Positions 1 through 64,000 of a stretch of DNA of 64,000 nucleotides are shown piece after piece (the first letter of the stretch is position 1; every line of letters begins with the position of its first letter). Below the pieces are notes generated by a model that ran no database searches, was not told the origin of the DNA, and was given only the letters and a program-made list of their open reading frames with translations. This DNA comes from Streptomyces sp. V2I9 (GTDB taxonomy: Bacteria > Actinomycetota > Actinomycetes > Streptomycetales > Streptomycetaceae), in assembly GCF_030817475.1 (NCBI RefSeq), contig NZ_JAUSZJ010000002.1:1789501-1853500 (forward strand), given 5' to 3'. The position numbers and the translations under genes are program-made.

Positions 1-58
1 CTGGAAGAACGAAGACATGCGGGAACCGTACCCTGCGCCCCGAGCGCGCCGCACCGGA

Positions 59-155
59 TTTCCGGTCACGGACCCGGCGCGCGAACACGCCCCTGGTTCC
101 CGGTCACGGGCCCCGTTCCCCCGTCACGGGCTCCGTTCCGCCGTCACGGGCTTCC
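59..155. repeat. Degenerate tandem repeat, about 20 bp per unit
   Basis: Units at 97-115, 116-135 and 136-155 share the core CGTCACGGG or GGTCACGGG preceded by TTCC; a weaker unit lies at 59-77. The repeat sits downstream of the glyS terminator. No open frame with convincing coding character covers it. It is probably simple intergenic expansion. Confidence 0.6.
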
Positions 156-162
156 GGCGTAC

Positions 163-204
163 GGCGAGGCCCCCGGTTCCCTACCCGGAACCGGGGGCCT
201 CGCC
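163..204. terminator. Terminator hairpin after glyS
   Basis: Perfect 18-bp inverted repeat (arms 163-180 and 187-204, 6-nt loop) that begins 21 nt beyond the glyS stop codon. There is no U-run, as is usual for streptomycete terminators. Confidence 0.8.
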
Positions 205-225
205 ATGAATCCGTACGGACGGACG

Positions 226-1608
226 TCAGCAGCCGAGCAGACGCGCGCCCAGGTACGCCTGGATCTGGTCCAGCGAGACACGCTCCTGCTTCATGGTGTC
301 GCGCTCGCGCACGGTCACCGCGTTGTCGTCGAGGGTGTCGAAGTCGACGGTGACGCAGAACGGGGTGCCGATCTCGTCCTGACGGCGGTAGCGGCGGCCG
401 ATGGCGCCGGCGTCGTCGAACTCGATGTTCCAGTTCTTGCGCAGGTCGGCGGCGAGGCCCTTGGCCTTCGGCGAGAGCTGCTGGTTGCGCGAGAGCGGCA
501 GGACCGCGACCTTGACCGGGGCCAGGCGGTGGTCGAGGCGCATCACGGTGCGCTTCTCCATGACGCCCTTGGCGTTGGGGGCCTCGTCCTCGACGTAGGC
601 GTCGAGCAGGAACGCCAGCATCGCGCGGCCGACACCGGCCGCGGGCTCGATGACGTACGGCGTCCAGCGCTCGTTGGCCTCCTGGTCGTAGTACACGAGG
701 TCGGTGCCCGACGCCTCGGAGTGCGCCTTGAGGTCGTAGTCGGTGCGGTTGGCCACGCCCTCCAGCTCGCCCCACTCGTTGCCGCCGAAGCGGAAGCGGT
801 ACTCGATGTCGGCGGTGCGCTTGGAGTAGTGGGAGAGCTTCTCCTTCGGGTGCTCGAACCAGCGCATGTTCTCCTCGCGCATGCCGAGGTCCGTGTACCA
901 GTTCCAGCGCTGGTCCATCCAGTACTGCTGCCACTCCTCGTCCTCGCCCGGCTTGACGAAGAACTCCATCTCCATCTGCTCGAACTCACGGGTCCGGAAG
1001 ATGAAGTTGCCCGGAGTGATCTCGTTCCGGAAGGACTTGCCCATCTGGGCGATGCCGAACGGGGGCTTCTTGCGCGAGGTCTGCTGCACCTGGCCGAAGT
1101 TGGTGAAGATGCCCTGGGCGGTCTCGGGGCGCAGGTAGGCGACCGAGCCGGAGTCCTGGGTGGGGCCGAGGTGGGTGGAGAGCAGACCCGAGAACTGCTT
1201 GGGCTCGGTGAAGGTGCCCTTGTTGCCGCAGTTGGGGCAGTTCAGGTCGGCGAGACCGTTGACCGGCGGCTTGCCGTGCTTCTCCTCGTACGCCTCCTCC
1301 AGGTGGTCGGCGCGGTAGCGCTTGTGACAGGAGGTGCACTCGGTCAGCGGGTCCGAGAAGGTGGCGACGTGGCCGGAGGCGACCCAGACCTCGGGGGCGA
1401 GGATGACCGACGAGTCGATGCCGACCACGTCCTCGCGCGCGGTGACCATGTAGCGCCACCACTGACGCTTCAGGTTCTCCTTCATCTCGACGCCCAGCGG
1501 CCCGTAGTCCCAGGCGGCCTTCTGGCCTCCGTAGATCTCGCTGCAGGGGTAGACGAAGCCACGGCGCTTGCTCAGGCTGACGATGGTGTCGATCTTGTCG
1601 GCGGCCAC
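226..1608 (-). CDS. glyS: Glycyl-tRNA synthetase (class II, alpha2 type)
   Basis: Charges tRNA-Gly with glycine in the cytoplasm. The 460-residue length fits the bacterial/eukaryotic-type single-chain GlyRS rather than the split alpha/beta enzyme. Visible are the N-terminal motif 2-type core, a zinc-finger-like pair (CTSCHKRY and CPNCGNKG), the [20 protein letters not shown] class II motif 3 region, and a C-terminal anticodon-binding domain ([12 protein letters not shown] onward). The GTG at 1608 opens the protein with [17 protein letters not shown], the usual start of this family, after a GAGAG ribosome site. It is transcribed divergently from the zinc operon and ends in a strong hairpin. 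Confidence 0.96.
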
Positions 1609-1649
1609 GGTGCTCTCTTCATACGACGATGACGAACGGCGAATGACTC

Positions 1650-1680
1650 AGGTTACCGGCGCGTGCACCCCCCGGATCAA
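1650..1680 (-). promoter_or_regulatory. Possible glyS promoter
   Basis: On the minus strand TTGATC (1675-1680) and TAACCT (1650-1655) are separated by 19 nt and would start RNA about 35 nt before the glyS GTG. The spacing is one or two bases long, so this is only a suggestion. Confidence 0.4.
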
Positions 1681-1747
1681 ATCGATAGAGGGGTTGAGGG
1701 GCTCGGCGCCACCACCTCGTGATCTTCCGGGCATCTCATCAGCCTTG

Positions 1748-1777
1748 TTGACAATCGTTTCCAGTTTTGTTGAAAAT
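1748..1777 (+). promoter_or_regulatory. Predicted znuA promoter giving a leaderless mRNA
   Basis: A perfect TTGACA -35 (1748-1753) is followed after 18 nt by GAAAAT (1772-1777). The ATG of znuA at 1785 lies 7 nt after the -10, where transcription would begin, so the mRNA should be leaderless; no ribosome site precedes that ATG. Confidence 0.6.
1749..1763. promoter_or_regulatory. Zur box 1 (overlaps the znuA -35)
   Basis: The minus strand reads TGGAAACGATTGTCA, an imperfect 7-1-7 palindrome very close to the streptomycete Zur consensus TGAAAACGATTTTCA (recalled). It covers the -35 hexamer of znuA, so zinc-loaded Zur bound here would block RNA polymerase. Confidence 0.75.
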
Positions 1778-1785
1778 GACTGTCA
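1771..1785. promoter_or_regulatory. Zur box 2 (overlaps -10 and start codon)
   Basis: TGAAAATGACTGTCA is a second 7-1-7 palindrome of Zur type, centred 22 bp, about two helical turns, from box 1. It covers the -10 and its last base is the A of the znuA ATG. Two sites on one face of the helix suggest cooperative repression. Confidence 0.75.
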
Positions 1786-2813
1786 TGAACGTACGTCGCC
1801 TCATACCCACCACCGCCGTCGCCGGAGCAGCCGTCCTCGGTCTGACCGCTCTCTCCGCCTGCTCCACCTCCGACGCGGCGGACGGGGGCAACGGTGACAA
1901 GCTCAAGGTCACCGCGTCGTTCTACCCGATGCAGTTCCTGGCCGAGAGGATCGGCGGCGAGCACGTCGCGGTCACCGGCCTCACCAAGCCGGGCGTCGAG
2001 CCGCACGACCTGGAGCTCACCCCGCGCCAGACCGGCTCCATCAGCGAGTCCGACTACGTCCTGTACCTCAAGGGCATCCAGCCCGTCGTGGACGACGCGA
2101 TCAAGCAGTCCGGTGTGAAGAACACCGTCGACGCCGCGACCCTCACCACACTGGAGAACCACGGCTCCGAGGTCAGCGGCCACGACCACGGCCACGAGGG
2201 CGAGGAGGAGCACGCCGACGAGCACGGCCACGAGGAGGAGGCCCACGAGGAGCACTCCGAGGGCGACGGCCACAACCACGGCGAGGAGGGCGGCGCCGAC
2301 CCGCACATCTGGCTCGACCCGGTGAAGTACGCCGAGGTCGCCGAGGGCGTCGGGAAGTCCCTGGAGAAGGCCGACCCCGACCACGCCGCCGACTACAGGA
2401 AGAACACCGAGGCCCTGGTCGCCGAGCTGGGCGAGCTGAACACGGCGTACGAGACCGGGCTGAAGGACACCGCCACGAAGACCTTCATCACCACCCACTC
2501 CGCCTTCGGCTACCTCGCCGAGCGCTACGGGCTCACCCAGCAGGGCATCGCGGGCATCGACCCCGAGGCCGAGCCGAGCCCGGCGCGCATCCAGGAGATC
2601 CACTCCATCGCGGAGAAGGAGAAGGCCACCACGGTCTTCTTCGAGACGCTCGCCAGCGACCGGACCGCGAAGACCCTCGCGAAGGACACCGGCCTGAGGA
2701 CCGACGTCCTGGACCCGCTGGAGGGAATCACGGACAGGTCCAAGGGCGCTGACTACACCGAGGTCATGGAGTCCAACCTCGCCGCGCTGAAGAAGGCCCT
2801 CGGCGCGAAGTGA
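1785..2813 (+). CDS. znuA: Zinc ABC transporter substrate-binding lipoprotein
   Basis: Captures zinc outside the membrane and hands it to the ZnuB permease. The start at 1785 (rather than the TTG at 1767) gives a normal lipoprotein signal: charged MNVRRL, hydrophobic stretch, lipobox LSAC with Cys26. Cluster 9 (ZnuA/TroA) fold residues are visible: VEPHD and DPHIWLDP carry two zinc-ligand histidines and TTHSAFGYL a third. Between them lies a roughly 35-residue His/Glu/Asp-rich loop (residues about 133-166), the hallmark of zinc rather than manganese carriers. First gene of znuA-znuC-znuB, under two Zur boxes. Length 342 aa. Confidence 0.93.
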   Translation: MNVRRLIPTTAVAGAAVLGLTALSACSTSDAADGGNGDKLKVTASFYPMQFLAERIGGEHVAVTGLTKPGVEPHDLELTPRQTGSISESDYVLYLKGIQPVVDDAIKQSGVKNTVDAATLTTLENHGSEVSGHDHGHEGEEEHADEHGHEEEAHEEHSEGDGHNHGEEGGADPHIWLDPVKYAEVAEGVGKSLEKADPDHAADYRKNTEALVAELGELNTAYETGLKDTATKTFITTHSAFGYLAERYGLTQQGIAGIDPEAEPSPARIQEIHSIAEKEKATTVFFETLASDRTAKTLAKDTGLRTDVLDPLEGITDRSKGADYTEVMESNLAALKKALGAK

Positions 2814-2851
2814 CCCGCACCGCCCGCACCACCACCGGATCGGAGGCGCTC

Positions 2852-3658
2852 ATGCCGGAGCGTGAGAGCACCCCCCGCGAGAGGACCCACGAGGCCCTCC
2901 AGGAGCCCGTCATAGCCCTGCGCGGCGCTACGGCCACCCTCGGCGCGCGCCCCGTGCTGCGCGGCGTGGACCTGACCGTGCACCGAGGCGAGGTCGTCGC
3001 CCTGCTGGGCGCCAACGGTTCCGGCAAGTCCACCGCCGTACGGTCGGTCATCGGGCAGGTCCCGCTGACCGGCGGCGGGGTGGAGCTGTTCGGCACCGAG
3101 CTGCGCCGCTTCCGCCGGTGGGACCGGATCGGGTACGTCCCGCAGCGCACCACGGCGGCGGGCGGCGTGCCCGCCACGATCCGCGAGGTCGTCGCCTCCG
3201 GCCGGCTGTCCCGTACGGGGCTGCGGTGGCCGGGGAAGGCGGACCGGGCGGCCGTGGACCGTGCCATCGAGCTGGTGGGCCTGGCCGACCGTGCCAAGGA
3301 CTCCGTGAACGCCCTGTCGGGCGGCCAGCACCAGCGGGTCCTGATCGCCCGCGCCCTGGCCTCCGAGCCGGAGGTGCTGATCATGGACGAGCCGATGGCG
3401 GGGGTGGACCTCGCCAGCCAGGAGATCCTCGCCTCGACCCTGCGGCAGCAGGTGGCCGAGGGCGCGTCCGTGCTGCTGGTGCTGCACGAGCTGGGCCCGC
3501 TGGAGCCCCTGATCGACCGGGCGGTCGTCCTGCGCGACGGCTGCGTGACCCACGACGGGCCGCCGCCCGAGGCGGTCGGCCAGCACGCGCTGCCCGGCCA
3601 CGACCACGTACACCCCCACGCGGCCGCCGAGCCCGTCCGGACGGGACTGCTGACCTGA
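2852..3658 (+). CDS. znuC: Zinc ABC transporter ATP-binding protein
   Basis: Cytoplasmic ATPase that drives zinc uptake through ZnuB. Walker A GANGSGKST, signature LSGGQHQR, Walker B VLIMDEPMAGVD and the H-loop histidine in VLHELG are all present. A GTG at 2810 overlaps the znuA stop in frame, but the ATG at 2852 has a clear GGAGG ribosome site 5 nt upstream and gives a normal 268-aa length, so it is preferred; the upstream start would add 14 residues. The C-terminal tail is His-rich (HALPGHDHVHPH), as in other zinc importer ATPases. Its stop overlaps the next start by one base. Confidence 0.93.
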   Translation: MPERESTPRERTHEALQEPVIALRGATATLGARPVLRGVDLTVHRGEVVALLGANGSGKSTAVRSVIGQVPLTGGGVELFGTELRRFRRWDRIGYVPQRTTAAGGVPATIREVVASGRLSRTGLRWPGKADRAAVDRAIELVGLADRAKDSVNALSGGQHQRVLIARALASEPEVLIMDEPMAGVDLASQEILASTLRQQVAEGASVLLVLHELGPLEPLIDRAVVLRDGCVTHDGPPPEAVGQHALPGHDHVHPHAAAEPVRTGLLT

Positions 3659-4557
3659 TGCTCCTCGAATTCCTCAACCCTCCCTTCATGCAGCGGGCGC
3701 TCATCGCGGCCGTGCTGGTCGGCATCACCGCGCCCGCCATCGGCATCTACCTGGTGCAGCGGCGGCAGGCCCTGATGGGCGACGGCATCGGGCACATCGC
3801 GATGACCGGCGTCGGCCTCGGCTTCCTGCTCTCCACCAGCCCCGTCTGGATGGCGACCGCCGTCGCGGTGGCCGGTGCCGTCGTGATGGAGCTGATCCGC
3901 TGGTACGGGCACACGCGCGGCGATCTCGCCCTGGCGATGCTGTTCTACGGCGGCATGGCGGGCGGCGTCATGCTGATCAACCTGTCCGACACGGGCTCCA
4001 ACGCCAATCTGACCTCGTACCTCTTCGGCTCGCTCGCCACCGTCTCCGAGTCGGACGTCGTGGCGATCTGCGTCCTGGCGGCCTTCGTGGTGCTGGTGAC
4101 GGTGGGGCTGCGGCGGCAGCTGTTCGCGGTCAGCCAGGACGAGGAGTTCGCGCGGGTCTCCGGGCTGCCGGTGCGGCTGCTGAACCTGCTGATCGCGGTG
4201 GTCGCCGCCGTGACCGTGACCGTCGCGATGCGCGTGGTCGGCCTGCTGCTGGTCAGCGCGCTGATGGTGGTGCCGGTGGCGGCCGCCCAGCAGATCACCA
4301 AGTCCTTCAGGGTCACCTTCGTGCTGGCCGTGGTGATCGGCACGGCCGTCACCCTCACCGGCACCGTCACCTCGTACTACCAGGACGTTCCGCCGGGCGC
4401 GACGATCGTGCTGCTGGCCATCGCTGTGTTCGTCGCGCTGACCGTGCTCGCCGCCCCGCTCGCACGACGCCGGGCGCGGGCGAGCGAGGCCAGGGGCGCC
4501 GCGTGCACCCTGGACGTACCGGCGGCCCGCCGGGACCGGGACGACGTACGGGTGTGA
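3658..4557 (+). CDS. znuB: Zinc ABC transporter permease
   Basis: Integral membrane channel of the zinc importer (ABC-3 family), 299 aa. The chain opens with MLLEFLNPPFMQRALIAAVLVG and contains about eight hydrophobic helices, with family motifs GDGIGHIAMTGVGLGF and VGLLLVSALMVVPVAAAQQ. The ATG at 3658 shares its A with the znuC TGA stop, so the two are translationally coupled. A longer open frame reaching back to 3118 only runs through znuC out of frame. Confidence 0.92.
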   Translation: MLLEFLNPPFMQRALIAAVLVGITAPAIGIYLVQRRQALMGDGIGHIAMTGVGLGFLLSTSPVWMATAVAVAGAVVMELIRWYGHTRGDLALAMLFYGGMAGGVMLINLSDTGSNANLTSYLFGSLATVSESDVVAICVLAAFVVLVTVGLRRQLFAVSQDEEFARVSGLPVRLLNLLIAVVAAVTVTVAMRVVGLLLVSALMVVPVAAAQQITKSFRVTFVLAVVIGTAVTLTGTVTSYYQDVPPGATIVLLAIAVFVALTVLAAPLARRRARASEARGAACTLDVPAARRDRDDVRV

Positions 4558-4712
4558 TGCCCGTGACGGGTGCGCGGGCCACACGGGTGGCGCCCGTGAC
4601 GGGTGCGGGAGCCGCGGGTGTGACGGAGTCGCCCCGTACGTGTTCGCCGGGAGCGACCGGCCGGGCTGGCACAATGGCCCGACACATGTACGGGCGACAC
4701 GAGGAGGCACCT

Positions 4713-5147
4713 GTGGCCACGGCGCCGATCAGTGGCACGAACGCAGCGCCGGTACGCGGCCGGTCCACCCGGCAGCGGGCGGCGGTGGCGGCGGCGCTCG
4801 ACGAGGTCGACGAGTTCCGCAGCGCCCAGGAACTGCACGACGTCCTCAAGCACCGCGGTGACTCCGTGGGCCTGACCACGGTCTACCGGACCCTGCAGTC
4901 CCTCGCCGACGCCGGTGAGGTCGACGTCCTGCGCACCACCGAGGGCGAGGCCGTCTACCGGCGGTGCTCGACCGGCGACCATCACCACCACCTGGTCTGC
5001 CGGCTCTGCGGCAAGGCGGTGGAGGTCGAAGGTCCGGCCGTCGAGCAGTGGGCCGAGTCGATCGCCGCCCAGCACGGCTATGTGAACGTCGCGCACACCG
5101 TCGAGATCTTCGGCACCTGCGCGGAGTGCGCCGCGAGCAAGGCGTAG
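4713..5147 (+). CDS. zur: Zinc uptake regulator, Fur family
   Basis: Zinc-sensing repressor of the preceding importer and of zinc-free ribosomal protein genes elsewhere. It has the Fur-family winged helix (TRQRAAVAAALDEVDEFRSAQELHDVL ... GLTTVYRTLQSLADAGEVD), the sensor site HHHHLVCRLCGKAVE, and a distal CAEC pair completing the structural zinc site. The GTG at 4713 has GAGGAGG five bases upstream and matches, from memory, the S. coelicolor start; an ATG at 4686 is in frame but lacks a good ribosome site. Length 144 aa. The 155-bp gap after znuB suggests a separate promoter. Confidence 0.93.
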   Translation: MATAPISGTNAAPVRGRSTRQRAAVAAALDEVDEFRSAQELHDVLKHRGDSVGLTTVYRTLQSLADAGEVDVLRTTEGEAVYRRCSTGDHHHHLVCRLCGKAVEVEGPAVEQWAESIAAQHGYVNVAHTVEIFGTCAECAASKA

Positions 5148-5162
5148 CCGGCACGGACAGGA

Positions 5163-5206
5163 AAGGGGTGGGCCCGGAACGCAGCCGCGTTCCGGGCCCA
5201 CCCCTT
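5163..5206. terminator. Bidirectional terminator between zur and uppS
   Basis: Perfect 20-bp stem (5163-5182 with 5187-5206) and a 4-nt loop lie between two convergent genes, 16 nt after the zur stop and 9 nt from the uppS stop. It serves both strands. Confidence 0.88.
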
Positions 5207-5214
5207 CTCCCTGC

Positions 5215-6030
5215 TCACGTGGCGGCTTCCGCCTCCTGCGCCCCGCCGAAGCGGCGGTCGCGCTGGGCGTACTCCAGGCAGGCACGCCACAGGTCCCGGC
5301 GGTCGAAATCCGGCCAGAGAACGTCCTGGAAGACCATCTCCGCGTACGCGCTCTGCCAGATCAGGTAGTTCGAGGTCCGCTGCTCGCCGCTGGGGCGCAC
5401 GAAGAGGTCCACGTCCGGCATGTCCGGGTAGTAGATGTACTTCTGGAAGGTCTTCTCGTTGACCTTCGAGGGGTCCAGCTTCCCGGCCGCCACGTCCTGC
5501 GCGATGCGCTGCGCGGCGTCCGCGATCTCGGCGCGGCCGCCGTAGTTGACGCAGAAGTACAGCGTCATCGCGTCGTTGTCCTTGGTCTGCTCCTGGGCGA
5601 CCTGGAGCTCCTGGACGACGGACTTCCACAGCTTGGGCATGCGGCCCACCCAGCGGATGCGGATGCCCAGTTCGTCCATCTCGTCGCGGCGGCGGCGGAT
5701 CACGTCGCGGTTGAAGTTCATCAGGAACTTCACCTCGTCCGGCGAGCGCTTCCAGTTCTCGGTGGAGAAGGCGTACAGGGAGAGGTTCTTCACGCCCATC
5801 TCGATGCAGCCCTTGAGCACGTCCATGACGACGCCCTCGCCGACCTTGTGGCCCTCGGTGCGGGGCAGCCCCCGCTCCTTGGCCCAGCGGCCGTTGCCGT
5901 CCATCACGACGGCGACGTGCCGGGGCACCAGCTCGCCGGGGATCTTCGGGGGCGTCGCGCCCGAGGGGTGCGGCTCGGGGGTCTTGTACGTGCGCCGGTT
6001 ACGGCCGCCGAGGATCCCGCGTACTGCCAT
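5215..6030 (-). CDS. uppS: Isoprenyl transferase (undecaprenyl diphosphate synthase)
   Basis: Condenses isopentenyl diphosphate onto an allylic primer to make the long cis-polyprenyl carrier for peptidoglycan and wall polymers. Cis-prenyltransferase motifs are clear: [25 protein letters not shown] (catalytic Asp and phosphate site), FSTENWKR, and the C-terminal [23 protein letters not shown] with LWPDF. Length 271 aa fits. Product chain length (C50 or C55) cannot be read from sequence. It lies 21 nt downstream of recO, probably co-transcribed. Confidence 0.94.
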
Positions 6031-6051
6031 GAGCTTCTCAGTCTCCCTGTG

Positions 6052-6816
6052 TCACTTCTCTACGTACCGCAGCGAGCGCAGGCCGCGCTCCAGATGCCAG
6101 TGCAGATAGGCGGACACCAGCCCGCTCCCCTCCCTGACATGACGCGCCTCGCACGCGTCCGCCGTCGCCCAGTCGCCGCTGAGCAGCGCGCTCAGCAGTT
6201 CCAGGGCCTGTGCCGAGGGTACGACGCTGCCGGGGGCCCGGCAGTCACCGCAGATGACGCCCCCCGCCCCGACGGAGAAGAACCGGTTCGGGCCGGGCAT
6301 TCCGCACTTGGCGCAGTCCTCGAAGCTGGGCGCGTACCCGTTCACCGCGAGCGAGCGCAGCAGGAACGCGTCCAGGATCAGATGGGGGGCGTGCTCGCCG
6401 CGGGCGAGGGTCCGCAGGCCGCCGACGAGCAGCAGGTACTGCTGGACGGCCGGTTCGCCCTCGTGGTCGGTGAACCGCTCGGCGGTCTCCAGCATCGCGG
6501 TGCCGGCGGTGTAACGGGCGTAGTCGGTGACGATCCCGCCGCCGTACGGGGCGATCGTCTCGCTCTGGGTGCACAGCGGCAGCCCCCGGCCGACCAGCTC
6601 GCTGCCGCGGGCGAAGAACTGCACGTCCACGTGGGAGAAGGGCTCCAGGCGGGCGCCGAACTTGGACTTGGTGCGGCGCACCCCGCGGGCGACGGCGCGG
6701 ATCCGGCCGTGGCCGCGGGTCAGGATCGTGATGATCCGGTCGGCCTCGCCCAGTTTCTGCGTACGCAGCACGATGCCGTCGTCCCGGAACAAGCTCATAC
6801 GACCATTGTCGCCCAC
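6052..6816 (-). CDS. recO: DNA repair protein RecO
   Basis: Recombination mediator that loads RecA onto SSB-coated single-stranded DNA with RecR. The N-terminal OB-fold (MSLFRDDGIVLRTQKLGEADRIITILTRGHGRIRAVARGVRRTKSKFG) and the zinc finger (CAKCG near residue 170 and CGDC some 20 residues later) are typical. Length 254 aa. It heads a likely recO-uppS unit. Confidence 0.94.
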   Translation of the reverse strand: MGDNGRMSLFRDDGIVLRTQKLGEADRIITILTRGHGRIRAVARGVRRTKSKFGARLEPFSHVDVQFFARGSELVGRGLPLCTQSETIAPYGGGIVTDYARYTAGTAMLETAERFTDHEGEPAVQQYLLLVGGLRTLARGEHAPHLILDAFLLRSLAVNGYAPSFEDCAKCGMPGPNRFFSVGAGGVICGDCRAPGSVVPSAQALELLSALLSGDWATADACEARHVREGSGLVSAYLHWHLERGLRSLRYVEK

Positions 6817-6855
6817 CGGTGGCCGGGGGCGGGCGGCCCCGTACGGTGCGAGAGG

Positions 6856-7560
6856 TTACGAGGGCGTCCGGGCGGCTGCCGCCAGCAGGCCGGCGACGTC
6901 CTCCGCGGGGAGCTGGAGGGCGGTGCCGACCGTCGTGAGGACCTGGCGTTCGGCGGCGCGGTAGGGACCGTCCGCCAGCGCGATCCGGGCGCCCTGGAGG
7001 AGGACGGACTCGCGGCCGGAAGTGGCCAGGTGCGGGGCGAGCGGGGCCAGCACCTCGTGCAGCTCGATGGCGAGGGTCGGGCCGCACGCCTCGGCGGCCG
7101 GATCGTTGCCGGAGCCGTGCCCGGTGTCGGCGGCCAGCACCTCGGCGACCGTGTACAGCTGCTCCTGGGTGCAGTCGTCGAGCCCGGCGTCGCGCACGGT
7201 GGCGACGGCGGCCTCCAGGACCGTGCGGGAGGTGGTGCCGCCGGCGGCGAGGACGGCCAGGGTGACGGTGTGGACGGCCTCGCGCAGCATCGACGAGAAC
7301 CGGGCCGTGGTGGGGTGCTCCAGCGCCCCGGGGACGTAGCGGGCCAGGCAGGCGGCGCACTCGACGACGGGCTCGGCCTCGCCGCGGCGGACCAGCGGGA
7401 CGCCGAGGACGGTGAGGCGGCGGCGGCCGGTGAGCCGGCGGTAGTTGCGGTCCCCTCCGCAGCCGGAGCAGAAGAAGACGCCGTCGCCGACGGCGTCCCA
7501 GACGGTGCGAACTCCGCAGAGGACCGGCCTCAGAGCACGTTGTCCTTTGGCTGACCGCAC
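6856..7560 (-). CDS. TerB-like protein with N-terminal zinc ribbon
   Basis: Conserved actinobacterial protein of unknown role. The N-terminus has two Cys pairs (FFCSGCGGDRNYR and ECAACLARYV) forming a zinc ribbon; the remaining roughly 150 residues are helical and resemble TerB-family (tellurite resistance-like) domains. The open frame extends to 7620, but GTG 7560 follows a GGAGGT site with about 7 nt spacing and removes an unconvincing stretch, giving 234 aa. It sits 39 nt before recO on the same strand. Function is not known; no tellurite cluster is nearby. Confidence 0.7.
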   Translation of the reverse strand: MRSAKGQRALRPVLCGVRTVWDAVGDGVFFCSGCGGDRNYRRLTGRRRLTVLGVPLVRRGEAEPVVECAACLARYVPGALEHPTTARFSSMLREAVHTVTLAVLAAGGTTSRTVLEAAVATVRDAGLDDCTQEQLYTVAEVLAADTGHGSGNDPAAEACGPTLAIELHEVLAPLAPHLATSGRESVLLQGARIALADGPYRAAERQVLTTVGTALQLPAEDVAGLLAAAARTPS

Positions 7561-7725
7561 GTCGCACACCTCCGTAACGCTCCGGCAACATTGCCGTGTG
7601 TTGGACGTGATGTTAGCCACATGCGCGATGCGGCGTCAGCCTGTCGGACGTCACAACCCCCGGATATGGCCGAACCCCGACCACCCGGTGCGGGCGATCG
7701 GGGTCCGGAGGGTGCCGTTCGGGCG

Positions 7726-9747
<2,022 letters not shown>

Positions 9748-9762
9748 TCACCGTCGCAACCA

Positions 9763-9791
9763 GTGACAGGACGGTGACGGAGTGCCACAGT
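9763..9791 (+). promoter_or_regulatory. Predicted promoter of the M4 protease gene
   Basis: GTGACA (9763-9768), 17 nt, CACAGT (9786-9791), then ATG six bases later. This again predicts a leaderless mRNA. Confidence 0.45.
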
Positions 9792-9797
9792 CGTTGT

Positions 9798-10874
9798 ATG
9801 CACCTTCGAACCGACGGCGAGCTCAACCCCGTCTTCTGCACCATCGTTCCGCCTCACCTCCTCGACCACCTCTCCCGGTCGGCCGAACCCCGGCTCGCCG
9901 ATCCGGCCCGCCGCACGCTGGCGGCCGACGCCCTGCGCCGCGACCACCGCCGGATCACGGCGCTGGCCGCGACACCGGTCCGGCACACCGCGGGCGCGGT
10001 CCCCTCCAAACCGCACCGCACCCTGTACGACTGCGAGAACGGCTCCACGCTGCCGGGCACCCAGGTCCGCGACGAGGGCGACAAGCCCACCTCCGACGCC
10101 AGCGTCAACCGCGCCTACGCCGGACTCGGGGCCACCTTCGACCTGCTGCTCTCGGCGTACGGGCGCAGTTCGATCGACGGCCGGGGCCTGCCGCTGATCG
10201 GCTCCGTGCACTACGGCCAGGAGTACAACAACGCCTTCTTCGACGGCGAGCAGATGGTCTTCGGCGACGGTGACGGCGAGATCTTCCTGGACTTCACCGT
10301 CGCGGTCGACGTGATCGCCCACGAACTGGCCCACGGCCTCACGCAGTACACCGCCAACCTCCGGTACGAGGGCCAGTCCGGCGCGCTCAACGAGTCCGTG
10401 TCCGACGTCTTCGGCTCGCTGGTGAAGCAGCACTCGCTGGGCCAGAGCGCCGAACAGGCGGACTGGCTGATCGGCTCCGGACTGCTCGCCCCCGGCGTCA
10501 GCGGGAAGGCGCTGCGCTCGATGAAGGCGCCGGGCACGGCGTACGACGACGACGTCCTCGGCAAGGACCCGCAGCCCGGCTCCATGGCGGACTACATCGA
10601 GACGACGGAGGACAACGGCGGGGTCCACCTCAACTCCGGCATCCCGAACCGGGCGTTCTACCTCACCGCCACCGCGCTGGGCGGCAACTCCTGGGAGCGC
10701 GCCGGGCAGATCTGGTTCGACGTGCTGACCGGCGGCGAGCTGACGGCCGACGCGGACTTCGCGCAGTTCGCCCGGCTGACGGTCGCGGCGGCGGGCGACC
10801 GCTTCGGCGAGGCGGACGAACGGGAGGCGGTCCTCAAGGCATGGTCCGAGGTGGGCGTCCCCACCCGCGCCTGA
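9798..10874 (+). CDS. Protealysin-like M4 metalloprotease
   Basis: Zinc endopeptidase of the thermolysin family. The catalytic HELAH (His175, Glu176, His179) and the third-ligand segment ALNESVSDVFG (Glu199) are intact, as is the downstream DNGGVHLNSGIPN catalytic-His segment. There is no signal peptide and the N-terminal propeptide is short (about 60 residues) with the PPHLL motif at 18-22, both hallmarks of protealysin-like proteases, which differ from secreted thermolysins. Start 9798 gives 358 aa; the longer frame to 9663 runs through the promoter. The next gene encodes a matching emfourin inhibitor. It probably matures inside the cell or is exported by an unknown route. Confidence 0.9.
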   Translation: MHLRTDGELNPVFCTIVPPHLLDHLSRSAEPRLADPARRTLAADALRRDHRRITALAATPVRHTAGAVPSKPHRTLYDCENGSTLPGTQVRDEGDKPTSDASVNRAYAGLGATFDLLLSAYGRSSIDGRGLPLIGSVHYGQEYNNAFFDGEQMVFGDGDGEIFLDFTVAVDVIAHELAHGLTQYTANLRYEGQSGALNESVSDVFGSLVKQHSLGQSAEQADWLIGSGLLAPGVSGKALRSMKAPGTAYDDDVLGKDPQPGSMADYIETTEDNGGVHLNSGIPNRAFYLTATALGGNSWERAGQIWFDVLTGGELTADADFAQFARLTVAAAGDRFGEADEREAVLKAWSEVGVPTRA

Positions 10875-10979
10875 CCCCGCCCGTCACCTCGGGGCGCAGC
10901 CCGCGTCCGGCGGCGGGCCGGACCAGCCCGCCGGCCGGGCGGGTTGAGCCTCCGCCCGGCCCCCGATAGACAGGACCCC

Positions 10980-11246
10980 ATGCGTATTCAGGTCAGCCGG
11001 ACCGGCGGCTTCGCCGGCATCGCCCGGCGCGGCGAACTCGACACCGAAGGCCGCGAGGACGCCTCCGCATGGCGGTCGCTCGCCGAACAGGCACTCTCCT
11101 CGGCCCGGAACACCCCGCCCACCGGGGCACCGGACGGCTTCCGGTACGAGATCACGGTCGACGGGACCACCGTGTACTGCGCTGACCCCGATCTGACCGG
11201 GGCGCAGCGCACGCTGATCTCACGCGTCCTCGAGGAGGGCGCGTGA
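10980..11246 (+). CDS. Emfourin-like protealysin inhibitor
   Basis: Small 88-aa acidic protein beginning MRIQVSRTGGFAGIARRGELDT, the pattern of the emfourin family, whose founding member binds and inhibits the protealysin encoded beside it. It lies 105 nt downstream of the M4 protease on the same strand. The likely role is to protect the cytoplasm from, or time, the protease. The function is assigned from family resemblance plus context. Confidence 0.78.
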   Translation: MRIQVSRTGGFAGIARRGELDTEGREDASAWRSLAEQALSSARNTPPTGAPDGFRYEITVDGTTVYCADPDLTGAQRTLISRVLEEGA

Positions 11247-11248
11247 GA

Positions 11249-11281
11249 TCGGCTTCCAAGCGGCCGGCGACTAGAAGCCGA
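11249..11281. terminator. Short convergent hairpin at the era 3' end
   Basis: TCGGCTTC (11249-11256) pairs with GAAGCCGA (11274-11281) around a 17-nt loop that includes the era stop codon. It lies between convergent genes and is weak compared with other terminators here. Confidence 0.4.
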
Positions 11282-12236
11282 GCTTGCGCAGCTGCTTCGG
11301 GTCGCGCTGCCAGTCCTTGGCGACCTTCACGTGCAGATCCAGGTAGACCGGGGTGCCGAGCAGCGCCTCGATGTGCTTGCGGGACTTGGTGCCGACGTCC
11401 TTGAGCCGCTTGCCCTTCGGGCCGATGATGATGCCCTTCTGGCTGGGGCGCTCGATGTAGACGTTGGCGTGGATGTCCAGCAGCGGCTTGTCCGCCGGGC
11501 GGTCCTCGCGGGGCAGCATCTCCTCGACGACGACCGCGATGGAGTGCGGCAGCTCGTCGCGCACGCCCTCCAGCGCCGCCTCGCGGATCAGCTCCGCCAC
11601 CATGACCATCTCCGGCTCGTCGGTGAGGTCCCCCTCCGGGTAGAGCGGCGGGCTCTCGGGGAGCAGCGGGGCGATGAGGTCGGCGAGCAGGCCGACCTGC
11701 CGGTCCCCGACCGCCGAGACGGGGACGATCTCGGCCCACTCGAAGCCCAGCTCCTGTGCGAGCGCGGAGACGGCGATGAGCTGTTCGGCGAGCGTCTTGG
11801 AGTCGACCAGGTCGGTCTTGGTGATGATGGCGATCTTGGGGGTCTTCCTGATCCCCGCCAGCTCCTTGACGATGTACTTGTCGCCGGGGCCGAGCTTCTG
11901 GTCGGCGGGCAGGCAGAAGCCGATGACGTCGACCTCGGCCCAGGTGGTGCGCACCACGTCGTTGAGCCGCTCGCCGAGCAGCGTGCGCGGCTTGTGGAGG
12001 CCGGGGGTGTCGACCAGGATCAGCTGTGCGTCGTCACGGTGCACGATGCCGCGCACCGTGTGCCGGGTGGTCTGGGGGCGATTGGACGTGATCGCCACCT
12101 TCTGACCGACCAGAGCGTTCGTGAGGGTGGACTTGCCGGCGTTGGGGCGGCCCACGAAGCAGGCGAAGCCGGCCCGGTGGGGGGAGGTGGTCTCCGCCTG
12201 CGGGGCAGCGGATTCTTGGTTCGGTCGAGCGCTCAT
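11271..12236 (-). CDS. era: GTPase Era
   Basis: Ribosome-associated GTPase that binds the 3' end of 16S rRNA during 30S assembly. G1 GRPNAGKST, G2 TTRHTV, G3 DTPGLH and G4 TKTD are followed by a C-terminal KH domain (IYIERPSQKGIIIGPKGKRLK-like). The ATG at 12236 is chosen because GGGGAGA lies 9 nt upstream; the ATG at 12245 would have that site almost touching it. Length 321 aa. Confidence 0.95.
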   Translation of the reverse strand: MSARPNQESAAPQAETTSPHRAGFACFVGRPNAGKSTLTNALVGQKVAITSNRPQTTRHTVRGIVHRDDAQLILVDTPGLHKPRTLLGERLNDVVRTTWAEVDVIGFCLPADQKLGPGDKYIVKELAGIRKTPKIAIITKTDLVDSKTLAEQLIAVSALAQELGFEWAEIVPVSAVGDRQVGLLADLIAPLLPESPPLYPEGDLTDEPEMVMVAELIREAALEGVRDELPHSIAVVVEEMLPREDRPADKPLLDIHANVYIERPSQKGIIIGPKGKRLKDVGTKSRKHIEALLGTPVYLDLHVKVAKDWQRDPKQLRKLGF

Positions 12237-12399
12237 GGCGCCCATTCTCCCCGATCCCGGCGACGCACTCGCACAGCGGTACGCCGGGACGCGCCGGAGG
12301 GCTCGGAGGAGGGGCGTCGGAGGACGCTGAGAAGACCCGCCGCCGGGCCGGGAGGAGGCCCGTGGGAGGAACCCCGGAGCACAGCCGCTCCGGCGGTCG

Positions 12400-12762
12400 T
12401 CAGCCGGCGGTGACGCGGACCCGCACCACTCCGTCCGGGCCGGCGAGCAGCACCGGGGTCTCCGGGCCGCCGAGGTCCCGCACCGCGGCGCGGTCGTCCT
12501 CGGAGGGGGTCTCGGCGGCGGAGACGACGGCGGCGGCCTCCAGCGAGGTCGCGCCGCTCGCCACCGCCATGGCGACGGCGGTCTGCAGGGCGCTGAGCTT
12601 CAGGGATTCCAGCGCCACCGTTCCCGCGACGTACGTACGTCCCGTCTCGTCGCGGACGGCAGCGCCCTCGGGCACCCCGTTCCGGGCACGGGCGCTGCGC
12701 GCCAGCGTGACGATCTTGCGGTCCTCGGCGTCGAGCTCGGCGGTGCCGGTGGTGTCGGTCAT
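12400..12762 (-). CDS. Cytidine deaminase-like protein lacking the catalytic motif
   Basis: A 120-aa protein whose length, start (LDAEDRKIVTLARSARARNGVPEGAAVRDETGRTYVAGTVALESLKLSALQTAVAMAVASG) and predicted fold follow the small tetrameric cytidine deaminases. The zinc signature is missing: there is no HAE/CAE after the substrate strand and no PCxxC later, and the protein has no cysteine or histidine in those places. It is therefore probably not a working deaminase. It is well preserved as a frame with normal codon use, so a structural or binding role is possible. Located between mmcQ and era on the same strand. Confidence 0.65.
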   Translation of the reverse strand: MTDTTGTAELDAEDRKIVTLARSARARNGVPEGAAVRDETGRTYVAGTVALESLKLSALQTAVAMAVASGATSLEAAAVVSAAETPSEDDRAAVRDLGGPETPVLLAGPDGVVRVRVTAG

Positions 12763-12797
12763 GGCACGAGCATACGAAGCGGGCGGAGGTCCGCACC

Positions 12798-12846
12798 GGT
12801 CACCCCGGCACGGGGGCGGGCCGTGCGCCCCCGTGCCGGGGTGACC
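12798..12846. terminator. Strong hairpin upstream of the deaminase-like gene
   Basis: Perfect 21-bp stem (12798-12818 with 12826-12846), 7-nt loop, downstream of mmcQ on the minus strand. It is probably one of two stacked terminators ending the phoH-ybeY-corC-mmcQ operon. Confidence 0.75.
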
Positions 12847-12871
12847 GCCGGGCACCCGCCGGTACGCGGAC

Positions 12872-12901
12872 GGGCCCGCTCCTCGGGGGAGGAGCGGGCC
12901 C
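12872..12901. terminator. Terminator hairpin after mmcQ
   Basis: Perfect 13-bp stem with a GGGG loop, 19 nt past the mmcQ stop codon on the minus strand, in tandem with the hairpin at 12798-12846. Confidence 0.75.
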
Positions 12902-12920
12902 CGACGCGTACGCGTACGCC

Positions 12921-13274
12921 CTAGGGGCGGTCCAGCTTGAGCCGTTCCGCTTTCGGGAGGCCGGCGACCACCAGGTCGTAGGAGTCCTCGATCAGCTCGC
13001 GCAGCAGCCGGTCGGGGACGTCGGAGACGGTGACCGTGTTCCAGTGGCGCTTGTTCATGTGCCAACCGGGCACGATCGCGGGGTGCGTCCCGCGCAGCCG
13101 GATCGCCTCGTCGGGATCGCACTTGAGGTTGATCGTGAGCGGCTGTCCGGCGAGCGCGGTGAGGGCGAACATCTTGCCGAGCACCTTGAAGACCGAGGTC
13201 TCCGGGCCGAACGGGAACTCCTCCACGCTCGCGTTGAACTCCAGGCAGAAGGCCCGCAGCCGCTCCGGCGTCAT
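12921..13274 (-). CDS. MmcQ/YjbR family DNA-binding protein
   Basis: A 117-aa protein with the family pattern: N-terminal FCLEFNASVEEFPFGPETSVFKVLGKMFAL, then LTINLKCDPDEAIRLRG and the C-terminal HMNKRHWNTVTV ... LIEDSYDLVVAGLPK. YjbR proteins have a double-wing fold related to DNA-binding domains, but the cellular role is not established. Its ATG overlaps the corC-like stop by 4 nt (ATGA), so it is translated in the same operon. Confidence 0.85.
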   Translation of the reverse strand: MTPERLRAFCLEFNASVEEFPFGPETSVFKVLGKMFALTALAGQPLTINLKCDPDEAIRLRGTHPAIVPGWHMNKRHWNTVTVSDVPDRLLRELIEDSYDLVVAGLPKAERLKLDRP

Positions 13275-14569
13275 TCCGCTTCCTTCTCCTCGGGTTCGGC
13301 GGGCGCGGGCTCCACGAGCACCGTGACGATCTTGTTGCGGCGGCCGGCCGGGGACTCCGCGGTGAGCCGGAGACGACGGCCGTCGGGCAGTTCGACGCCG
13401 GCCGACGCCCCGGCGATCGGGACCCGGCCGAGCGCCTTGGCGAGCAGTCCGCCGACGGTCTCCACGTCCTCGTCGTCGTACTCGTCGAGCCCGAAGAGGT
13501 CGCCGAGGTCCCCGATGTCGAGGCGGGCGGTGACCCGGTAGCAGCCGTTCTCCAGCTCCTGGACGGGCGGCAGCTCCCGGTCGTACTCGTCGGTGATCTC
13601 GCCGACGATCTCCTCCAGGATGTCCTCGATGGTGACGATGCCCGCGGTGCCGCCGTACTCGTCGATGACGACCGCTACATGGCTGCGGTCCTGCTGCATC
13701 TCGCGCAGCAGGTCGCCGGCGTTCTTCGTGTCGGGGACGAAGGCGGCGGGGCGCATCGCCGTGGAGACCGGGTCGGACTCGGACTCGCGGTTGATGTGCG
13801 TCTTGCGGACCAGGTCCTTGAGGTAGACGATCCCGACGACGTCGTCCTCGTTCTCGCCGGTGACCGGTATCCGGGAGAAGCCGGAGCGCAGGGCGAGGGT
13901 GAGGGCCTGACGGATCGTCTTGAAACGCTCGATGCAGACGAGGTCGGTGCGGGGCACCATGACCTCGCGGACCAGGGTGTCGCCCAGCTCGAAGACGGAG
14001 TGCACCATGCGGCGCTCGTCGTCCTCGATGAGCGACTCCGCCTCGGCCAGGTCCACCATGGCCCGCAGTTCGGCCTCGCTGGCGAACGGGCCTTTGCGGA
14101 ACCCCTTGCCCGGAGTCAGCGCGTTGCCGACGAGGATCAGCAGCTGGGGGATCGGCCCCATGATCCGGGCCAGCGGCAGCAGGACGTACGCCGCCGCCGT
14201 GGCCGTGTTCAGCGGGTGCTGGCGGCCGATGGTGCGCGGGGAGACGCCGATGGCGACGTAGCTCACGAGGACCATGACGCCCATCGCCACGGCCAGCGCC
14301 TCCCAGGTCTCGGGGAGCGTCCGGAGACAGGCGTAGGTGACGAGGACCCCGGCCGACATCTCGCAGGCCACCCGCACCAGCAGGGCCACGTTGAGGTAGC
14401 GGGTCGGGTCGGCGGCGATCTGCGCCAGCTTCGCGCTGCCGCGGCGGCCGGAGCGGACGGCCTCCTCCGCCCGGAAGCTGGAGGTGCGGGCGATCCCGGC
14501 CTCCGCGCAGGCGGCGAGCCAGCCGACGACGACCAGCAGGACGGCGCCGACGATCAGGGGCGCGCTCAC
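13271..14569 (-). CDS. Hemolysin/CorC family membrane protein (CNNM, two CBS)
   Basis: Predicted divalent metal (magnesium or cobalt) transport protein. It has an N-terminal DUF21/CNNM domain of three to four membrane helices (residues about 1-140), two CBS domains with [21 protein letters not shown] and [23 protein letters not shown] ... [32 protein letters not shown], and a C-terminal CorC_HlyC domain. Its start overlaps the ybeY stop by 4 nt and its stop overlaps mmcQ. Hemolysin is a legacy label; toxin activity is not implied. Confidence 0.9.
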
Positions 14570-15063
14570 GAGACGGTCGGGGCGGGGGACGCGCCGGTGA
14601 GCCCCTGCTCGCCGCGCCAGCCGTCCACGATGGCGGCCTGGAGGCCGAACATCTCGGCCTTCTCGTCCGGCTCCTCGTGGTCGTACCCCAGCAGGTGCAG
14701 CACCCCGTGGACGGTCAGGAGCTGGAGCTCCTCGTCCATGGAGTGCTGCGTCGGGGCCTCTTCGCCCTGCTTCTTCGCGACCTCCGGGCAGAGCACGATG
14801 TCACCCAGGAGCCCCTGCGGGGGCTCCTGGTCGTCCTTGGCCGGCGGACGCAGCTCGTCCATCGGGAAGGACATGACATCGGTCGGACCGGGGAGGTCCA
14901 TCCACTGGATGTGCAGCTGCTCCATGGCGTCGGTGTCCACCACGATCACCGAGAGCTCGGACAGCGGGTGGATCCGCATCCGGGCCAGTGCGTAGCGGGC
15001 GATGTCGAGGATCGCCTGCTCGTCGACCTCGGTTCCGGACTCGTTGTTGACGTCGATCGACAT
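14566..15063 (-). CDS. ybeY: Endoribonuclease YbeY (16S rRNA maturation)
   Basis: Metal-dependent RNase involved in 16S rRNA 3' end maturation and ribosome quality control. The zinc signature [11 protein letters not shown] (three His, H-x3-H-x5-H) followed by EEPDE is intact. Length 165 aa. It sits 12 nt after phoH, the usual phoH-ybeY-corC order. Confidence 0.95.
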
Positions 15064-15075
15064 GGTGCGCTGCGA

Positions 15076-17208
15076 CTACTTCCCTTTTCGGCGGTCGCGT
15101 CGGCCGTCCTCGCGGCCGTCCGACTGACCGTTGCGGCTGTCGTACTTCTCGTACGCGTCGACGATACGGCCGACGAGCTTGTGCCGGACGACATCCTGGG
15201 AGCTGAGCCGGGAGAAGTGCACGTCCTCCACGTCCTCCAGGATCTCCTGGACCTGCCGGAGCCCGCTCCTGGTGCCGCTCGGCAGGTCGACCTGGGTGAC
15301 GTCACCGGTGATGACGATCTTGGAGTCGAAGCCGAGGCGGGTGAGGAACATCTTCATCTGCTCGGCGCTGGTGTTCTGCGCCTCGTCCAGGATGATGAAG
15401 GCGTCATTGAGGGTGTTGTGCGTCAGCAGGTAGTCCTGCGTGACGTACAGCGAGTCCTCCGCCGCCACCTGGATACAGACGGCCTCTTCGCGTCCTGCGG
15501 GCTCGATACTGTCGATGAACCGCATCGGTCGTCCGCCGCCTCCGGCCGCGCTGTACTTCTCGGCCTTGCGGGCAAGCCGGAAGGGCTCGATGCCCTCAGG
15601 GAGGCGGATGTCGACGACGTGGGCGTCGTAGCGGTGGTGGACCTCCCGGCCCCGGGCCAGACCCGGTGCCCGGCCCTCCGCCTGCCGACGGCGGGTGTAC
15701 GCCACTCCGCCGAGCGACTGGACAAGGGCGATCACGTCGTCGCGAAGCACGATCGACGAGGTCGAGTACTGAACGCGACAGGTGCGGTCCGACTGCGTGA
15801 CCGGACCTCCGTCGGCGTCCAGGAGCCCCTGGAGCACCGCAACGCGGACCTCTGCGGAATTGTGCAGATAGTCGTCCGGAACGAACTTCGAGTGGGACCG
15901 GGTCCCTAGAAGGTCCAGTTGGCGCAGGATGGCGGTGACCGGATTCTCCAGGGTCACTACATCGCCCGGCGCCTTGGTCCGGTTGAGCACGTAGTCCGGG
16001 CCGCCCTTGTGCCGCACGGTGACACCGGTGAGCGCTCCTTGCAGAGCTTCGGCCAGTTCGGGGTCGGTGGTGGCGAACGACGGTGTGGTGGAGCCGGTGA
16101 GGCAGCCATCGCCGAGTAGCAGGCCCAGTGCGTACGGGTCCATCGGGACCTCACGCTCCGGGAAGGCGACCGGCGCGGTCAGCATCGGCAGCTCGTAGCG
16201 ACGTGCGTGCGCCGCGCGGAGGTTGCCGATCATCTCCTTGGTCTCCAGGACCCGCCACGGCTTGTCCCTGCGGCGGTCCGAAGCGGTTCGGACAGTCCAC
16301 AGGTGCTCGCCGCAGCAAAGCGTCCAAGAACCGTCCTGCGCGCTGACGCGGTAGATGTCCTTCTCGCCTTGCGGGTAGACCCCCAGGACAGGGGTCGGCT
16401 CACCGTTGGAGCCGATGACGAGGTCACCCACCTGGAGACTGCCGATGGAGCGCCAGCCGTCCGGGGTCAGGACGTTGGTGAAAACGGGTTGCGCACGGCC
16501 CCGCATGTACGCCAGTGGCGCGACCTCGATCGTGCCCGCCGCCATCAGGCGCGGGATCGAGTCGGGGTCGAGCATGTCGTGCAGGGCGTCGTAGAGCGGG
16601 CGCAGATACGGGTCGATCTTGTCGAACAGGGTGCCCGGCAGGAAGCCGAGCCGCTCCCCCGCCTCGACCGCCGGACGGGTCAGGATGATCCGGCTGACCT
16701 GCTTGGACTGCAGGGCCTGGACGGCCTTGGCCATGGCGAGGTAGGTCTTGCCCGTACCGGCGGGACCGATGCCGAACACGATCGTGTGCTGGTCGATCGC
16801 GTCCACGTACCGCTTCTGGTTGAGCGTCTTGGGGCGGATGGTGCGGCCGCGGTTGGAGAGGATGTTCTGCGTGAGCACCTCGGCGGGCGTCTCGCCCTCG
16901 GGGTCTCCCTGTCCGTTGCCGGCCGCCCTGAGCATGGCGATCGACCGTTCCACTGCGTCCTCCGTCATCGGCGCTCCGGTGCGGAGCACGAGCATCATCT
17001 CGTCGAACAGGCGTTGGATGAGAGCGACGTCGGCGGCCTCACCGGTGGCACTGATCTCGTTGCCCCGGACGTGGATGTCGGCTGCCGGGAAAGCCTCTTC
17101 GATCACGCGCAGCAGCGAGTCGCCCGATCCGAGGAGCATCACCATGGGGTGTGCGGCCGGGATCCTGATCTGGGCACGCGCCTGCGGCTGTGTGGGTGAC
17201 TGAGTCAT
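15076..17208 (-). CDS. phoH: PhoH family ATPase interrupted by an intein
   Basis: The host protein is a PhoH-like P-loop ATPase (PhoH2/YbeZ type), often tied to RNA metabolism with YbeY. It has an N-terminal KH-like region, Walker A GIGPAGTGKT (residues 146-155), ILTRPAVEAGERLGFLPG, and Walker B FIILDEAQN (604-612), with TGDVTQVDLPSGTRSGL further on. Residues 239-598 are an in-frame intein; removing them leaves a normal 350-aa PhoH in which YMRGR joins TLNDAF. Activity therefore depends on splicing. The precursor is 710 aa. First gene of phoH-ybeY-corC-mmcQ. Confidence 0.95.
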   Translation of the reverse strand: MTQSPTQPQARAQIRIPAAHPMVMLLGSGDSLLRVIEEAFPAADIHVRGNEISATGEAADVALIQRLFDEMMLVLRTGAPMTEDAVERSIAMLRAAGNGQGDPEGETPAEVLTQNILSNRGRTIRPKTLNQKRYVDAIDQHTIVFGIGPAGTGKTYLAMAKAVQALQSKQVSRIILTRPAVEAGERLGFLPGTLFDKIDPYLRPLYDALHDMLDPDSIPRLMAAGTIEVAPLAYMRGRAQPVFTNVLTPDGWRSIGSLQVGDLVIGSNGEPTPVLGVYPQGEKDIYRVSAQDGSWTLCCGEHLWTVRTASDRRRDKPWRVLETKEMIGNLRAAHARRYELPMLTAPVAFPEREVPMDPYALGLLLGDGCLTGSTTPSFATTDPELAEALQGALTGVTVRHKGGPDYVLNRTKAPGDVVTLENPVTAILRQLDLLGTRSHSKFVPDDYLHNSAEVRVAVLQGLLDADGGPVTQSDRTCRVQYSTSSIVLRDDVIALVQSLGGVAYTRRRQAEGRAPGLARGREVHHRYDAHVVDIRLPEGIEPFRLARKAEKYSAAGGGGRPMRFIDSIEPAGREEAVCIQVAAEDSLYVTQDYLLTHNTLNDAFIILDEAQNTSAEQMKMFLTRLGFDSKIVITGDVTQVDLPSGTRSGLRQVQEILEDVEDVHFSRLSSQDVVRHKLVGRIVDAYEKYDSRNGQSDGREDGRRDRRKGK
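15415..16494 (-). mobile_element. Class 3 intein with LAGLIDADG homing endonuclease, in phoH
   Basis: Residues A239-N598 of the precursor (360 aa). The N-terminal block starts AQPVFTNVLTPDGWRSIGSLQ and has Ala, not Cys or Ser, at position 1. Block B is CCGEHLWTV with Trp304 two after the His; block F has Cys578 (AVCIQV); block G is YLLTHN followed by extein Thr599, with Thr596 before the penultimate His597 and Asn598. Trp, Cys and Thr at these places are the WCT triad of class 3 inteins, in which the block F Cys replaces the usual N-terminal nucleophile. Two dodecapeptides, LGLLLGDGC (361-369) and LQGLLDADG (459-467), keep their catalytic Asp, so the endonuclease may be active. The element sits just before Walker B. 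Confidence 0.92.
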
Positions 17209-17358
17209 GGGCCGGCCCTATGGCCTGCGCATACCTCCCGTTGCAGGGTTCTCGCTGTTCGACAACCTCTGGACCACCCAGCGTACGACCTGCCGGTGAC
17301 AACGCAGAGCGCTTTTACCGCGCGTGTGTACGAGTCGGTCCGGGGGCCGGTCACCGGG

Positions 17359-18537
17359 TCACTGGCGGAAGCCGATCGTGGGCACCGCGCGCCGCAGCGG
17401 CCAGGCGCGGGCCGTGGTGGGCAGCAGGTCGTCCAGGAAGGCGTAGCGCTCCAGGGCGGCGGGCTCCTGGCGGTCGCAGGTGCGGACCAGTTGCCACCAG
17501 GCGGCGATCTCGGCCCAGCCGGGGGCGGAGAGCGAGCCGCCGAACTCCTGGACGGAGAGGGCTGCGGTGAGGCCCGCGAAGGCGAGGCGGTCGGCGAGCG
17601 GCCAGTCGGCGAGGGTGCCGGTCACGAAGCCGGCGACGAACACGTCACCCGCGCCGGTCGGGTCCAGCGCCTCCACCTCGATGGCGGGCACCTCGGCGGC
17701 GGCGCCGGTGCGCCCGTCCACGGCGTACGCGCCCTCGGCCCCCAGCGTGACCACGGCGAGGGGGACGCGTTCGGCGAGCGCGTGGGCGGCGGCACGGGGA
17801 CAGTCGGTACGGGTGTAGCGCATCGCCTCCTCGGCGTTGGGCAGGAACGCCTCGCAGTGCGCCAGGTCGGGCAGGGCGTCCAGGTCCCACCGGCCGGTCT
17901 CGTCCCAGCCGACGTCGGCGAAGATCAGCGCGCCCTCGCGGGCGGCGGCCGCCACCCAGGGCTCGCTCCGGCCCGGAGCGAGCGAGGCGACGGCGGCGCG
18001 GGCGCGCGGCGGGCAGTGCGGGAAGACCGGGCCGGGGCCGGTCGCGGGCGCGGTGGATCCGGCGGCGGCCGTGGTTCCCGGGGCGGGGGCGGGGGGCGTC
18101 GTTCCGGCGGGAGCCGTGGCGGCGGTGGGCGGGGGCGCCGCGTGCCCGTGCGAGACCATCGTGCGCTCGCCCTCGTACGCCATGGAGACGGTGACCGGGG
18201 AGTGCCAACCGGGGACGGTGTGCGACATCGTCAGGTCGATCCCCTCACCCTGTTCGAGGGCGTCCCAGCAGTACTCCCCGTAGTGGTCGTCCCCGAAGGC
18301 GGCGGCGAGGGAGGTGCGCAGGCCGAGGCGGGCCAGGGCGGTGGCCATGTTGGCGACGCCGCCGGGGCTGGAGCCCATGCCGCGGGCCCAGGACTCGGTG
18401 CCGCGTACCGGGGCGCTGTCGAGGCCCGTGAAGATGATGTCGAGGAAGACCGTGCCGGTCAGGAAGACGTCGCAGGCGGGGTCGCGGGGGGCGCGCAGCG
18501 CCAGCAGCGGGTCGATGCCCGGAGTCTCTGTGCTCAC
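17359..18537 (-). CDS. PfkB/ribokinase family carbohydrate kinase
   Basis: Phosphorylates a sugar or nucleoside; the substrate cannot be told. Family signatures are SPGGVANMATALARLG near the N-terminus and DPTGAGDVFVAGF near the C-terminus (catalytic Asp). A roughly 38-residue Ala/Pro/Thr stretch with no predicted structure interrupts the lid-proximal region after YEGERTMVSHGHAA. GTG 18537 (VSTETPGIDPLLALR) is chosen; the longer frame to 18774 would translate a 33-bp repeat three times. Length 392 aa. Confidence 0.85.
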   Translation of the reverse strand: MSTETPGIDPLLALRAPRDPACDVFLTGTVFLDIIFTGLDSAPVRGTESWARGMGSSPGGVANMATALARLGLRTSLAAAFGDDHYGEYCWDALEQGEGIDLTMSHTVPGWHSPVTVSMAYEGERTMVSHGHAAPPPTAATAPAGTTPPAPAPGTTAAAGSTAPATGPGPVFPHCPPRARAAVASLAPGRSEPWVAAAAREGALIFADVGWDETGRWDLDALPDLAHCEAFLPNAEEAMRYTRTDCPRAAAHALAERVPLAVVTLGAEGAYAVDGRTGAAAEVPAIEVEALDPTGAGDVFVAGFVTGTLADWPLADRLAFAGLTAALSVQEFGGSLSAPGWAEIAAWWQLVRTCDRQEPAALERYAFLDDLLPTTARAWPLRRAVPTIGFRQ

Positions 18538-18554
18538 CGTGGGCTCCCGGATTC

Positions 18555-18653
18555 GTGCGCCGGATCCCGGCTCGATCCGCACCGTGCGAGGTGCGGATCG
18601 AGCCGGGATCCGGACCGTGTGAGGTGCGGATCGGAAGGCGATCCGGACCGGGT
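18555..18653. repeat. Three 33-bp palindromic repeats upstream of the PfkB gene
   Basis: Three successive imperfect copies with period 33 bp, each containing CGGATC ... GATCCG; read in frame they give APHPVRI, APHTVRI, APRTVRI. Two adjacent copies form a perfect 23-bp stem (18561-18583 with 18590-18612, 6-nt loop) starting 23 nt upstream of the kinase GTG. Confidence 0.75.
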
Positions 18654-19009
18654 GGGGTGCGGCCAGTCTGCCCGATCCGGGGAGGGGAACACACTGTTCG
18701 AGCCCTGGTGTTCGCAGCACGCCTGACCTGCATAAACATGCGCTAATACCCGCACTGACCCTGCATAAACACATAAGTGACCCACATCACAGCGGGGCGG
18801 CTTCCGGGGGGCCGGAAGCGCTTGATACAAATTGCCCGCGAGCACCTTCGGGCACCTTGTCCGACGCGAGCCGCGATCTCCTGGCATATCGCCTTACCTC
18901 CGCAGCACCCCTCTGCCTTCTCCCCGTACCCCCTGCTTCGCCGTGCCGTGCCGCAGTACCTCTCCCCTCCCCTCCCCCTGCCTGCTCAGGCATGTCTTCA
19001 GGAACGCCC
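18654..19009. other. Intergenic region between divergent kinase and permease genes
   Basis: About 355 bp with no convincing gene. It has lower GC around 18720-18800 (CTGCATAAACA twice, at about 18728 and 18761), where divergent promoters are likely. Frames that extend the permease upstream are rich in Pro/Cys/Arg and are judged non-coding. Confidence 0.5.
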
Positions 19010-20353
19010 ATGTCCTCGCGCCCTGGCGCCGTGTGGCCCCTGGTGGCCGTGTTCACCGCCGGTTACCTCGCCTCCTACCTCCTGCCCACCCTCGTCGGGC
19101 GGCTCAGCGCCCAGCTGGGGCTCACTTCCGCCGAGTCGGGGCTGGTCGGCAGCGCCCTGCTGCTCAGCTCGGCCGGGGCCGGCTTCGCCCTGGCGGGCCG
19201 GGTCGAGCGGTTCGGCCCCCGCGCCTCCGCCCGCACCGGGCTGGTGCTGGCCGCCGTCGGGTACGGCTCCGCCGCGCTCGCCGGGTCCGTACCGCTGGTG
19301 GTGCTCGGTGTGGTGGTCGGCGGCTTCGGATCGGGCACGGCGACCGCGGTCGCCGCGGCCGGGATAGCCGCCCGCCGTGACCCGCACCGCACGTCCTCGC
19401 TCGGGCTGCTCACCGTCTCCGCCACGGCGGGAGTCCTCTATCTGACGATCCCCCACCTGGGCGGCGGCCACCGGCTCCCGTTCGCGGCGATCGCCCTGGT
19501 GGCCCTGCTCGTCTGGCCCGCGACCGCCCGGCTCGGCGGGGCGACCGCCGCGGAGGGCGCCGCGTCACCGGTCACCGGCCCGCTGCCGCACCGCCGCTCC
19601 GGGCTCGTCCTCGCGGGCGGGATGCTCGTCTGGTCCATGGCGCAGAACGCGCTGTGGGGCGTGAGCAGCCGGATCGGCGTGGTCCAGGCGGGGCTGTCCG
19701 AGGTCACCGTCGGCGCGGTGTTCGCCGCCGCGCTCGGTGCGGGGCTGCTCGGGGTGACGGGCGCCGGGCTGCTCGGCGGACGGCTCGGCCGGGCGGTGCC
19801 GATCGGGCTGGGCACCGTGATCATCGCCGGGAGCATCGTGCTCAGCTCCTCGGCGCGGGACCTCGGATCGTTCGCGACCGGCGAGATCCTGTGGAACGCC
19901 GTCTATCCGGTGGTCCTGTCCTATCTGATCGGGCTGGCCGCCTCCCTGGACGCGCGCGGCCGGTGGGCGGTGCTGGCGGGCTCGGCCTCCTCGGTGGGGG
20001 TGGCCTGCGGCCCGCTGCTGGGCAGCGTGCTCTCCGAGGAGGCCGGCTATCCGGCGATGGGGCTGATCCTGGGCGCGGCCACCCTGCTGGTCGCCGCCCC
20101 GGTGACCGCCGTGGCGCTGCACACCGGCGGCCGTCCGCTGGTGCCCGGTTCGGTGCGCCGCCGTGGTGGCGCCCCGGTCGCCCTGCTGGCCGCCACCACC
20201 ACGGGCAGCCTGCCCGGCGCGGTGCCGAAGCTCGGTTCACCGGAACAGACCGTCACGGAGCTGCGGGTGCCGGCGCTGCGGCGCAGGCGGCTGGTGCGCA
20301 GCGCGATCCGGACGGCCGGTCCCGACGGCGCCTCCGGCCAGGCGGACGGCTGA
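19010..20353 (+). CDS. MFS transporter
   Basis: Predicted 12-helix major facilitator permease of unknown substrate, 447 aa. Repeated hydrophobic segments begin with VWPLVAVFTAGYLASYLLP and include a second-half bundle opening near LVLAGGMLVWSMAQNALWGVSSRIG. The C-terminal 70 residues are a charged, disordered cytoplasmic tail. ATG 19010 has AGGA about 7 nt upstream; an in-frame ATG at 18992 would add six residues. The gene stands alone between a divergent kinase and a convergent deaminase. Confidence 0.82.
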   Translation: MSSRPGAVWPLVAVFTAGYLASYLLPTLVGRLSAQLGLTSAESGLVGSALLLSSAGAGFALAGRVERFGPRASARTGLVLAAVGYGSAALAGSVPLVVLGVVVGGFGSGTATAVAAAGIAARRDPHRTSSLGLLTVSATAGVLYLTIPHLGGGHRLPFAAIALVALLVWPATARLGGATAAEGAASPVTGPLPHRRSGLVLAGGMLVWSMAQNALWGVSSRIGVVQAGLSEVTVGAVFAAALGAGLLGVTGAGLLGGRLGRAVPIGLGTVIIAGSIVLSSSARDLGSFATGEILWNAVYPVVLSYLIGLAASLDARGRWAVLAGSASSVGVACGPLLGSVLSEEAGYPAMGLILGAATLLVAAPVTAVALHTGGRPLVPGSVRRRGGAPVALLAATTTGSLPGAVPKLGSPEQTVTELRVPALRRRRLVRSAIRTAGPDGASGQADG

Positions 20354-20360
20354 CCGGGAC

Positions 20361-20387
20361 CCGGCCGGGAGGGCCGCGCCCGGCCGG
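20361..20387. terminator. Convergent terminator, permease and deaminase
   Basis: CCGGCCGGG (20361-20369) pairs with CCCGGCCGG (20379-20387) between two convergent stop codons. Confidence 0.6.
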
Positions 20388-20414
20388 ACTCGCCGCCGCG
20401 CGTCCCGTCCCGGC

Positions 20415-21407
20415 TCAGTCGAACGTGTAGGCCTCGACCTCGGCCAGGTAGCGCGCCCGGCGCTCCTCGTCGTGGTCGAGGAAGGCCGCCTCGAAGGAGT
20501 TGCGGGCCAAGGCGCGCAGCTGCTCGGGGCCGAGGGCGAGCGCGTCGCGGACGGCGTCGAAGTTGTCCCCCGCGTAGCCGCCGAAGTAGGCGGGGTCGTC
20601 GGAGTTCACCGTGCAGTGGAGTCCGGCGGCCAGCATCGCCGGAAGCGGGTGGTCCGTGAGCTTGTCGACCGTCCGCAGCCTGACGTTGGAGAGCGGGCAG
20701 AGCGTGAGCGGCACCCGGTCGGCGGCCAGCCGCGCCACCAGCTCCGGGTCCTCCAGGCAACGCAGCCCGTGGTCGATCCGCTCGACGCCGAGGATGTCCA
20801 GGGCCTCCCGGATGTACTCCGGCGGGCCCTCCTCCCCCGCGTGGGCGACCTTGCGCAGACCGAGCGCGGCGGCCGCCTCGTACACCTCGCGGAACTTGGC
20901 GGGCGGGTGGCCGACCTCGGCGGAGTCCAGGCCGATCGCGCTGATCCGGTGCAGGTACGGCTTCGCCGCGTCGAGGGTGCCGAGGGCGGATTCGGCGGAC
21001 AGGTCGCGCAGGAAGCACATGATGAGCTGGGTGGAGACGCCGTGGGTCTCCTCGCTGCGCTCCAGCGCCCGGCCGATCCCCTCGATGACCGTGCCGATGG
21101 GGACGCCCCGCGCGGTGTGGGCCTGCGGGTCGAAGAAGATCTCGGCGTGCCGGACGCCCTGGGCGGCGGCGCGGGCGAGGTAGGCGTCGACGAGTTCGGC
21201 GAAGTCCTCCTCGGTGCGCAGGACGGCCATCAGCGCGTAGTAGAGGTCCAGGAAGGACTGGAGGTCGTCGAACTCGTAGGCGGCGCGCAGTTCGTCGGTG
21301 GTGGCGTACGGGAGGGTCACCCCGTTGCGCTCGGCGAGGGCGAAGGCCAGTTCGGGTTCGAGGGTGCCTTCGATGTGGAGGTGGAGTTCTGCCTTGGGGA
21401 GGTGCAC
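20415..21407 (-). CDS. Adenosine/adenine deaminase family aminohydrolase
   Basis: Zinc hydrolase of the adenosine deaminase superfamily, 330 aa. Metal and catalytic residues are present: His9 and His11 in ELHLHIEGTLEPE, HAGEE at 189-193, and SDDP at 269-272. The EGTLEPEL start, EIFFDPQAHTARGV, GPPEYIREALD and VNSDDPAYFGGY resemble adenine deaminases of this superfamily (fungal Aah1 and Pseudomonas type) more than classical adenosine deaminases, so purine salvage by adenine-to-hypoxanthine conversion is the better guess. It lies 31 nt after rnz. Confidence 0.85.
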   Translation of the reverse strand: MHLPKAELHLHIEGTLEPELAFALAERNGVTLPYATTDELRAAYEFDDLQSFLDLYYALMAVLRTEEDFAELVDAYLARAAAQGVRHAEIFFDPQAHTARGVPIGTVIEGIGRALERSEETHGVSTQLIMCFLRDLSAESALGTLDAAKPYLHRISAIGLDSAEVGHPPAKFREVYEAAAALGLRKVAHAGEEGPPEYIREALDILGVERIDHGLRCLEDPELVARLAADRVPLTLCPLSNVRLRTVDKLTDHPLPAMLAAGLHCTVNSDDPAYFGGYAGDNFDAVRDALALGPEQLRALARNSFEAAFLDHDEERRARYLAEVEAYTFD

Positions 21408-21438
21408 GGGTGTCTCGCAAACGGTGGTGCCGGTGGGG

Positions 21439-22350
21439 TCAGGGGTGCCGGGAGGGGACCGGGACGCGCATCAGGTCCCGGGCGACGGTGAGTTCGCCGT
21501 CGAACCCGGTGGCGCGGGCCCGGGCCTCGAACAGCTCCGGGTCGCTGTAGCGCTGGGAGAAGTGGGTCAGCACCAGGTGGCGTACGCCCGCCTCCTTCGC
21601 CACCCGGGCGGCCTGTCCGGCGGTGAGGTGGCCGTGGTCGACGGCCAGCTTCTCGTCCTCGTCGAGGAAGGTGGACTCGATCACGAGCAGGTCGCAGCCC
21701 TCGGCGAGCGCGTACACCCCGTCGCAGAGCCGGGTGTCCATCACGAACGCGAACCGCTGGCCGCGCCGGTGCTCGGAGACCTGCTCCAGGGTGACGCCGC
21801 CGAGGGAGCCCTCGCGCCGGAGGCGGCCGACGTCCGGTCCGGCGATCCCGTGCTCCGCGAGGAGGGCGGGCAGCATGCGCCGGGTGTCGGGCTCGGTGAG
21901 GCGGTAGCCGTACGACTCGACGGGGTGCGAGAGCCGGTGGCAGTCCAGCGTGTAGGCGGGGGTGGTGGCGAGGATTCCGCCGTCCCCGGTGGCCGGGACC
22001 TGTTCGAGTTCGACGGTCTCGCGGTAGGCGGTGGCGTACCGCAGGCGGTCGAAGAAGTGCTGCCCGCTCGCCGGGTGGTGCGCGGTCACCGGGTGGGGCA
22101 CCTGGTCGAGGTTGATCCGCTGGATCACCCCGGCGAGCCCGAGGGAGTGGTCGCCGTGGAAGTGGGTGACGCAGATGCGGTGGATGTCGTGCGCGGCGAC
22201 CCCGGCCCGGAGCATCTGGCGCTGGGTGCCCTCGCCGGGGTCGAAGAGGATGCCTTCGCCGTCCCAGCGCAGCAGGTAGCCGTTGTGGTTGCGGTGCCGG
22301 GTGGGGACCTGGCTGGCGGTGCCGAGCACCACCAGCTCGCGTACGGACAT
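21439..22350 (-). CDS. rnz: Ribonuclease Z
   Basis: Zinc endonuclease that matures tRNA 3' ends. The metallo-beta-lactamase motif THFHGDH is followed by further ligands ([23 protein letters not shown] and a late [11 protein letters not shown]). The start [32 protein letters not shown] is standard. ATG 22350 has AGGAG 9 nt upstream and gives 303 aa; the frame continues 42 nt upstream without need. Part of nmo-rsmE-HIT-rnz-deaminase. Confidence 0.93.
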
Positions 22351-22376
22351 GGGAGGACGCTCCTGCGGTACGGGCT

Positions 22377-22736
22377 TTATCCGGGGGGCCACTGGAGGCC
22401 GCGGCCGCCGAGGACGTGGGCGTGCGCGTGGAAGACGGTCTGGCCGGCGCCGGACCCGGTGTTGAAGATGAGGCGGTAGCCGGTGGAGTCGATCTTCTCG
22501 TCGGCGGCGACCGCTCCGGCCTCGGTCAGCACGTCGGCGGCGACCTGCGGCGCGGCGGCGGCGAGGGAGGCGGCGTCCGGGTAGTGGACCTTCGGGATGA
22601 CCAGGACGTGGGTCGGGGCCTGCGGGTTGATGTCGCGGAAGGCGACGGTGGTCGCGCTCTCGCGGACGATGGTCGCCGGGATCTCTCCTGAGACGATCTT
22701 GCAGAACAGGCAGTCGGACTGCGGCTCTCCCGCCAT
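22377..22736 (-). CDS. HIT family protein (HINT-type nucleotide hydrolase)
   Basis: Histidine triad purine nucleotide phosphoramidase-like protein, 119 aa. [19 protein letters not shown] at the start and the triad [17 protein letters not shown] at the end are classical for Hint. The physiological substrate is unknown. Lies 26 nt upstream of rnz. Confidence 0.93.
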
Positions 22737-22843
22737 GGCTCCGGGCCTCCTCGTCGGCTGGTGCGTCGGTACACGGTGATCGGGTGATCGGTACAGGGCA
22801 TGCTATCGCCGGGCCGCCACCGCGCCGGAGGCCGTCCGGCGGT

Positions 22844-23590
22844 TCAGCCCCAGCGGCCGGTGCGGCCCAGCAGCAGCGCGGTGGCGGCGGTCCCGGCGGT
22901 GGAGGTGCGCAGCACGCTGCGGCCGAGGCGGTAGGGGCGGGCGCCCGCGCCGGCGAAGGCGTCCAGCTCCTGCGGGGAGACGCCGCCCTCGGGGCCGACG
23001 ACGAGCACGATGGAGCCGGTGTCCGGGAGGCCTGCGGTGGCGAGGGGGGCGCTGTCGTGGTCGCGGTCCTCGTGCAGGACCCCGGCGAAATCGGCGTCGG
23101 CGAGCAGGGCGGCGACCTGCTTGGTCGTCGCCGCGTCGGCCACCTCGGGGAAGCGGACGCGGCGGGACTGCTTGCCCGCCTCGCGGGCTGTGGCGCGCCA
23201 TTTCGCCAGGGACTTGGCGCCGCGGTCGCCCTTCCACTGGGTGATGCACCGGGCCGCCTGCCAGGGCACGATCGCGTCGACCCCGGTCTCGGTCATCGTC
23301 TCCACGGCCAGTTCGCCCCGGTCGCCCTTGGGGAGGGCCTGGACGACGGTGATGCGGGGCGCGGGCGCGGGCTCCTCCTGGATGCCCGCGCGGAGGACGA
23401 CGGTGAGCCGGTCCTTGCCCTCGGCCGTGCGGACGACTCCCTCGGCCCACCGGCCGAGCCCGTCGGTGAGGACGACCTCCTCGCCGGGCTGGAGCCGGCG
23501 GACGGAGACGGCGTGCCGCCCCTCGGGGCCGTCCAGGACGAACTCCGGCCCGGTGGGCATCCGTTCGACGACGAAGACCGGTGCGGTCAC
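22844..23590 (-). CDS. rsmE: 16S rRNA (uracil1498-N3)-methyltransferase
   Basis: SPOUT-fold methyltransferase for U1498 of 16S rRNA. It has an N-terminal PUA-like domain (VFVVERM ... [24 protein letters not shown]) and C-terminal knot motifs [18 protein letters not shown] and [14 protein letters not shown]. Length 248 aa. Its start overlaps the nitronate monooxygenase stop by 4 nt. Confidence 0.95.
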
Positions 23591-24660
23591 CGGGGGCTCC
23601 TCATGCTCAGGGCCGCCCTGGCGGCCACCAGTTCGGCGGCGAGCAGCTCGATCAGCTCGCCGGCGGGCAGTTCACGGGCCATCCGGTGGCCCTGTCCGGC
23701 CCACAGCGCCATGCCCTGGGCGTCCCCGGCCTTGGCGGCGGCCTGGCGCAGCCCGCTGGTGACGTAGTGGACCTGGGGGTAGGCGGCGGGGGCGTACGGG
23801 CCGTGTTCGCGGACGAAGCGGTTGACCAGGCCGCGGGCGGGCCGCCCGGAGAAGGCGCGGGTCAGCTCGGTGCGGACGAACAGCGGGTTGGTCAGGGCCT
23901 GCTTGTGGAGCGGGTGGGCACCGGACTCGGGGCAGACCAGGAAGGCGGTGCCGAGCTGGGCGGCGTCCGCGCCTGCCGCGAGGGCGGCGGCGATCTGGGC
24001 GCCGCGCATCAGCCCGCCGGCCGCGAGGATCGGGATCTGCACGGTCTCGCGGACCTGGGCGATGAGGGAGAGCAGACCGATGCCGGTCTGGTCGACCTGC
24101 GGGTCGTCGCGGTGGGTGGACTGGTGGCCGCCCGCCTCGACGCCCTGGACGCAGACGGTGTCGGCTCCGGCCCACTGGGCGCTCCGGGCCTCCTCGGCGG
24201 AGGTGACCGTGACGATGGTGTGCGTCCCGGCGCGGGCGAAGGCGTCGAGGGTGTCGCGGGTGGGGCAGCCGAAGGTGAAGGAGACGACCGGGACGGGGTC
24301 CTCCAGCAGGATGGCGACCTTCGCCTCGTAGCCGTCGTCACCGCTGCTGTCCGGGTCGCCGAGCGGCGTCTCGTACCACGTGGCCTCTCCGGCGAGCTGG
24401 TGGCGGTAGACCTCGACGGCGCTGGGGTCGGCGAGCGCGGGCTGCGGCATGAAGAGGTTGACGCCGAACGGTCCGGCGGTGAGTCTGCGGAGCTCTTTGA
24501 CCTCGTGGTACATCCCGTCCGCCGTCTTGTATCCGGCGGCCAGGAATCCGATCCCGCCGGCCTCGGTGACGGCCCCGGCGAGCTGGGGTCCGGACGCGCC
24601 GCCCGCCATCGGGGCCTGCACGATCGGATACCGGGAGAGACCGGTCAGCTCGGAGGACAT
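23587..24660 (-). CDS. Nitronate monooxygenase (2-nitropropane dioxygenase family)
   Basis: FMN-dependent TIM-barrel enzyme that oxidises alkyl nitronates, probably a detoxification step. Family motifs are RYPIVQAPMAGGASGPQLAGAV at the start and VQGVEAGGHQ with ILAAGGLMRGAQIAAALAAGADAAQLGTAFL in the second half. ATG 24660 is chosen; the frame extends 27 nt further. Length 357 aa. Preceded by a terminator, so it likely has its own promoter. Confidence 0.88.
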   Translation of the reverse strand: MSSELTGLSRYPIVQAPMAGGASGPQLAGAVTEAGGIGFLAAGYKTADGMYHEVKELRRLTAGPFGVNLFMPQPALADPSAVEVYRHQLAGEATWYETPLGDPDSSGDDGYEAKVAILLEDPVPVVSFTFGCPTRDTLDAFARAGTHTIVTVTSAEEARSAQWAGADTVCVQGVEAGGHQSTHRDDPQVDQTGIGLLSLIAQVRETVQIPILAAGGLMRGAQIAAALAAGADAAQLGTAFLVCPESGAHPLHKQALTNPLFVRTELTRAFSGRPARGLVNRFVREHGPYAPAAYPQVHYVTSGLRQAAAKAGDAQGMALWAGQGHRMARELPAGELIELLAAELVAARAALSMRSPR

Positions 24661-24738
24661 GACCGCATCGTGCCACGTCCCGCACAACGGGGCCGAATCA
24701 GCCAGTCACCGCCCTGACCGGTTCCCCCTCCGTACGCG

Positions 24739-24773
24739 GCACCGCCCGCCGGTAGGGAACCGGCGGGCGGTGC
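24739..24773. terminator. Terminator after dnaJ
   Basis: Perfect 15-bp stem (24739-24753 with 24759-24773), loop AGGGA, starting 20 nt beyond the dnaJ stop on the minus strand. Confidence 0.85.
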
Positions 24774-24793
24774 GGTGAAAGGCGGAAAGCGGT

Positions 24794-25933
24794 TCAGCGA
24801 CCGTTGAACGCGTCCTTCAGACGGGAGAAGAGGCCCTGCTGACCTGGCTGGAATTGACCCAAGGGCCGCTCCTCGCCGCGGAGCTTGGCCAGCTCCCGCA
24901 GCAGCCGCTCCTGCTCCGGGTCGAGCTTGGACGGGGTCATCACCTCGACGTGCACGATCAGGTCGCCCCGGCCGCCGCCGCGCAGATGCGTGATCCCGCG
25001 CCCGTGCAGCGGGACGGACTGGCCCGACTGGGTGCCGGGCCGGATGTCGATCTCCTCCACGCCGTCCAGCGTCTCCAGCGGGCACTTGGTGCCGAGGGCC
25101 GCGGCCGTCATGGGGATGGTGACCGTGCAGTGCAGATCGTCGCCGCGCCGCTGGAAGACCGGGTGCGCCAGCTCGTGGATCTCCACGTAGAGGTCGCCGG
25201 GCGGGCCGCCGCCGGGGCCGACCTCGCCCTCTCCGGCGAGCTGGATGCGGGTGCCGTTGTCGACGCCCGCGGGGATCTTGACCGTGAGGGTGCGCCGCGA
25301 ACGGATGCGGCCGTCGCCGGCGCACTCCGGGCACGGGGTGGGCACGACGGTGCCGAAGCCCTGGCACTGGGGGCAGGGCCGCGAGGTCATGACCTGGCCG
25401 AGGAAGGACCGGGTGACCTGCGAGACCTCGCCGCGGCCGCGACACATGTCACAGGTCTGGGCGGAGGTGCCGGGGGCCGCGCCCTCGCCGCTGCACGTGG
25501 TGCAGACGACGGCGGTGTCGACCTGGATGTCCTTGGTGGTGCCGAAGGCCGCCTCGTTGAGGTCGATCTCCAGGCGGATCATGGCGTCCTGGCCGCGCCG
25601 GGTCCGCGAACGGGGCCCGCGCTGCGCGGCGTTGCCGAAGAAGGCGTCCATGATGTCGGAGAAGTTGCCGAAGCCGCCGGCTCCGAAACCGCCCGCTCCG
25701 CCACCGCCGCCGTTGGCGGAGAGGGGATCGCCGCCGAGGTCGTAGACCTGCTTCTTCTGCGGGTCCGACAGCACCTCGTAAGCGGCGTTGATCTCCTTGA
25801 ACCGCTCCTGGGTCTTCGGGTCCGGGTTGACATCCGGGTGCAGCTCGCGGGCGAGCCGACGGAATGCCTTCTTGATCTCGTCCTGGGACGCGTCGCGGCG
25901 TACGCCGAGTACGGCGTAGTAGTCCGTGGCCAC
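24794..25933 (-). CDS. dnaJ: Molecular chaperone DnaJ
   Basis: Hsp40 co-chaperone stimulating DnaK. J domain with HPD (ELHPDVNPD), Gly/Phe linker (GGGGGAGGFGAGGFGNFSD), four zinc-binding repeats (CTTCSGEGA, CDMCRGRGE, CPQCQGFGT, CPECAGDGR) and a C-terminal substrate domain. Length 379 aa. The ATG immediately follows the hrcA stop, so it is co-transcribed with its repressor; this is the second DnaJ typical of actinobacteria, separate from the dnaK operon. Confidence 0.95.
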   Translation of the reverse strand: MATDYYAVLGVRRDASQDEIKKAFRRLARELHPDVNPDPKTQERFKEINAAYEVLSDPQKKQVYDLGGDPLSANGGGGGAGGFGAGGFGNFSDIMDAFFGNAAQRGPRSRTRRGQDAMIRLEIDLNEAAFGTTKDIQVDTAVVCTTCSGEGAAPGTSAQTCDMCRGRGEVSQVTRSFLGQVMTSRPCPQCQGFGTVVPTPCPECAGDGRIRSRRTLTVKIPAGVDNGTRIQLAGEGEVGPGGGPPGDLYVEIHELAHPVFQRRGDDLHCTVTIPMTAAALGTKCPLETLDGVEEIDIRPGTQSGQSVPLHGRGITHLRGGGRGDLIVHVEVMTPSKLDPEQERLLRELAKLRGEERPLGQFQPGQQGLFSRLKDAFNGR

Positions 25934-26950
25934 TTACGACTCCGCCAGGATCTGTCCGACGTAACGTGCCACTGCGCGTACCGCTCCCATCGTTCCGGGG
26001 TAGTCCATGCGGGTCGGTCCGACCACGCCGAGTTTGGCGACTGCCTCGTCGCCCGAACCGTAGCCGACCGCGACGACGGATGTGGAGTTGAGCCCCTCGT
26101 GGGCGTTCTCGTGCCCGATCCGTACGGTCATGCCCGAGTCCGTCGCCTCACCGAGCAGCTTCAGCAGGACGACCTGCTCCTCCAGCGCTTCCAGCACCGG
26201 CCGGATCATCACCGGGAAGTCGTGCCCGAAGCGGGTGAGGTTGGAGGTGCCGCCGATGATCAGCCGCTCCTCCGTCTCCTCGACCAGGGTTTCGAGGAGG
26301 GTGGAGAGAACCGTGGAGACCGTCCCCCGGTCCTCGCTGTCGAAGGATTCCGGCAGCTCCCGCACCAGGCGCGGGACATCGGCGAAGCGGCGTCCGACGA
26401 CCCGGCTGTTGAGCCGGGCCCGCAGATCCGCGAGCGATGCCTCGCCGAACGGCGCGGGGCAGTCGATCATACGCTGTTCGACCCGGCCGGTGTCCGTGAT
26501 CAGGACGAGCATCAGCCGGGCGGGGGCCAGCGACAGCAGCTCCACGTGCCGCACCGTCGAACGGGTCAGCGAGGGGTACTGCACGACGGCGACCTGACGG
26601 GTGAGCTGCGCGAGCAGCCGCACCGTCCGGCCGACGACGTCGTCGAGGTCGACCGCGCCGTCGAGGAAGTTCTGGATGGCCCGGCGCTCCGGCGAGGAGA
26701 GCGGCTTGACGCCCGCGAGCTTGTCGACGAAGAGGCGGTACCCCTTGTCGGTCGGGATGCGGCCCGCGCTCGTGTGCGGCTGGGCGATGAAGCCCTCCTC
26801 CTCCAGCACCGCCATGTCGTTGCGGACGGTGGCCGGGGAGACCCCCAGCTGGTGCCGCTCGGTGAGCGCCTTGGAACCGACCGGCTCCTCGGTGCCGACA
26901 TAGTCCTGGACGATGGCGCGCAGCACTTCGAGTCTGCGTTCGCTGAGCAT
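25934..26950 (-). CDS. hrcA: Heat-inducible transcription repressor HrcA
   Basis: Represses heat-shock genes by binding CIRCE. Winged helix at the N-terminus ([72 protein letters not shown]), followed by the GAF-like dimer domain. MLSERR at 26950 is the normal start; the frame extends three codons more. Length 338 aa. A CIRCE element 38 nt upstream indicates autoregulation. Confidence 0.95.
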
Positions 26951-26987
26951 CGCGCACACCTCCAGCTGTGGTTCTCGGTGCCTCTGT

Positions 26988-27014
26988 CTGGCACTCGGTG
27001 CGTTCGAGTGCCAG
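26988..27014. promoter_or_regulatory. CIRCE operator of hrcA-dnaJ
   Basis: CTGGCACTC, 9 nt, GAGTGCCAG: a perfect 9-9-9 inverted repeat matching the CIRCE consensus TTAGCACTC-N9-GAGTGCTAA except for the outer bases. Confidence 0.95.
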
Positions 27015-27133
27015 CCGTCCCGCCGTCAGTGTACGGGGGCGGGGTGGGGCCGGGGCAAGGGCGACCGGCCGCGCTCCGCCGGGACCGCGCAGGTCGACGC
27101 CGCGCGGCGGGCCGTTGTCGATAGCCTCCCGGC

Positions 27134-27865
27134 ATGGACGTCGCTTGGGAAGACTTCGGCTGGGAGCGGTTGGGCCACGGTATCGGCAGGCGTCGCCTGC
27201 CCGGCTGGGACGCCACCGCCGGGCTGGTGGCCGGACCGGAGGCCCTGCTGCTGTACGACACCGGCGCGACCCTGCGCGAGGGGGTGGAGCTGCGCCGGCA
27301 GGCGGAGGCGCTGCTGGGGCGGAGGGTGACGCATATCGCACTGAGCCACCCGCACTTCGATCACGTCCTGGGCACCGCGGCGTTCGCCGGAGCGCGGGTG
27401 TACGGGGCGGTGGGCCTGGGCGGTCTGCTGCGCGACGGGGCGGAGAGCATGTACGCGTCGGCCGTGGTCCATGGGGTGGCGGAGGACGAGGCGGCCCGGT
27501 CGGCGGACACGCTGGTGACCCCGGGCCACGAGGTGAGCGGCGAGTCGACGCTCGACCTGGGCGGCGGCCGACGGGTCCTGCTGGCGAACGTGGGGCCGGG
27601 GCACAGCGGCCACGACCTGGCGGTACTGGTGCCGGGTTCGGACGGCGAGCCTCCGGTGGTGTTCTGCGGGGACCTGGTCGAGGAGTCGGGCGAGCCGCAG
27701 GCGGGTGACGACGCGGTCCCCTCGCGCTGGCCGGCCGCGCTGGACCGGCTGCTGGAGCTGGGCGGCGAGGACGCGCTGTACGTGCCGGGGCACGGGGCGG
27801 TGGTGGACGCGGCGTTCGTCCGGGCACAGCGGGCGTCGCTGGCGGAACGGTTCGCGGTGGCGTGA
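27134..27865 (+). CDS. MBL fold metallo-hydrolase
   Basis: Metallo-beta-lactamase superfamily hydrolase, 243 aa, substrate unknown. Motif SHPHFDHVLGT provides the first ligands, GPGHSGHDLAV the next His, CGDLVEE the bridging Asp, and YVPGHGAVVD the last His. Divergent from hrcA across the CIRCE region. No signal peptide. Confidence 0.87.
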   Translation: MDVAWEDFGWERLGHGIGRRRLPGWDATAGLVAGPEALLLYDTGATLREGVELRRQAEALLGRRVTHIALSHPHFDHVLGTAAFAGARVYGAVGLGGLLRDGAESMYASAVVHGVAEDEAARSADTLVTPGHEVSGESTLDLGGGRRVLLANVGPGHSGHDLAVLVPGSDGEPPVVFCGDLVEESGEPQAGDDAVPSRWPAALDRLLELGGEDALYVPGHGAVVDAAFVRAQRASLAERFAVA

Positions 27866-28050
27866 GGGCGCCGGGGGCGGCCGCGCGGTGGTGTGCGGCC
27901 TTCGTCGCGGGGGAAGCCGCGCGGCGGGGTGAGGGACCTCGCGGCGGTGAAGGGGAGCCCGGCACGGGCGTGGGGTCCGCTCCCGGCGGCACGGGGGCCC
28001 TCGGGGCGGCGAGCGGTTCTCCGCGGCGGCACGCCGATTATCGTCGGTCC

Positions 28051-28869
28051 ATGCGCAGTTATCAGCCGGACCTGACCCCGCCGTGGAAGCGGTCCGCCCC
28101 CGTGCCCGAGGTGCCCGCCGAACCCGATCTGGTCGTGGAGGAGGTCGGCTCCGGCTTCTGCGGGGCGGTGGTCCGCTGCGAGAAGACCGCCCAGGGGCCG
28201 ACGGTGACCCTGGAGGACCGCTTCGGCAAACACCGGGTGTTCCCGATGGAGCCGCGCGGCTTCCTGCTGGAGGGCAAGGTCGTCACGCTGGTGCGCCCCT
28301 CGGCGGGCGGCCCCGTGCGCCCCGTCCGTACGGCCTCCGGATCGCTGGCGGTGCCCGGGGCGCGGGCACGGGTGGCGCGGGCCGGGCGGATCTACGTGGA
28401 GGGCCGGCACGACGCGGAGCTGGTGGAGCGGGTGTGGGGGGACGACCTGCGCATCGAGGGCGTGGTCGTGGAGTACCTGGAGGGCGTCGACGACCTTCCG
28501 GCGATCGTCGGGGAGTTCGCGCCGGGGCCCGACGCCCGGCTGGGGGTACTGGTGGACCATCTGGTGCCCGGCTCCAAGGAGTCCCGGATCGCCGCCGAGG
28601 TGACCGGGGACCACGTGCTGGTGGTGGGGCACCCGTACATCGACGTGTGGGAGGCGGTGAAGCCGTCCTCGGTGGGGATCGACGCCTGGCCGGTGGTGCC
28701 GAAGGGGCAGGACTGGAAGACGGGCGTCTGCCGGGCGCTGGGGTGGCCGGAGAGCACCGGGGCGGCCTGGCAGCACATCCTGTCCAAGGTCCGCAGCTAC
28801 AAGGATCTTGAGCCCCAACTCCTGGGCCGGGTGGAGGAATTGATCGACTTCGTCACCGTTCCTGACTGA
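28051..28869 (+). CDS. DUF3097 domain protein
   Basis: Conserved actinobacterial protein of unknown function, 272 aa. It begins MRSYQPDLTPPWKRSAPVPEVPAEPDLVVEEVGSGFCGAVVRCEKT and contains IYVEGRHDAELVERVWGDDLRIEGVVVEYLEGVDDL, which resembles a TOPRIM-like acidic centre (VEGRHD ... DDL). Start 28051 is picked because upstream residues are low-complexity Arg/Gly/Ala; the longer frame reaches 27862. Confidence 0.82.
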   Translation: MRSYQPDLTPPWKRSAPVPEVPAEPDLVVEEVGSGFCGAVVRCEKTAQGPTVTLEDRFGKHRVFPMEPRGFLLEGKVVTLVRPSAGGPVRPVRTASGSLAVPGARARVARAGRIYVEGRHDAELVERVWGDDLRIEGVVVEYLEGVDDLPAIVGEFAPGPDARLGVLVDHLVPGSKESRIAAEVTGDHVLVVGHPYIDVWEAVKPSSVGIDAWPVVPKGQDWKTGVCRALGWPESTGAAWQHILSKVRSYKDLEPQLLGRVEELIDFVTVPD

Positions 28870-29017
28870 TGTCCGGGGGCTGAGGCCGGTCCGTTCACGA
28901 CGATCACGTCCCGATCCCCGGGAATGTCTGCGTCCCCCACGCACCATCGGCTAGTGAGGGGGGAGAACGGGCAGGCGGTGCACGGGCCGGAGGGCTCACG
29001 GGGGAGGGGCACGGGCG

Positions 29018-31894
29018 ATGGCGCGCGAGGTCTGGCGGGACAGTGCGGACAACGAGGCGGCCTCGGCCGTCTTCCACCTGATGCAGCAGCTGATCGACCG
29101 GTACCGGGTCAACCGGCCGGTCATGCCGCTCGTGGTGGTCCAGGCCGCGGACGCGGCGGCCGGGCCGGAGATCGACGCGCGGGTGGAGCAGCTGGTCCAC
29201 CAGGTGCACCGGGCCAACGAGCTGCGCCGGGTTCCGGTGCGGCTGCTGGACGGCGAGGGGGCGACCCCGTACGAGGCGGCGCTCGGCATGGTGCGCACGC
29301 TCTCCGAGAAGCCGTGGGAGACCCGCGAGAACACCCAGTACAAGAACTTCTCCTTTCCCCGCTCCCGGCTGCTCGGGGCGATCGAACAGGCCACCGCGGC
29401 GGTGGTCGAGCAGTCCGGCGGGAACACCTCCGAGGTCCGCGAGGAGCGGATTCTGGAGCAGCTGACCCGGCTGCGCTGGCGGTCGGGGCGGCCGCGCGGG
29501 GCGACCCGGTGGGACGGGCTGCGGCAGGCGGTGGGGCCCGAGACGTTCGTCGGGGCGCTGTTCATCGCCCTCCTCAGCGTGTTGCTCGGGGAGATCGGCT
29601 GGCTGCTGACGGCCCTGGTGGGGGCCCTCGCCCTGATCGGGCTCGCCGTGGTGGGGCTGGCGGGCCGGGCCGCGCCGCCGCTGCTGTGGCTGCGCCGGGC
29701 GAGCCGCTGGTTCGCCACCACCTCCTCGCTGGCCGCCTCCAGCACCGGTTACCCGTCGGACGGCTGGTCGTGGTTCTCGCCGAGCGGGTCGTGGCGGGTG
29801 ATCCGGGCACGGGCGGCGGCGGTCGCGGAGCGGGTGGCGGACGCGGGGGCGGGCGACGAGCACGCGCGCCAGTTCCACCTGGAGCTGCGGGTGCAGGCCC
29901 TGCTGGAGGACCTGCGGCACAACTACCGCCCGCACTCCCTGGACTGGCGGCGCAGCAAGCGCACGGTGCCGCCGGTGGTGTTCCTGCCCCGCGCCACGCA
30001 GGACAACGGCGGCATCCTGCTGATCAACGCGATCAACAACGTGCGGTCGCGGCGCAGCGAGGTGGATCCGCTGCTGCTGCTCGCCTCGCTGCCGGCCCCC
30101 GAGATCATGCGGCACACCCCGCCGCTGCCCCCGGAGCGGCCGGGCCCCGGATCGCCGGCCGGCTCCTCCGGGGCGCGGGCCCGTTACGAGCGCTGGGTCG
30201 ACGATCTGAGTCTGGGCCAGTCACCGGTGGCGGCGGCGACCCTGGCGTGGGTGCTGCTGCTGCCGCTGTCGACGGAGAAGCTGACCCATGAGCACGCGCA
30301 CGCCCAGCTCGTCACCCACCGGGTGCGGCGGACGTGGGCGTGGTGGGTGATGTCACGGGCGACGATCGCGGTGGTCGTGGTGGGCTCGCTGCTGGGGGCG
30401 TTCCTGTGGGCGGGGCACTGGCGCGAGACGTACTGCCACGGTCCGCTGACCGATCGCAACACGGACGCGGTCCGGGAGGGGCGGGACGGCGACCGGGAGT
30501 GCGTGGGCGTGGCGACCGCGCCCGAGGTGCTGTTCGCACGCGGCAACGACCTGGAGCTGAACGGGGCGGGCAAGGGCATCACGTTCGAGCGGATCGAGCA
30601 GGCGATCCGTGAGGAGAACGACGACATCGAGGCGGGCGACGCGTATGTGACGGTCGTGTACGCCGGTCCGCTCACCGCTCCGGGCAATGACCGGGAGGCC
30701 ACCCGCAAGGGCCTGGAGGAGCTGACCGGCGTCTATCTCCAGCAGCGGGCGGTGAACAAGACCGTGCGCCGGTCGGTGAAGCTGCGGGTGCTGACCGCCA
30801 ACGGCGGTGAGGGGATGCTGCGGCAGCTCACCGCCGTACGGAAGATCATCGAGGTGGCCCGCCGGGACCCGACGGTGGTCGGCGTGGTCGGGCTCGGCCG
30901 CAACACCGAGGAGAGCGACGACGCGGTGAAGCTGTTGCGCGAGGCCGGGCTGCCGGTGGTGAACACGACGAACTCCAGCAGCGACCTGCCGCGCGACTTC
31001 CCCAACTACTTCGGTCTCGCGGCGACGGACGAGGAGCAGACGCATGTGCTCGGGCTGGTCGCCCGGCAGATCGCGGAGGGCCTCGACCGTCCGCACGCGA
31101 TCGTGCTGTCGCGCGAGGGCCGCAACGGCGACCTGGACCGGTACACCGCCGAGCAGCGGGCCGCGGGCAAGGAGATGCTGCGGAGGTCGGGGTTCTCGCT
31201 GGGCGACGACGTGGAGTACGACCTGGCCGGCGGGGCGAGCCTGAACGCCCCGCTGACCACGATCTGCCAGGCCGAACGGGTGCCGGACGCCCTGTACTTC
31301 GCCGGACGGGTCGAGGACGTACCGACGCTGATGCGGGGCCTGTCGGAGACCACCGGGTGTTCGGACCGGCGGATGACGGTGTTCACCGGGGACGATCTGA
31401 CGAAGGGCACGTTCGACGACTCCACGTCGATCGCGGCCAACGTCACGCTCTACCACAGCTCGCTCGCCCCGCTGAACCGGGGGAAGAACCTCGGCTTCTA
31501 CGGGGACGCGTACCGCACGCTGCGGGCGCTGCACCCCGAGGGGGAGGTCGCCACGCTGGCCTCGGGGCGTCCGGCGTACGAGGACGACCTGTTCGCCAGC
31601 GGGCAGACGGTGATCTCGTACAGCGCGACGGCCGCCCTGTACGACGCGGCGGCGCGCGGCGACAAGCGGCGGAGCGCGGCGGAGACCTGGGCGACGCTGC
31701 ACACGGTGGACCTCAACAACATGCCCACGGGGACGATCTCGTTCAGCCGGTCGCGGTCCTCGGTCTCGGACAATGTGCACGGCCTCAACATCGTCAAGGT
31801 GGTCCGGCCGGGGCCGAGTGCCGAGCGGACCCTGGTCTGCGGCAAGCCGGCCGGGGTCGCGCCGCCGCTGACGGCGAAGGACTGCGAGCCGTGA
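29018..31894 (+). CDS. Membrane protein with extracytoplasmic type 1 periplasmic-binding domain
   Basis: A 958-aa protein. Residues 1-170 are a soluble, probably cytosolic domain of no recognised family; about 176-216 hold a hydrophobic hairpin; 220-440 are a second soluble part (LDWRRSKRTVPPVVFLPRATQDNGGILLINAINNV); about 446-466 form one more membrane helix; 470-958 resemble the branched-chain amino-acid type substrate-binding fold (YAGPLTAPGNDREATRKGLEEL; VGVVGLGRNTEESDDAVKLLREAGLPVVNTTNSS; GYGDAYRTLRAL-like). It has no ABC permease partner nearby. GGGAGGGG lies 8 nt before the ATG. A ligand sensor is inferred, not shown. Confidence 0.7.
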   Translation: MAREVWRDSADNEAASAVFHLMQQLIDRYRVNRPVMPLVVVQAADAAAGPEIDARVEQLVHQVHRANELRRVPVRLLDGEGATPYEAALGMVRTLSEKPWETRENTQYKNFSFPRSRLLGAIEQATAAVVEQSGGNTSEVREERILEQLTRLRWRSGRPRGATRWDGLRQAVGPETFVGALFIALLSVLLGEIGWLLTALVGALALIGLAVVGLAGRAAPPLLWLRRASRWFATTSSLAASSTGYPSDGWSWFSPSGSWRVIRARAAAVAERVADAGAGDEHARQFHLELRVQALLEDLRHNYRPHSLDWRRSKRTVPPVVFLPRATQDNGGILLINAINNVRSRRSEVDPLLLLASLPAPEIMRHTPPLPPERPGPGSPAGSSGARARYERWVDDLSLGQSPVAAATLAWVLLLPLSTEKLTHEHAHAQLVTHRVRRTWAWWVMSRATIAVVVVGSLLGAFLWAGHWRETYCHGPLTDRNTDAVREGRDGDRECVGVATAPEVLFARGNDLELNGAGKGITFERIEQAIREENDDIEAGDAYVTVVYAGPLTAPGNDREATRKGLEELTGVYLQQRAVNKTVRRSVKLRVLTANGGEGMLRQLTAVRKIIEVARRDPTVVGVVGLGRNTEESDDAVKLLREAGLPVVNTTNSSSDLPRDFPNYFGLAATDEEQTHVLGLVARQIAEGLDRPHAIVLSREGRNGDLDRYTAEQRAAGKEMLRRSGFSLGDDVEYDLAGGASLNAPLTTICQAERVPDALYFAGRVEDVPTLMRGLSETTGCSDRRMTVFTGDDLTKGTFDDSTSIAANVTLYHSSLAPLNRGKNLGFYGDAYRTLRALHPEGEVATLASGRPAYEDDLFASGQTVISYSATAALYDAAARGDKRRSAAETWATLHTVDLNNMPTGTISFSRSRSSVSDNVHGLNIVKVVRPGPSAERTLVCGKPAGVAPPLTAKDCEP

Positions 31895-31915
31895 GGTCCG
31901 GGTTCGCGGCCCGGA

Positions 31916-31954
31916 CCGGGCGAAGGGCCGCACACCGTGCGGCCCTTCGCCCGG
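31916..31954. terminator. Convergent terminator before hemW
   Basis: Perfect 18-bp stem (31916-31933 with 31937-31954) and a 3-nt loop between convergent stop codons. Confidence 0.88.
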
Positions 31955-31960
31955 CCGGGG

Positions 31961-33193
31961 TCAGTCGACCAGGTCGCGGACGACGGCGTCGGCCAGGAGC
32001 CGCCCGCGCAGCGTGAGGACCGCACGGCCCTTCCGGTACGGCTCCGGCGCCAGCAGCCCGTCGTCCAGGGCCCGGCGGGAGGCGGCGAGGCCGTCGGGCT
32101 TCAGCAGGTCCAGAGGGCAGCCGTCGAGGAGCCGCAGCTCCAGCAGGACGCGCTCGACCCGGCGGTCCTCGTCGCTCAGCACCTCGCGGCCCGCGCCGGG
32201 CGAGCGGCCCTCGGCGAGCGCCTGGGCGTACGCGCCGGGGTGCTTCACGTTCCACCAGCGCACGCCCCCGACGTGGCTGTGCGCGCCGGGGCCGGCGCCC
32301 CACCAGTCGGCGCCGCGCCAGTACAGCTCGTTGTGCAGGCAGCGTCCGGCCTCGGTGGTGGCCCAGTTGGAGACCTCGTACCAGTGGAAACCGGCGGCGG
32401 CGAACGCCTCGTCCGCGATGAGGTAGCGGTCGGCGTGCGCGTCGTCGTCGGTCATGGGGATCTCGCCGCGCCGGATGCGGCGGGCGAGCTGGGTGCCCTC
32501 CTCGACGATCAGGGCGTAGGCGGAGACGTGGTCGGGGCCCGCGCCGATCGCGGCGTCCAGGGAGGCCCGCCAGTCGTCGTCGGACTCGCCGGGGGTGCCG
32601 TAGATCAGGTCGAGGTTGACGTGGTCGAAGCCCGCGGCGCGCGCCTCGGCGACGCACGCCTCGGGGCGGCCGGGGGTGTGCGTGCGGTCCAGGATCTTCA
32701 GGACGTGCTGCCTGGCGCTCTGCATGCCGAAGGAGACCCGGTTGAATCCGCCCTCGCGCAGGGCGGAGAGGTAGGCCGGGTCGACGGACTCCGGGTTGGC
32801 CTCGGTGGTGATCTCCGCGTCGTCCGCGAGCCCGAACTCCTCGCGGATCGCCGCCAGCATCCTCACCAGGTCGGCGGCGGGCAGCAGGGTGGGAGTGCCG
32901 CCGCCGACGAAGACCGTACGGACCGGGCGGGGGTCGTCGCCGAGGACCTTGCGGGCCTGGCGGACCTCCTCGATCAGATGAGCGGCGTAATTGTCGCGGG
33001 AGGCCAGGGCGCCGCCGGAGCCGCGCAGCTCGGTGGCGGTGTAGGTGTTGAAGTCGCAGTAGCCGCAGCGGGTGGCGCAGTACGGGACGTGCAGGTAGAA
33101 GCCGAGCGGGCGGTCGGCTGCGCCTTCCAGGGCGTGGCGGGGCAGCGCCCCGTCGTCGGGCACGGGTTCACCATCGGGCAGTACGGAAGGCAT
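31961..33193 (-). CDS. hemW: Radical SAM protein HemW (heme chaperone)
   Basis: Coproporphyrinogen III oxidase-like radical SAM enzyme. HVPYCATRCGYCDFN supplies the CxxxCxxC cluster motif, followed by VFVGGGTPTLL and GMQSARQHVLKILDRTHTPG. HemW binds heme and inserts it into respiratory proteins; true HemN needs an extra N-terminal segment not present here. MPSVLPDGEP at 33193 is the chosen start (410 aa). The chain continues to the C-terminal HemN_C domain. Confidence 0.9.
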   Translation of the reverse strand: MPSVLPDGEPVPDDGALPRHALEGAADRPLGFYLHVPYCATRCGYCDFNTYTATELRGSGGALASRDNYAAHLIEEVRQARKVLGDDPRPVRTVFVGGGTPTLLPAADLVRMLAAIREEFGLADDAEITTEANPESVDPAYLSALREGGFNRVSFGMQSARQHVLKILDRTHTPGRPEACVAEARAAGFDHVNLDLIYGTPGESDDDWRASLDAAIGAGPDHVSAYALIVEEGTQLARRIRRGEIPMTDDDAHADRYLIADEAFAAAGFHWYEVSNWATTEAGRCLHNELYWRGADWWGAGPGAHSHVGGVRWWNVKHPGAYAQALAEGRSPGAGREVLSDEDRRVERVLLELRLLDGCPLDLLKPDGLAASRRALDDGLLAPEPYRKGRAVLTLRGRLLADAVVRDLVD

Positions 33194-33198
33194 ACCGT

Positions 33199-33286
33199 CC
33201 ATTGTCGCCCGTCGCGCGGGCGCGGTGCGCCGCTCACTCCGCCCATTGTCGCCCGTCGCGCGGGCGCGGTGCGCCGCTCACTCCGC
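33199..33286. repeat. 44-bp tandem duplication
   Basis: Positions 33199-33242 are repeated at 33243-33286 with no visible mismatch (CCATTGTCGCCCGTCGCGCG at the start of each). The second copy includes the stop codon and last codons of the SpoIIE-type phosphatase; the first copy falls just upstream of hemW. The event duplicated the end of the phosphatase gene into the spacer. Confidence 0.9.
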
Positions 33287-35242
33287 GTGCAGGACCAGCA
33301 GCGCCATGTCGTCGTCCGGGGGCTGTTCGGCGAACGCGTGGACGGCCCGCCGGAGCCGTTCGGCGGTCGCGTCGGCGGGCAGTCCGGCGCACCCGGCCAG
33401 TAGGCGGGCCAGCCCGTCCCCGTCGTCGAACATCAGCGGGCCCGACCGCCGCTCGGTGACCCCGTCGGTGACGCAGAGCAGGGTGTCGCCTGGCGCGAGG
33501 TCGAAGACCTGGCTCTCGTACGCCACGTCCTCGACGACCCCGAGCAGCACCTGGGGCTCGGCGGCCGGGCGTACGGAACCGTCGGGGCGCAGCAGCAGCG
33601 GCAGCGGGTGCCCGGCGCTGGCCACCGTGCAGCGGACCCCGCCGCCGGGGAGCGGCACGACCTCCCCGTACAGCAGGGAGAGGAACCGCGCCTGGGTGCC
33701 GTCGTGGAGCTGCCCGCCCCCGGCGGCGGCGACCATCAGGGCGGCGGCCTCGGCGGCCTCCATCGCGTCGTCGAGGAGCAGCCGGTTGAGCCGGTCCAGG
33801 ACCTCCCCCACGCCGAAGCCCTCGCGGGAGAGCAGCCGCAGCCAGGGGCGGGCGAGGCCGGTGACGACGGCGGCCTCGGGTCCGGAACCCTGGACGTCGC
33901 CGAGGACGAAGCACCAGCGGTCGCCGGGGCAGGGGAAGATGTCGTAGAAGTCACCGCCGACCACGCCGTCGTCGCTCGGTTCGTAGACCAGGGCGCTGGT
34001 GACACCGGGGATCTCGGCGACCTTGCTGGGGAGCAGCCCGCGCTGGAGGATGCGACTGATGGTGGCCTGCCGGGTGTAGGCGCGGGCGGCGCCCACGGCG
34101 AGACCGAGCCGGCGGACGAAGTCCTCGATGAGCGAAGCGACGGCCTCGGGCATCCGGGCGGCGCCCTCCCGTCCGACGAGGACGGTGCCGAGCACCCGGT
34201 CCCCTGCGGTGATCCGGAACGCCAGCGCGGCCCCGTCCGGGCACTCGGGGTGCGGGACGGCGTCTCCCCCGCCCCCGTCGCTCCGGAGGACGGGCCAGGG
34301 CACCGGCACCGGCACCGGGCCCGCGCCCAGCGCGGCGGGGAGCTTGAGAGGAGCCGCCTCCAGGGCGGCGCGCAGGGCCTCGGCGCCGGTCTCGTCGCTG
34401 TGCCGGACGCGGGCGAGGCGGGGTTCGGCGGCCGGTCCCCCGCCCTCGGTCTCCAGCCAGATCGCGCACCAGTCGGCCAGCCGGGGCACCAGGAGCTGGC
34501 CCGCTATGGCGGCCACCAGGTCCTCGTCGAGCTGCCCGGCGAGCAGGTCGGACGCCTCGGCGAGGAAGGCCGGGGCGTCCCGGCCGTCCCAGACGGCGTC
34601 GTCGCGTTCGGTGCGCCGGGGGGCGGGGGCGAGGGGTTCGGCGGCGCGCAGGCCGCGCCGGAGGGCATCCCGGTCGGGCGGGGTGGGCGGGGCGCTCCAG
34701 TCGTCGACGGGGAGCCGGGCCCAGACCGTCTTGCGGCCGGTGCGGTAGGTGATGCCCCAGGAGTCGGCGAGGGTGGCGACGAGCTGGAGGCCGCGCCCGT
34801 ACTCGGCGGGGTCGGGCAGCTCCCCGGCGGCCGGCCCGGTGGACGCGGGCTCCGGCGCGGGGTCGTCGCCGCCGACGGGGCGGGCCGGGTGGTGGTCGGT
34901 GACCTCCAGGACGAGGGCGGCGGCCGGTCCGTCGCCGTCTTCCTCCTCCAGCGCGATGACCAGGTCGACGGTGGTCCCGGCGTGCACGACGGCGTTGGTG
35001 ACCAGCTCGTTGGTGACGGTCACGGCGTCGTCGGCGAGCCGGTCGCTGAAGCCGACGGCGGCGGGCGCCCCCAGCGCGGTCCACTCCGCGAGCGCGGCCC
35101 GCACGAACCGCCGGGCGGCGGCCGGGGTGAGCGGTATGCCGGGCAGGCTGGTGCGGCGGGCGGGGCGCGGACCGGGCGCGTGCCCGGCCCGGCCGGTGCC
35201 GGGACGCTGCACGGTGTCCCGCTGCAAGGGAATGGGCGCCAC
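33278..35242 (-). CDS. SpoIIE family Ser/Thr phosphatase with RsbW-like kinase domain
   Basis: Likely regulator in an anti-sigma partner-switching circuit. Residues about 40-180 are an HATPase_c/RsbW-type domain (DAVTVTNELVTNAVVHAGT ... YGRGLQLVATLADSWGI); about 200-390 resemble a GAF-like sensor; the C-terminal 250 residues are a PP2C/SpoIIE phosphatase (SALVYEPSDDGVVGGDFYDIFP with metal Asp; DTLLCVTDGVTERR). GTG 35242 has AGGAG 7 nt upstream; the frame begins nine codons earlier. Length 654 aa. No sigma or anti-sigma-antagonist gene is adjacent. Confidence 0.87.
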   Translation of the reverse strand: MAPIPLQRDTVQRPGTGRAGHAPGPRPARRTSLPGIPLTPAAARRFVRAALAEWTALGAPAAVGFSDRLADDAVTVTNELVTNAVVHAGTTVDLVIALEEEDGDGPAAALVLEVTDHHPARPVGGDDPAPEPASTGPAAGELPDPAEYGRGLQLVATLADSWGITYRTGRKTVWARLPVDDWSAPPTPPDRDALRRGLRAAEPLAPAPRRTERDDAVWDGRDAPAFLAEASDLLAGQLDEDLVAAIAGQLLVPRLADWCAIWLETEGGGPAAEPRLARVRHSDETGAEALRAALEAAPLKLPAALGAGPVPVPVPWPVLRSDGGGGDAVPHPECPDGAALAFRITAGDRVLGTVLVGREGAARMPEAVASLIEDFVRRLGLAVGAARAYTRQATISRILQRGLLPSKVAEIPGVTSALVYEPSDDGVVGGDFYDIFPCPGDRWCFVLGDVQGSGPEAAVVTGLARPWLRLLSREGFGVGEVLDRLNRLLLDDAMEAAEAAALMVAAAGGGQLHDGTQARFLSLLYGEVVPLPGGGVRCTVASAGHPLPLLLRPDGSVRPAAEPQVLLGVVEDVAYESQVFDLAPGDTLLCVTDGVTERRSGPLMFDDGDGLARLLAGCAGLPADATAERLRRAVHAFAEQPPDDDMALLVLHAE

Positions 35243-35383
35243 GGTACGGCTCCTACGGTCCGACGACACCGCCAGGGTGACAGACGGGCGGCGCCCGTAA
35301 GCGTCGAGTCACCGAAGTGAGCGGAAAATTGAGGGCGTTCCCACCGCTGCCCCCTCGCGGCCGAGGCGGTAGCGTCCCCTTCC

Positions 35384-35947
35384 ATGATCGCCCTCGACAC
35401 GCTCGTCCGCCTCTGCCGGCCACCGGCCGACCCGCCGCCCGCCGTGGACTGGGCGCGTGCCGAGTCGGCGCTCGGTACGGCGCTTCCGGCCGACTACAAG
35501 CGGCTCGTCGAGACGTACGGCGACGGCGTCTTCGACGAGACGATCTGGCTGCTCGTCCCGGACTCCGCCCACGACGACTGCGATCTGCACGCGCAGACCG
35601 CGGAACGGGAGGAGATCCTGGCCGGGTTGTGGAAGTTCGAGGAGAGGCCCGCCGGGTTGCGGGAGGCGGGGGCGAGGGTCCTGCCGTGGGCGTTCGAGGA
35701 GGGCACCGGGGCGTTCCTGTACTGGCTCGTGCGGCCCGGCCGGCACCCGGACGCGTGGACCGTGCTCCACCACGAGGGGCGCGGCCCCCTGTGGGAACAC
35801 CACGAGACGGGGTGCCTGGCCTTCCTGCTGGCGGTACTCACCGGAACGGCGGAAACGGAGTACTTCGGCCACCTCCGCGAGGCGCCGAAGCAGGCGGAAC
35901 ACCTCTTCGAGACCGCCGGCCGGGCCCTCGGGGCGACCGGGCGGTGA
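35384..35947 (+). CDS. SMI1/KNR4 (SUKH) family protein
   Basis: A 187-aa protein with the SUKH fold pattern: VDWARAESALGTALPADYKRLVETYGDGVFDETIWLLVP near the start. SUKH proteins are often immunity proteins of polymorphic toxins, but no toxin gene is visible here and many streptomycete SUKH proteins are solitary. Divergent from the phosphatase gene. Confidence 0.8.
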   Translation: MIALDTLVRLCRPPADPPPAVDWARAESALGTALPADYKRLVETYGDGVFDETIWLLVPDSAHDDCDLHAQTAEREEILAGLWKFEERPAGLREAGARVLPWAFEEGTGAFLYWLVRPGRHPDAWTVLHHEGRGPLWEHHETGCLAFLLAVLTGTAETEYFGHLREAPKQAEHLFETAGRALGATGR

Positions 35948-36100
35948 CACCGCGCCCGCCGCCGACCACGTGGCCCGGCACGGACCCGTCACCGTGATCA
36001 CTTCACGGAGGCACGCCACCACGAGCTTCCCGTACGTGGCCGGACCGGCGGAGGCCGTCCGCGCGATGCCGGGTCCGGACCGGCAGGAAGGGATCGAGCG

Positions 36101-36312
36101 ATGACCTTGCGCTCCGACGTGGCGGGGCTGCTCGCGGGGGGCCGCCATCATCGACATGGATGCCGAGGCCGCCGTCGCGGACGAGCATGTGCGCTGGTCC
36201 GTGTACCGCCGCGTCGTCCCGGTGACCGCCTCCTCGCCCCACCGCGACCGGGCCGGGGGCGGCGGCCCGAGACCGCGCCGCGCCGGTGGAGACCCCCCGC
36301 CCGAGCGCCCGT
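36101..36312 (+). pseudogene. Likely decayed gene fragment with frameshift
   Basis: Starts as MTLRSDVAGLLAG, then coding-like sequence continues one base out of frame as AAIIDMDAEAAVADEHVRWSVYRRVVPVTASS. Removing one G from the six-G run at 36136-36141 would restore a single frame. After about 36235 the sequence loses coding character. I do not recognise the family. A sequencing error in the G run could explain the first break but not the truncated end. Confidence 0.4.
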
Positions 36313-36429
36313 GACCGGCCCGCCCGCCGACCGCGTACGGGGCGGACAGCCGCCGGCCGGCGTCCGCCTGACGGAGGTTCCGGCCCCGCCCGGAACCGGC
36401 TCGCACCACCCCCGGCCGTTCCCCTGCCC

Positions 36430-36645
36430 CTGCGGTACGCGGGCCGGTTCCGGCACTACGGGAAGCCCGCCCGCGACGTGGGGACGGCCGACACGTTCCG
36501 CTGCGCCGGGTGCGCGAACGCGGACGGACCGTGGACCGTGCTCTGCGACGGGTGTCCGGTGACCCCGGGCTGCCCGTGCGGGGTGACGACCGACCGGCGC
36601 GGCCTCACATTCTCCGAGGTCTTCCTCGTCCTGCCCGACGGGTGA
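36430..36645 (+). CDS. Possible Cys-rich small protein or gene remnant
   Basis: The frame ending at 36645 has coding-like composition only in its last 70 codons: RYAGRFRHYGKPARDVGTAD, then CAGCANAD, LCDGCPVTPGCPCG and a clean end FSEVFLVLPDG. Six cysteines in pairs suggest a zinc-binding fold. No start codon with a ribosome site was found, so it may be the 3' part of a broken gene together with the fragment at 36101. Confidence 0.3.
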   Translation: MRYAGRFRHYGKPARDVGTADTFRCAGCANADGPWTVLCDGCPVTPGCPCGVTTDRRGLTFSEVFLVLPDG

Positions 36646-36791
36646 AGCCCGCCCCCACGCGCGCGCGAGGGCGGCGGGGCGTGTACCGGGGCAGGTCGCA
36701 CAACGGGCGGGGCCCCGGCCCCCGAAGGGTCCGGACACCCCGCCCGTGGCCGTCCGGGGCCGAGCCCCCGGACGGTTCGCGCGAGCAGCCG

Positions 36792-38681
<1,890 letters not shown>

Positions 38682-39108
38682 GACGTCCTCCGGGCCTGCG
38701 GCAATGCTACGACCGGCTTCTTTGGTACAGCGGCCGGCGGCTCTCGTCCTGCTGCCTGCTGCGGCTCGCTGCTCTCGCTGTTCTCGTCCTGCTGCTCAAC
38801 CTGCGTGTTCGGCTTGTTTAACTGACCAGTAACCATCAAGACGTGATCAGAGTAAAGCGCGCGTGTCCGCCATGTAAGAGGCAGCGGGCCGCCGCTTCAT
38901 AACGAAAGGGACCACGGCGAAGGGGCTCGGGGCCGGACGCCCCACGGCGAAGAGGCGCGAGCGGTGCCCGGCGAAGGGGCCGACGGCGGAGGGCCCCCAC
39001 CCCGCGCGGCGCTGCGGAGTGGGGGCCCTCGGGACCGCCGGGAGGCGGGGCACAGGCATGTCGGGGACGGCGGCTGAAGCGCTGCGGCGGGCTCCTTCTC
39101 GGCCCGGC
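38682..39108. other. Non-coding spacer between the acyl-CoA ligase and lepA
   Basis: No supported gene. It holds a less GC-rich promoter-like part (38800-38900), a variant CGGCGAAGGGGC motif repeated three times between about 38905 and 38981, and a 12-bp hairpin at 38989-39030 (GAGGGCCCCCAC with GTGGGGGCCCTC). Confidence 0.5.
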
Positions 39109-39139
39109 GCGGGTCGGGCCACCTTTCGGCCCGACCCGC
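39109..39139. terminator. Terminator after lepA
   Basis: Stem GCGGGTCGGGCC (39109-39120) with GGCCCGACCCGC (39128-39139), loop ACCTTTC, 33 nt beyond the lepA stop codon on the minus strand. Confidence 0.75.
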
Positions 39140-39172
39140 GGCGGGCCGTTTCCCGCCCCGGCCCGCGTCGGG

Positions 39173-41047
39173 CTACTTCTTGCCCTTGGACTCCCCCGCG
39201 GACTCGTCGGTCGACAGGACGGAGATGAACGCGTCCTGCGGCACCTCCACGTTGCCGACCATCTTCATCCGCTTCTTGCCTTCCTTCTGCTTCTCCAGCA
39301 GCTTCCGCTTACGGGAGATGTCACCGCCGTAGCACTTGGCGAGGACGTCCTTGCGGATGGCGCGGACGGTCTCGCGGGCGATGACCCGAGCGCCGATGGC
39401 CGCCTGGATCGGCACCTCGAAGTTCTGGCGCGGGATGAGCTTCTGCAGCTTGGCGACGAGCCGGACACCGTACGCGTACGCCTTGTCCTTGTGGGTGACC
39501 GCGGAGAACGCGTCCACCTTGTCGCCGTGCAGCAGGATGTCGACCTTCACAAGGTCGGCCGTCTGCTCGCCGGTGGGCTCGTAGTCGAGGGAGGCGTACC
39601 CGCGGGTCTTGGACTTCAGCTGGTCGAAGAAGTCGAAGACGATCTCCGCGAGGGGCAGGGTGTAGCGGATCTCGACCCGGTCCTCGGAGAGGTAGTCCAT
39701 GCCGAGCAGGGTGCCGCGACGGCCCTGGCACAGCTCCATGATCGCGCCGATGAACTCGCTGGGGGCCAGCACCGTGGCGCGGACGACCGGCTCGTGCACC
39801 TTGTCGATCTTGCCCTCGGGGAACTCGCTCGGGTTGGTGACGACGTGCTCGGTGCCGTCCTCCATCTCGACGCGGTAGACCACGTTGGGGGCGGTGGCGA
39901 TCAGGTCGAGCCCGAACTCGCGCTCCAGCCGCTCACGGACCACGTCGAGGTGGAGCAGGCCGAGGAAGCCGACGCGGAAGCCGAAGCCGAGCGCGGCGGA
40001 GGTCTCCGGCTCGTAGACCAGGGCGGCGTCGTTGAGCTGGAGCTTGTCGAGCGCCTCACGCAGGTCCGGGTAGTCGGAGCCGTCCAGCGGGTAGAGCCCC
40101 GAGAACACCATCGGCTTCGGGTCCTTGTAGCCGCCCAGCGCCTCGGTCGCCCCGTTGTGCAGGGAGGTGATCGTGTCACCGACCTTGGACTGCCGGACGT
40201 CCTTCACACCGGTGATGATGTAGCCGACCTCGCCCACGCCGATGCCGTCGGCCGGGGTCATCTCCGGGGAGGACACCCCGATCTCCAGCAGCTCGTGGGT
40301 GGCGCCGGTCGACATCATCCTGATGCGCTCGCGCTTGTTGAGCTGGCCGTCCACGACACGGACGTAGGTGACGACGCCGCGGTACGAGTCGTAGACCGAG
40401 TCGAAGATCATCGCGCGGGCGGGGGCGTCCGCGACGCCGACCGGGGCCGGCACGTCCCGTACAACCCGGTCGAGCAGCGCGTCCACGCCGACGCCGGTCT
40501 TGGCGGAGACCTTGAGCACGTCCTCGGGCTGGCAGCCGATGAGGTTGGCCAGCTCCTCGGAGAACTTCTCCGGCTGCGCGGCGGGGAGGTCGATCTTGTT
40601 GAGCACCGGGACGATGGTGAGGTCGTTCTCCATCGCGAGGTAGAGGTTGGCCAGCGTCTGGGCCTCGATGCCCTGCGCGGCGTCGACCAGCAGGAGCGTG
40701 CCCTCGCAGGCGGCGAGCGAGCGCGAGACCTCGTACGTGAAGTCCACGTGTCCCGGAGTGTCGATCATGTTGAGGACGTGGGTCCGACCCTTGTCCTCGC
40801 CCTCGGTGGGCGCCCAGGGCAGCCGGACCGCCTGGGACTTGATGGTGATGCCGCGCTCGCGCTCGATGTCCATCCGGTCGAGGTACTGAGCACGCATCTG
40901 CCGCTGGTCGACCACTCCGGTCAGCTGAAGCATCCGGTCGGCAAGGGTCGACTTGCCGTGGTCGATGTGCGCGATGATGCAGAAGTTGCGGATCAGCGCC
41001 GGGTCGGTACGGCTCGGCTCGGGCACGTTGGAAGGAGTCGCGGGCAC
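39173..41047 (-). CDS. lepA: Elongation factor 4 (LepA)
   Basis: Ribosomal GTPase acting in translation fidelity/initiation. G1 [10 protein letters not shown]3 DTPGHVDF, G4 NKID, plus the LepA-specific C-terminal domain ([33 protein letters not shown]). Length 624 aa. Divergent from rpsT. Confidence 0.97.
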
Positions 41048-41156
41048 GCAGGGTCCTGATTCTTGAGACGCCGAACGCCGTGTCTCGGGTCGATGTCGGG
41101 TCGGTCGGATCGATACGTAGGCTCCATCGTCCCACGCCTGCGGGGCGGCGACCGGT

Positions 41157-41186
41157 TTGGGCCGGTCGAAGGGTGACTGCTACCGT
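41157..41186 (+). promoter_or_regulatory. Predicted rpsT promoter
   Basis: TTGGGC (41157-41162), 18 nt, TACCGT (41181-41186); transcription near 41193 would give a 5' leader of about 70 nt. Confidence 0.55.
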
Positions 41187-41263
41187 GGACAGCTGTGCCT
41201 CGTGGCTCTCACGAGCGGCGGGGCTCACCTGGAAGATCCAACGAACCTGAAAAGGCTCTATTC

Positions 41264-41530
41264 GTGGCGAACATCAAGTCCCAGATCAAGCGGAACAAGA
41301 CCAACGAGAAGGCGCGCCTGCGCAACAAGGCCGTCAAGTCGTCGCTCAAGACCGCGATCCGCAAGGCCCGCGAGGCCGTCGCAGCCGGTGACGTCGAGAA
41401 GGCCACCACGGCCGCTCGCGACGCCTCCCGTCAGCTCGACAAGGCTGTCTCGAAGGGTGTCATCCACAAGAACGCCGCCGCCAACAAGAAGTCGGCGCTG
41501 GCGTCCAAGGTTGGCTCCCTGCAGGCCTGA
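41264..41530 (+). CDS. rpsT: 30S ribosomal protein S20
   Basis: Binds the 5' domain of 16S rRNA. The GTG at 41264 starts [30 protein letters not shown], the canonical S20 N-terminus; the longer frame to 41195 covers the leader RNA. Length 88 aa, strongly basic. AAGG precedes by about 9 nt. Confidence 0.97.
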
Positions 41531-41889
41531 GCTTCTTCCCGAAGCTCACTGATGTGAACGCCGGAACGGACCAGCGGGCCCTCTCTCCCGCCCCTGCCCG
41601 GCCCCCGCGCCGCACACCGAACCTGCGTTCGCCACGCGGGTGCGGCGCACCCAGAGCATGACCCGGAAGCCCCGGCCCCGAGCTCCCCAGCTCGGGGCCG
41701 GGGCTTCCGGGTGTCCCGGGGGCTTCCGTGGGTCCCGGGGGGGGAAAGCAGGGGGCGGAGGCAGGGGCGCGCGGCCTGTAGGCGGTACCGCCCGCCCCGC
41801 CCCCGTAGGGGTCGTTCACCGGGACTGCCCGAGGGGACCGCCTGGTGGGACCACTCGACGGGACTGTCCGGCAGGGCTGCCCGGCGGGA
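41531..41889. other. Spacer between rpsT and holA
   Basis: No supported gene. It contains the strong terminator at 41662-41711 and, nearer holA, irregular repeats of CGGGACT-type units (about 41820-41890). Confidence 0.5.
41662..41711. terminator. Terminator after rpsT
   Basis: Perfect 23-bp stem (41662-41684 with 41689-41711) and a CCCC loop between convergent rpsT and holA. Confidence 0.88.
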
Positions 41890-42876
41890 CTACCGCCCCG
41901 CGCGCGCGGCGCGGGCGATCGTCACGACGGCCTTCTCCAGCGCGTACTCGGGGTCGTCCCCGCCGCCCTTCACCCCGGCGTCCGCCGCCGCCACCGCCCG
42001 CAGGGCCACCGCGACCCCGTCCGGCGTCCATCCCCGCATCTGCTGACGCACCCGGTCGATCTTCCACGGCGGCATGCCCAGCTCCCGAGCCAGGTCGGCG
42101 GGTCGGCCGCCGCGGGCCGACGACAGCTTCCCGATCGCCCGCACCCCCTGCGCCAGCGCACTGGTGATCAGCACGGGCGGGACCCCGGTCGACAGCGACC
42201 ACCGCAGCGCCTCCAGCGCCTCCGCCGCGCGCCCTTCGACGGCCCGGTCGGCGACGGTGAACGAGGAGGCTTCCGCGCGCCCGGTGTAGTAGCGCCCGAC
42301 GACCGCCTCGTCGATCGTGCCCTCGACGTCCGCGATCAGCTGGGACACCGCGCTCGCCAGCTCCCGCAGATCGCTGCCGATGGAGTCCACCAGCGCCTGG
42401 CACGCCTCCGGCGTCGCGGACCGCCCGTGCGTCCGGAACTCCGACCGTACGAACGAGAGCCGCTCGGCCGGCTTGGTGGTCTTCGGGCAGGCGACCTCGC
42501 GGGCCCCCGCCTTGCGCGCCGCGTCCAGCAGCCCCTTGCCCTTGGCCCCGCCCGCGTGCAGCAGGACGAGCGTGATCTCCTCGACCGGCGAGCCGAGATA
42601 CGCCTTGACGTCCTTGACCGTGTCGGCCGAGAGGTCCTGGGCGTTGCGCACGATCACGACCTTGCGCTCGGCGAAGAGCGAGGGGCTGGTCAGCTCGGCG
42701 AGCGTGCCCGGCTGCAACTGGTCGGACGCCAGATCACGGACGTCCGTGTCGGCGTCGGCGGCGCGCGCGGCCGCCACCACCTGCTGCACCGCGCGGTCCA
42801 GGAGGAGGTCCTCCTGGCCCACGGCGAGGGTGAGGGGAGCGAGCGGATCGTCGGTGGAATTCTTCCTGGTGGCCAT
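41890..42876 (-). CDS. holA: DNA polymerase III subunit delta
   Basis: Clamp-loader subunit that opens the beta clamp. Typical delta pattern: LAVGQEDLLLDRAVQQVV, SPSLFAERKVVIVRNAQDLSAD, LVLLHAGGAKGKGLLDAARKAGA, and C-terminal MPPWKIDRVRQQMRGWTP. ATG 42876 (MATRKNSTDDPLAPL) gives 328 aa; the frame runs 64 codons further upstream in non-coding style. Confidence 0.92.
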   Translation of the reverse strand: MATRKNSTDDPLAPLTLAVGQEDLLLDRAVQQVVAAARAADADTDVRDLASDQLQPGTLAELTSPSLFAERKVVIVRNAQDLSADTVKDVKAYLGSPVEEITLVLLHAGGAKGKGLLDAARKAGAREVACPKTTKPAERLSFVRSEFRTHGRSATPEACQALVDSIGSDLRELASAVSQLIADVEGTIDEAVVGRYYTGRAEASSFTVADRAVEGRAAEALEALRWSLSTGVPPVLITSALAQGVRAIGKLSSARGGRPADLARELGMPPWKIDRVRQQMRGWTPDGVAVALRAVAAADAGVKGGGDDPEYALEKAVVTIARAARAGR

Positions 42877-43019
42877 CACCGACCAGCATCCCACGCCCCA
42901 CCGACAGCCCCGGCGGCCCGCCGCCCGCCCACTCGGTGCCGGCTCCTGGGCCACGGCCCATCGGCACGGCCCGGGGATACGGGCACCCGTACCGGAGGGC
43001 CGTACCGGAGAATGTCCGG

Positions 43020-43265
43020 GTGAGCGATGTGAGACATGTACTGGTGCTGCCCGACCGAGACGCGGCACAGGAGGTGGCCGAGGAGCTGGCGGACCGCTTC
43101 GGGGTCGGCGAGGAGCCTCAGCTCGTACGGGACGCGCTGGCCGGCGAGGACGACGCCGAGGACGCCCAGTGGCTGGTGGTCGTGGAAGATCCGGCCGGAC
43201 GCCTGGACCCGGCCGCGCTGGACGCGTTCGCCGAGGAGTACGAAGGCTGGCTGGAGAAGCCGTGA
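43020..43265 (+). CDS. Small conserved hypothetical protein
   Basis: An 81-aa acidic protein from GTG 43020: VSDVRHVLVLPDRDAAQEVAEELADRFGVGEEPQLVRDAL. No known domain recognised. Codon use is that of a real gene, and the acidic, hydrophilic composition suggests a soluble protein. The start is inferred; the frame extends to 42936. Confidence 0.6.
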   Translation: MSDVRHVLVLPDRDAAQEVAEELADRFGVGEEPQLVRDALAGEDDAEDAQWLVVVEDPAGRLDPAALDAFAEEYEGWLEKP

Positions 43266-43292
43266 GAGGCGTCCCGGCGGACCGGCCGGGGT

Positions 43293-44174
43293 TCAGCCCT
43301 TGGGCACGATCTGGATGTCCAGGTCGATGACGATGCTCGGCCCCACCACCGCGATCCCGCGCGCCAGCATGGTCTGCCAGGTGAGCGTGAAGTCCTCGCG
43401 GTGCAGTTCGGTGGTGGCCCGGCAGGCGGCGCGGGTCTCGCCCTCCAGGCCACTGCCGATACCGAGGTACTGAGTGTCCAGCGTCACGGTCCGGCTCACC
43501 CCGTGCAGGGTCAGCGCCCCGGTGACGCCCCAGCGGCTGCCGCCCCGGTGGACGAAGCGCTCGCTGTAGAACTCCAGCGTCGGATAGCGGCCGACGTCGA
43601 GGAAGTCGCCGGAGCGCAGATGGTCGTCACGCATCTGCACATTGGTGTCGATCGACGCGGCGTCGATGATCACGTGCATGGCGGAGTCCTCCATGCGGTC
43701 GGCGATCCGGACCGCCCCGGCGAAGGTGTTGAACCTGCCGTGGATGCGGGCGAGCCCGATGTGACGGGCGGTGAAGCCGATCTGCGAGTGGTTCGGCTCG
43801 ATGTCCCAGTCGCCGGGTTCGGGCAGTTGCGGGAGCGGTGCCACCTGGAGCGTCACATCGCCCAGGTTGGCGTGCGCTCCCTCGGTCACCGTCACCGCCC
43901 CGTGGAAGGGGGAGAAGCCCTCGGCCGTGATCGCGAGACGGTGGTCCCCGGCCGGAACCGTGGCGAGAACCCTGCCGAAGGGGTCCGTCTCGCCGCCCGT
44001 CACCCGGCGGCCCGTGCTGTCGGTCACGACGAACTCGGCCTGCGGTACCGGTTCGTTGACCGGGTCCAGCACCCGGCAGCTGAGCACACCTGCGGTGCGA
44101 GGCACCTGGACTCCCGCGAGGGCCCCACCGCGCCCACCCGCCTGGCCTCTGTTTCCCAGCCAACGGCCGAACAT
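43293..44174 (-). CDS. YceI family protein with carboxypeptidase regulatory-like domain
   Basis: A 293-aa protein. Residues about 25-115 are a CarboxypepD_reg-like beta domain (GVLSCRVLDPVNEPVPQAEFVVTDSTGRRVTGGETDPFGRVLATVPAGDHRLAITAEGF); about 120-292 are YceI (GDWDIEPNHSQIGFTARHIGLARIHGRFNTFAGAV ... LTLHGVSRTVTL). YceI binds polyisoprenoids in a lipocalin-like barrel. There is no classical signal peptide. Confidence 0.85.
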   Translation of the reverse strand: MFGRWLGNRGQAGGRGGALAGVQVPRTAGVLSCRVLDPVNEPVPQAEFVVTDSTGRRVTGGETDPFGRVLATVPAGDHRLAITAEGFSPFHGAVTVTEGAHANLGDVTLQVAPLPQLPEPGDWDIEPNHSQIGFTARHIGLARIHGRFNTFAGAVRIADRMEDSAMHVIIDAASIDTNVQMRDDHLRSGDFLDVGRYPTLEFYSERFVHRGGSRWGVTGALTLHGVSRTVTLDTQYLGIGSGLEGETRAACRATTELHREDFTLTWQTMLARGIAVVGPSIVIDLDIQIVPKG

Positions 44175-44538
44175 CTCTTACCTACTCCCAGGGGCACTTC
44201 GCACTCCGGGCCTCTGACCGGCGTACGTCCTTGTCGGATCTCTTGGACGTCCCTGTCGGACATGTCGGATCAGCGGCCCGCCGACGAGCATGCATTCGAT
44301 CACTATTGCGCCGTTCGAGCAAACTGACCACCTCGGAAGGTCTTGTGCTGAGATGCCACGAGGTGTAATGGGGATGCCGACTACTGGGATCGGCGACAGG
44401 GATCGGGCGCGCTCGCACGGCGACCCTCCCCACCTCGGACACCACGGACCTAGGTCTCCTGTCCGAGGTGCGCCGGGCCCCCGCCCGAGGGCTGTGGCCC
44501 GAGGCGTCGCGTGATCATCGCGGTCTAGCGTGTCGGGC
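44175..44538. other. Divergent spacer upstream of the YceI and PPOX genes
   Basis: No supported gene. It holds repeated TGTCGGA motifs at about 44231-44270, a lower-GC stretch near 44290-44385, and a hairpin CACCTCGGAC (44431-44440) with GTCCGAGGTG (44461-44470) around a 20-nt loop. Divergent promoters are expected here. Confidence 0.45.
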
Positions 44539-45000
44539 ATGACCGAACCCGACCCCGCCCGCAGCCGGGAGCAACGCAAACAGGACGTCCTGACCCGTCT
44601 GCGGCGGGACCACGACGCATGGGTGGCGACGGCCTCCCCGGACGGCGTCCCCACTCTGGTGCCGCTGTCGTTCTCCTGGGACGACGACACCGGCACCCTG
44701 GTGATGTGCACGCGGCGGACCAACCCGACCGCCGTCAACGTGACCCCCACCGGCCCGATCCGGGTCACCGTCGGCCACACCCGCGACGTGGTACTGATCG
44801 AGGGCGACGCACAGGTCGTGGAGGGAAAGGACCTGGCCCCCGTCCTGGGCGACGCGTTCGCCGCCAAACTCGACTGGGACCCGCGCGACGGCCCCCGCTG
44901 GGTGTTCCTGCTCATCACCCCTCACTCCCTGCGCGCCTGGCGTGAGGAGAACGAACTCCCCGACCGCGATCTGATGGCCGACGGTGCCTGGCTCGTCTGA
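44539..45000 (+). CDS. Pyridoxamine 5'-phosphate oxidase family (PPOX) protein
   Basis: Split-barrel flavin or F420-binding protein, 153 aa. DHDAWVATASPDGVPTLVPLSFSWDDDTGTLVMCTRRTNPTAVNV and PRWVFLLITPHSLRAWREENEL fit small PPOX-class proteins. A possible -10 TAGCGT (44526-44531) lies 7 nt before this ATG, again suggesting a leaderless mRNA; an in-frame GTG at 44530 overlaps that element. Confidence 0.78.
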   Translation: MTEPDPARSREQRKQDVLTRLRRDHDAWVATASPDGVPTLVPLSFSWDDDTGTLVMCTRRTNPTAVNVTPTGPIRVTVGHTRDVVLIEGDAQVVEGKDLAPVLGDAFAAKLDWDPRDGPRWVFLLITPHSLRAWREENELPDRDLMADGAWLV

Positions 45001-45045
45001 CCCACGCACCCGGACCGCGGGAAACGGGGGTCCGCTTCGCCGGGA

Positions 45046-47697
45046 TCACGACCTCCCCACCGCCCGCAGCTCCTTTCCGGTGCCCGTCACCGCGATCGCC
45101 CCGTCGGTGTCGGTGCGCAGGACCCGTGCCCCGGCCGCGCCGAGAGCGCCCACCGTGCGCGGCGACGGGTGACCGTACGGGTTGTCCGCGCCGCAGGAGA
45201 TCAGCGCCAGCCTCGGCCGTACGGTGTGGAGCAGCCCGGCGTCCTGGAAGGCCGAGCCGTGGTGGGCCACCTTGAGAACGTCCACCGGGCCCGACGCCTC
45301 CCGGTCCCGCAGCAACTCCCGCTGAGCCGGGGGCTCGAGGTCTCCGAGCAGGAGCAGCGTCAGCCCTCCGGCCGCCCGTACGCGCAGGGTGACGCTGGAA
45401 TCGTTCGGCTCCCGCACCGCTGCCCCCGCTCCCCCGGACCCCGGACGCGGCCAGAGGACCCGCCAGTCGACCGGGCCCCACCGGCGGCGCTCCCCGGCCG
45501 CGGCCCGCACCGTCGGAACCCGCGCCTCGGCCGCCGTGCGCCGCACGAACGCGGCCTGCTCGGGCGGTTCTTCGAGGCTCGTCGTCTGGATCGCGCCCAC
45601 CGCCCTGCCCCGCAGAACGCCCGGCAGCCCGCGTACGTGGTCGGCGTGGAAGTGGGTCAGGACCACGAGCGGCACCCTGGTCACCGCGAGGTCGCGCAGG
45701 CAACGGTCGACCGCGCGGGGATCAGGCCCGGCGTCGACGACCACCCCCGTGCCCTTCCCTGCCGCAAGGATCATCGCGTCGCCCTGCCCCACGTCGCAGA
45801 GTGCGAACGCCCAGCCGGGCGGCGGCCATCCGGTCATGATCCGGGTCAAGGGGACCGGCCGCAGCACGGTCAGCACGAGGAGCAGCCCGGTGGCCGCACA
45901 GATCCACGGGTGCCGGGCCAGCCTCGGGGCCAGGAGCACGAGCAGCACCGTGAGACCGGCCAGCAGCGCCGCGCCGGACCACCCTCCGGGCCACTGCGCC
46001 TCCGCTCCGGGAAGCCCCGCCCCCGTACGGGCGACCGTGGCGATCCACCCGACCGGCCAGCTCGCGATCCGGGCCAGCACCTCGGCCGCCGGGAGGGCGA
46101 CCGGGGCGACGGCGAGAGCCGTGAATCCGAGTACCGTCGCCGGCGCCACCGCGAACTCCGCCAGCAGATTGCACGGGACCGCCACCAGGCTGACCCGCGA
46201 GGCCAGGACCACCACCACGGGGGCGCACACGGCCTGCGCGGCCGCCGCCGCGGCCAGCACCTCGGCAAGCCTGCCCGGAACCCGTCGCGCGCGGAGCGCG
46301 AGGCTCCATCTCGGTGCGAGCGTCAGCAGCGCGCCGGTGGCCAGGACCGACAGCAGGAAACCGTAACTCCGGGCCAGCCAGGGGTCGTAGAGCACCAGCA
46401 GGAGGACCGCCGCCGCCAGCGCGGGGATCAGTGATCTCCGGCGGCCCGTTCCGATCGCAAGGAGCGTGATGAGCCCGCAGGCGGCGGCGCGGAGCACGCT
46501 CGGCTCCGGGCGGCACACGACGACGAACGCGAGCGTCATCGCGCCGCCGATCACCGCGGTCGCCCGCAGCGAAAGCCCGATCACCGGTGCCAGCCCCCGT
46601 CTTTCCGCGGTCAGCGCGGACCCCGGCGGCCCGACGAGGACGAAGAGGAGGATCGACAAATTTGCACCTGAAACACTCAAAAGGTGTGTCAGATCGGTCG
46701 CCTTGAAGGCCTCGTGGAGTTCGGGCGGGACTCTGGAGGTGTCGCCGACCACCAGCCCCGGCAGCAGCGCACGCGCATCCGCGTCCAGCCCGTCCGTCGC
46801 CTGCCGCAGTCCGGCCCGCAGCTCCCCCGCCGCGCGCTGGATCCACGTCGGAGGCCCGATGATCCGGGGCGCGGCCGCGCTGTCCACCCGCAGGACAGCC
46901 GCGAGCCGTTCGCCCTCGTGCGCCGGCGGGGAGAGGCGGCCGCCGAGCCGGAGCCGCGTGGACGGCAGCAGCTTCTGCCAGCCCGCCCGGTGGCCGCCCG
47001 CCGGGACCGTGATCAGCACCGGGGTGCGGACTCGGGCGGTCCGGCCGCGGACCGCCCGCACCTGGATGGTCTCGGCGTCGATCAGGAGAAGAGGGGGTGT
47101 GCTGTGACTGCCCCGCACCGCCGGGCGCGTCGTCCGGGGGTCCGACGTCACCCGTACGTCGACGTCGACCCGTGCGTACTCCCGCGCCAGTGCGGGTACG
47201 GGCCCACGCCGCACATCGGCCCCGTGCAGCCCGGCCACCGCCGCGCCTCCCGCCGCGCACAGCAGCACGGCTCCCCCGGCGGCGATGAGCCGGGACCGTC
47301 CGGCAGCGCTCCCCGGCCGCCTCGCCGTCCGGGCGGTCCGCAGGGCTCCCGTGCGCACGGCGACCACCAACAGGACGAGCCCGAAGACCGCGCAGGTGAC
47401 GGACACCACCGCCGCCCACCTCCCCGGCAGTCCCAGCGCCACCGCGGCAGCGGCCCAGACCGCCAGCGCAGGCGGCACGAGCCGCAGATCGGCAGGGCCC
47501 TCCTGCCTCCCTTCCGCTTCTCCGGGCACATCCGGGCCGCCCCGACCGCCCCGTGCTCCCTGCGTTCCGGGGCCGCCGCTCGGAAGCCGTGCCGCGAGCG
47601 GCCCCGACACCACCGCGCTGGCCGCGCCACCGATGGTGCCGCGCCTCTCCGGCTCCACGTCCCGTGGGAGGCCGAGCCGGAACTCACGGTTACTCAT
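45046..47697 (-). CDS. comEC: ComEC/Rec2 family DNA-uptake membrane protein
   Basis: An 883-aa multi-spanning protein. An N-terminal helical and OB-like segment (AREYARVDVDVRVTSDPRTT) is followed by the Competence permease core (LTHLLSVSGANLSILLFVLVGP) and a C-terminal metallo-beta-lactamase domain (VLTHFHADHVRGLPGVL, KVAHHGSAFQD). In competent bacteria it transports single-stranded DNA. The start overlaps the comEA stop by 4 nt. Natural competence is not generally known in streptomycetes. Confidence 0.9.
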   Translation of the reverse strand: MSNREFRLGLPRDVEPERRGTIGGAASAVVSGPLAARLPSGGPGTQGARGGRGGPDVPGEAEGRQEGPADLRLVPPALAVWAAAAVALGLPGRWAAVVSVTCAVFGLVLLVVAVRTGALRTARTARRPGSAAGRSRLIAAGGAVLLCAAGGAAVAGLHGADVRRGPVPALAREYARVDVDVRVTSDPRTTRPAVRGSHSTPPLLLIDAETIQVRAVRGRTARVRTPVLITVPAGGHRAGWQKLLPSTRLRLGGRLSPPAHEGERLAAVLRVDSAAAPRIIGPPTWIQRAAGELRAGLRQATDGLDADARALLPGLVVGDTSRVPPELHEAFKATDLTHLLSVSGANLSILLFVLVGPPGSALTAERRGLAPVIGLSLRATAVIGGAMTLAFVVVCRPEPSVLRAAACGLITLLAIGTGRRRSLIPALAAAVLLLVLYDPWLARSYGFLLSVLATGALLTLAPRWSLALRARRVPGRLAEVLAAAAAAQAVCAPVVVVLASRVSLVAVPCNLLAEFAVAPATVLGFTALAVAPVALPAAEVLARIASWPVGWIATVARTGAGLPGAEAQWPGGWSGAALLAGLTVLLVLLAPRLARHPWICAATGLLLVLTVLRPVPLTRIMTGWPPPGWAFALCDVGQGDAMILAAGKGTGVVVDAGPDPRAVDRCLRDLAVTRVPLVVLTHFHADHVRGLPGVLRGRAVGAIQTTSLEEPPEQAAFVRRTAAEARVPTVRAAAGERRRWGPVDWRVLWPRPGSGGAGAAVREPNDSSVTLRVRAAGGLTLLLLGDLEPPAQRELLRDREASGPVDVLKVAHHGSAFQDAGLLHTVRPRLALISCGADNPYGHPSPRTVGALGAAGARVLRTDTDGAIAVTGTGKELRAVGRS

Positions 47698-49037
47698 GGG
47701 CGTACGAGCGGCTGGAGGTCGGCGAAGCGGCGGTCGCCGATCCCGTCGACCTGGCGGAGTTCGTCGACGGACCGGAACCCGTTGTTCTCCGTGCGGTAGT
47801 CGATCATGTGCTGGGCCAGCACGGGTCCGACCCCCGGCAGGGTTTCGAGCTGTTCCGCAGTCGCCGTGTTCAGGCTCAGCGGCGCCGAGGGCCCGGCCCC
47901 GCCCGGCGTCCCGGCCTGCCCGCCGCCCCCGAGCCCGCCTCCGCCGGCTGGGGCGGCGAGGGGCGAACCGGGCGGAAGGCCCACGACGACCTGCTCCCCG
48001 TCCGTGAGGACCCGCGCCCGGTTGAGCCCGGTCAGGTCCGTGCCGGCGCGCACACCGCCCGCCGCGTCGAGCGCGTCCGCCACCCGCGATCCCGTGGGAA
48101 GCCGCCGGATCCCCGGCCGGCGCACCTTGCCGCTCACATCGACGACGATCTGCCCGCTCCCTCCTGCGGAGGGCGGCTCCCCGGCAGCCGGACGGGGCAC
48201 CGGGTCAGGAGTACCGGACCGTAACGCGTCCGGGGCCGGTCCGGGCGCGGCCGCCTCGTCCGCCACCGGTTCCGGGGCGTGCACGGCCTGGGGGCGCGCG
48301 GACCAGAAGTGGACCGCCGCCACGGCCACCGCGACGAGCAGCACCAGGCCGAGCACCACCGGCGTACGCGGCGCCATGCCGCATCGGAGCCGTACCCACA
48401 GGGGCAGCCGCTCCCGGACCGCCGCCACGATCCGGCGCGCCTTCGAGGAGTCCCCCGCGGTCCCGCCCTCTCCGGCGGCCTCGGGCACGGGTCCGGGTTC
48501 CGGTGGCGCCTCGCGCACGGGCGCGTCCGCAGTCCCCCGCACCCCTGCGGCGGGCACGGACAGGATCGCCGCCTCACGTACGGGTTCGGCCCCCGGTCCG
48601 GGCCCGGCGTCGCCCCCGAGCCCGGACGCACCGGCCAACAACGCGTCCGCCCGGTGACGTGCGGCAGCCGACGCGAGGGCGGAACGCCGCACGGCCCGCC
48701 GCCCGCCGGGTCCCGGCCCGGAACGAACGCCGGGTCCCGTCCCCGCGCGGCCGTTCGGGCGCGTTCCGGCCGCGTGCCTTCCCCGTGCGGGGCGCCGCCC
48801 GTACAGCGGGTCGGGCGGTGGCAGAACGGTGGCGGGGGAGCCGGCCACCGACGCCGACGGGGAGGCGGCCACGGCGGGAGCCCCGGAACCGGCCGGAAAG
48901 GCGACCGGGGAGGCGGACGGAGACGTGGCCACAGTAGGGGGCGGCGAGGTGAACACGGCGGTGGACGACGCGGCGGACGGCGGGACAGCTGTGATCGGAG
49001 CGCCGGGAGCCGACGCCCGAGAGGTTCGAAGGGCCAT
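47694..49037 (-). CDS. comEA: ComEA family helix-hairpin-helix DNA-binding protein
   Basis: A 447-aa membrane-anchored DNA receptor. Residues 1-210 are disordered Pro/Ala/Arg-rich; about 226-246 are the single membrane helix; 297-355 a SLBB domain (IVVDVSGKVRRPGIRRLPTGSRVADAL); 388-447 a double helix-hairpin-helix (SLNTATAEQLETLPGVGPVLAQHMIDYR ... VDGIGDRRFADLQ). The disordered part is far longer than in the compact Bacillus ComEA, and the start could be internal. Coupled to comEC. Confidence 0.87.
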   Translation of the reverse strand: MALRTSRASAPGAPITAVPPSAASSTAVFTSPPPTVATSPSASPVAFPAGSGAPAVAASPSASVAGSPATVLPPPDPLYGRRPARGRHAAGTRPNGRAGTGPGVRSGPGPGGRRAVRRSALASAAARHRADALLAGASGLGGDAGPGPGAEPVREAAILSVPAAGVRGTADAPVREAPPEPGPVPEAAGEGGTAGDSSKARRIVAAVRERLPLWVRLRCGMAPRTPVVLGLVLLVAVAVAAVHFWSARPQAVHAPEPVADEAAAPGPAPDALRSGTPDPVPRPAAGEPPSAGGSGQIVVDVSGKVRRPGIRRLPTGSRVADALDAAGGVRAGTDLTGLNRARVLTDGEQVVVGLPPGSPLAAPAGGGGLGGGGQAGTPGGAGPSAPLSLNTATAEQLETLPGVGPVLAQHMIDYRTENNGFRSVDELRQVDGIGDRRFADLQPLVRP

Positions 49038-49215
49038 GCCTCATGACGTTAGGCACATCCGTCCGACCCTGCTGAGCGGCACCGATTTCTGTGGACAGCC
49101 CGGCAGTTGTGGATATCTCGGCCCCTCCGCCGGGTGAAAACAGCGATGCCCGCCCGACGCACGACGGCCCACCCCCGCCGCGCCGGATCACCGCGCGGAG
49201 GTCGCCGCGCCGGGA

Positions 49216-50061
49216 TCACCGCAGCGAGATCACCGCGCCGAGCAGCCCCGGTCCCGTGTGCGCCCCGATCACCGCGCCGACCTCGCTGACGTGGAGTTCG
49301 GCCAGCCCCGGCACGCGTTCGCGCAGCCGCTCCGCCAGGCGCTCCGCACGCTCCGGGGCGGCGAGGTGGTGGACGGCGATGTCCACCGGGGCCGTACCCG
49401 CCCGCTCGGCGACGATCTCCTCCAGGCGGGCGATGGCCCTGGACGCCGTCCGTACCTTCTCCAGCATCTCGATCCTGCCCCCGTCGAGTTCCAGGATCGG
49501 CTTCACCGCCAGCGCGGAGCCCAGGAGGGCGCGGGCCGTGCCGATGCGGCCGCCCCGGCGCAGGTAGTCGAGCGTGTCGACATAGAAGTACGCCGAGGTG
49601 CCCGCGGCCCGCTTCACGGCGGCCGCCACCGCCTCGTCCGGACCGCCGCCCGCCTCGACGGTCTCCGCCGCGGCGAGCGCGCAGAACCCCAGCGCCATGG
49701 CGACCATGCCGGTGTCCACCACGTGTACCGGTACGGGGGCGCCCCGCGACGCGACCACCGCGGCGTCGTACGTACCCGAGAACTCCGCCGACAGGTGCAG
49801 CGACACCACCGCGTCCGCACCGCTCTCGGCCGCCGCCCGGTAGGTCTCGGCGAAGACCGCGGGGCTGGGGCGGGACGTGGTCACGGAGTGGCGTTTCTGC
49901 AGAGCCTGGGCGAGCGAGCGGGCCGAGATCTCGGTGCCCTCCTCCAGCGCCTGATCGCCCAGGACGACGGTCAGCGGCACCGCGGTGATGCCGTGCCGTT
50001 CCATCGTCGGGCGCGGCAGGTAGGCCGTGGAATCGGTGACGATAGCGACATGGCGGGACAT
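49216..50061 (-). CDS. DegV family fatty acid-binding protein
   Basis: A 281-aa DegV protein; these bind fatty acids and may deliver them to fatty acid kinase FakA. VAIVTDSTAYLPRPTMERHGITAVPLTVVLGDQ starts the chain; TSRPSPAVFAETY, SLHLSAEFSGTYDAAVV and YYVDTLDYLRRGGRIG-like YFYVDTLDYLRRGGRIGTARALLGSALAVKPIL follow. Start at 50061; the frame extends 52 codons upstream without coding character. Confidence 0.9.
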   Translation of the reverse strand: MSRHVAIVTDSTAYLPRPTMERHGITAVPLTVVLGDQALEEGTEISARSLAQALQKRHSVTTSRPSPAVFAETYRAAAESGADAVVSLHLSAEFSGTYDAAVVASRGAPVPVHVVDTGMVAMALGFCALAAAETVEAGGGPDEAVAAAVKRAAGTSAYFYVDTLDYLRRGGRIGTARALLGSALAVKPILELDGGRIEMLEKVRTASRAIARLEEIVAERAGTAPVDIAVHHLAAPERAERLAERLRERVPGLAELHVSEVGAVIGAHTGPGLLGAVISLR

Positions 50062-50273
50062 GAGCCGGAGGTTACCTGGCACGGTGGGAGCGCGGCAGCC
50101 CGGCCCCGGCCCGCTGATCGTTCCTGGCCGCTTCGGAGCGTATCCGCTCACCCGTGGCCGCCCCGTGCCACCGGCGAGCGCGGTCATTCCACGTACTCGG
50201 CCCCGGGGAGCATCCACACGACCCGGCGCGCGTGATCACCCCCGTCACCGGTCCCCCGGCCAAGGGGCGTGCG

Positions 50274-51056
50274 TCAGTTCGTCGTCTCCGGGCGGGTGGA
50301 CTTCTGCCAGGGGTAGGTGGTGCGCAGCCGCGGGTCCGGGGCGGTGATCGCCTGCGGGCTCTCCTCGCGGGCCGGACCGGACCACGCCTCGTCGGCCGTG
50401 CTGCCGTTCGCGGCCGAGGGGTCGGCGGTGGCGGCCGGCTCGGGCCAGTCCGTCCCCGGTCCCTGCCCCGGCGACGCAGCGGCCCTCCCGCCGCTCGTCG
50501 GCGAGGACTCGTCCGTGGTCCAGTGCCGCAGCGCGCCGGCCTCGATGTCGATCTGGGCGTTCAGCGCGTCGAGATCGTCGTCGGCGAACTGCCGCGCACG
50601 GTCCCGCGCCGCCCAGCGCAGCGACTCCGCCGAGTGCGTGATCTGCTGCGTGCGCTCCCTCAGCTTGGGGAGCAGGCTCGCCACCGTCGTCCGGTCCGGC
50701 TCGCGCTCCAGCCGCTTCAGCTCGTCGTCCAGCTCCAGGCCGTGCGCGCTCAGCCTCCGGAACAGGGCCACCGACTCGGTCAGGGACGCGTCCTCGGCGG
50801 CTCCGGCGTGCAGGGCGTCCTGGGTGGCCCGCATCGAGGTGCGCAGGGCGAGCCGGAGCTGGGCGAGCTCGCCGGCGACACCCGTCTGCCCGAAGCTCTT
50901 GGCCCGGAGCGTGGTGTCCTCCACGGTGCGGCGGGCCTGGGTGATCGTGCGGTCCATGCCGCGCTTGGCCGCGCCTACGGCCTTCACGGTCGCGTAGACA
51001 CCCAGGGCGATGAACGCGACCAAGAGCAGCGCCAGGATCGTGATCGCGGCTTCCAT
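50274..51056 (-). CDS. Membrane-anchored helical hypothetical protein
   Basis: A 260-aa protein with one N-terminal membrane helix (AAITILALLLVAFIALGVYATV) followed by long helical, coiled-coil-like sequence (TQARRTVEDTTLRAKSFGQ ... LFRRLSAHGLELDDELKRLEREPDR) and a disordered Ser/Pro/Asp-rich tail from about residue 180. Family not recognised. ATG 51056 has GAGGGG at 5 nt. Confidence 0.7.
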   Translation of the reverse strand: MEAAITILALLLVAFIALGVYATVKAVGAAKRGMDRTITQARRTVEDTTLRAKSFGQTGVAGELAQLRLALRTSMRATQDALHAGAAEDASLTESVALFRRLSAHGLELDDELKRLEREPDRTTVASLLPKLRERTQQITHSAESLRWAARDRARQFADDDLDALNAQIDIEAGALRHWTTDESSPTSGGRAAASPGQGPGTDWPEPAATADPSAANGSTADEAWSGPAREESPQAITAPDPRLRTTYPWQKSTRPETTN

Positions 51057-51118
51057 GAATGCCCCTCGGTGTCTCGATGCGGCCGCCGGTCCCGGTCGCC
51101 CCCTCCACCGTAAACGGA

Positions 51119-51161
51119 ACGGGCAGGCCGAGGGTTCCTTCGGAACCCCCAACCTGCCCGT
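51119..51161. terminator. Terminator after leuS
   Basis: Outer stem ACGGGCAGG (51119-51127) with CCTGCCCGT (51153-51161) and an inner stem GGGTTCC/GGAACCC (51132-51148), 45 nt past the leuS stop on the minus strand. Confidence 0.75.
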
Positions 51162-51206
51162 AGGGGATGGCCCTGACCGTATACGGGGGCCGTCAACCGG
51201 CCGCCG

Positions 51207-54074
<2,868 letters not shown>

Positions 54075-54114
54075 GATCCTCAAAGCTCCATCGATCGTCA
54101 TCTGCCGGGAAACG

Positions 54115-54139
54115 AAAAATCCCCTCGCACAGGAGGGGA
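54115..54139 (-). terminator. leuS attenuator terminator
   Basis: On the minus strand TCCCCTC, loop CTGTGC, GAGGGGA, followed directly by five T. A U-tailed intrinsic terminator is rare in this genome. It sits 40 nt before the leuS ATG and after the leader peptide, where an attenuator belongs. Confidence 0.8.
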
Positions 54140-54140
54140 C

Positions 54141-54193
54141 GCCGCGCTGACTCCGACCAGGCGTACTCACCGGTCGGGACTGTTCAGCGCGGC
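54141..54193 (-). promoter_or_regulatory. leuS leader pause/alternative hairpin
   Basis: Perfect 10-bp pairing of 54141-54150 with 54184-54193, plus an inner 6-bp stem 54153-54158 with 54172-54177. The promoter-proximal arm overlaps the last codons and stop of the leader peptide, so ribosome position would decide whether it forms. The competing antiterminator was not resolved by eye. Confidence 0.65.
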
Positions 54194-54222
54194 TCGCTAA
54201 GCAGAAGGCGTACGGCACGCAT
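54184..54222 (-). CDS. leuS leader peptide ([12 protein letters not shown])
   Basis: Twelve codons with three consecutive leucine codons CTT CTG CTT, ending at TGA 54184-54186. The start has no ribosome site, but a TACCCT -10 (54229-54234) lies 6 nt upstream, so the leader is probably translated from a leaderless RNA, as proposed here for the leuA leader. Confidence 0.75.
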
Positions 54223-54433
54223 GGCGCCAGGGTACCGCACGGCCCCGGAACACTGCGGGGAGTGACCGAGGAGCGACCGGCTCCTGGACGTGACCGCGGG
54301 GCGGCCGGCTGCGCGGCGGCCGTGAGCCCGTGGGGAGCGGCGCCGGACGGGCAGGGCCCGCCCGGAGAGCGAGGTTACTCCGCGTACCGACCTCTATCGG
54401 GACAACAACAGAGCAAAGCCCGTACTGCTTGGT

Positions 54434-56002
54434 ATGGAGCGTCCTAGCATGCGGCAACGGGACCGCTTTGCCGAACTGTTCGGAGTCGCCCCCACGAACC
54501 CTCATCGCAAGATCCGCGTATCCACCGGCATGAGCCCCGCACCGAGTCGGCCGGTGCAGGGCGGTCTGACCGCCGCCACGTTGGTTTTCGCCCCTCTGCC
54601 CGCCGTCGTGGGAAGCGACGCACTGCGGGCCGCTCTCGATTTCACCACCGGAGTGCTGTCGCTGGTGTCGCTCAGCGCGGCCGTCGTCTGGGGCCTGCTG
54701 GCCACCGACCGGGTGTTCCCCTCCGCCCGCGGGCGGATCGTCTGCCAAGGCGTCCATCGGGCCACCGCCATCGCCGCGCTCGGCTTCCTGCTGCTGCACG
54801 GAACGGTGAAGGTGGCCCTCGGCCATGTCGCCCCGACCGGCGCCCTCATACCCTTCGGCCTCGGCGTCACCGGCACCGCAGGGCTGATCGGCTTCGGCTC
54901 GCTGGCCGGCCTGCTGATGCTCGTCACGGCGGCCACCGGCGCCCTGCGCAGCGCCTTCGCCCAGCCCTCCCCGACAGCCGCCCGGCTCGGCCAGTCACTG
55001 GGGTCCGCCCGCGATACGGGCGGCATCGCGGGCCGGTGGCGCTCCCTGCACGCGCTGGCGTACCCGGCCTGGTGCGCCGCGCTGATCCACGGTCTGTACG
55101 CGGGGCGTGCGCCCGCCACCTGGGTGATCGTGATGTACGGGCTCTGCCTCACCGGCGTCGCCGGGGCGCTGTGTCTGCGGCTGCTGCCGCACCCGGTGAA
55201 GCGGCGGATCGCCGCCCGGGTCTCCGAGCTGCTGGGCCAGGGGCCGCCGGCCGCCCCCGATCCGGTCCTGCGAGACACCGAGCAGCCCGTCTTCCCCTCA
55301 TCCTCCGGGGCGGGCTCCGCGTCGGGGGCTCCGGCCGCCCCGGAGCCCTGGACCGCCCCGTCGGCCTGGCCCGACCCGCCCGCCGGGACCCGGTCGGAGC
55401 ACGCCCTCGGGTTCGCGGGTACGCCGATGCGCCCGCGCACGCTGGCAGCGCCCCCGCCCGCGCCCCCTTCACCGGAAACGGAGACGGAGACGGAGACGAC
55501 GGCGAAGACGCTGTACGGAGCCGGGCCGTCCCTTCACATGCCGCTCCACCGGCCCCTTCACGAGCCGCCGTACGAACCGCCGCCCCGCAGCGCCGACCGC
55601 CTCGCCTTCGGCCTTCCGGACGACCTGTCGAATCCGGGGCTCCCCCACCCGGACCTTCCCGACCAGGGGCTGACCGGCCGGGGCCACGGCACGCCCGGAC
55701 CGGGCACCGCTCCCGGCCCCGGCCTGGCCGCCGGCTACCGCGCGGTGTCGTTCGGCAGCGGCCCGTCGCCCCGGCCGGGCACCCGCTGGCCCGCACCGTC
55801 CCCCGCACCGCCCGCGCAGGCCCGCCACGGCTCACCCCGGCGGGAACCGGCCGCGCACACCTCTCCGGAACACACCTACACTCCGCCGCCCTCCCCCTTC
55901 GCCTCCCCCACGCCCCGCGCCGTACCCGATCCGGGGGCCGGACCGTGCACCGCGCCCCCGGCCGGTGAGCCCTGGCACACACCCGCAGGAGACCGGCCGT
56001 GA
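54434..56002 (+). CDS. Membrane protein, cytochrome b-like, with Pro-rich tail
   Basis: A 522-aa protein. Residues about 45-260 contain about six hydrophobic helices with several His in them (VHRATAIAALGFLLLHGTVKVALGH; RSLHALAYPAWCAALIHGLYAG), in the manner of b-type cytochromes or ferric reductase-like domains. Residues 270-522 are a disordered Pro/Ser/Thr tail. It overlaps the NuoF-like gene by 4 nt, suggesting that membrane heme and flavin/FeS parts form one electron-transfer complex. An alternative start is ATG 54449. Confidence 0.7.
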   Translation: MERPSMRQRDRFAELFGVAPTNPHRKIRVSTGMSPAPSRPVQGGLTAATLVFAPLPAVVGSDALRAALDFTTGVLSLVSLSAAVVWGLLATDRVFPSARGRIVCQGVHRATAIAALGFLLLHGTVKVALGHVAPTGALIPFGLGVTGTAGLIGFGSLAGLLMLVTAATGALRSAFAQPSPTAARLGQSLGSARDTGGIAGRWRSLHALAYPAWCAALIHGLYAGRAPATWVIVMYGLCLTGVAGALCLRLLPHPVKRRIAARVSELLGQGPPAAPDPVLRDTEQPVFPSSSGAGSASGAPAAPEPWTAPSAWPDPPAGTRSEHALGFAGTPMRPRTLAAPPPAPPSPETETETETTAKTLYGAGPSLHMPLHRPLHEPPYEPPPRSADRLAFGLPDDLSNPGLPHPDLPDQGLTGRGHGTPGPGTAPGPGLAAGYRAVSFGSGPSPRPGTRWPAPSPAPPAQARHGSPRREPAAHTSPEHTYTPPPSPFASPTPRAVPDPGAGPCTAPPAGEPWHTPAGDRP

Positions 56003-57574
56003 ACGTCCCGCTCCCCGATGTCCCCGAGGTCCGCGTCGTCGGGCTGCCCCACCTGACATCCGGCTTCGACCTGGTGGAACGGCTCGACCTCGCCATGCAC
56101 CTGAAGGTGCACGGACCGCTGAAGCCGATGACCGGTGAACGGCTGGCCGAACTGGCCGAAGCGGTCGTGCTGCACGGAAGGGGAGGCGCCGGCTTCCCGT
56201 TCGGCAGGAAGCTGCGGGCCGTGGCGGAGGCGGCGATCCGGCGCGGGGTGCGGCCCGCCGTCGTGATCAACGGCGGTGAGGGCGAACCCGCATGCCGCAA
56301 GGACACCGTCCTGCTCAACCGCGCCCCGCACCTGATCCTGGACAGCGCTCTGCTGGCTGCGGAGGCACTCGGCGCGCACCCTGGTCATCGCCGTCACCCG
56401 CAACTCCACGGAACTCTCCGTGCGCGCGGCCCTCGCCGAGCGCGGCCTCTCCGACCGGCGCGGCCGACGGCTGCGCGCCCGCGTGGTCCGCACCCCGGAA
56501 CGCATGGTCTCGGGCGAGGCGTCCTCGGTGATCCGGGCGGCGAACGGCGGGCCCGCCCTGCCACCGGGACGGCGCGAGCGGGCGGCGGAGACCGGGGTGG
56601 GCGGGGCCCCGACCCTGCTGTCCAACGCGGAGACGTACGCCCAGCTCGCCGTCGCCGCCCGGATCGGGCCCCGCCGCTACGCGCACACCGGGCTGCCGAG
56701 CGAGCCGGGAACCGTCCTGCTCCCCCTCTCCGGGGCCGTGGCGCGGCCCATGGTCGTCGAGGTGCCGACCGGGGTGCCGCTGCGGTACGTCCTGGAACTG
56801 GCCGGGTCCCCGCCGTTCCCCCAGGGGGTGCTGACCGGCGGCTACCACGGCAACTGGATCGACGCGGTCGCCGCGCACGACGCCCTGGTCTCCCGCGAGT
56901 CCCTGACCACCGCGGGCGGCGCGCTCGGCGCGGGGGCCATCCTGCCGATCGGGCCGGACACCTGCCCGCTCGGCGAGTCCCCGCGGATAGCCAACCGGCC
57001 GGCCGCCGAGACCGCCGGCCAGTGCGGACCGTGCAAGCTGGGGCTCCCCGCCGTCGCGGGCGGGCTCTCCGACGTGCTGAACGGCGGTGGGCCCGCCGCC
57101 CTGGAGGCGCTGCGCGAGGTGACCCGGGCGGTGAGGGGCCGTGAGGCGTGCAAACACCCGGACGGTTCCGCCCGGTTCCTGTTCTCGGCCCTGTCGGTGT
57201 TCACGGACGACCTCGCCGCCCATGTCCTGGGCGGTGGCTGCGGACGGGAGACGGCCGGGGTACTGCCGTTGCCCGCGTCCGGACAGCAGGGCCTGGAGGA
57301 GTCGATCCCGAGCGGCGAGAAGCTGGCGGTCGACTGGACGCTCTGCCGGGGCCACGGTCTGTGCGCCGATATCGTCCCCGAGCTGATCAGGCTGAGCCCG
57401 GACGGCTACCCGGCACTCGCGGACGCCGCCGTTCCGATGCATCTGCGCGGGAGCGCCCAGCGTGCCGTGCGGCGGTACCCCGCCCTGGCGCTCCGCGTCG
57501 AGCAGCCTCCGGCCGACCGGCGCCCGGCTCCGCCGACAACGGGACGGCGCGCCCTGGGCAGCGGGCGCGGCTGA
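55999..57574 (+). pseudogene. NuoF-like flavin/iron-sulfur oxidoreductase with frameshift
   Basis: Frame 1 (GTG 55999, overlapping the upstream stop) encodes GRGGAGFPFGRKL and NGGEGEPACRKDT up to ALLAAEALGA; coding then continues one base later as TLVIAVTRNSTELSV and on through SLBB, AGQCGPCKLG, a distal Cys (EACKHPDGSARF) and a C-terminal ferredoxin-like part (WTLCRGHGLC). The switch is at about 56371-56378, in GGCGCGCACC; restoring GC (GGCGCGCGCACC) would give EALGARTLVIAV in one frame. So a 2-bp contraction in a GC repeat breaks the gene, or there is a sequencing error or programmed slippage. Both halves keep normal codon use, so decay is recent if real. Confidence 0.75.
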
Positions 57575-57644
57575 TCCGGACGGAGGCCGGGCCGCGTCGG
57601 GCCGAAGCCGCTTCGAGGCCGAGTCGGGCAGGAAAGCCGAACGC

Positions 57645-57683
57645 GAAGAAGCGGGCCACCCGATCCGGGCGGCCCGCTTCTTC
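57645..57683. terminator. Convergent terminator before tRNA-Ala
   Basis: Stem GAAGAAGCGGGCC (57645-57657) with GGCCCGCTTCTTC (57671-57683) between the NuoF-like gene and the 3' end of tRNA-Ala. Confidence 0.8.
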
Positions 57684-57696
57684 ACTGTCGAACTTG

Positions 57697-57769
57697 TGGA
57701 GCTAAGGAGAATTGAACTCCTGACCTCCTGCATGCCATGCAGGCGCTCTACCAACTGAGCTATAGCCCC
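57697..57769 (-). tRNA. tRNA-Ala (GGC), copy 1
   Basis: 73 nt, CCA not encoded. Acceptor GGGGCTA pairs with TAGCTCC and includes the G3-U70 wobble that identifies tRNA-Ala. D loop AGCTCAGTTGGTAGAGC, anticodon arm CCTGC-ATGGCAT-GCAGG giving anticodon GGC, T arm with GTTCAATTC. Reads GCC codons, very common in this genome. Confidence 0.97.
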
Positions 57770-57952
57770 GTGTTGTGTTCCGCCCGGTTTCCCTTGGCGA
57801 CATCGAGAACATTACACGGTCACCCCGGTGCTTCACCAAATCGTTTCCGGCTTGCGCCACTATGCCCGAATCGTCCGGAGCGGCTGATCTTCCACCGCAG
57901 GTCAGAGGGGTGCGGACAGGCGGTGCCGAACGGCGGCCGGACGAGCGGACGG

Positions 57953-58186
57953 TCAGGCGGTTGCGAAGGAGTAGAAGCGCTTGAGGGTGCAGTGCTCCTC
58001 CAGGAGCCGCCCGTAGATCGGCTCCCCCTCCAGCTCCCGATAGGTCTCGATGGGGTCGCCTTTTATGATCAGCGCCCGTGCGCATTCCTCGCACCAATAC
58101 TGGTACTCGGCGTTGACCGGGTCCATGTCCCTGACGATGGGCGTACCGCTGCCGCACCAGTCGCACTTACGCCTGTGTGCACCCAT
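57953..58186 (-). CDS. Small zinc-ribbon hypothetical protein
   Basis: A 77-aa protein starting MGAHRRKCDWCGSGTPIVRDMD, with a second pair in QYWCEECARALII. Two CxxC pairs imply one zinc site. Family unknown to me. It follows the 62-aa gene by 3 nt, so the two form an operon between the two tRNA-Ala genes. Confidence 0.75.
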   Translation of the reverse strand: MGAHRRKCDWCGSGTPIVRDMDPVNAEYQYWCEECARALIIKGDPIETYRELEGEPIYGRLLEEHCTLKRFYSFATA

Positions 58187-58189
58187 CAG

Positions 58190-58378
58190 TCAGCTCCAGC
58201 TGTGGCCGCAGGCCGTGCACACGTAGGAGACCCCTCCGCTGTCACCCGGCACCGGGGCGACATGGGACGAACCGCAGGACGGCCGGCCGGGACGGGATCG
58301 TTCGTCGGACGTTACGGGACCGAGGGGCGAGGCGGTGACAAGGCGCTGGTCGGGAACGTGGTCGCGACTCGCAGGCAT
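58190..58378 (-). CDS. Tiny zinc-ribbon-like hypothetical protein
   Basis: A 62-aa protein from ATG 58378, MPASRDHVPDQRLVTASPLG, with GGGAGGGAG about 5 nt upstream. The C-terminus SYVCTACGHSWS with an earlier CGSSH looks like a short zinc knuckle. The longer frame to 58552 overlaps tRNA-Ala copy 2 and is rejected. Confidence 0.65.
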   Translation of the reverse strand: MPASRDHVPDQRLVTASPLGPVTSDERSRPGRPSCGSSHVAPVPGDSGGVSYVCTACGHSWS

Positions 58379-58475
58379 CGCGCTCCCTCCCGATCGGTAC
58401 GTCGCCCCCTCCGGCGTTCCGATTCTGCCATGGCCCCGCAAGAGGGTCAGCCCGCTCGGCGCCCACCACGCAGAA

Positions 58476-58503
58476 GATCCCGCCCCCTGGTGGGGACGGG
58501 ATC
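58476..58503 (-). terminator. Terminator after tRNA-Ala copy 2
   Basis: Imperfect hairpin with GATCCCG paired to CGGGATC and an inner CCCC/GGGG, 7 nt past the tRNA 3' end on the minus strand. Confidence 0.65.
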
Positions 58504-58510
58504 CTGATTG

Positions 58511-58583
58511 TGGAGCTAAGGAGAATTGAACTCCTGACCTCCTGCATGCCATGCAGGCGCTCTACCAACTGAGCTATAGCCCC
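58511..58583 (-). tRNA. tRNA-Ala (GGC), copy 2
   Basis: Same 73-nt sequence as copy 1 as far as can be read, with the same GGC anticodon and G3-U70 pair. The two copies are 814 bp apart in the same direction. Confidence 0.97.
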
Positions 58584-58733
58584 GCTGTTCGCTGTGTTTC
58601 CCGGCGTTTCCGCCCTGCGAACAAGAAGAACTCTAGCCTGCGACCGCCCGGAAAGTGAAATCCGGCCGGAGCCGCCCGGGGACAGCCCGCGGGCCGTCCC
58701 CCGACATCCCTGGAACAACCGTCCGCAGGACGT

Positions 58734-59387
58734 CTAGTCGTCGTCGCCGAGCACCGGCTCCGGAAGTGTTCCGGCGTTGTGCTCCAGCAGGCGCCAGCCG
58801 CGCGCGCCCTCCCCGAGGACGGACCAGCAGCAGTTGGACAGCCCGCCGAGCCCTTCCCAGTGGTGCGCCTCCAGACCGAGCAGCCGGCCGATCGTCGTCC
58901 TGATCGTGCCACCGTGACTGACCACGACGAGCGTGCCGTCGTCCGGGAGCTTGTCGGCATGCTCCAGGACGACCGGCGCGGCCCGGTCGGCCACCTCGGT
59001 CTCCAGCTCGCCGCCGCCCCGGCGCACCGGCTCGCCGCGCTTCCAGGCCGCGTACTGCTCGCCGTACCGCTCGATGATCTCCTCGTGGGTCAGCCCCTGC
59101 CAGGCGCCCGCGTACGTCTCGCGGAGTGCGGCGTCGTGGGCGACCGGCAGACCGCTGACGGCGGACAGCTCGGCGGCCGTGGCCGCCGCCCGCCGGAGGT
59201 CGGACGCCACGATGGCGTCCGGCTTCAGCGAGGCGAGCAGCCGGGCGGCGCGGCGGGCCTGCCCGACACCGGTCTCGGTGAGCTCGATGTCCGTGGAGCC
59301 CTGGAAGCGGCGCTCCAGGTTCCACGCCGTCTGGCCGTGGCGCCAGAGGACGATCCTGCGGCCCTTGCCGCTCTTGCTGCCGTTCAG
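58734..59387 (-). CDS. Histidine phosphatase family protein, probable CTG start
   Basis: Phosphoglycerate mutase-like phosphatase, about 217 aa. IVLWRHGQTAWNLERRFQGSTDIELTETG holds the catalytic RHG; VVSHGGTIRTTIGRLL the second His. No ATG, GTG or TTG lies between the upstream in-frame TGA and the RHG motif; the only fitting start is CTG 59387, four-base overlapped (CTGA) with the rsfS stop and preceded by AAGGTGA at 6 nt. Starting at the first ATG (59210) would delete the catalytic His. Confidence 0.85.
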   Translation of the reverse strand: MNGSKSGKGRRIVLWRHGQTAWNLERRFQGSTDIELTETGVGQARRAARLLASLKPDAIVASDLRRAAATAAELSAVSGLPVAHDAALRETYAGAWQGLTHEEIIERYGEQYAAWKRGEPVRRGGGELETEVADRAAPVVLEHADKLPDDGTLVVVSHGGTIRTTIGRLLGLEAHHWEGLGGLSNCCWSVLGEGARGWRLLEHNAGTLPEPVLGDDD

Positions 59388-59815
59388 CTCGGGTCACCTT
59401 CCGTGCCGCCGTTGAGCTGTGCGTGCTCGTCGGCCTTGCCGCGGGTCTTGACCGCGTCCTCGGGGAGGGCGATCTCCGGGCAGTCCTTCCACAGGCGCTC
59501 CAGCGCGTAGAAGACGCGCTCCTCGCTGTGCTGGACGTGGATGACGATGTCGACGTAGTCGAGGAGGATCCAGCGGGCGTCGCGGTCGCCCTCGCGGCGC
59601 ACCGGCTTGGCGCCGAGCTCCTTCTGGAGCCGCTCCTCGATCTCGTCGACGATCGACTTGACCTGGCGGTCGTTGGGGGCCGAGGCCAGCAGGAAGGCGT
59701 CGGTGATCGACAGCACATCGCTGACGTCGTAGGCGATGATGTCGTGCGCGAGCCGGTCGGCGGCCGCCTGAGCGGCGGCGTTGATGAGCTCGATGGAGCG
59801 GTCCGTGGCGGTCAC
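59384..59815 (-). CDS. rsfS: Ribosome silencing factor RsfS
   Basis: Binds ribosomal protein uL14 and blocks subunit joining in poor nutrition. DUF143/Iojap pattern: SIELINAAAQAAADRLAHDIIAYDVSDVLSITDAFLLASAPNDRQVKSIVDEIEE and DYVDIVIHVQHSEERVFYALERLW. GTG 59815 start gives 143 aa; the frame extends 15 codons. Typical neighbours nadD and the phosphatase flank it. Confidence 0.93.
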   Translation of the reverse strand: MTATDRSIELINAAAQAAADRLAHDIIAYDVSDVLSITDAFLLASAPNDRQVKSIVDEIEERLQKELGAKPVRREGDRDARWILLDYVDIVIHVQHSEERVFYALERLWKDCPEIALPEDAVKTRGKADEHAQLNGGTEGDPS

Positions 59816-59940
59816 ATGCAGGCTTTCGTCGGCGGTCGGATACAACCTCCAGGGTCTCACGGACCGCCGACAGAGCCTTACTGCGTTTCTTCCGGGCCCG
59901 CCGGGCGGCGCCGGAGCGCCGGCCGGCGGGCCCGGGCGGG

Positions 59941-61767
59941 CTACGGGAGCTGGTAGTCCTGGCCGAGGACCGCGGACACGTCGGCGTTGGCGGCCGGCTC
60001 GCCCTTCTTCACGTCACCTGCGGAAAGACCGAGCGTCTTGGCCACCTCGACGGCCTTCGCCTTGTCCTCGGCGGCGCGGTAGAGCACGACGGACGACGCC
60101 TCGGTCCCCGCCTTGCCGCCGGCCACGAAGGCGTAACCGCCGTTGACGAGCTGGACCCGCGCGGCCTCCGCCGCCTTCTGGTTCCCGGTGGCGTTGCGTA
60201 CGGCGACCCGGAGCGGAGCGCCCGCCTCGGGGGCCTTCACCGTGCCGCCGAGCACGTTCCTGACGACATCGCGGGTGTCGGCCTCGGTGAGCGTGCCGTC
60301 CTCCTGGACCGGCAGCACGGCCGTCTTGTAGTCGCCGACCTTGGCGCGCGAGGCCAGCTTGGCGAGTGAGGCCCCGAGGTCCTTCTCGGGCAGCGACGGA
60401 TCGAGCACCTGGAGCAGCGTCTCGACGGTGACGGTCGCGGCCTTGGGGTCCTCGGAGATCTTGCGCAGGGTGGCCCGCATGACCTCGCCGAACCGCGCCA
60501 GCTGCTTGGCCTCGGGCTCGCCCTCCGCACGGTAGGTGGCGTACGCGACGGCCATCGGACCGCTGAGCGTCTGCGCCTCGCCCTTGTTCACCAGGGGCGA
60601 TTCGCCCTTCTTCGCGCCGGGCACATCGGTGTCGGTGTCGACCTCGATGTTGCCGACCAGCTCGACGAGGTTCTCCAGGTACGGGGTGTCCAGCCGCCAG
60701 GTGCCGGTGATCCGGGTGCCCAGGAGGGTGTCGATCGCCTCGCGGGTGCCCGTCCTGCCGTCGTCCTCCACGGACTTGCCGAGCGTGGTGGTGGTCCCGT
60801 CGTCGCCCGCGACGGCGAGCGAGTTGGGCAGCAGGACGGTGGTTCCCTGCTTGGTCGTGGAGTTGTCGACGAGCAGCGCCGTCGAGGTGCCGCCCGTCTT
60901 CGTGTCGTGCAGGTGCACCACGATCATGTCGCGCTGCTGGGCGCCGGCGGCGACGGCCTTCTTCCCGTCCGATCCGGAGAGGCCCGGAATCAGGTCGGCG
61001 GACCACAGGTAGCCGACCCCGCCGACGACGACGAGAACGGCCACGACCAGCAGGGCGACCATCCGGTTGCGGCCCTTGCGCCGGGCCTCCTCGCGCCGCT
61101 CGCTGCGGCTCTCGGTGAACTTGAGCCAGTCGATGACGTCCTCGGAGTCCTCGTCGGGCTCCTCGATGAACGAGAACTGCTCGGTGCGGTAGTCGGGGGC
61201 GGGCCGGCGCTGCCCCGGAAGCGCGGCTTCCGCCTCCGCTTCCACGTCGGCCGCTTCCGGCGACCGCTGCTGCACGGGGGGCTGCTGCCCGGTCCGCTCG
61301 GGCGCCGGGGCCGCGCCCTGCTGCGGGATGCCCCAGTGCTCGCCGGTTTCGACGACGGCTGAGGGCTGCTGTCCGGTGGCGTAGCCGTGGTCGCCGTACC
61401 CGGTGTACGAGCCGTAGCCGTACCCCTGGCCGCTCCCCTGCCCCTGCTGGGTCTGACCGGGCGGCGTGTACCCCTGGTGCGTCTGCCCCTGGTGCGTCTG
61501 CCCCTGGTGCCCGCCGTACGGGTCGTAGGCCGGCGGCTGTTGCACGGGGTTGCCGTACGCGTCGTACCCGTGGCCGTAACCGGCCTCCTGGGCCGGGAGC
61601 CCCTCTCCCTGCTGGGCGGCGTAGGGGTCGTAGCCCTGCCCCTGCTGGTCGTACTGCCGGCCGTGCGGCCGGCTCTGCTGCTGGTAGACCGGCTGCCCGT
61701 ACGCGTCGTAGCCGACGATCTGCGGCTCCTGGTAGTACGGGTCGTACGGGTTCTGGCGGTCGTTCAC
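59941..61767 (-). CDS. LytR C-terminal domain protein with LCP-like region
   Basis: A 608-aa membrane-anchored protein. Residues about 1-180 are Tyr/Gln/Gly-rich and disordered with HQGQT repeats; about 233-255 a membrane helix (MVALLVVAVLVVVGGVGYLW); then a divergent LytR-CpsA-Psr-like domain (DMIVVHLHDTKTGGTSTALLVDNST) and a C-terminal LytR_C domain (LRVAVRNATGNQKAAEAARVQLVNGGYAFV). LCP enzymes attach wall polymers to peptidoglycan; whether this divergent form is active is unclear. GTG 61767 has GAGAGGGG at 5 nt. Confidence 0.82.
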   Translation of the reverse strand: MNDRQNPYDPYYQEPQIVGYDAYGQPVYQQQSRPHGRQYDQQGQGYDPYAAQQGEGLPAQEAGYGHGYDAYGNPVQQPPAYDPYGGHQGQTHQGQTHQGYTPPGQTQQGQGSGQGYGYGSYTGYGDHGYATGQQPSAVVETGEHWGIPQQGAAPAPERTGQQPPVQQRSPEAADVEAEAEAALPGQRRPAPDYRTEQFSFIEEPDEDSEDVIDWLKFTESRSERREEARRKGRNRMVALLVVAVLVVVGGVGYLWSADLIPGLSGSDGKKAVAAGAQQRDMIVVHLHDTKTGGTSTALLVDNSTTKQGTTVLLPNSLAVAGDDGTTTTLGKSVEDDGRTGTREAIDTLLGTRITGTWRLDTPYLENLVELVGNIEVDTDTDVPGAKKGESPLVNKGEAQTLSGPMAVAYATYRAEGEPEAKQLARFGEVMRATLRKISEDPKAATVTVETLLQVLDPSLPEKDLGASLAKLASRAKVGDYKTAVLPVQEDGTLTEADTRDVVRNVLGGTVKAPEAGAPLRVAVRNATGNQKAAEAARVQLVNGGYAFVAGGKAGTEASSVVLYRAAEDKAKAVEVAKTLGLSAGDVKKGEPAANADVSAVLGQDYQLP

Positions 61768-61786
61768 CGGTGCCCCTCTCCGTGGC

Positions 61787-62404
61787 TCATTCGCCGCGGT
61801 ACAGCTGGCGCTTGTCGATGTAGCGGACCACGCCGTCCGGCACCAGGTACCAGACCGGCTCCCCCTGCGCGACCCTCTCACGACAGTCCGTGGACGAGAT
61901 CGCCAGCGCGGGCACCTCCACAAGGGAGACACCGCCCTTGGGCAGTCCGTCGTCCGTGAGCACGTGACCCGGCCGGGTCACACCGATGAAGTGGGAGAGC
62001 GAGAACAGCTCCTCCGCGTCGCGCCAGGTGAGGATCTGGGACAACGCGTCGGCGCCGGTGATGAAGAAGAGGTCCGCGTCGCCGTGGACCTCACGCAGGT
62101 CCCGCAGCGTATCGATGGTGTACGTCGGTCCGCCACGGTCGATGTCACTGCGGCTGACGGAGAACTGCGGGTTGGACGCGGTGGCGATGACCGTCATCAG
62201 GTAGCGGTCCTCGGCCGGGGAGACCTTCTTGTGGCTCTTCTGCCACGGCTGCCCGGTCGGGACGAAGACGACCTCGTCCAGATGGAACTGGGCGGCCACT
62301 TCACTGGCCGCCACCAGGTGTCCATGGTGGATCGGGTCGAATGTCCCGCCCATCACGCCGATACGGCGTCTGCCGGGGCCGGTAGGCACTTCCTGCTCTC
62401 CCAT
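61787..62404 (-). CDS. nadD: Nicotinate-nucleotide adenylyltransferase
   Basis: Adenylates nicotinate mononucleotide in NAD synthesis. [11 protein letters not shown] nucleotide-binding motif and the C-terminal [13 protein letters not shown] phosphate loop are present. Start 62404 ([20 protein letters not shown]) gives 205 aa; seven extra codons are possible upstream. Lies 19 nt before the LytR_C gene. Confidence 0.95.
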
Positions 62405-62441
62405 GCGTGCAGAGCCTACTGGCACAGCTGTACGCCCCGGC

Positions 62442-62606
62442 TCAGCGGTCGCGGTTGAAGCTCGTGGTGATCCACAGCAGCAGCATCAGCGCGAGGAAGG
62501 CTCCGGCGCCGACGACGTAGGGGTTGAGGCTTTCGTGGTTGCCGCCGCCCTCACCGCCCCCGGAGGCGAGAGTGGCCAGCTGGTGTGCGGTGCTCGTGAG
62601 GCTCAT
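62442..62606 (-). CDS. Small membrane protein upstream of nadD
   Basis: A 54-aa frame: [20 protein letters not shown], then a Gly/Asn linker, one membrane helix ([20 protein letters not shown]) and a basic end SFNRDR. Topology out-in suggested by positive residues at the C-terminus. Same strand as nadD, 37 nt upstream. Function unknown. Confidence 0.7.
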
Positions 62607-62690
62607 CTTCGGCAGGACCTATCGATCGTGAATCGGAAGGAAGACGTCGGGGCCATCGTATGCGGGACCCTCGGGCACGCTCACGGCGAC

Positions 62691-62843
62691 TCAGTCGTTG
62701 TTGTCGTCGTTGCGGTATCCACGCAGCAGGAACCTGGCCAGCAGCACCGCTCCGAGGATCGAGACGAGCAGGACGATCCGGAGGGTGTCACCCGGCCCCT
62801 GCTCCTCGGCCGCGGCGGCGAGCAGTACGGCGGTGTGCGGCAT
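62691..62843 (-). CDS. Small single-helix membrane protein
   Basis: A 50-aa frame: MPHTAVLLAAAAEEQGPGDT, helix LRIVLLVSILGAVLLARFLL, then RGYRNDDNND. It resembles the 54-aa neighbour in size and layout, 84 nt upstream of it. Not recognised. Divergent from the M48 protease. Confidence 0.65.
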   Translation of the reverse strand: MPHTAVLLAAAAEEQGPGDTLRIVLLVSILGAVLLARFLLRGYRNDDNND

Positions 62844-62889
62844 TTCGGGCGCTCCTCACGGTTATCCACAGCCCCCCGCACACCGTAGC

Positions 62890-62911
62890 GCCAGCACATA
62901 CGCTGGCTTTT
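62890..62911 (+). terminator. Weak hairpin with T-run before the M48 gene
   Basis: GCCAGC (62890-62895), ACATAC, GCTGGC (62902-62907), TTTT. It is 44 nt before the M48 start; its role (leftover terminator or leader structure) is unclear. Confidence 0.3.
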
Positions 62912-62954
62912 GTCCGGGGGACGAGCGACGTCTCGTACGAACAGGGGGCCATCC

Positions 62955-64000
62955 ATGACCGAAAGCAGTCACGAGAACGTGCCGAGCAGGCAGCGCCGGC
63001 GATTCCCGGGGATCTCCTCCCGGGCCTACGAGCACCCGGCCGACCGCTCGGCCCTGGTGGCCCTGCGCAAGCTGACCGGGTTCGACACCGTGTTCAAGGC
63101 GCTCAGCGGGCTGCTCCCGGAGCGCAGCCTGCGGCTGCTCTACCTCTCCGACTCCGTCCGGGTGAGCGACGCGCAGTTCGCCCACCTCAACGACATGCTG
63201 CGCGACGCGTGTTACATCCTGGACCTGGAGAAGGTCCCGCCGATGTACGTGAAGCAGGACCCGCAGCCGAACGCCATGTGCATCGGGCTGGACGAGCCGA
63301 TCATCGTGGTCACCACGGGCCTGGTCGAGCTGCTCGACGAGGAGGAGATGCGGGCGGTGGTGGGCCACGAGGTGGGCCACGCCCTCTCCGGCCACTCGGT
63401 GTACCGGACGATACTGCTGTTCCTGACCGGCCTCGCCGTGAAGGTCGCCTGGATCCCGCTGGGCAATGTGGCGATCATGGCGATAGTGACGGCGCTGCGC
63501 GAGTGGTTCCGCAAGTCGGAGCTGTCCGCGGACCGGGCAGGTCTCCTGGTCGGCCAGGACATACAGGCGTCCATGCGCGGTCTGATGAAGATCGCGGGGG
63601 GCAACCACCTCCACGAGATGAACGTGGACGCGTTCCTCGCCCAGGCCGACGAGTACGAGAAGGGCGGCGACCTCCGCGACTCCGTCCTCAAGATCCTCAA
63701 CGTGCTGCCCCGCACCCACCCGTTCACCACCGTGCGGGCCGCCGAGCTGAAGAAGTGGTCGGAGACCCGCGAGTTCCAGCGGCTCATGGACGGCCACTAC
63801 GTGCGGCGTGACGAGGACAAGGAGGCTTCGGTCACCGACTCGTTCCGGGAGTCCGCCGCGCACTACGCGGACACGGTGCGCACGAGCAAGGACCCGCTGA
63901 TGAAGCTCGTGGGCGACATCGCCGGGGGCGCCGGAGACCTGGGCGGCAAGCTGCGCGACAAGTTCACCGGAGCGGGCTCCGGCAGCGGTTCCGCTACGAG
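62955..64000 (+). CDS. M48 family zinc metalloprotease (partial, 3' end outside window)
   Basis: Membrane-associated HtpX/Ste24-like protease, first 348 codons only. HEVGH at 138-142 (AVVGHEVGHALSGHS) and ELSADRAG at 189-196 give the zinc ligands. Hydrophobic stretches at about 151-180 (TILLFLTGLAVKVAWIPLGNVAIMAIV) suggest membrane insertion. The sequence is uninterrupted to base 64000 and ends in a Gly/Ser-rich region, so the end is near but not seen. Starts MTESSHENVPSRQRRRFPGISS. Confidence 0.88.
   Translation, partial: MTESSHENVPSRQRRRFPGISSRAYEHPADRSALVALRKLTGFDTVFKALSGLLPERSLRLLYLSDSVRVSDAQFAHLNDMLRDACYILDLEKVPPMYVKQDPQPNAMCIGLDEPIIVVTTGLVELLDEEEMRAVVGHEVGHALSGHSVYRTILLFLTGLAVKVAWIPLGNVAIMAIVTALREWFRKSELSADRAGLLVGQDIQASMRGLMKIAGGNHLHEMNVDAFLAQADEYEKGGDLRDSVLKILNVLPRTHPFTTVRAAELKKWSETREFQRLMDGHYVRRDEDKEASVTDSFRESAAHYADTVRTSKDPLMKLVGDIAGGAGDLGGKLRDKFTGAGSGSGSAT

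Follow-up and report, generated by a model that had tools for sequence, protein, structure and literature searches.

Class 3 inteins carry the WCT motif, formed by Trp at block B:12, Cys at block F:4 and Thr at block G:5 (PMC3196547, excerpt), and according to the available text of PMC6195587 they generally lack the Thr of the block B TxxH motif. The same text places class 3 inteins in PhoH of Mycobacterium fortuitum and M. xenopi; a PhoH intein of M. smegmatis appears in the excerpt of PMC7360933 with no class given there. The M. smegmatis DnaBi1 and M. chimaera DnaB1 mini-inteins (6bs8, 6rix, 6riy) have the same splicing fold and WCT residues as the intein reported here; they differ in their DnaB host, in having no endonuclease domain (chains of 125-131 residues) and, for DnaBi1, in an Asp at B:7. 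PI-SceI (1ef0, 1lwt) resides in the yeast VMA1 host and uses class 1 chemistry. The present intein shares its layout of two domains, one for splicing and one a LAGLIDADG endonuclease.

Inteins and introns are both known to undergo co-conversion, the tracts of which can outlive the element (available parts of PMC10643990 and PMC3192709). In the plant cox1 intron (PMC3192709) and the archaeal MCM inteins (PMC10643990), as in Streptomyces phoH, the host sequence around the homing site is altered. Compared with those co-conversion tracts, however, the mark in phoH consisted of lineage-private rare synonymous codons and showed no shared donor haplotype. The PhoH intein of Streptomyces sp. V2I9 belongs to a published family and is ordinary and well preserved; what is new here is the rare-codon footprint at silent positions beside the insertion site, not the intein.

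The phoH gene and its insertion

Positions (Table 1) are those of the window, the whole 64,000-nucleotide stretch that was analysed, and a slash marks the insertion point. In the Pfam search of ORF 15076-17208 (minus strand), PF02562 (PhoH, 302 bits) was matched in two stretches, one per extein, split by LAGLIDADG_3 (44 bits, cut-off 22.5). The two exteins hold both Walker A and Walker B, as expected of a PhoH family ATPase, and the flanks joined at MRGR/TLNDAFIILDEAQ gave an uninterrupted PhoH. The insertion lies past Walker A and six residues ahead of Walker B as marked here. A 360-residue in-frame insertion in PhoH before Walker B had been reported in a preliminary description of this DNA and was confirmed at exactly 15415-16494, with all the named residues in place. 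Its key residues were invariant in 45 of 45 copies and the exact empty-site pattern occurred in 327 of 392 genomes, showing that the insertion is real and not a chance arrangement. It was the sole match to the intein query, and the sole LAGLIDADG_3 match, found in the V2I9 genome (7.16 Mb).

Because the insertion parts Walker A from Walker B, splicing is very likely needed for the activity of this PhoH, as the preliminary description had proposed. The genome also encodes an intein-free PhoH paralogue, so loss of splicing need not abolish all PhoH-type activity. In the paralogue (L191:574-1893) PhoH is joined to a PIN domain, and its matching site, IRGR/SLHDAF, is uninterrupted. The neighbours of phoH lie on its strand, with genes for YbeY, a CNNM/CBS/CorC protein and YjbR downstream and a PfkB kinase gene upstream (12921-15063, 17359-18774).

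Table 1. Features of the phoH locus in the window; residues are numbered in the precursor and copy counts refer to 127 aligned PhoH inteins.
Feature	Residues or codons	Position	Strand	Basis or copies
phoH precursor gene, 350-aa PhoH + 360-aa intein	710 aa	15076..17208	-	Pfam, ORF
N-extein, ending ...PLAYMRGR	1-238	16495..17208	-	
PhoH Walker A, GPAGTGKT, within N-extein	148-155	16744..16767	-	read from sequence
Footprint, upstream half	codons -6 to -1	16495..16512	-	
Predicted class 3 intein with LAGLIDADG endonuclease	239-598	15415..16494	-	
Ala1 of intein, non-nucleophilic	239	16492..16494	-	Ala 102, Ser 24, Cys 1 of 127
Cys299, block B:7 (Thr position of TxxH)	299	16312..16314	-	Cys 107, Ser 16, Thr 4 of 127
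His302, block B:10	302	16303..16305	-	127/127
Trp304, block B:12, W of WCT motif	304	16297..16299	-	127/127
First LAGLIDADG motif, LGLLLGDGCL	361-370	16099..16128	-	Asp in 126/127
Second LAGLIDADG motif, LQGLLDADGG	459-468	15805..15834	-	two Asp: 127 and 126 of 127
Cys578, block F:4, predicted initiating nucleophile	578	15475..15477	-	127/127
Thr596-His597-Asn598, block G:5-G:7	596-598	15415..15423	-	each 127/127
C-extein, starting TLNDAFIILDEAQ	599-710 + stop	15076..15414	-	
Thr599, +1 extein nucleophile	599	15412..15414	-	Thr 126, Ser 1 of 127
Footprint, downstream half	codons 0 to +4	15400..15414	-	
PhoH Walker B, IILDE, within C-extein	605-609	15382..15396	-	read from sequence

Class 3 signature

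The insertion has the make-up of an intein: it is in frame, contains blocks A, B, F and G, ends in His-Asn, is followed by a +1 nucleophile and is missing from relatives. The WCT residues Trp304, Cys578 and Thr596 were retained in all 127 aligned copies (two collections mixed, with some genomes present twice), and the W, C, T, H, N and LAGLIDADG Asp residues were found in 45 of 45 Streptomyces copies extracted by pattern. Ala1 agrees with the absence of an N-terminal nucleophile in class 3, where position 1 is usually not Ser, Thr or Cys. Tori and Perler are said to have described class 3 inteins with Ser1 or Cys1 in 2011. A PhoH intein starting with Cys and keeping the WCT residues was seen in a Streptosporangiaceae MAG (L134:3673-4749).

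The nearest solved relatives by sequence were class 1 gp41-1 followed by class 3 MchDnaB1 and MsmDnaBi1. By structure comparison, the splicing domain of the predicted model matched 6bs8 best, and the model also matched PI-SceI. The earlier class 3 assignment is supported by the signature residues, the alignment of copies and a structure model matching a class 3 intein. The view that CGEH in block B is unusual had to be dropped, since Thr is generally absent there in class 3 and Cys occupies B:7 in most PhoH inteins (Table 1). Several class 3 relatives on phage contigs likewise have Cys at B:7. The mycobacterial loci carry their PhoH intein at the same MRGR/TLNDAF site as V2I9. Five that were aligned (database loci, not the published sequences) were 68-73% identical to the V2I9 intein. 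The B:7 region, mostly with Cys in Streptomyces, reads SGDH or SSDH in six mycobacterial loci.

The intein is therefore of a known kind, class 3 PhoH inteins having already been published from M. fortuitum and M. xenopi. Among the papers listed from the open-licence literature none on a PhoH intein was titled for Streptomyces, and a search of that literature for intein, Streptomyces and "phosphate starvation-inducible" together found no paper.

Distribution across genomes

The PhoH intein was present in 51 of 392 Streptomyces genomes (46 with an occupied-junction match, 5 with the variant C-extein TLNEAF) and the site was empty in 341 (327 by the exact empty-junction pattern, the remaining 14 by protein search). 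A pattern for variant empty sites matched 0 of 19 genomes. In the close relatives S. rubiginosohelvolus (L171) and S. globisporus (L172) the site is empty, in a PhoH that is 99% identical over the best matched stretch. Outside Streptomyces this site is occupied in, among others, Lentzea, Nonomuraea, Mycobacterium and Gordonia; in a class sample, 16 of 178 genomes had a match of at least 60% identity, read as PhoH-type by the intein match alone. A quick tree built from 165 phoH exteins, 50 of its tips occupied, required at least 41 changes of occupancy, indicating that intein presence is scattered.

Rare codons around the insertion site in Streptomyces

V2I9 phoH was 97% identical to two empty sisters away from the site and only 88% and 85% identical within 30 bases of it. 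Codon usage was scored in 165 parsed alleles of 169 Streptomyces loci (4 unparsed): 115 of 118 fetched empty alleles and 50 of 51 occupied ones. The 118 came from the 341 genomes with an empty site: 100 in listing order and 4 further loci from the pattern search, and 14 from the protein search. A codon was called non-preferred when its third base was A or T or when it was AGG or TTG, and codons -6 to +4 formed the scored interval. Non-preferred codons made up 0.268 of the site in occupied alleles vs 0.046 elsewhere, and 0.165 vs 0.043 in empty alleles. The values were almost the same (0.268 occupied, 0.166 empty) when only codons with at least 90% conserved amino acid were used. The site exceeded the allele's own background in 47/50 occupied alleles and in only 79/115 empty ones. 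At least three of ten codons were non-preferred in 29 of the 50 occupied alleles and in 32 of the 115 empty alleles, vs about 0.9 expected for the latter (binomial, background rate); 70 of the 115 had none or one.

The top 11-codon interval was centred on codon -1 in both sets (of 181 intervals in empty and 179 in occupied alleles). Permutation p was 0.0074 for empty and 0.0002 for occupied alleles; these p values are optimistic because the interval -6 to +4 was chosen after the Streptomyces profile had been seen. An RGRT stretch earlier in the gene, located in 110/115 empty and 47/50 occupied alleles, served as control. It had 0.35 non-preferred codons per four vs 0.93 at the site in empty alleles, and 0.26 vs 1.43 in occupied ones. 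The site was higher than the control in 52/110 empty alleles (lower in 13) and in 33/47 occupied alleles (lower in 3).

Divergence between nearest pairs was also raised at the site when each allele was used once and far divergence was at most 0.10. It rose from 0.053 far from the site to 0.114 at the site in empty-empty pairs (n = 37; site higher in 31), from 0.053 to 0.184 in empty-occupied pairs (n = 35; higher in 35) and from 0.041 to 0.108 in occupied-occupied pairs (n = 7; higher in 7). A control segment gave 0.044, 0.063 and 0.078, respectively, and it too exceeded far divergence in 13/37, 21/35 and 6/7 pairs. The region from -60 to -15 likewise diverged more than average in both pair types. 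The 33-mers at the site were private to lineages, with 50 distinct sequences in 50 occupied alleles, compared with 29 in 47 for the control 33-mer.

Footprint-bearing empty alleles were slightly nearer an occupied allele than the others (median 0.052 vs 0.062, p 0.01). No significant link between footprint and occupancy was found in 15 well-supported independent pairs (median p 0.29). No title or abstract start on a codon-level footprint at intein sites was seen among the matches listed in the open-licence literature.

Cause of the footprint

The footprint, some 11 codons wide, likely marks change driven by the endonuclease, with co-conversion, error-prone repair and escape as candidate routes. 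The data did not bear out a cause in shared donor haplotypes alone: the flanks were private, and footprint-bearing empties lay no closer to occupied flanks than to those of 50 random empties (mean minimum distances 3.53 and 3.49). Among the 50 occupied alleles, flank distance tracked intein distance weakly once extein distance was removed (partial r 0.099, p 0.05), and tracked extein distance as weakly once intein distance was removed (0.106, p 0.015). Our leading guess for the private local changes in empty and occupied alleles is error-prone repair of the cut.

It is somewhat unlikely that the footprint instead records selection on empty alleles to escape cutting through synonymous change, with no past occupancy behind it. 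Divergence at the site in close empty-empty pairs (0.114 vs 0.053; 31/37 higher) would suit such escape, as would the presence of AGG, AGA and TTG, codons that need a first-base change. However, the footprint was stronger in occupied alleles, which need no escape, and single synonymous changes are tolerated by such endonucleases, according to the available part of PMC3024317.

A scar of past visits is a tentative but quite possible reading: visits by the homing intein may leave a mark of about 11 codons that outlives the intein, and empty genes might then be sorted into those once invaded and those never invaded. Cycles of gain and loss by homing are usually deduced from scattered presence; scars would make the empty genes themselves evidence. 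If rare-codon scars do mark visits, hidden homing history would become countable, as invasions and losses, across a whole bacterial order, and cutting, repair and escape would be testable at silent positions.

Predicted splicing and homing

Judged by its sequence, the stretch of residues 239-598 is with high probability a self-splicing class 3 homing intein whose visits likely left the rare-codon footprint. Class 3 splicing runs through a branched block F intermediate formed on Cys F:4. Under the class 3 pathway as set out in the available text of PMC4031507 and PMC7664689, from which the proposed steps are taken, Cys578 would attack the Arg238-Ala239 bond and the N-extein would pass to Thr599. 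Cyclisation of Asn598 would then release the intein and join the exteins into a normal 350-residue PhoH. The endonuclease would cut intein-free phoH at RGR/TLN, and repair would copy the intein in. Homing of this kind into empty phoH would explain why the intein is scattered. Synonymous bases of the roughly 11 codons around the site were likely altered by each visit or by the pressure of visits, so that occupied alleles and some quarter of the empty alleles sampled bear the footprint. Counting against this reading of the footprint are the independent pairs, in which it had no significant link to occupancy, and the RecG inteins, at which it was not clear.

Sensitivity of splicing to redox state or metals, raised in the preliminary description, is only an analogy with mycobacterial DnaB inteins (available parts of PMC6195587 and PMC7360933). 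A specific form of it, in which the intein is a redox switch and the B:7 Cys beside Ala1 forms a disulfide with Cys F:4 to pause PhoH maturation, is unlikely. Cys is found at B:7 in 107 of 127 copies, and in M. smegmatis DnaBi1 the B:7 Asp lies close to Ala1 and a disulfide links the catalytic Cys to a second one (excerpt of PMC6195587). Yet 20 of 127 copies have Ser or Thr at B:7, indicating that Cys there is dispensable, and the intein-free PhoH paralogue could compensate for a pause.

The footprint in other families and at other intein sites

The family comparison was made after the scored interval had been fixed. It used 70 loci (1 a duplicate), 30 given and 40 picked by family after their 27-base matches had been seen, and excluded families whose GC was evidently lower. 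A family "without the PhoH intein" is one in which none was seen among the 16 matches of at least 60% identity in 178 genomes. Empty alleles of such families (n = 46) had 33 of 460 codons non-preferred (0.072; background 0.064), and 3 reached at least three. By comparison, empty alleles of non-Streptomyces families with the intein (n = 23) had 45 of 230 (0.196; background 0.068), and 8 reached at least three. Occupied alleles outside Streptomyces (n = 41) stood at 0.224 vs 0.060 at background and were higher in 38. Streptomyces empties (32/115 with at least three) differed from families without the intein (3/46) at Fisher p 0.0027, kinship within families being ignored. The footprint was on average absent in families without the intein and present in families with it, and therefore goes with the intein, not with phoH as such.

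Rare codons intrinsic to phoH, serving translation pausing or RNA structure and unrelated to the intein, are accordingly quite improbable as an explanation. Empty alleles do bear rare codons as well (0.165 vs 0.043), and those 3 of 46 alleles from families without the intein do reach the threshold. However, the family contrast is not what an intrinsic feature would give, and neither are the low RGRT counts elsewhere in the gene (0.35/0.26 vs 0.93/1.43 at the site) or the lineage-private nature of the rare codons (50 distinct 33-mers in 50 occupied alleles vs 29 in 47 at the control). As a general property of phoH, the footprint was rejected on the RGRT control and the family comparison.

Strong marks were also seen in single empty alleles: 3 of 10 codons in L303 (family f30), 6 in L304 (f11) and 4 in L305 (f12). 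In the class sample the PhoH intein was seen in f11, and none was seen in f30 or f12. At the DnaB inteins of Streptomyces the rate was 0.129 vs 0.048 at background (7 alleles), and the RecG inteins of Streptomyces had no clear footprint (0.071 vs 0.048, 7 alleles).

Preservation of the endonuclease

Both LAGLIDADG motifs claimed earlier, LLLGDG and LLDADG, were present with their Asp intact. The two motifs with their acidic residues, together with the fold, are those of a LAGLIDADG homing endonuclease, which is predicted to cut the empty host site. Over 300 random Streptomyces pairs, pN/pS was 0.12 and 0.10 for the splicing parts, 0.22 for the linker and 0.27 for the endonuclease, against 0.13 for the extein core. 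These values show purifying selection, which for the endonuclease bears only indirectly on cutting. The invariant splicing residues and these pN/pS values fit a working splicing element that has kept its endonuclease.

A decayed intein that neither splices nor cuts and merely persists is highly improbable. In its favour, a few copies are damaged: that of G375 (L054), a genome of 55% completeness, is split over several frames, and of the 127 aligned copies one reads Glu at the Asp of the first LAGLIDADG motif and one reads Gly at an Asp of the second. Against it, the checked splicing residues are invariant in 127/127, the V2I9 frame is open and intein pN/pS is 0.10-0.27.

Related class 3 inteins

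Class 3 inteins on phage contigs (L075-L092) share the THN end and, in those read, a YPQGEKDI stretch with the V2I9 intein; nine that were aligned were 30-45% identical to it. They differ in lying mostly at Walker A of other ATPases, and in L091 and L092 most of the endonuclease is missing. A PhoH-like ATPase on a viral contig (L079:3001-4095) carries a class 3 intein whose block B reads CCGEH; it lies at Walker A and not at the Walker B position.

Streptomyces also has class 3 inteins in RecG and DnaB (14 loci among L057-L073), which were 31-46% identical to the V2I9 intein over matched stretches; they differ by a Walker A site and, in several, by a shortened endonuclease region. The RecG intein was located at Walker A (GSGK/T) in L057, L058, L062, L064, L069, L070 and L072, and its endonuclease region was shortened in L064, L069 and L070. 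Many further intein matches were seen in Streptomyces frames of similar length. The DnaB of L068 and L073 is interrupted by a class 3 intein at Walker A and, further along, by another insertion that resembles an intein. Nearby genes for an AAA+ ATPase and a conjugation-type ATPase, both with class 3 inteins, were observed in L071 (frames of 1447 and 1715 aa) and in L060, and the AAA+ protein of L071 has two class 3 inteins.
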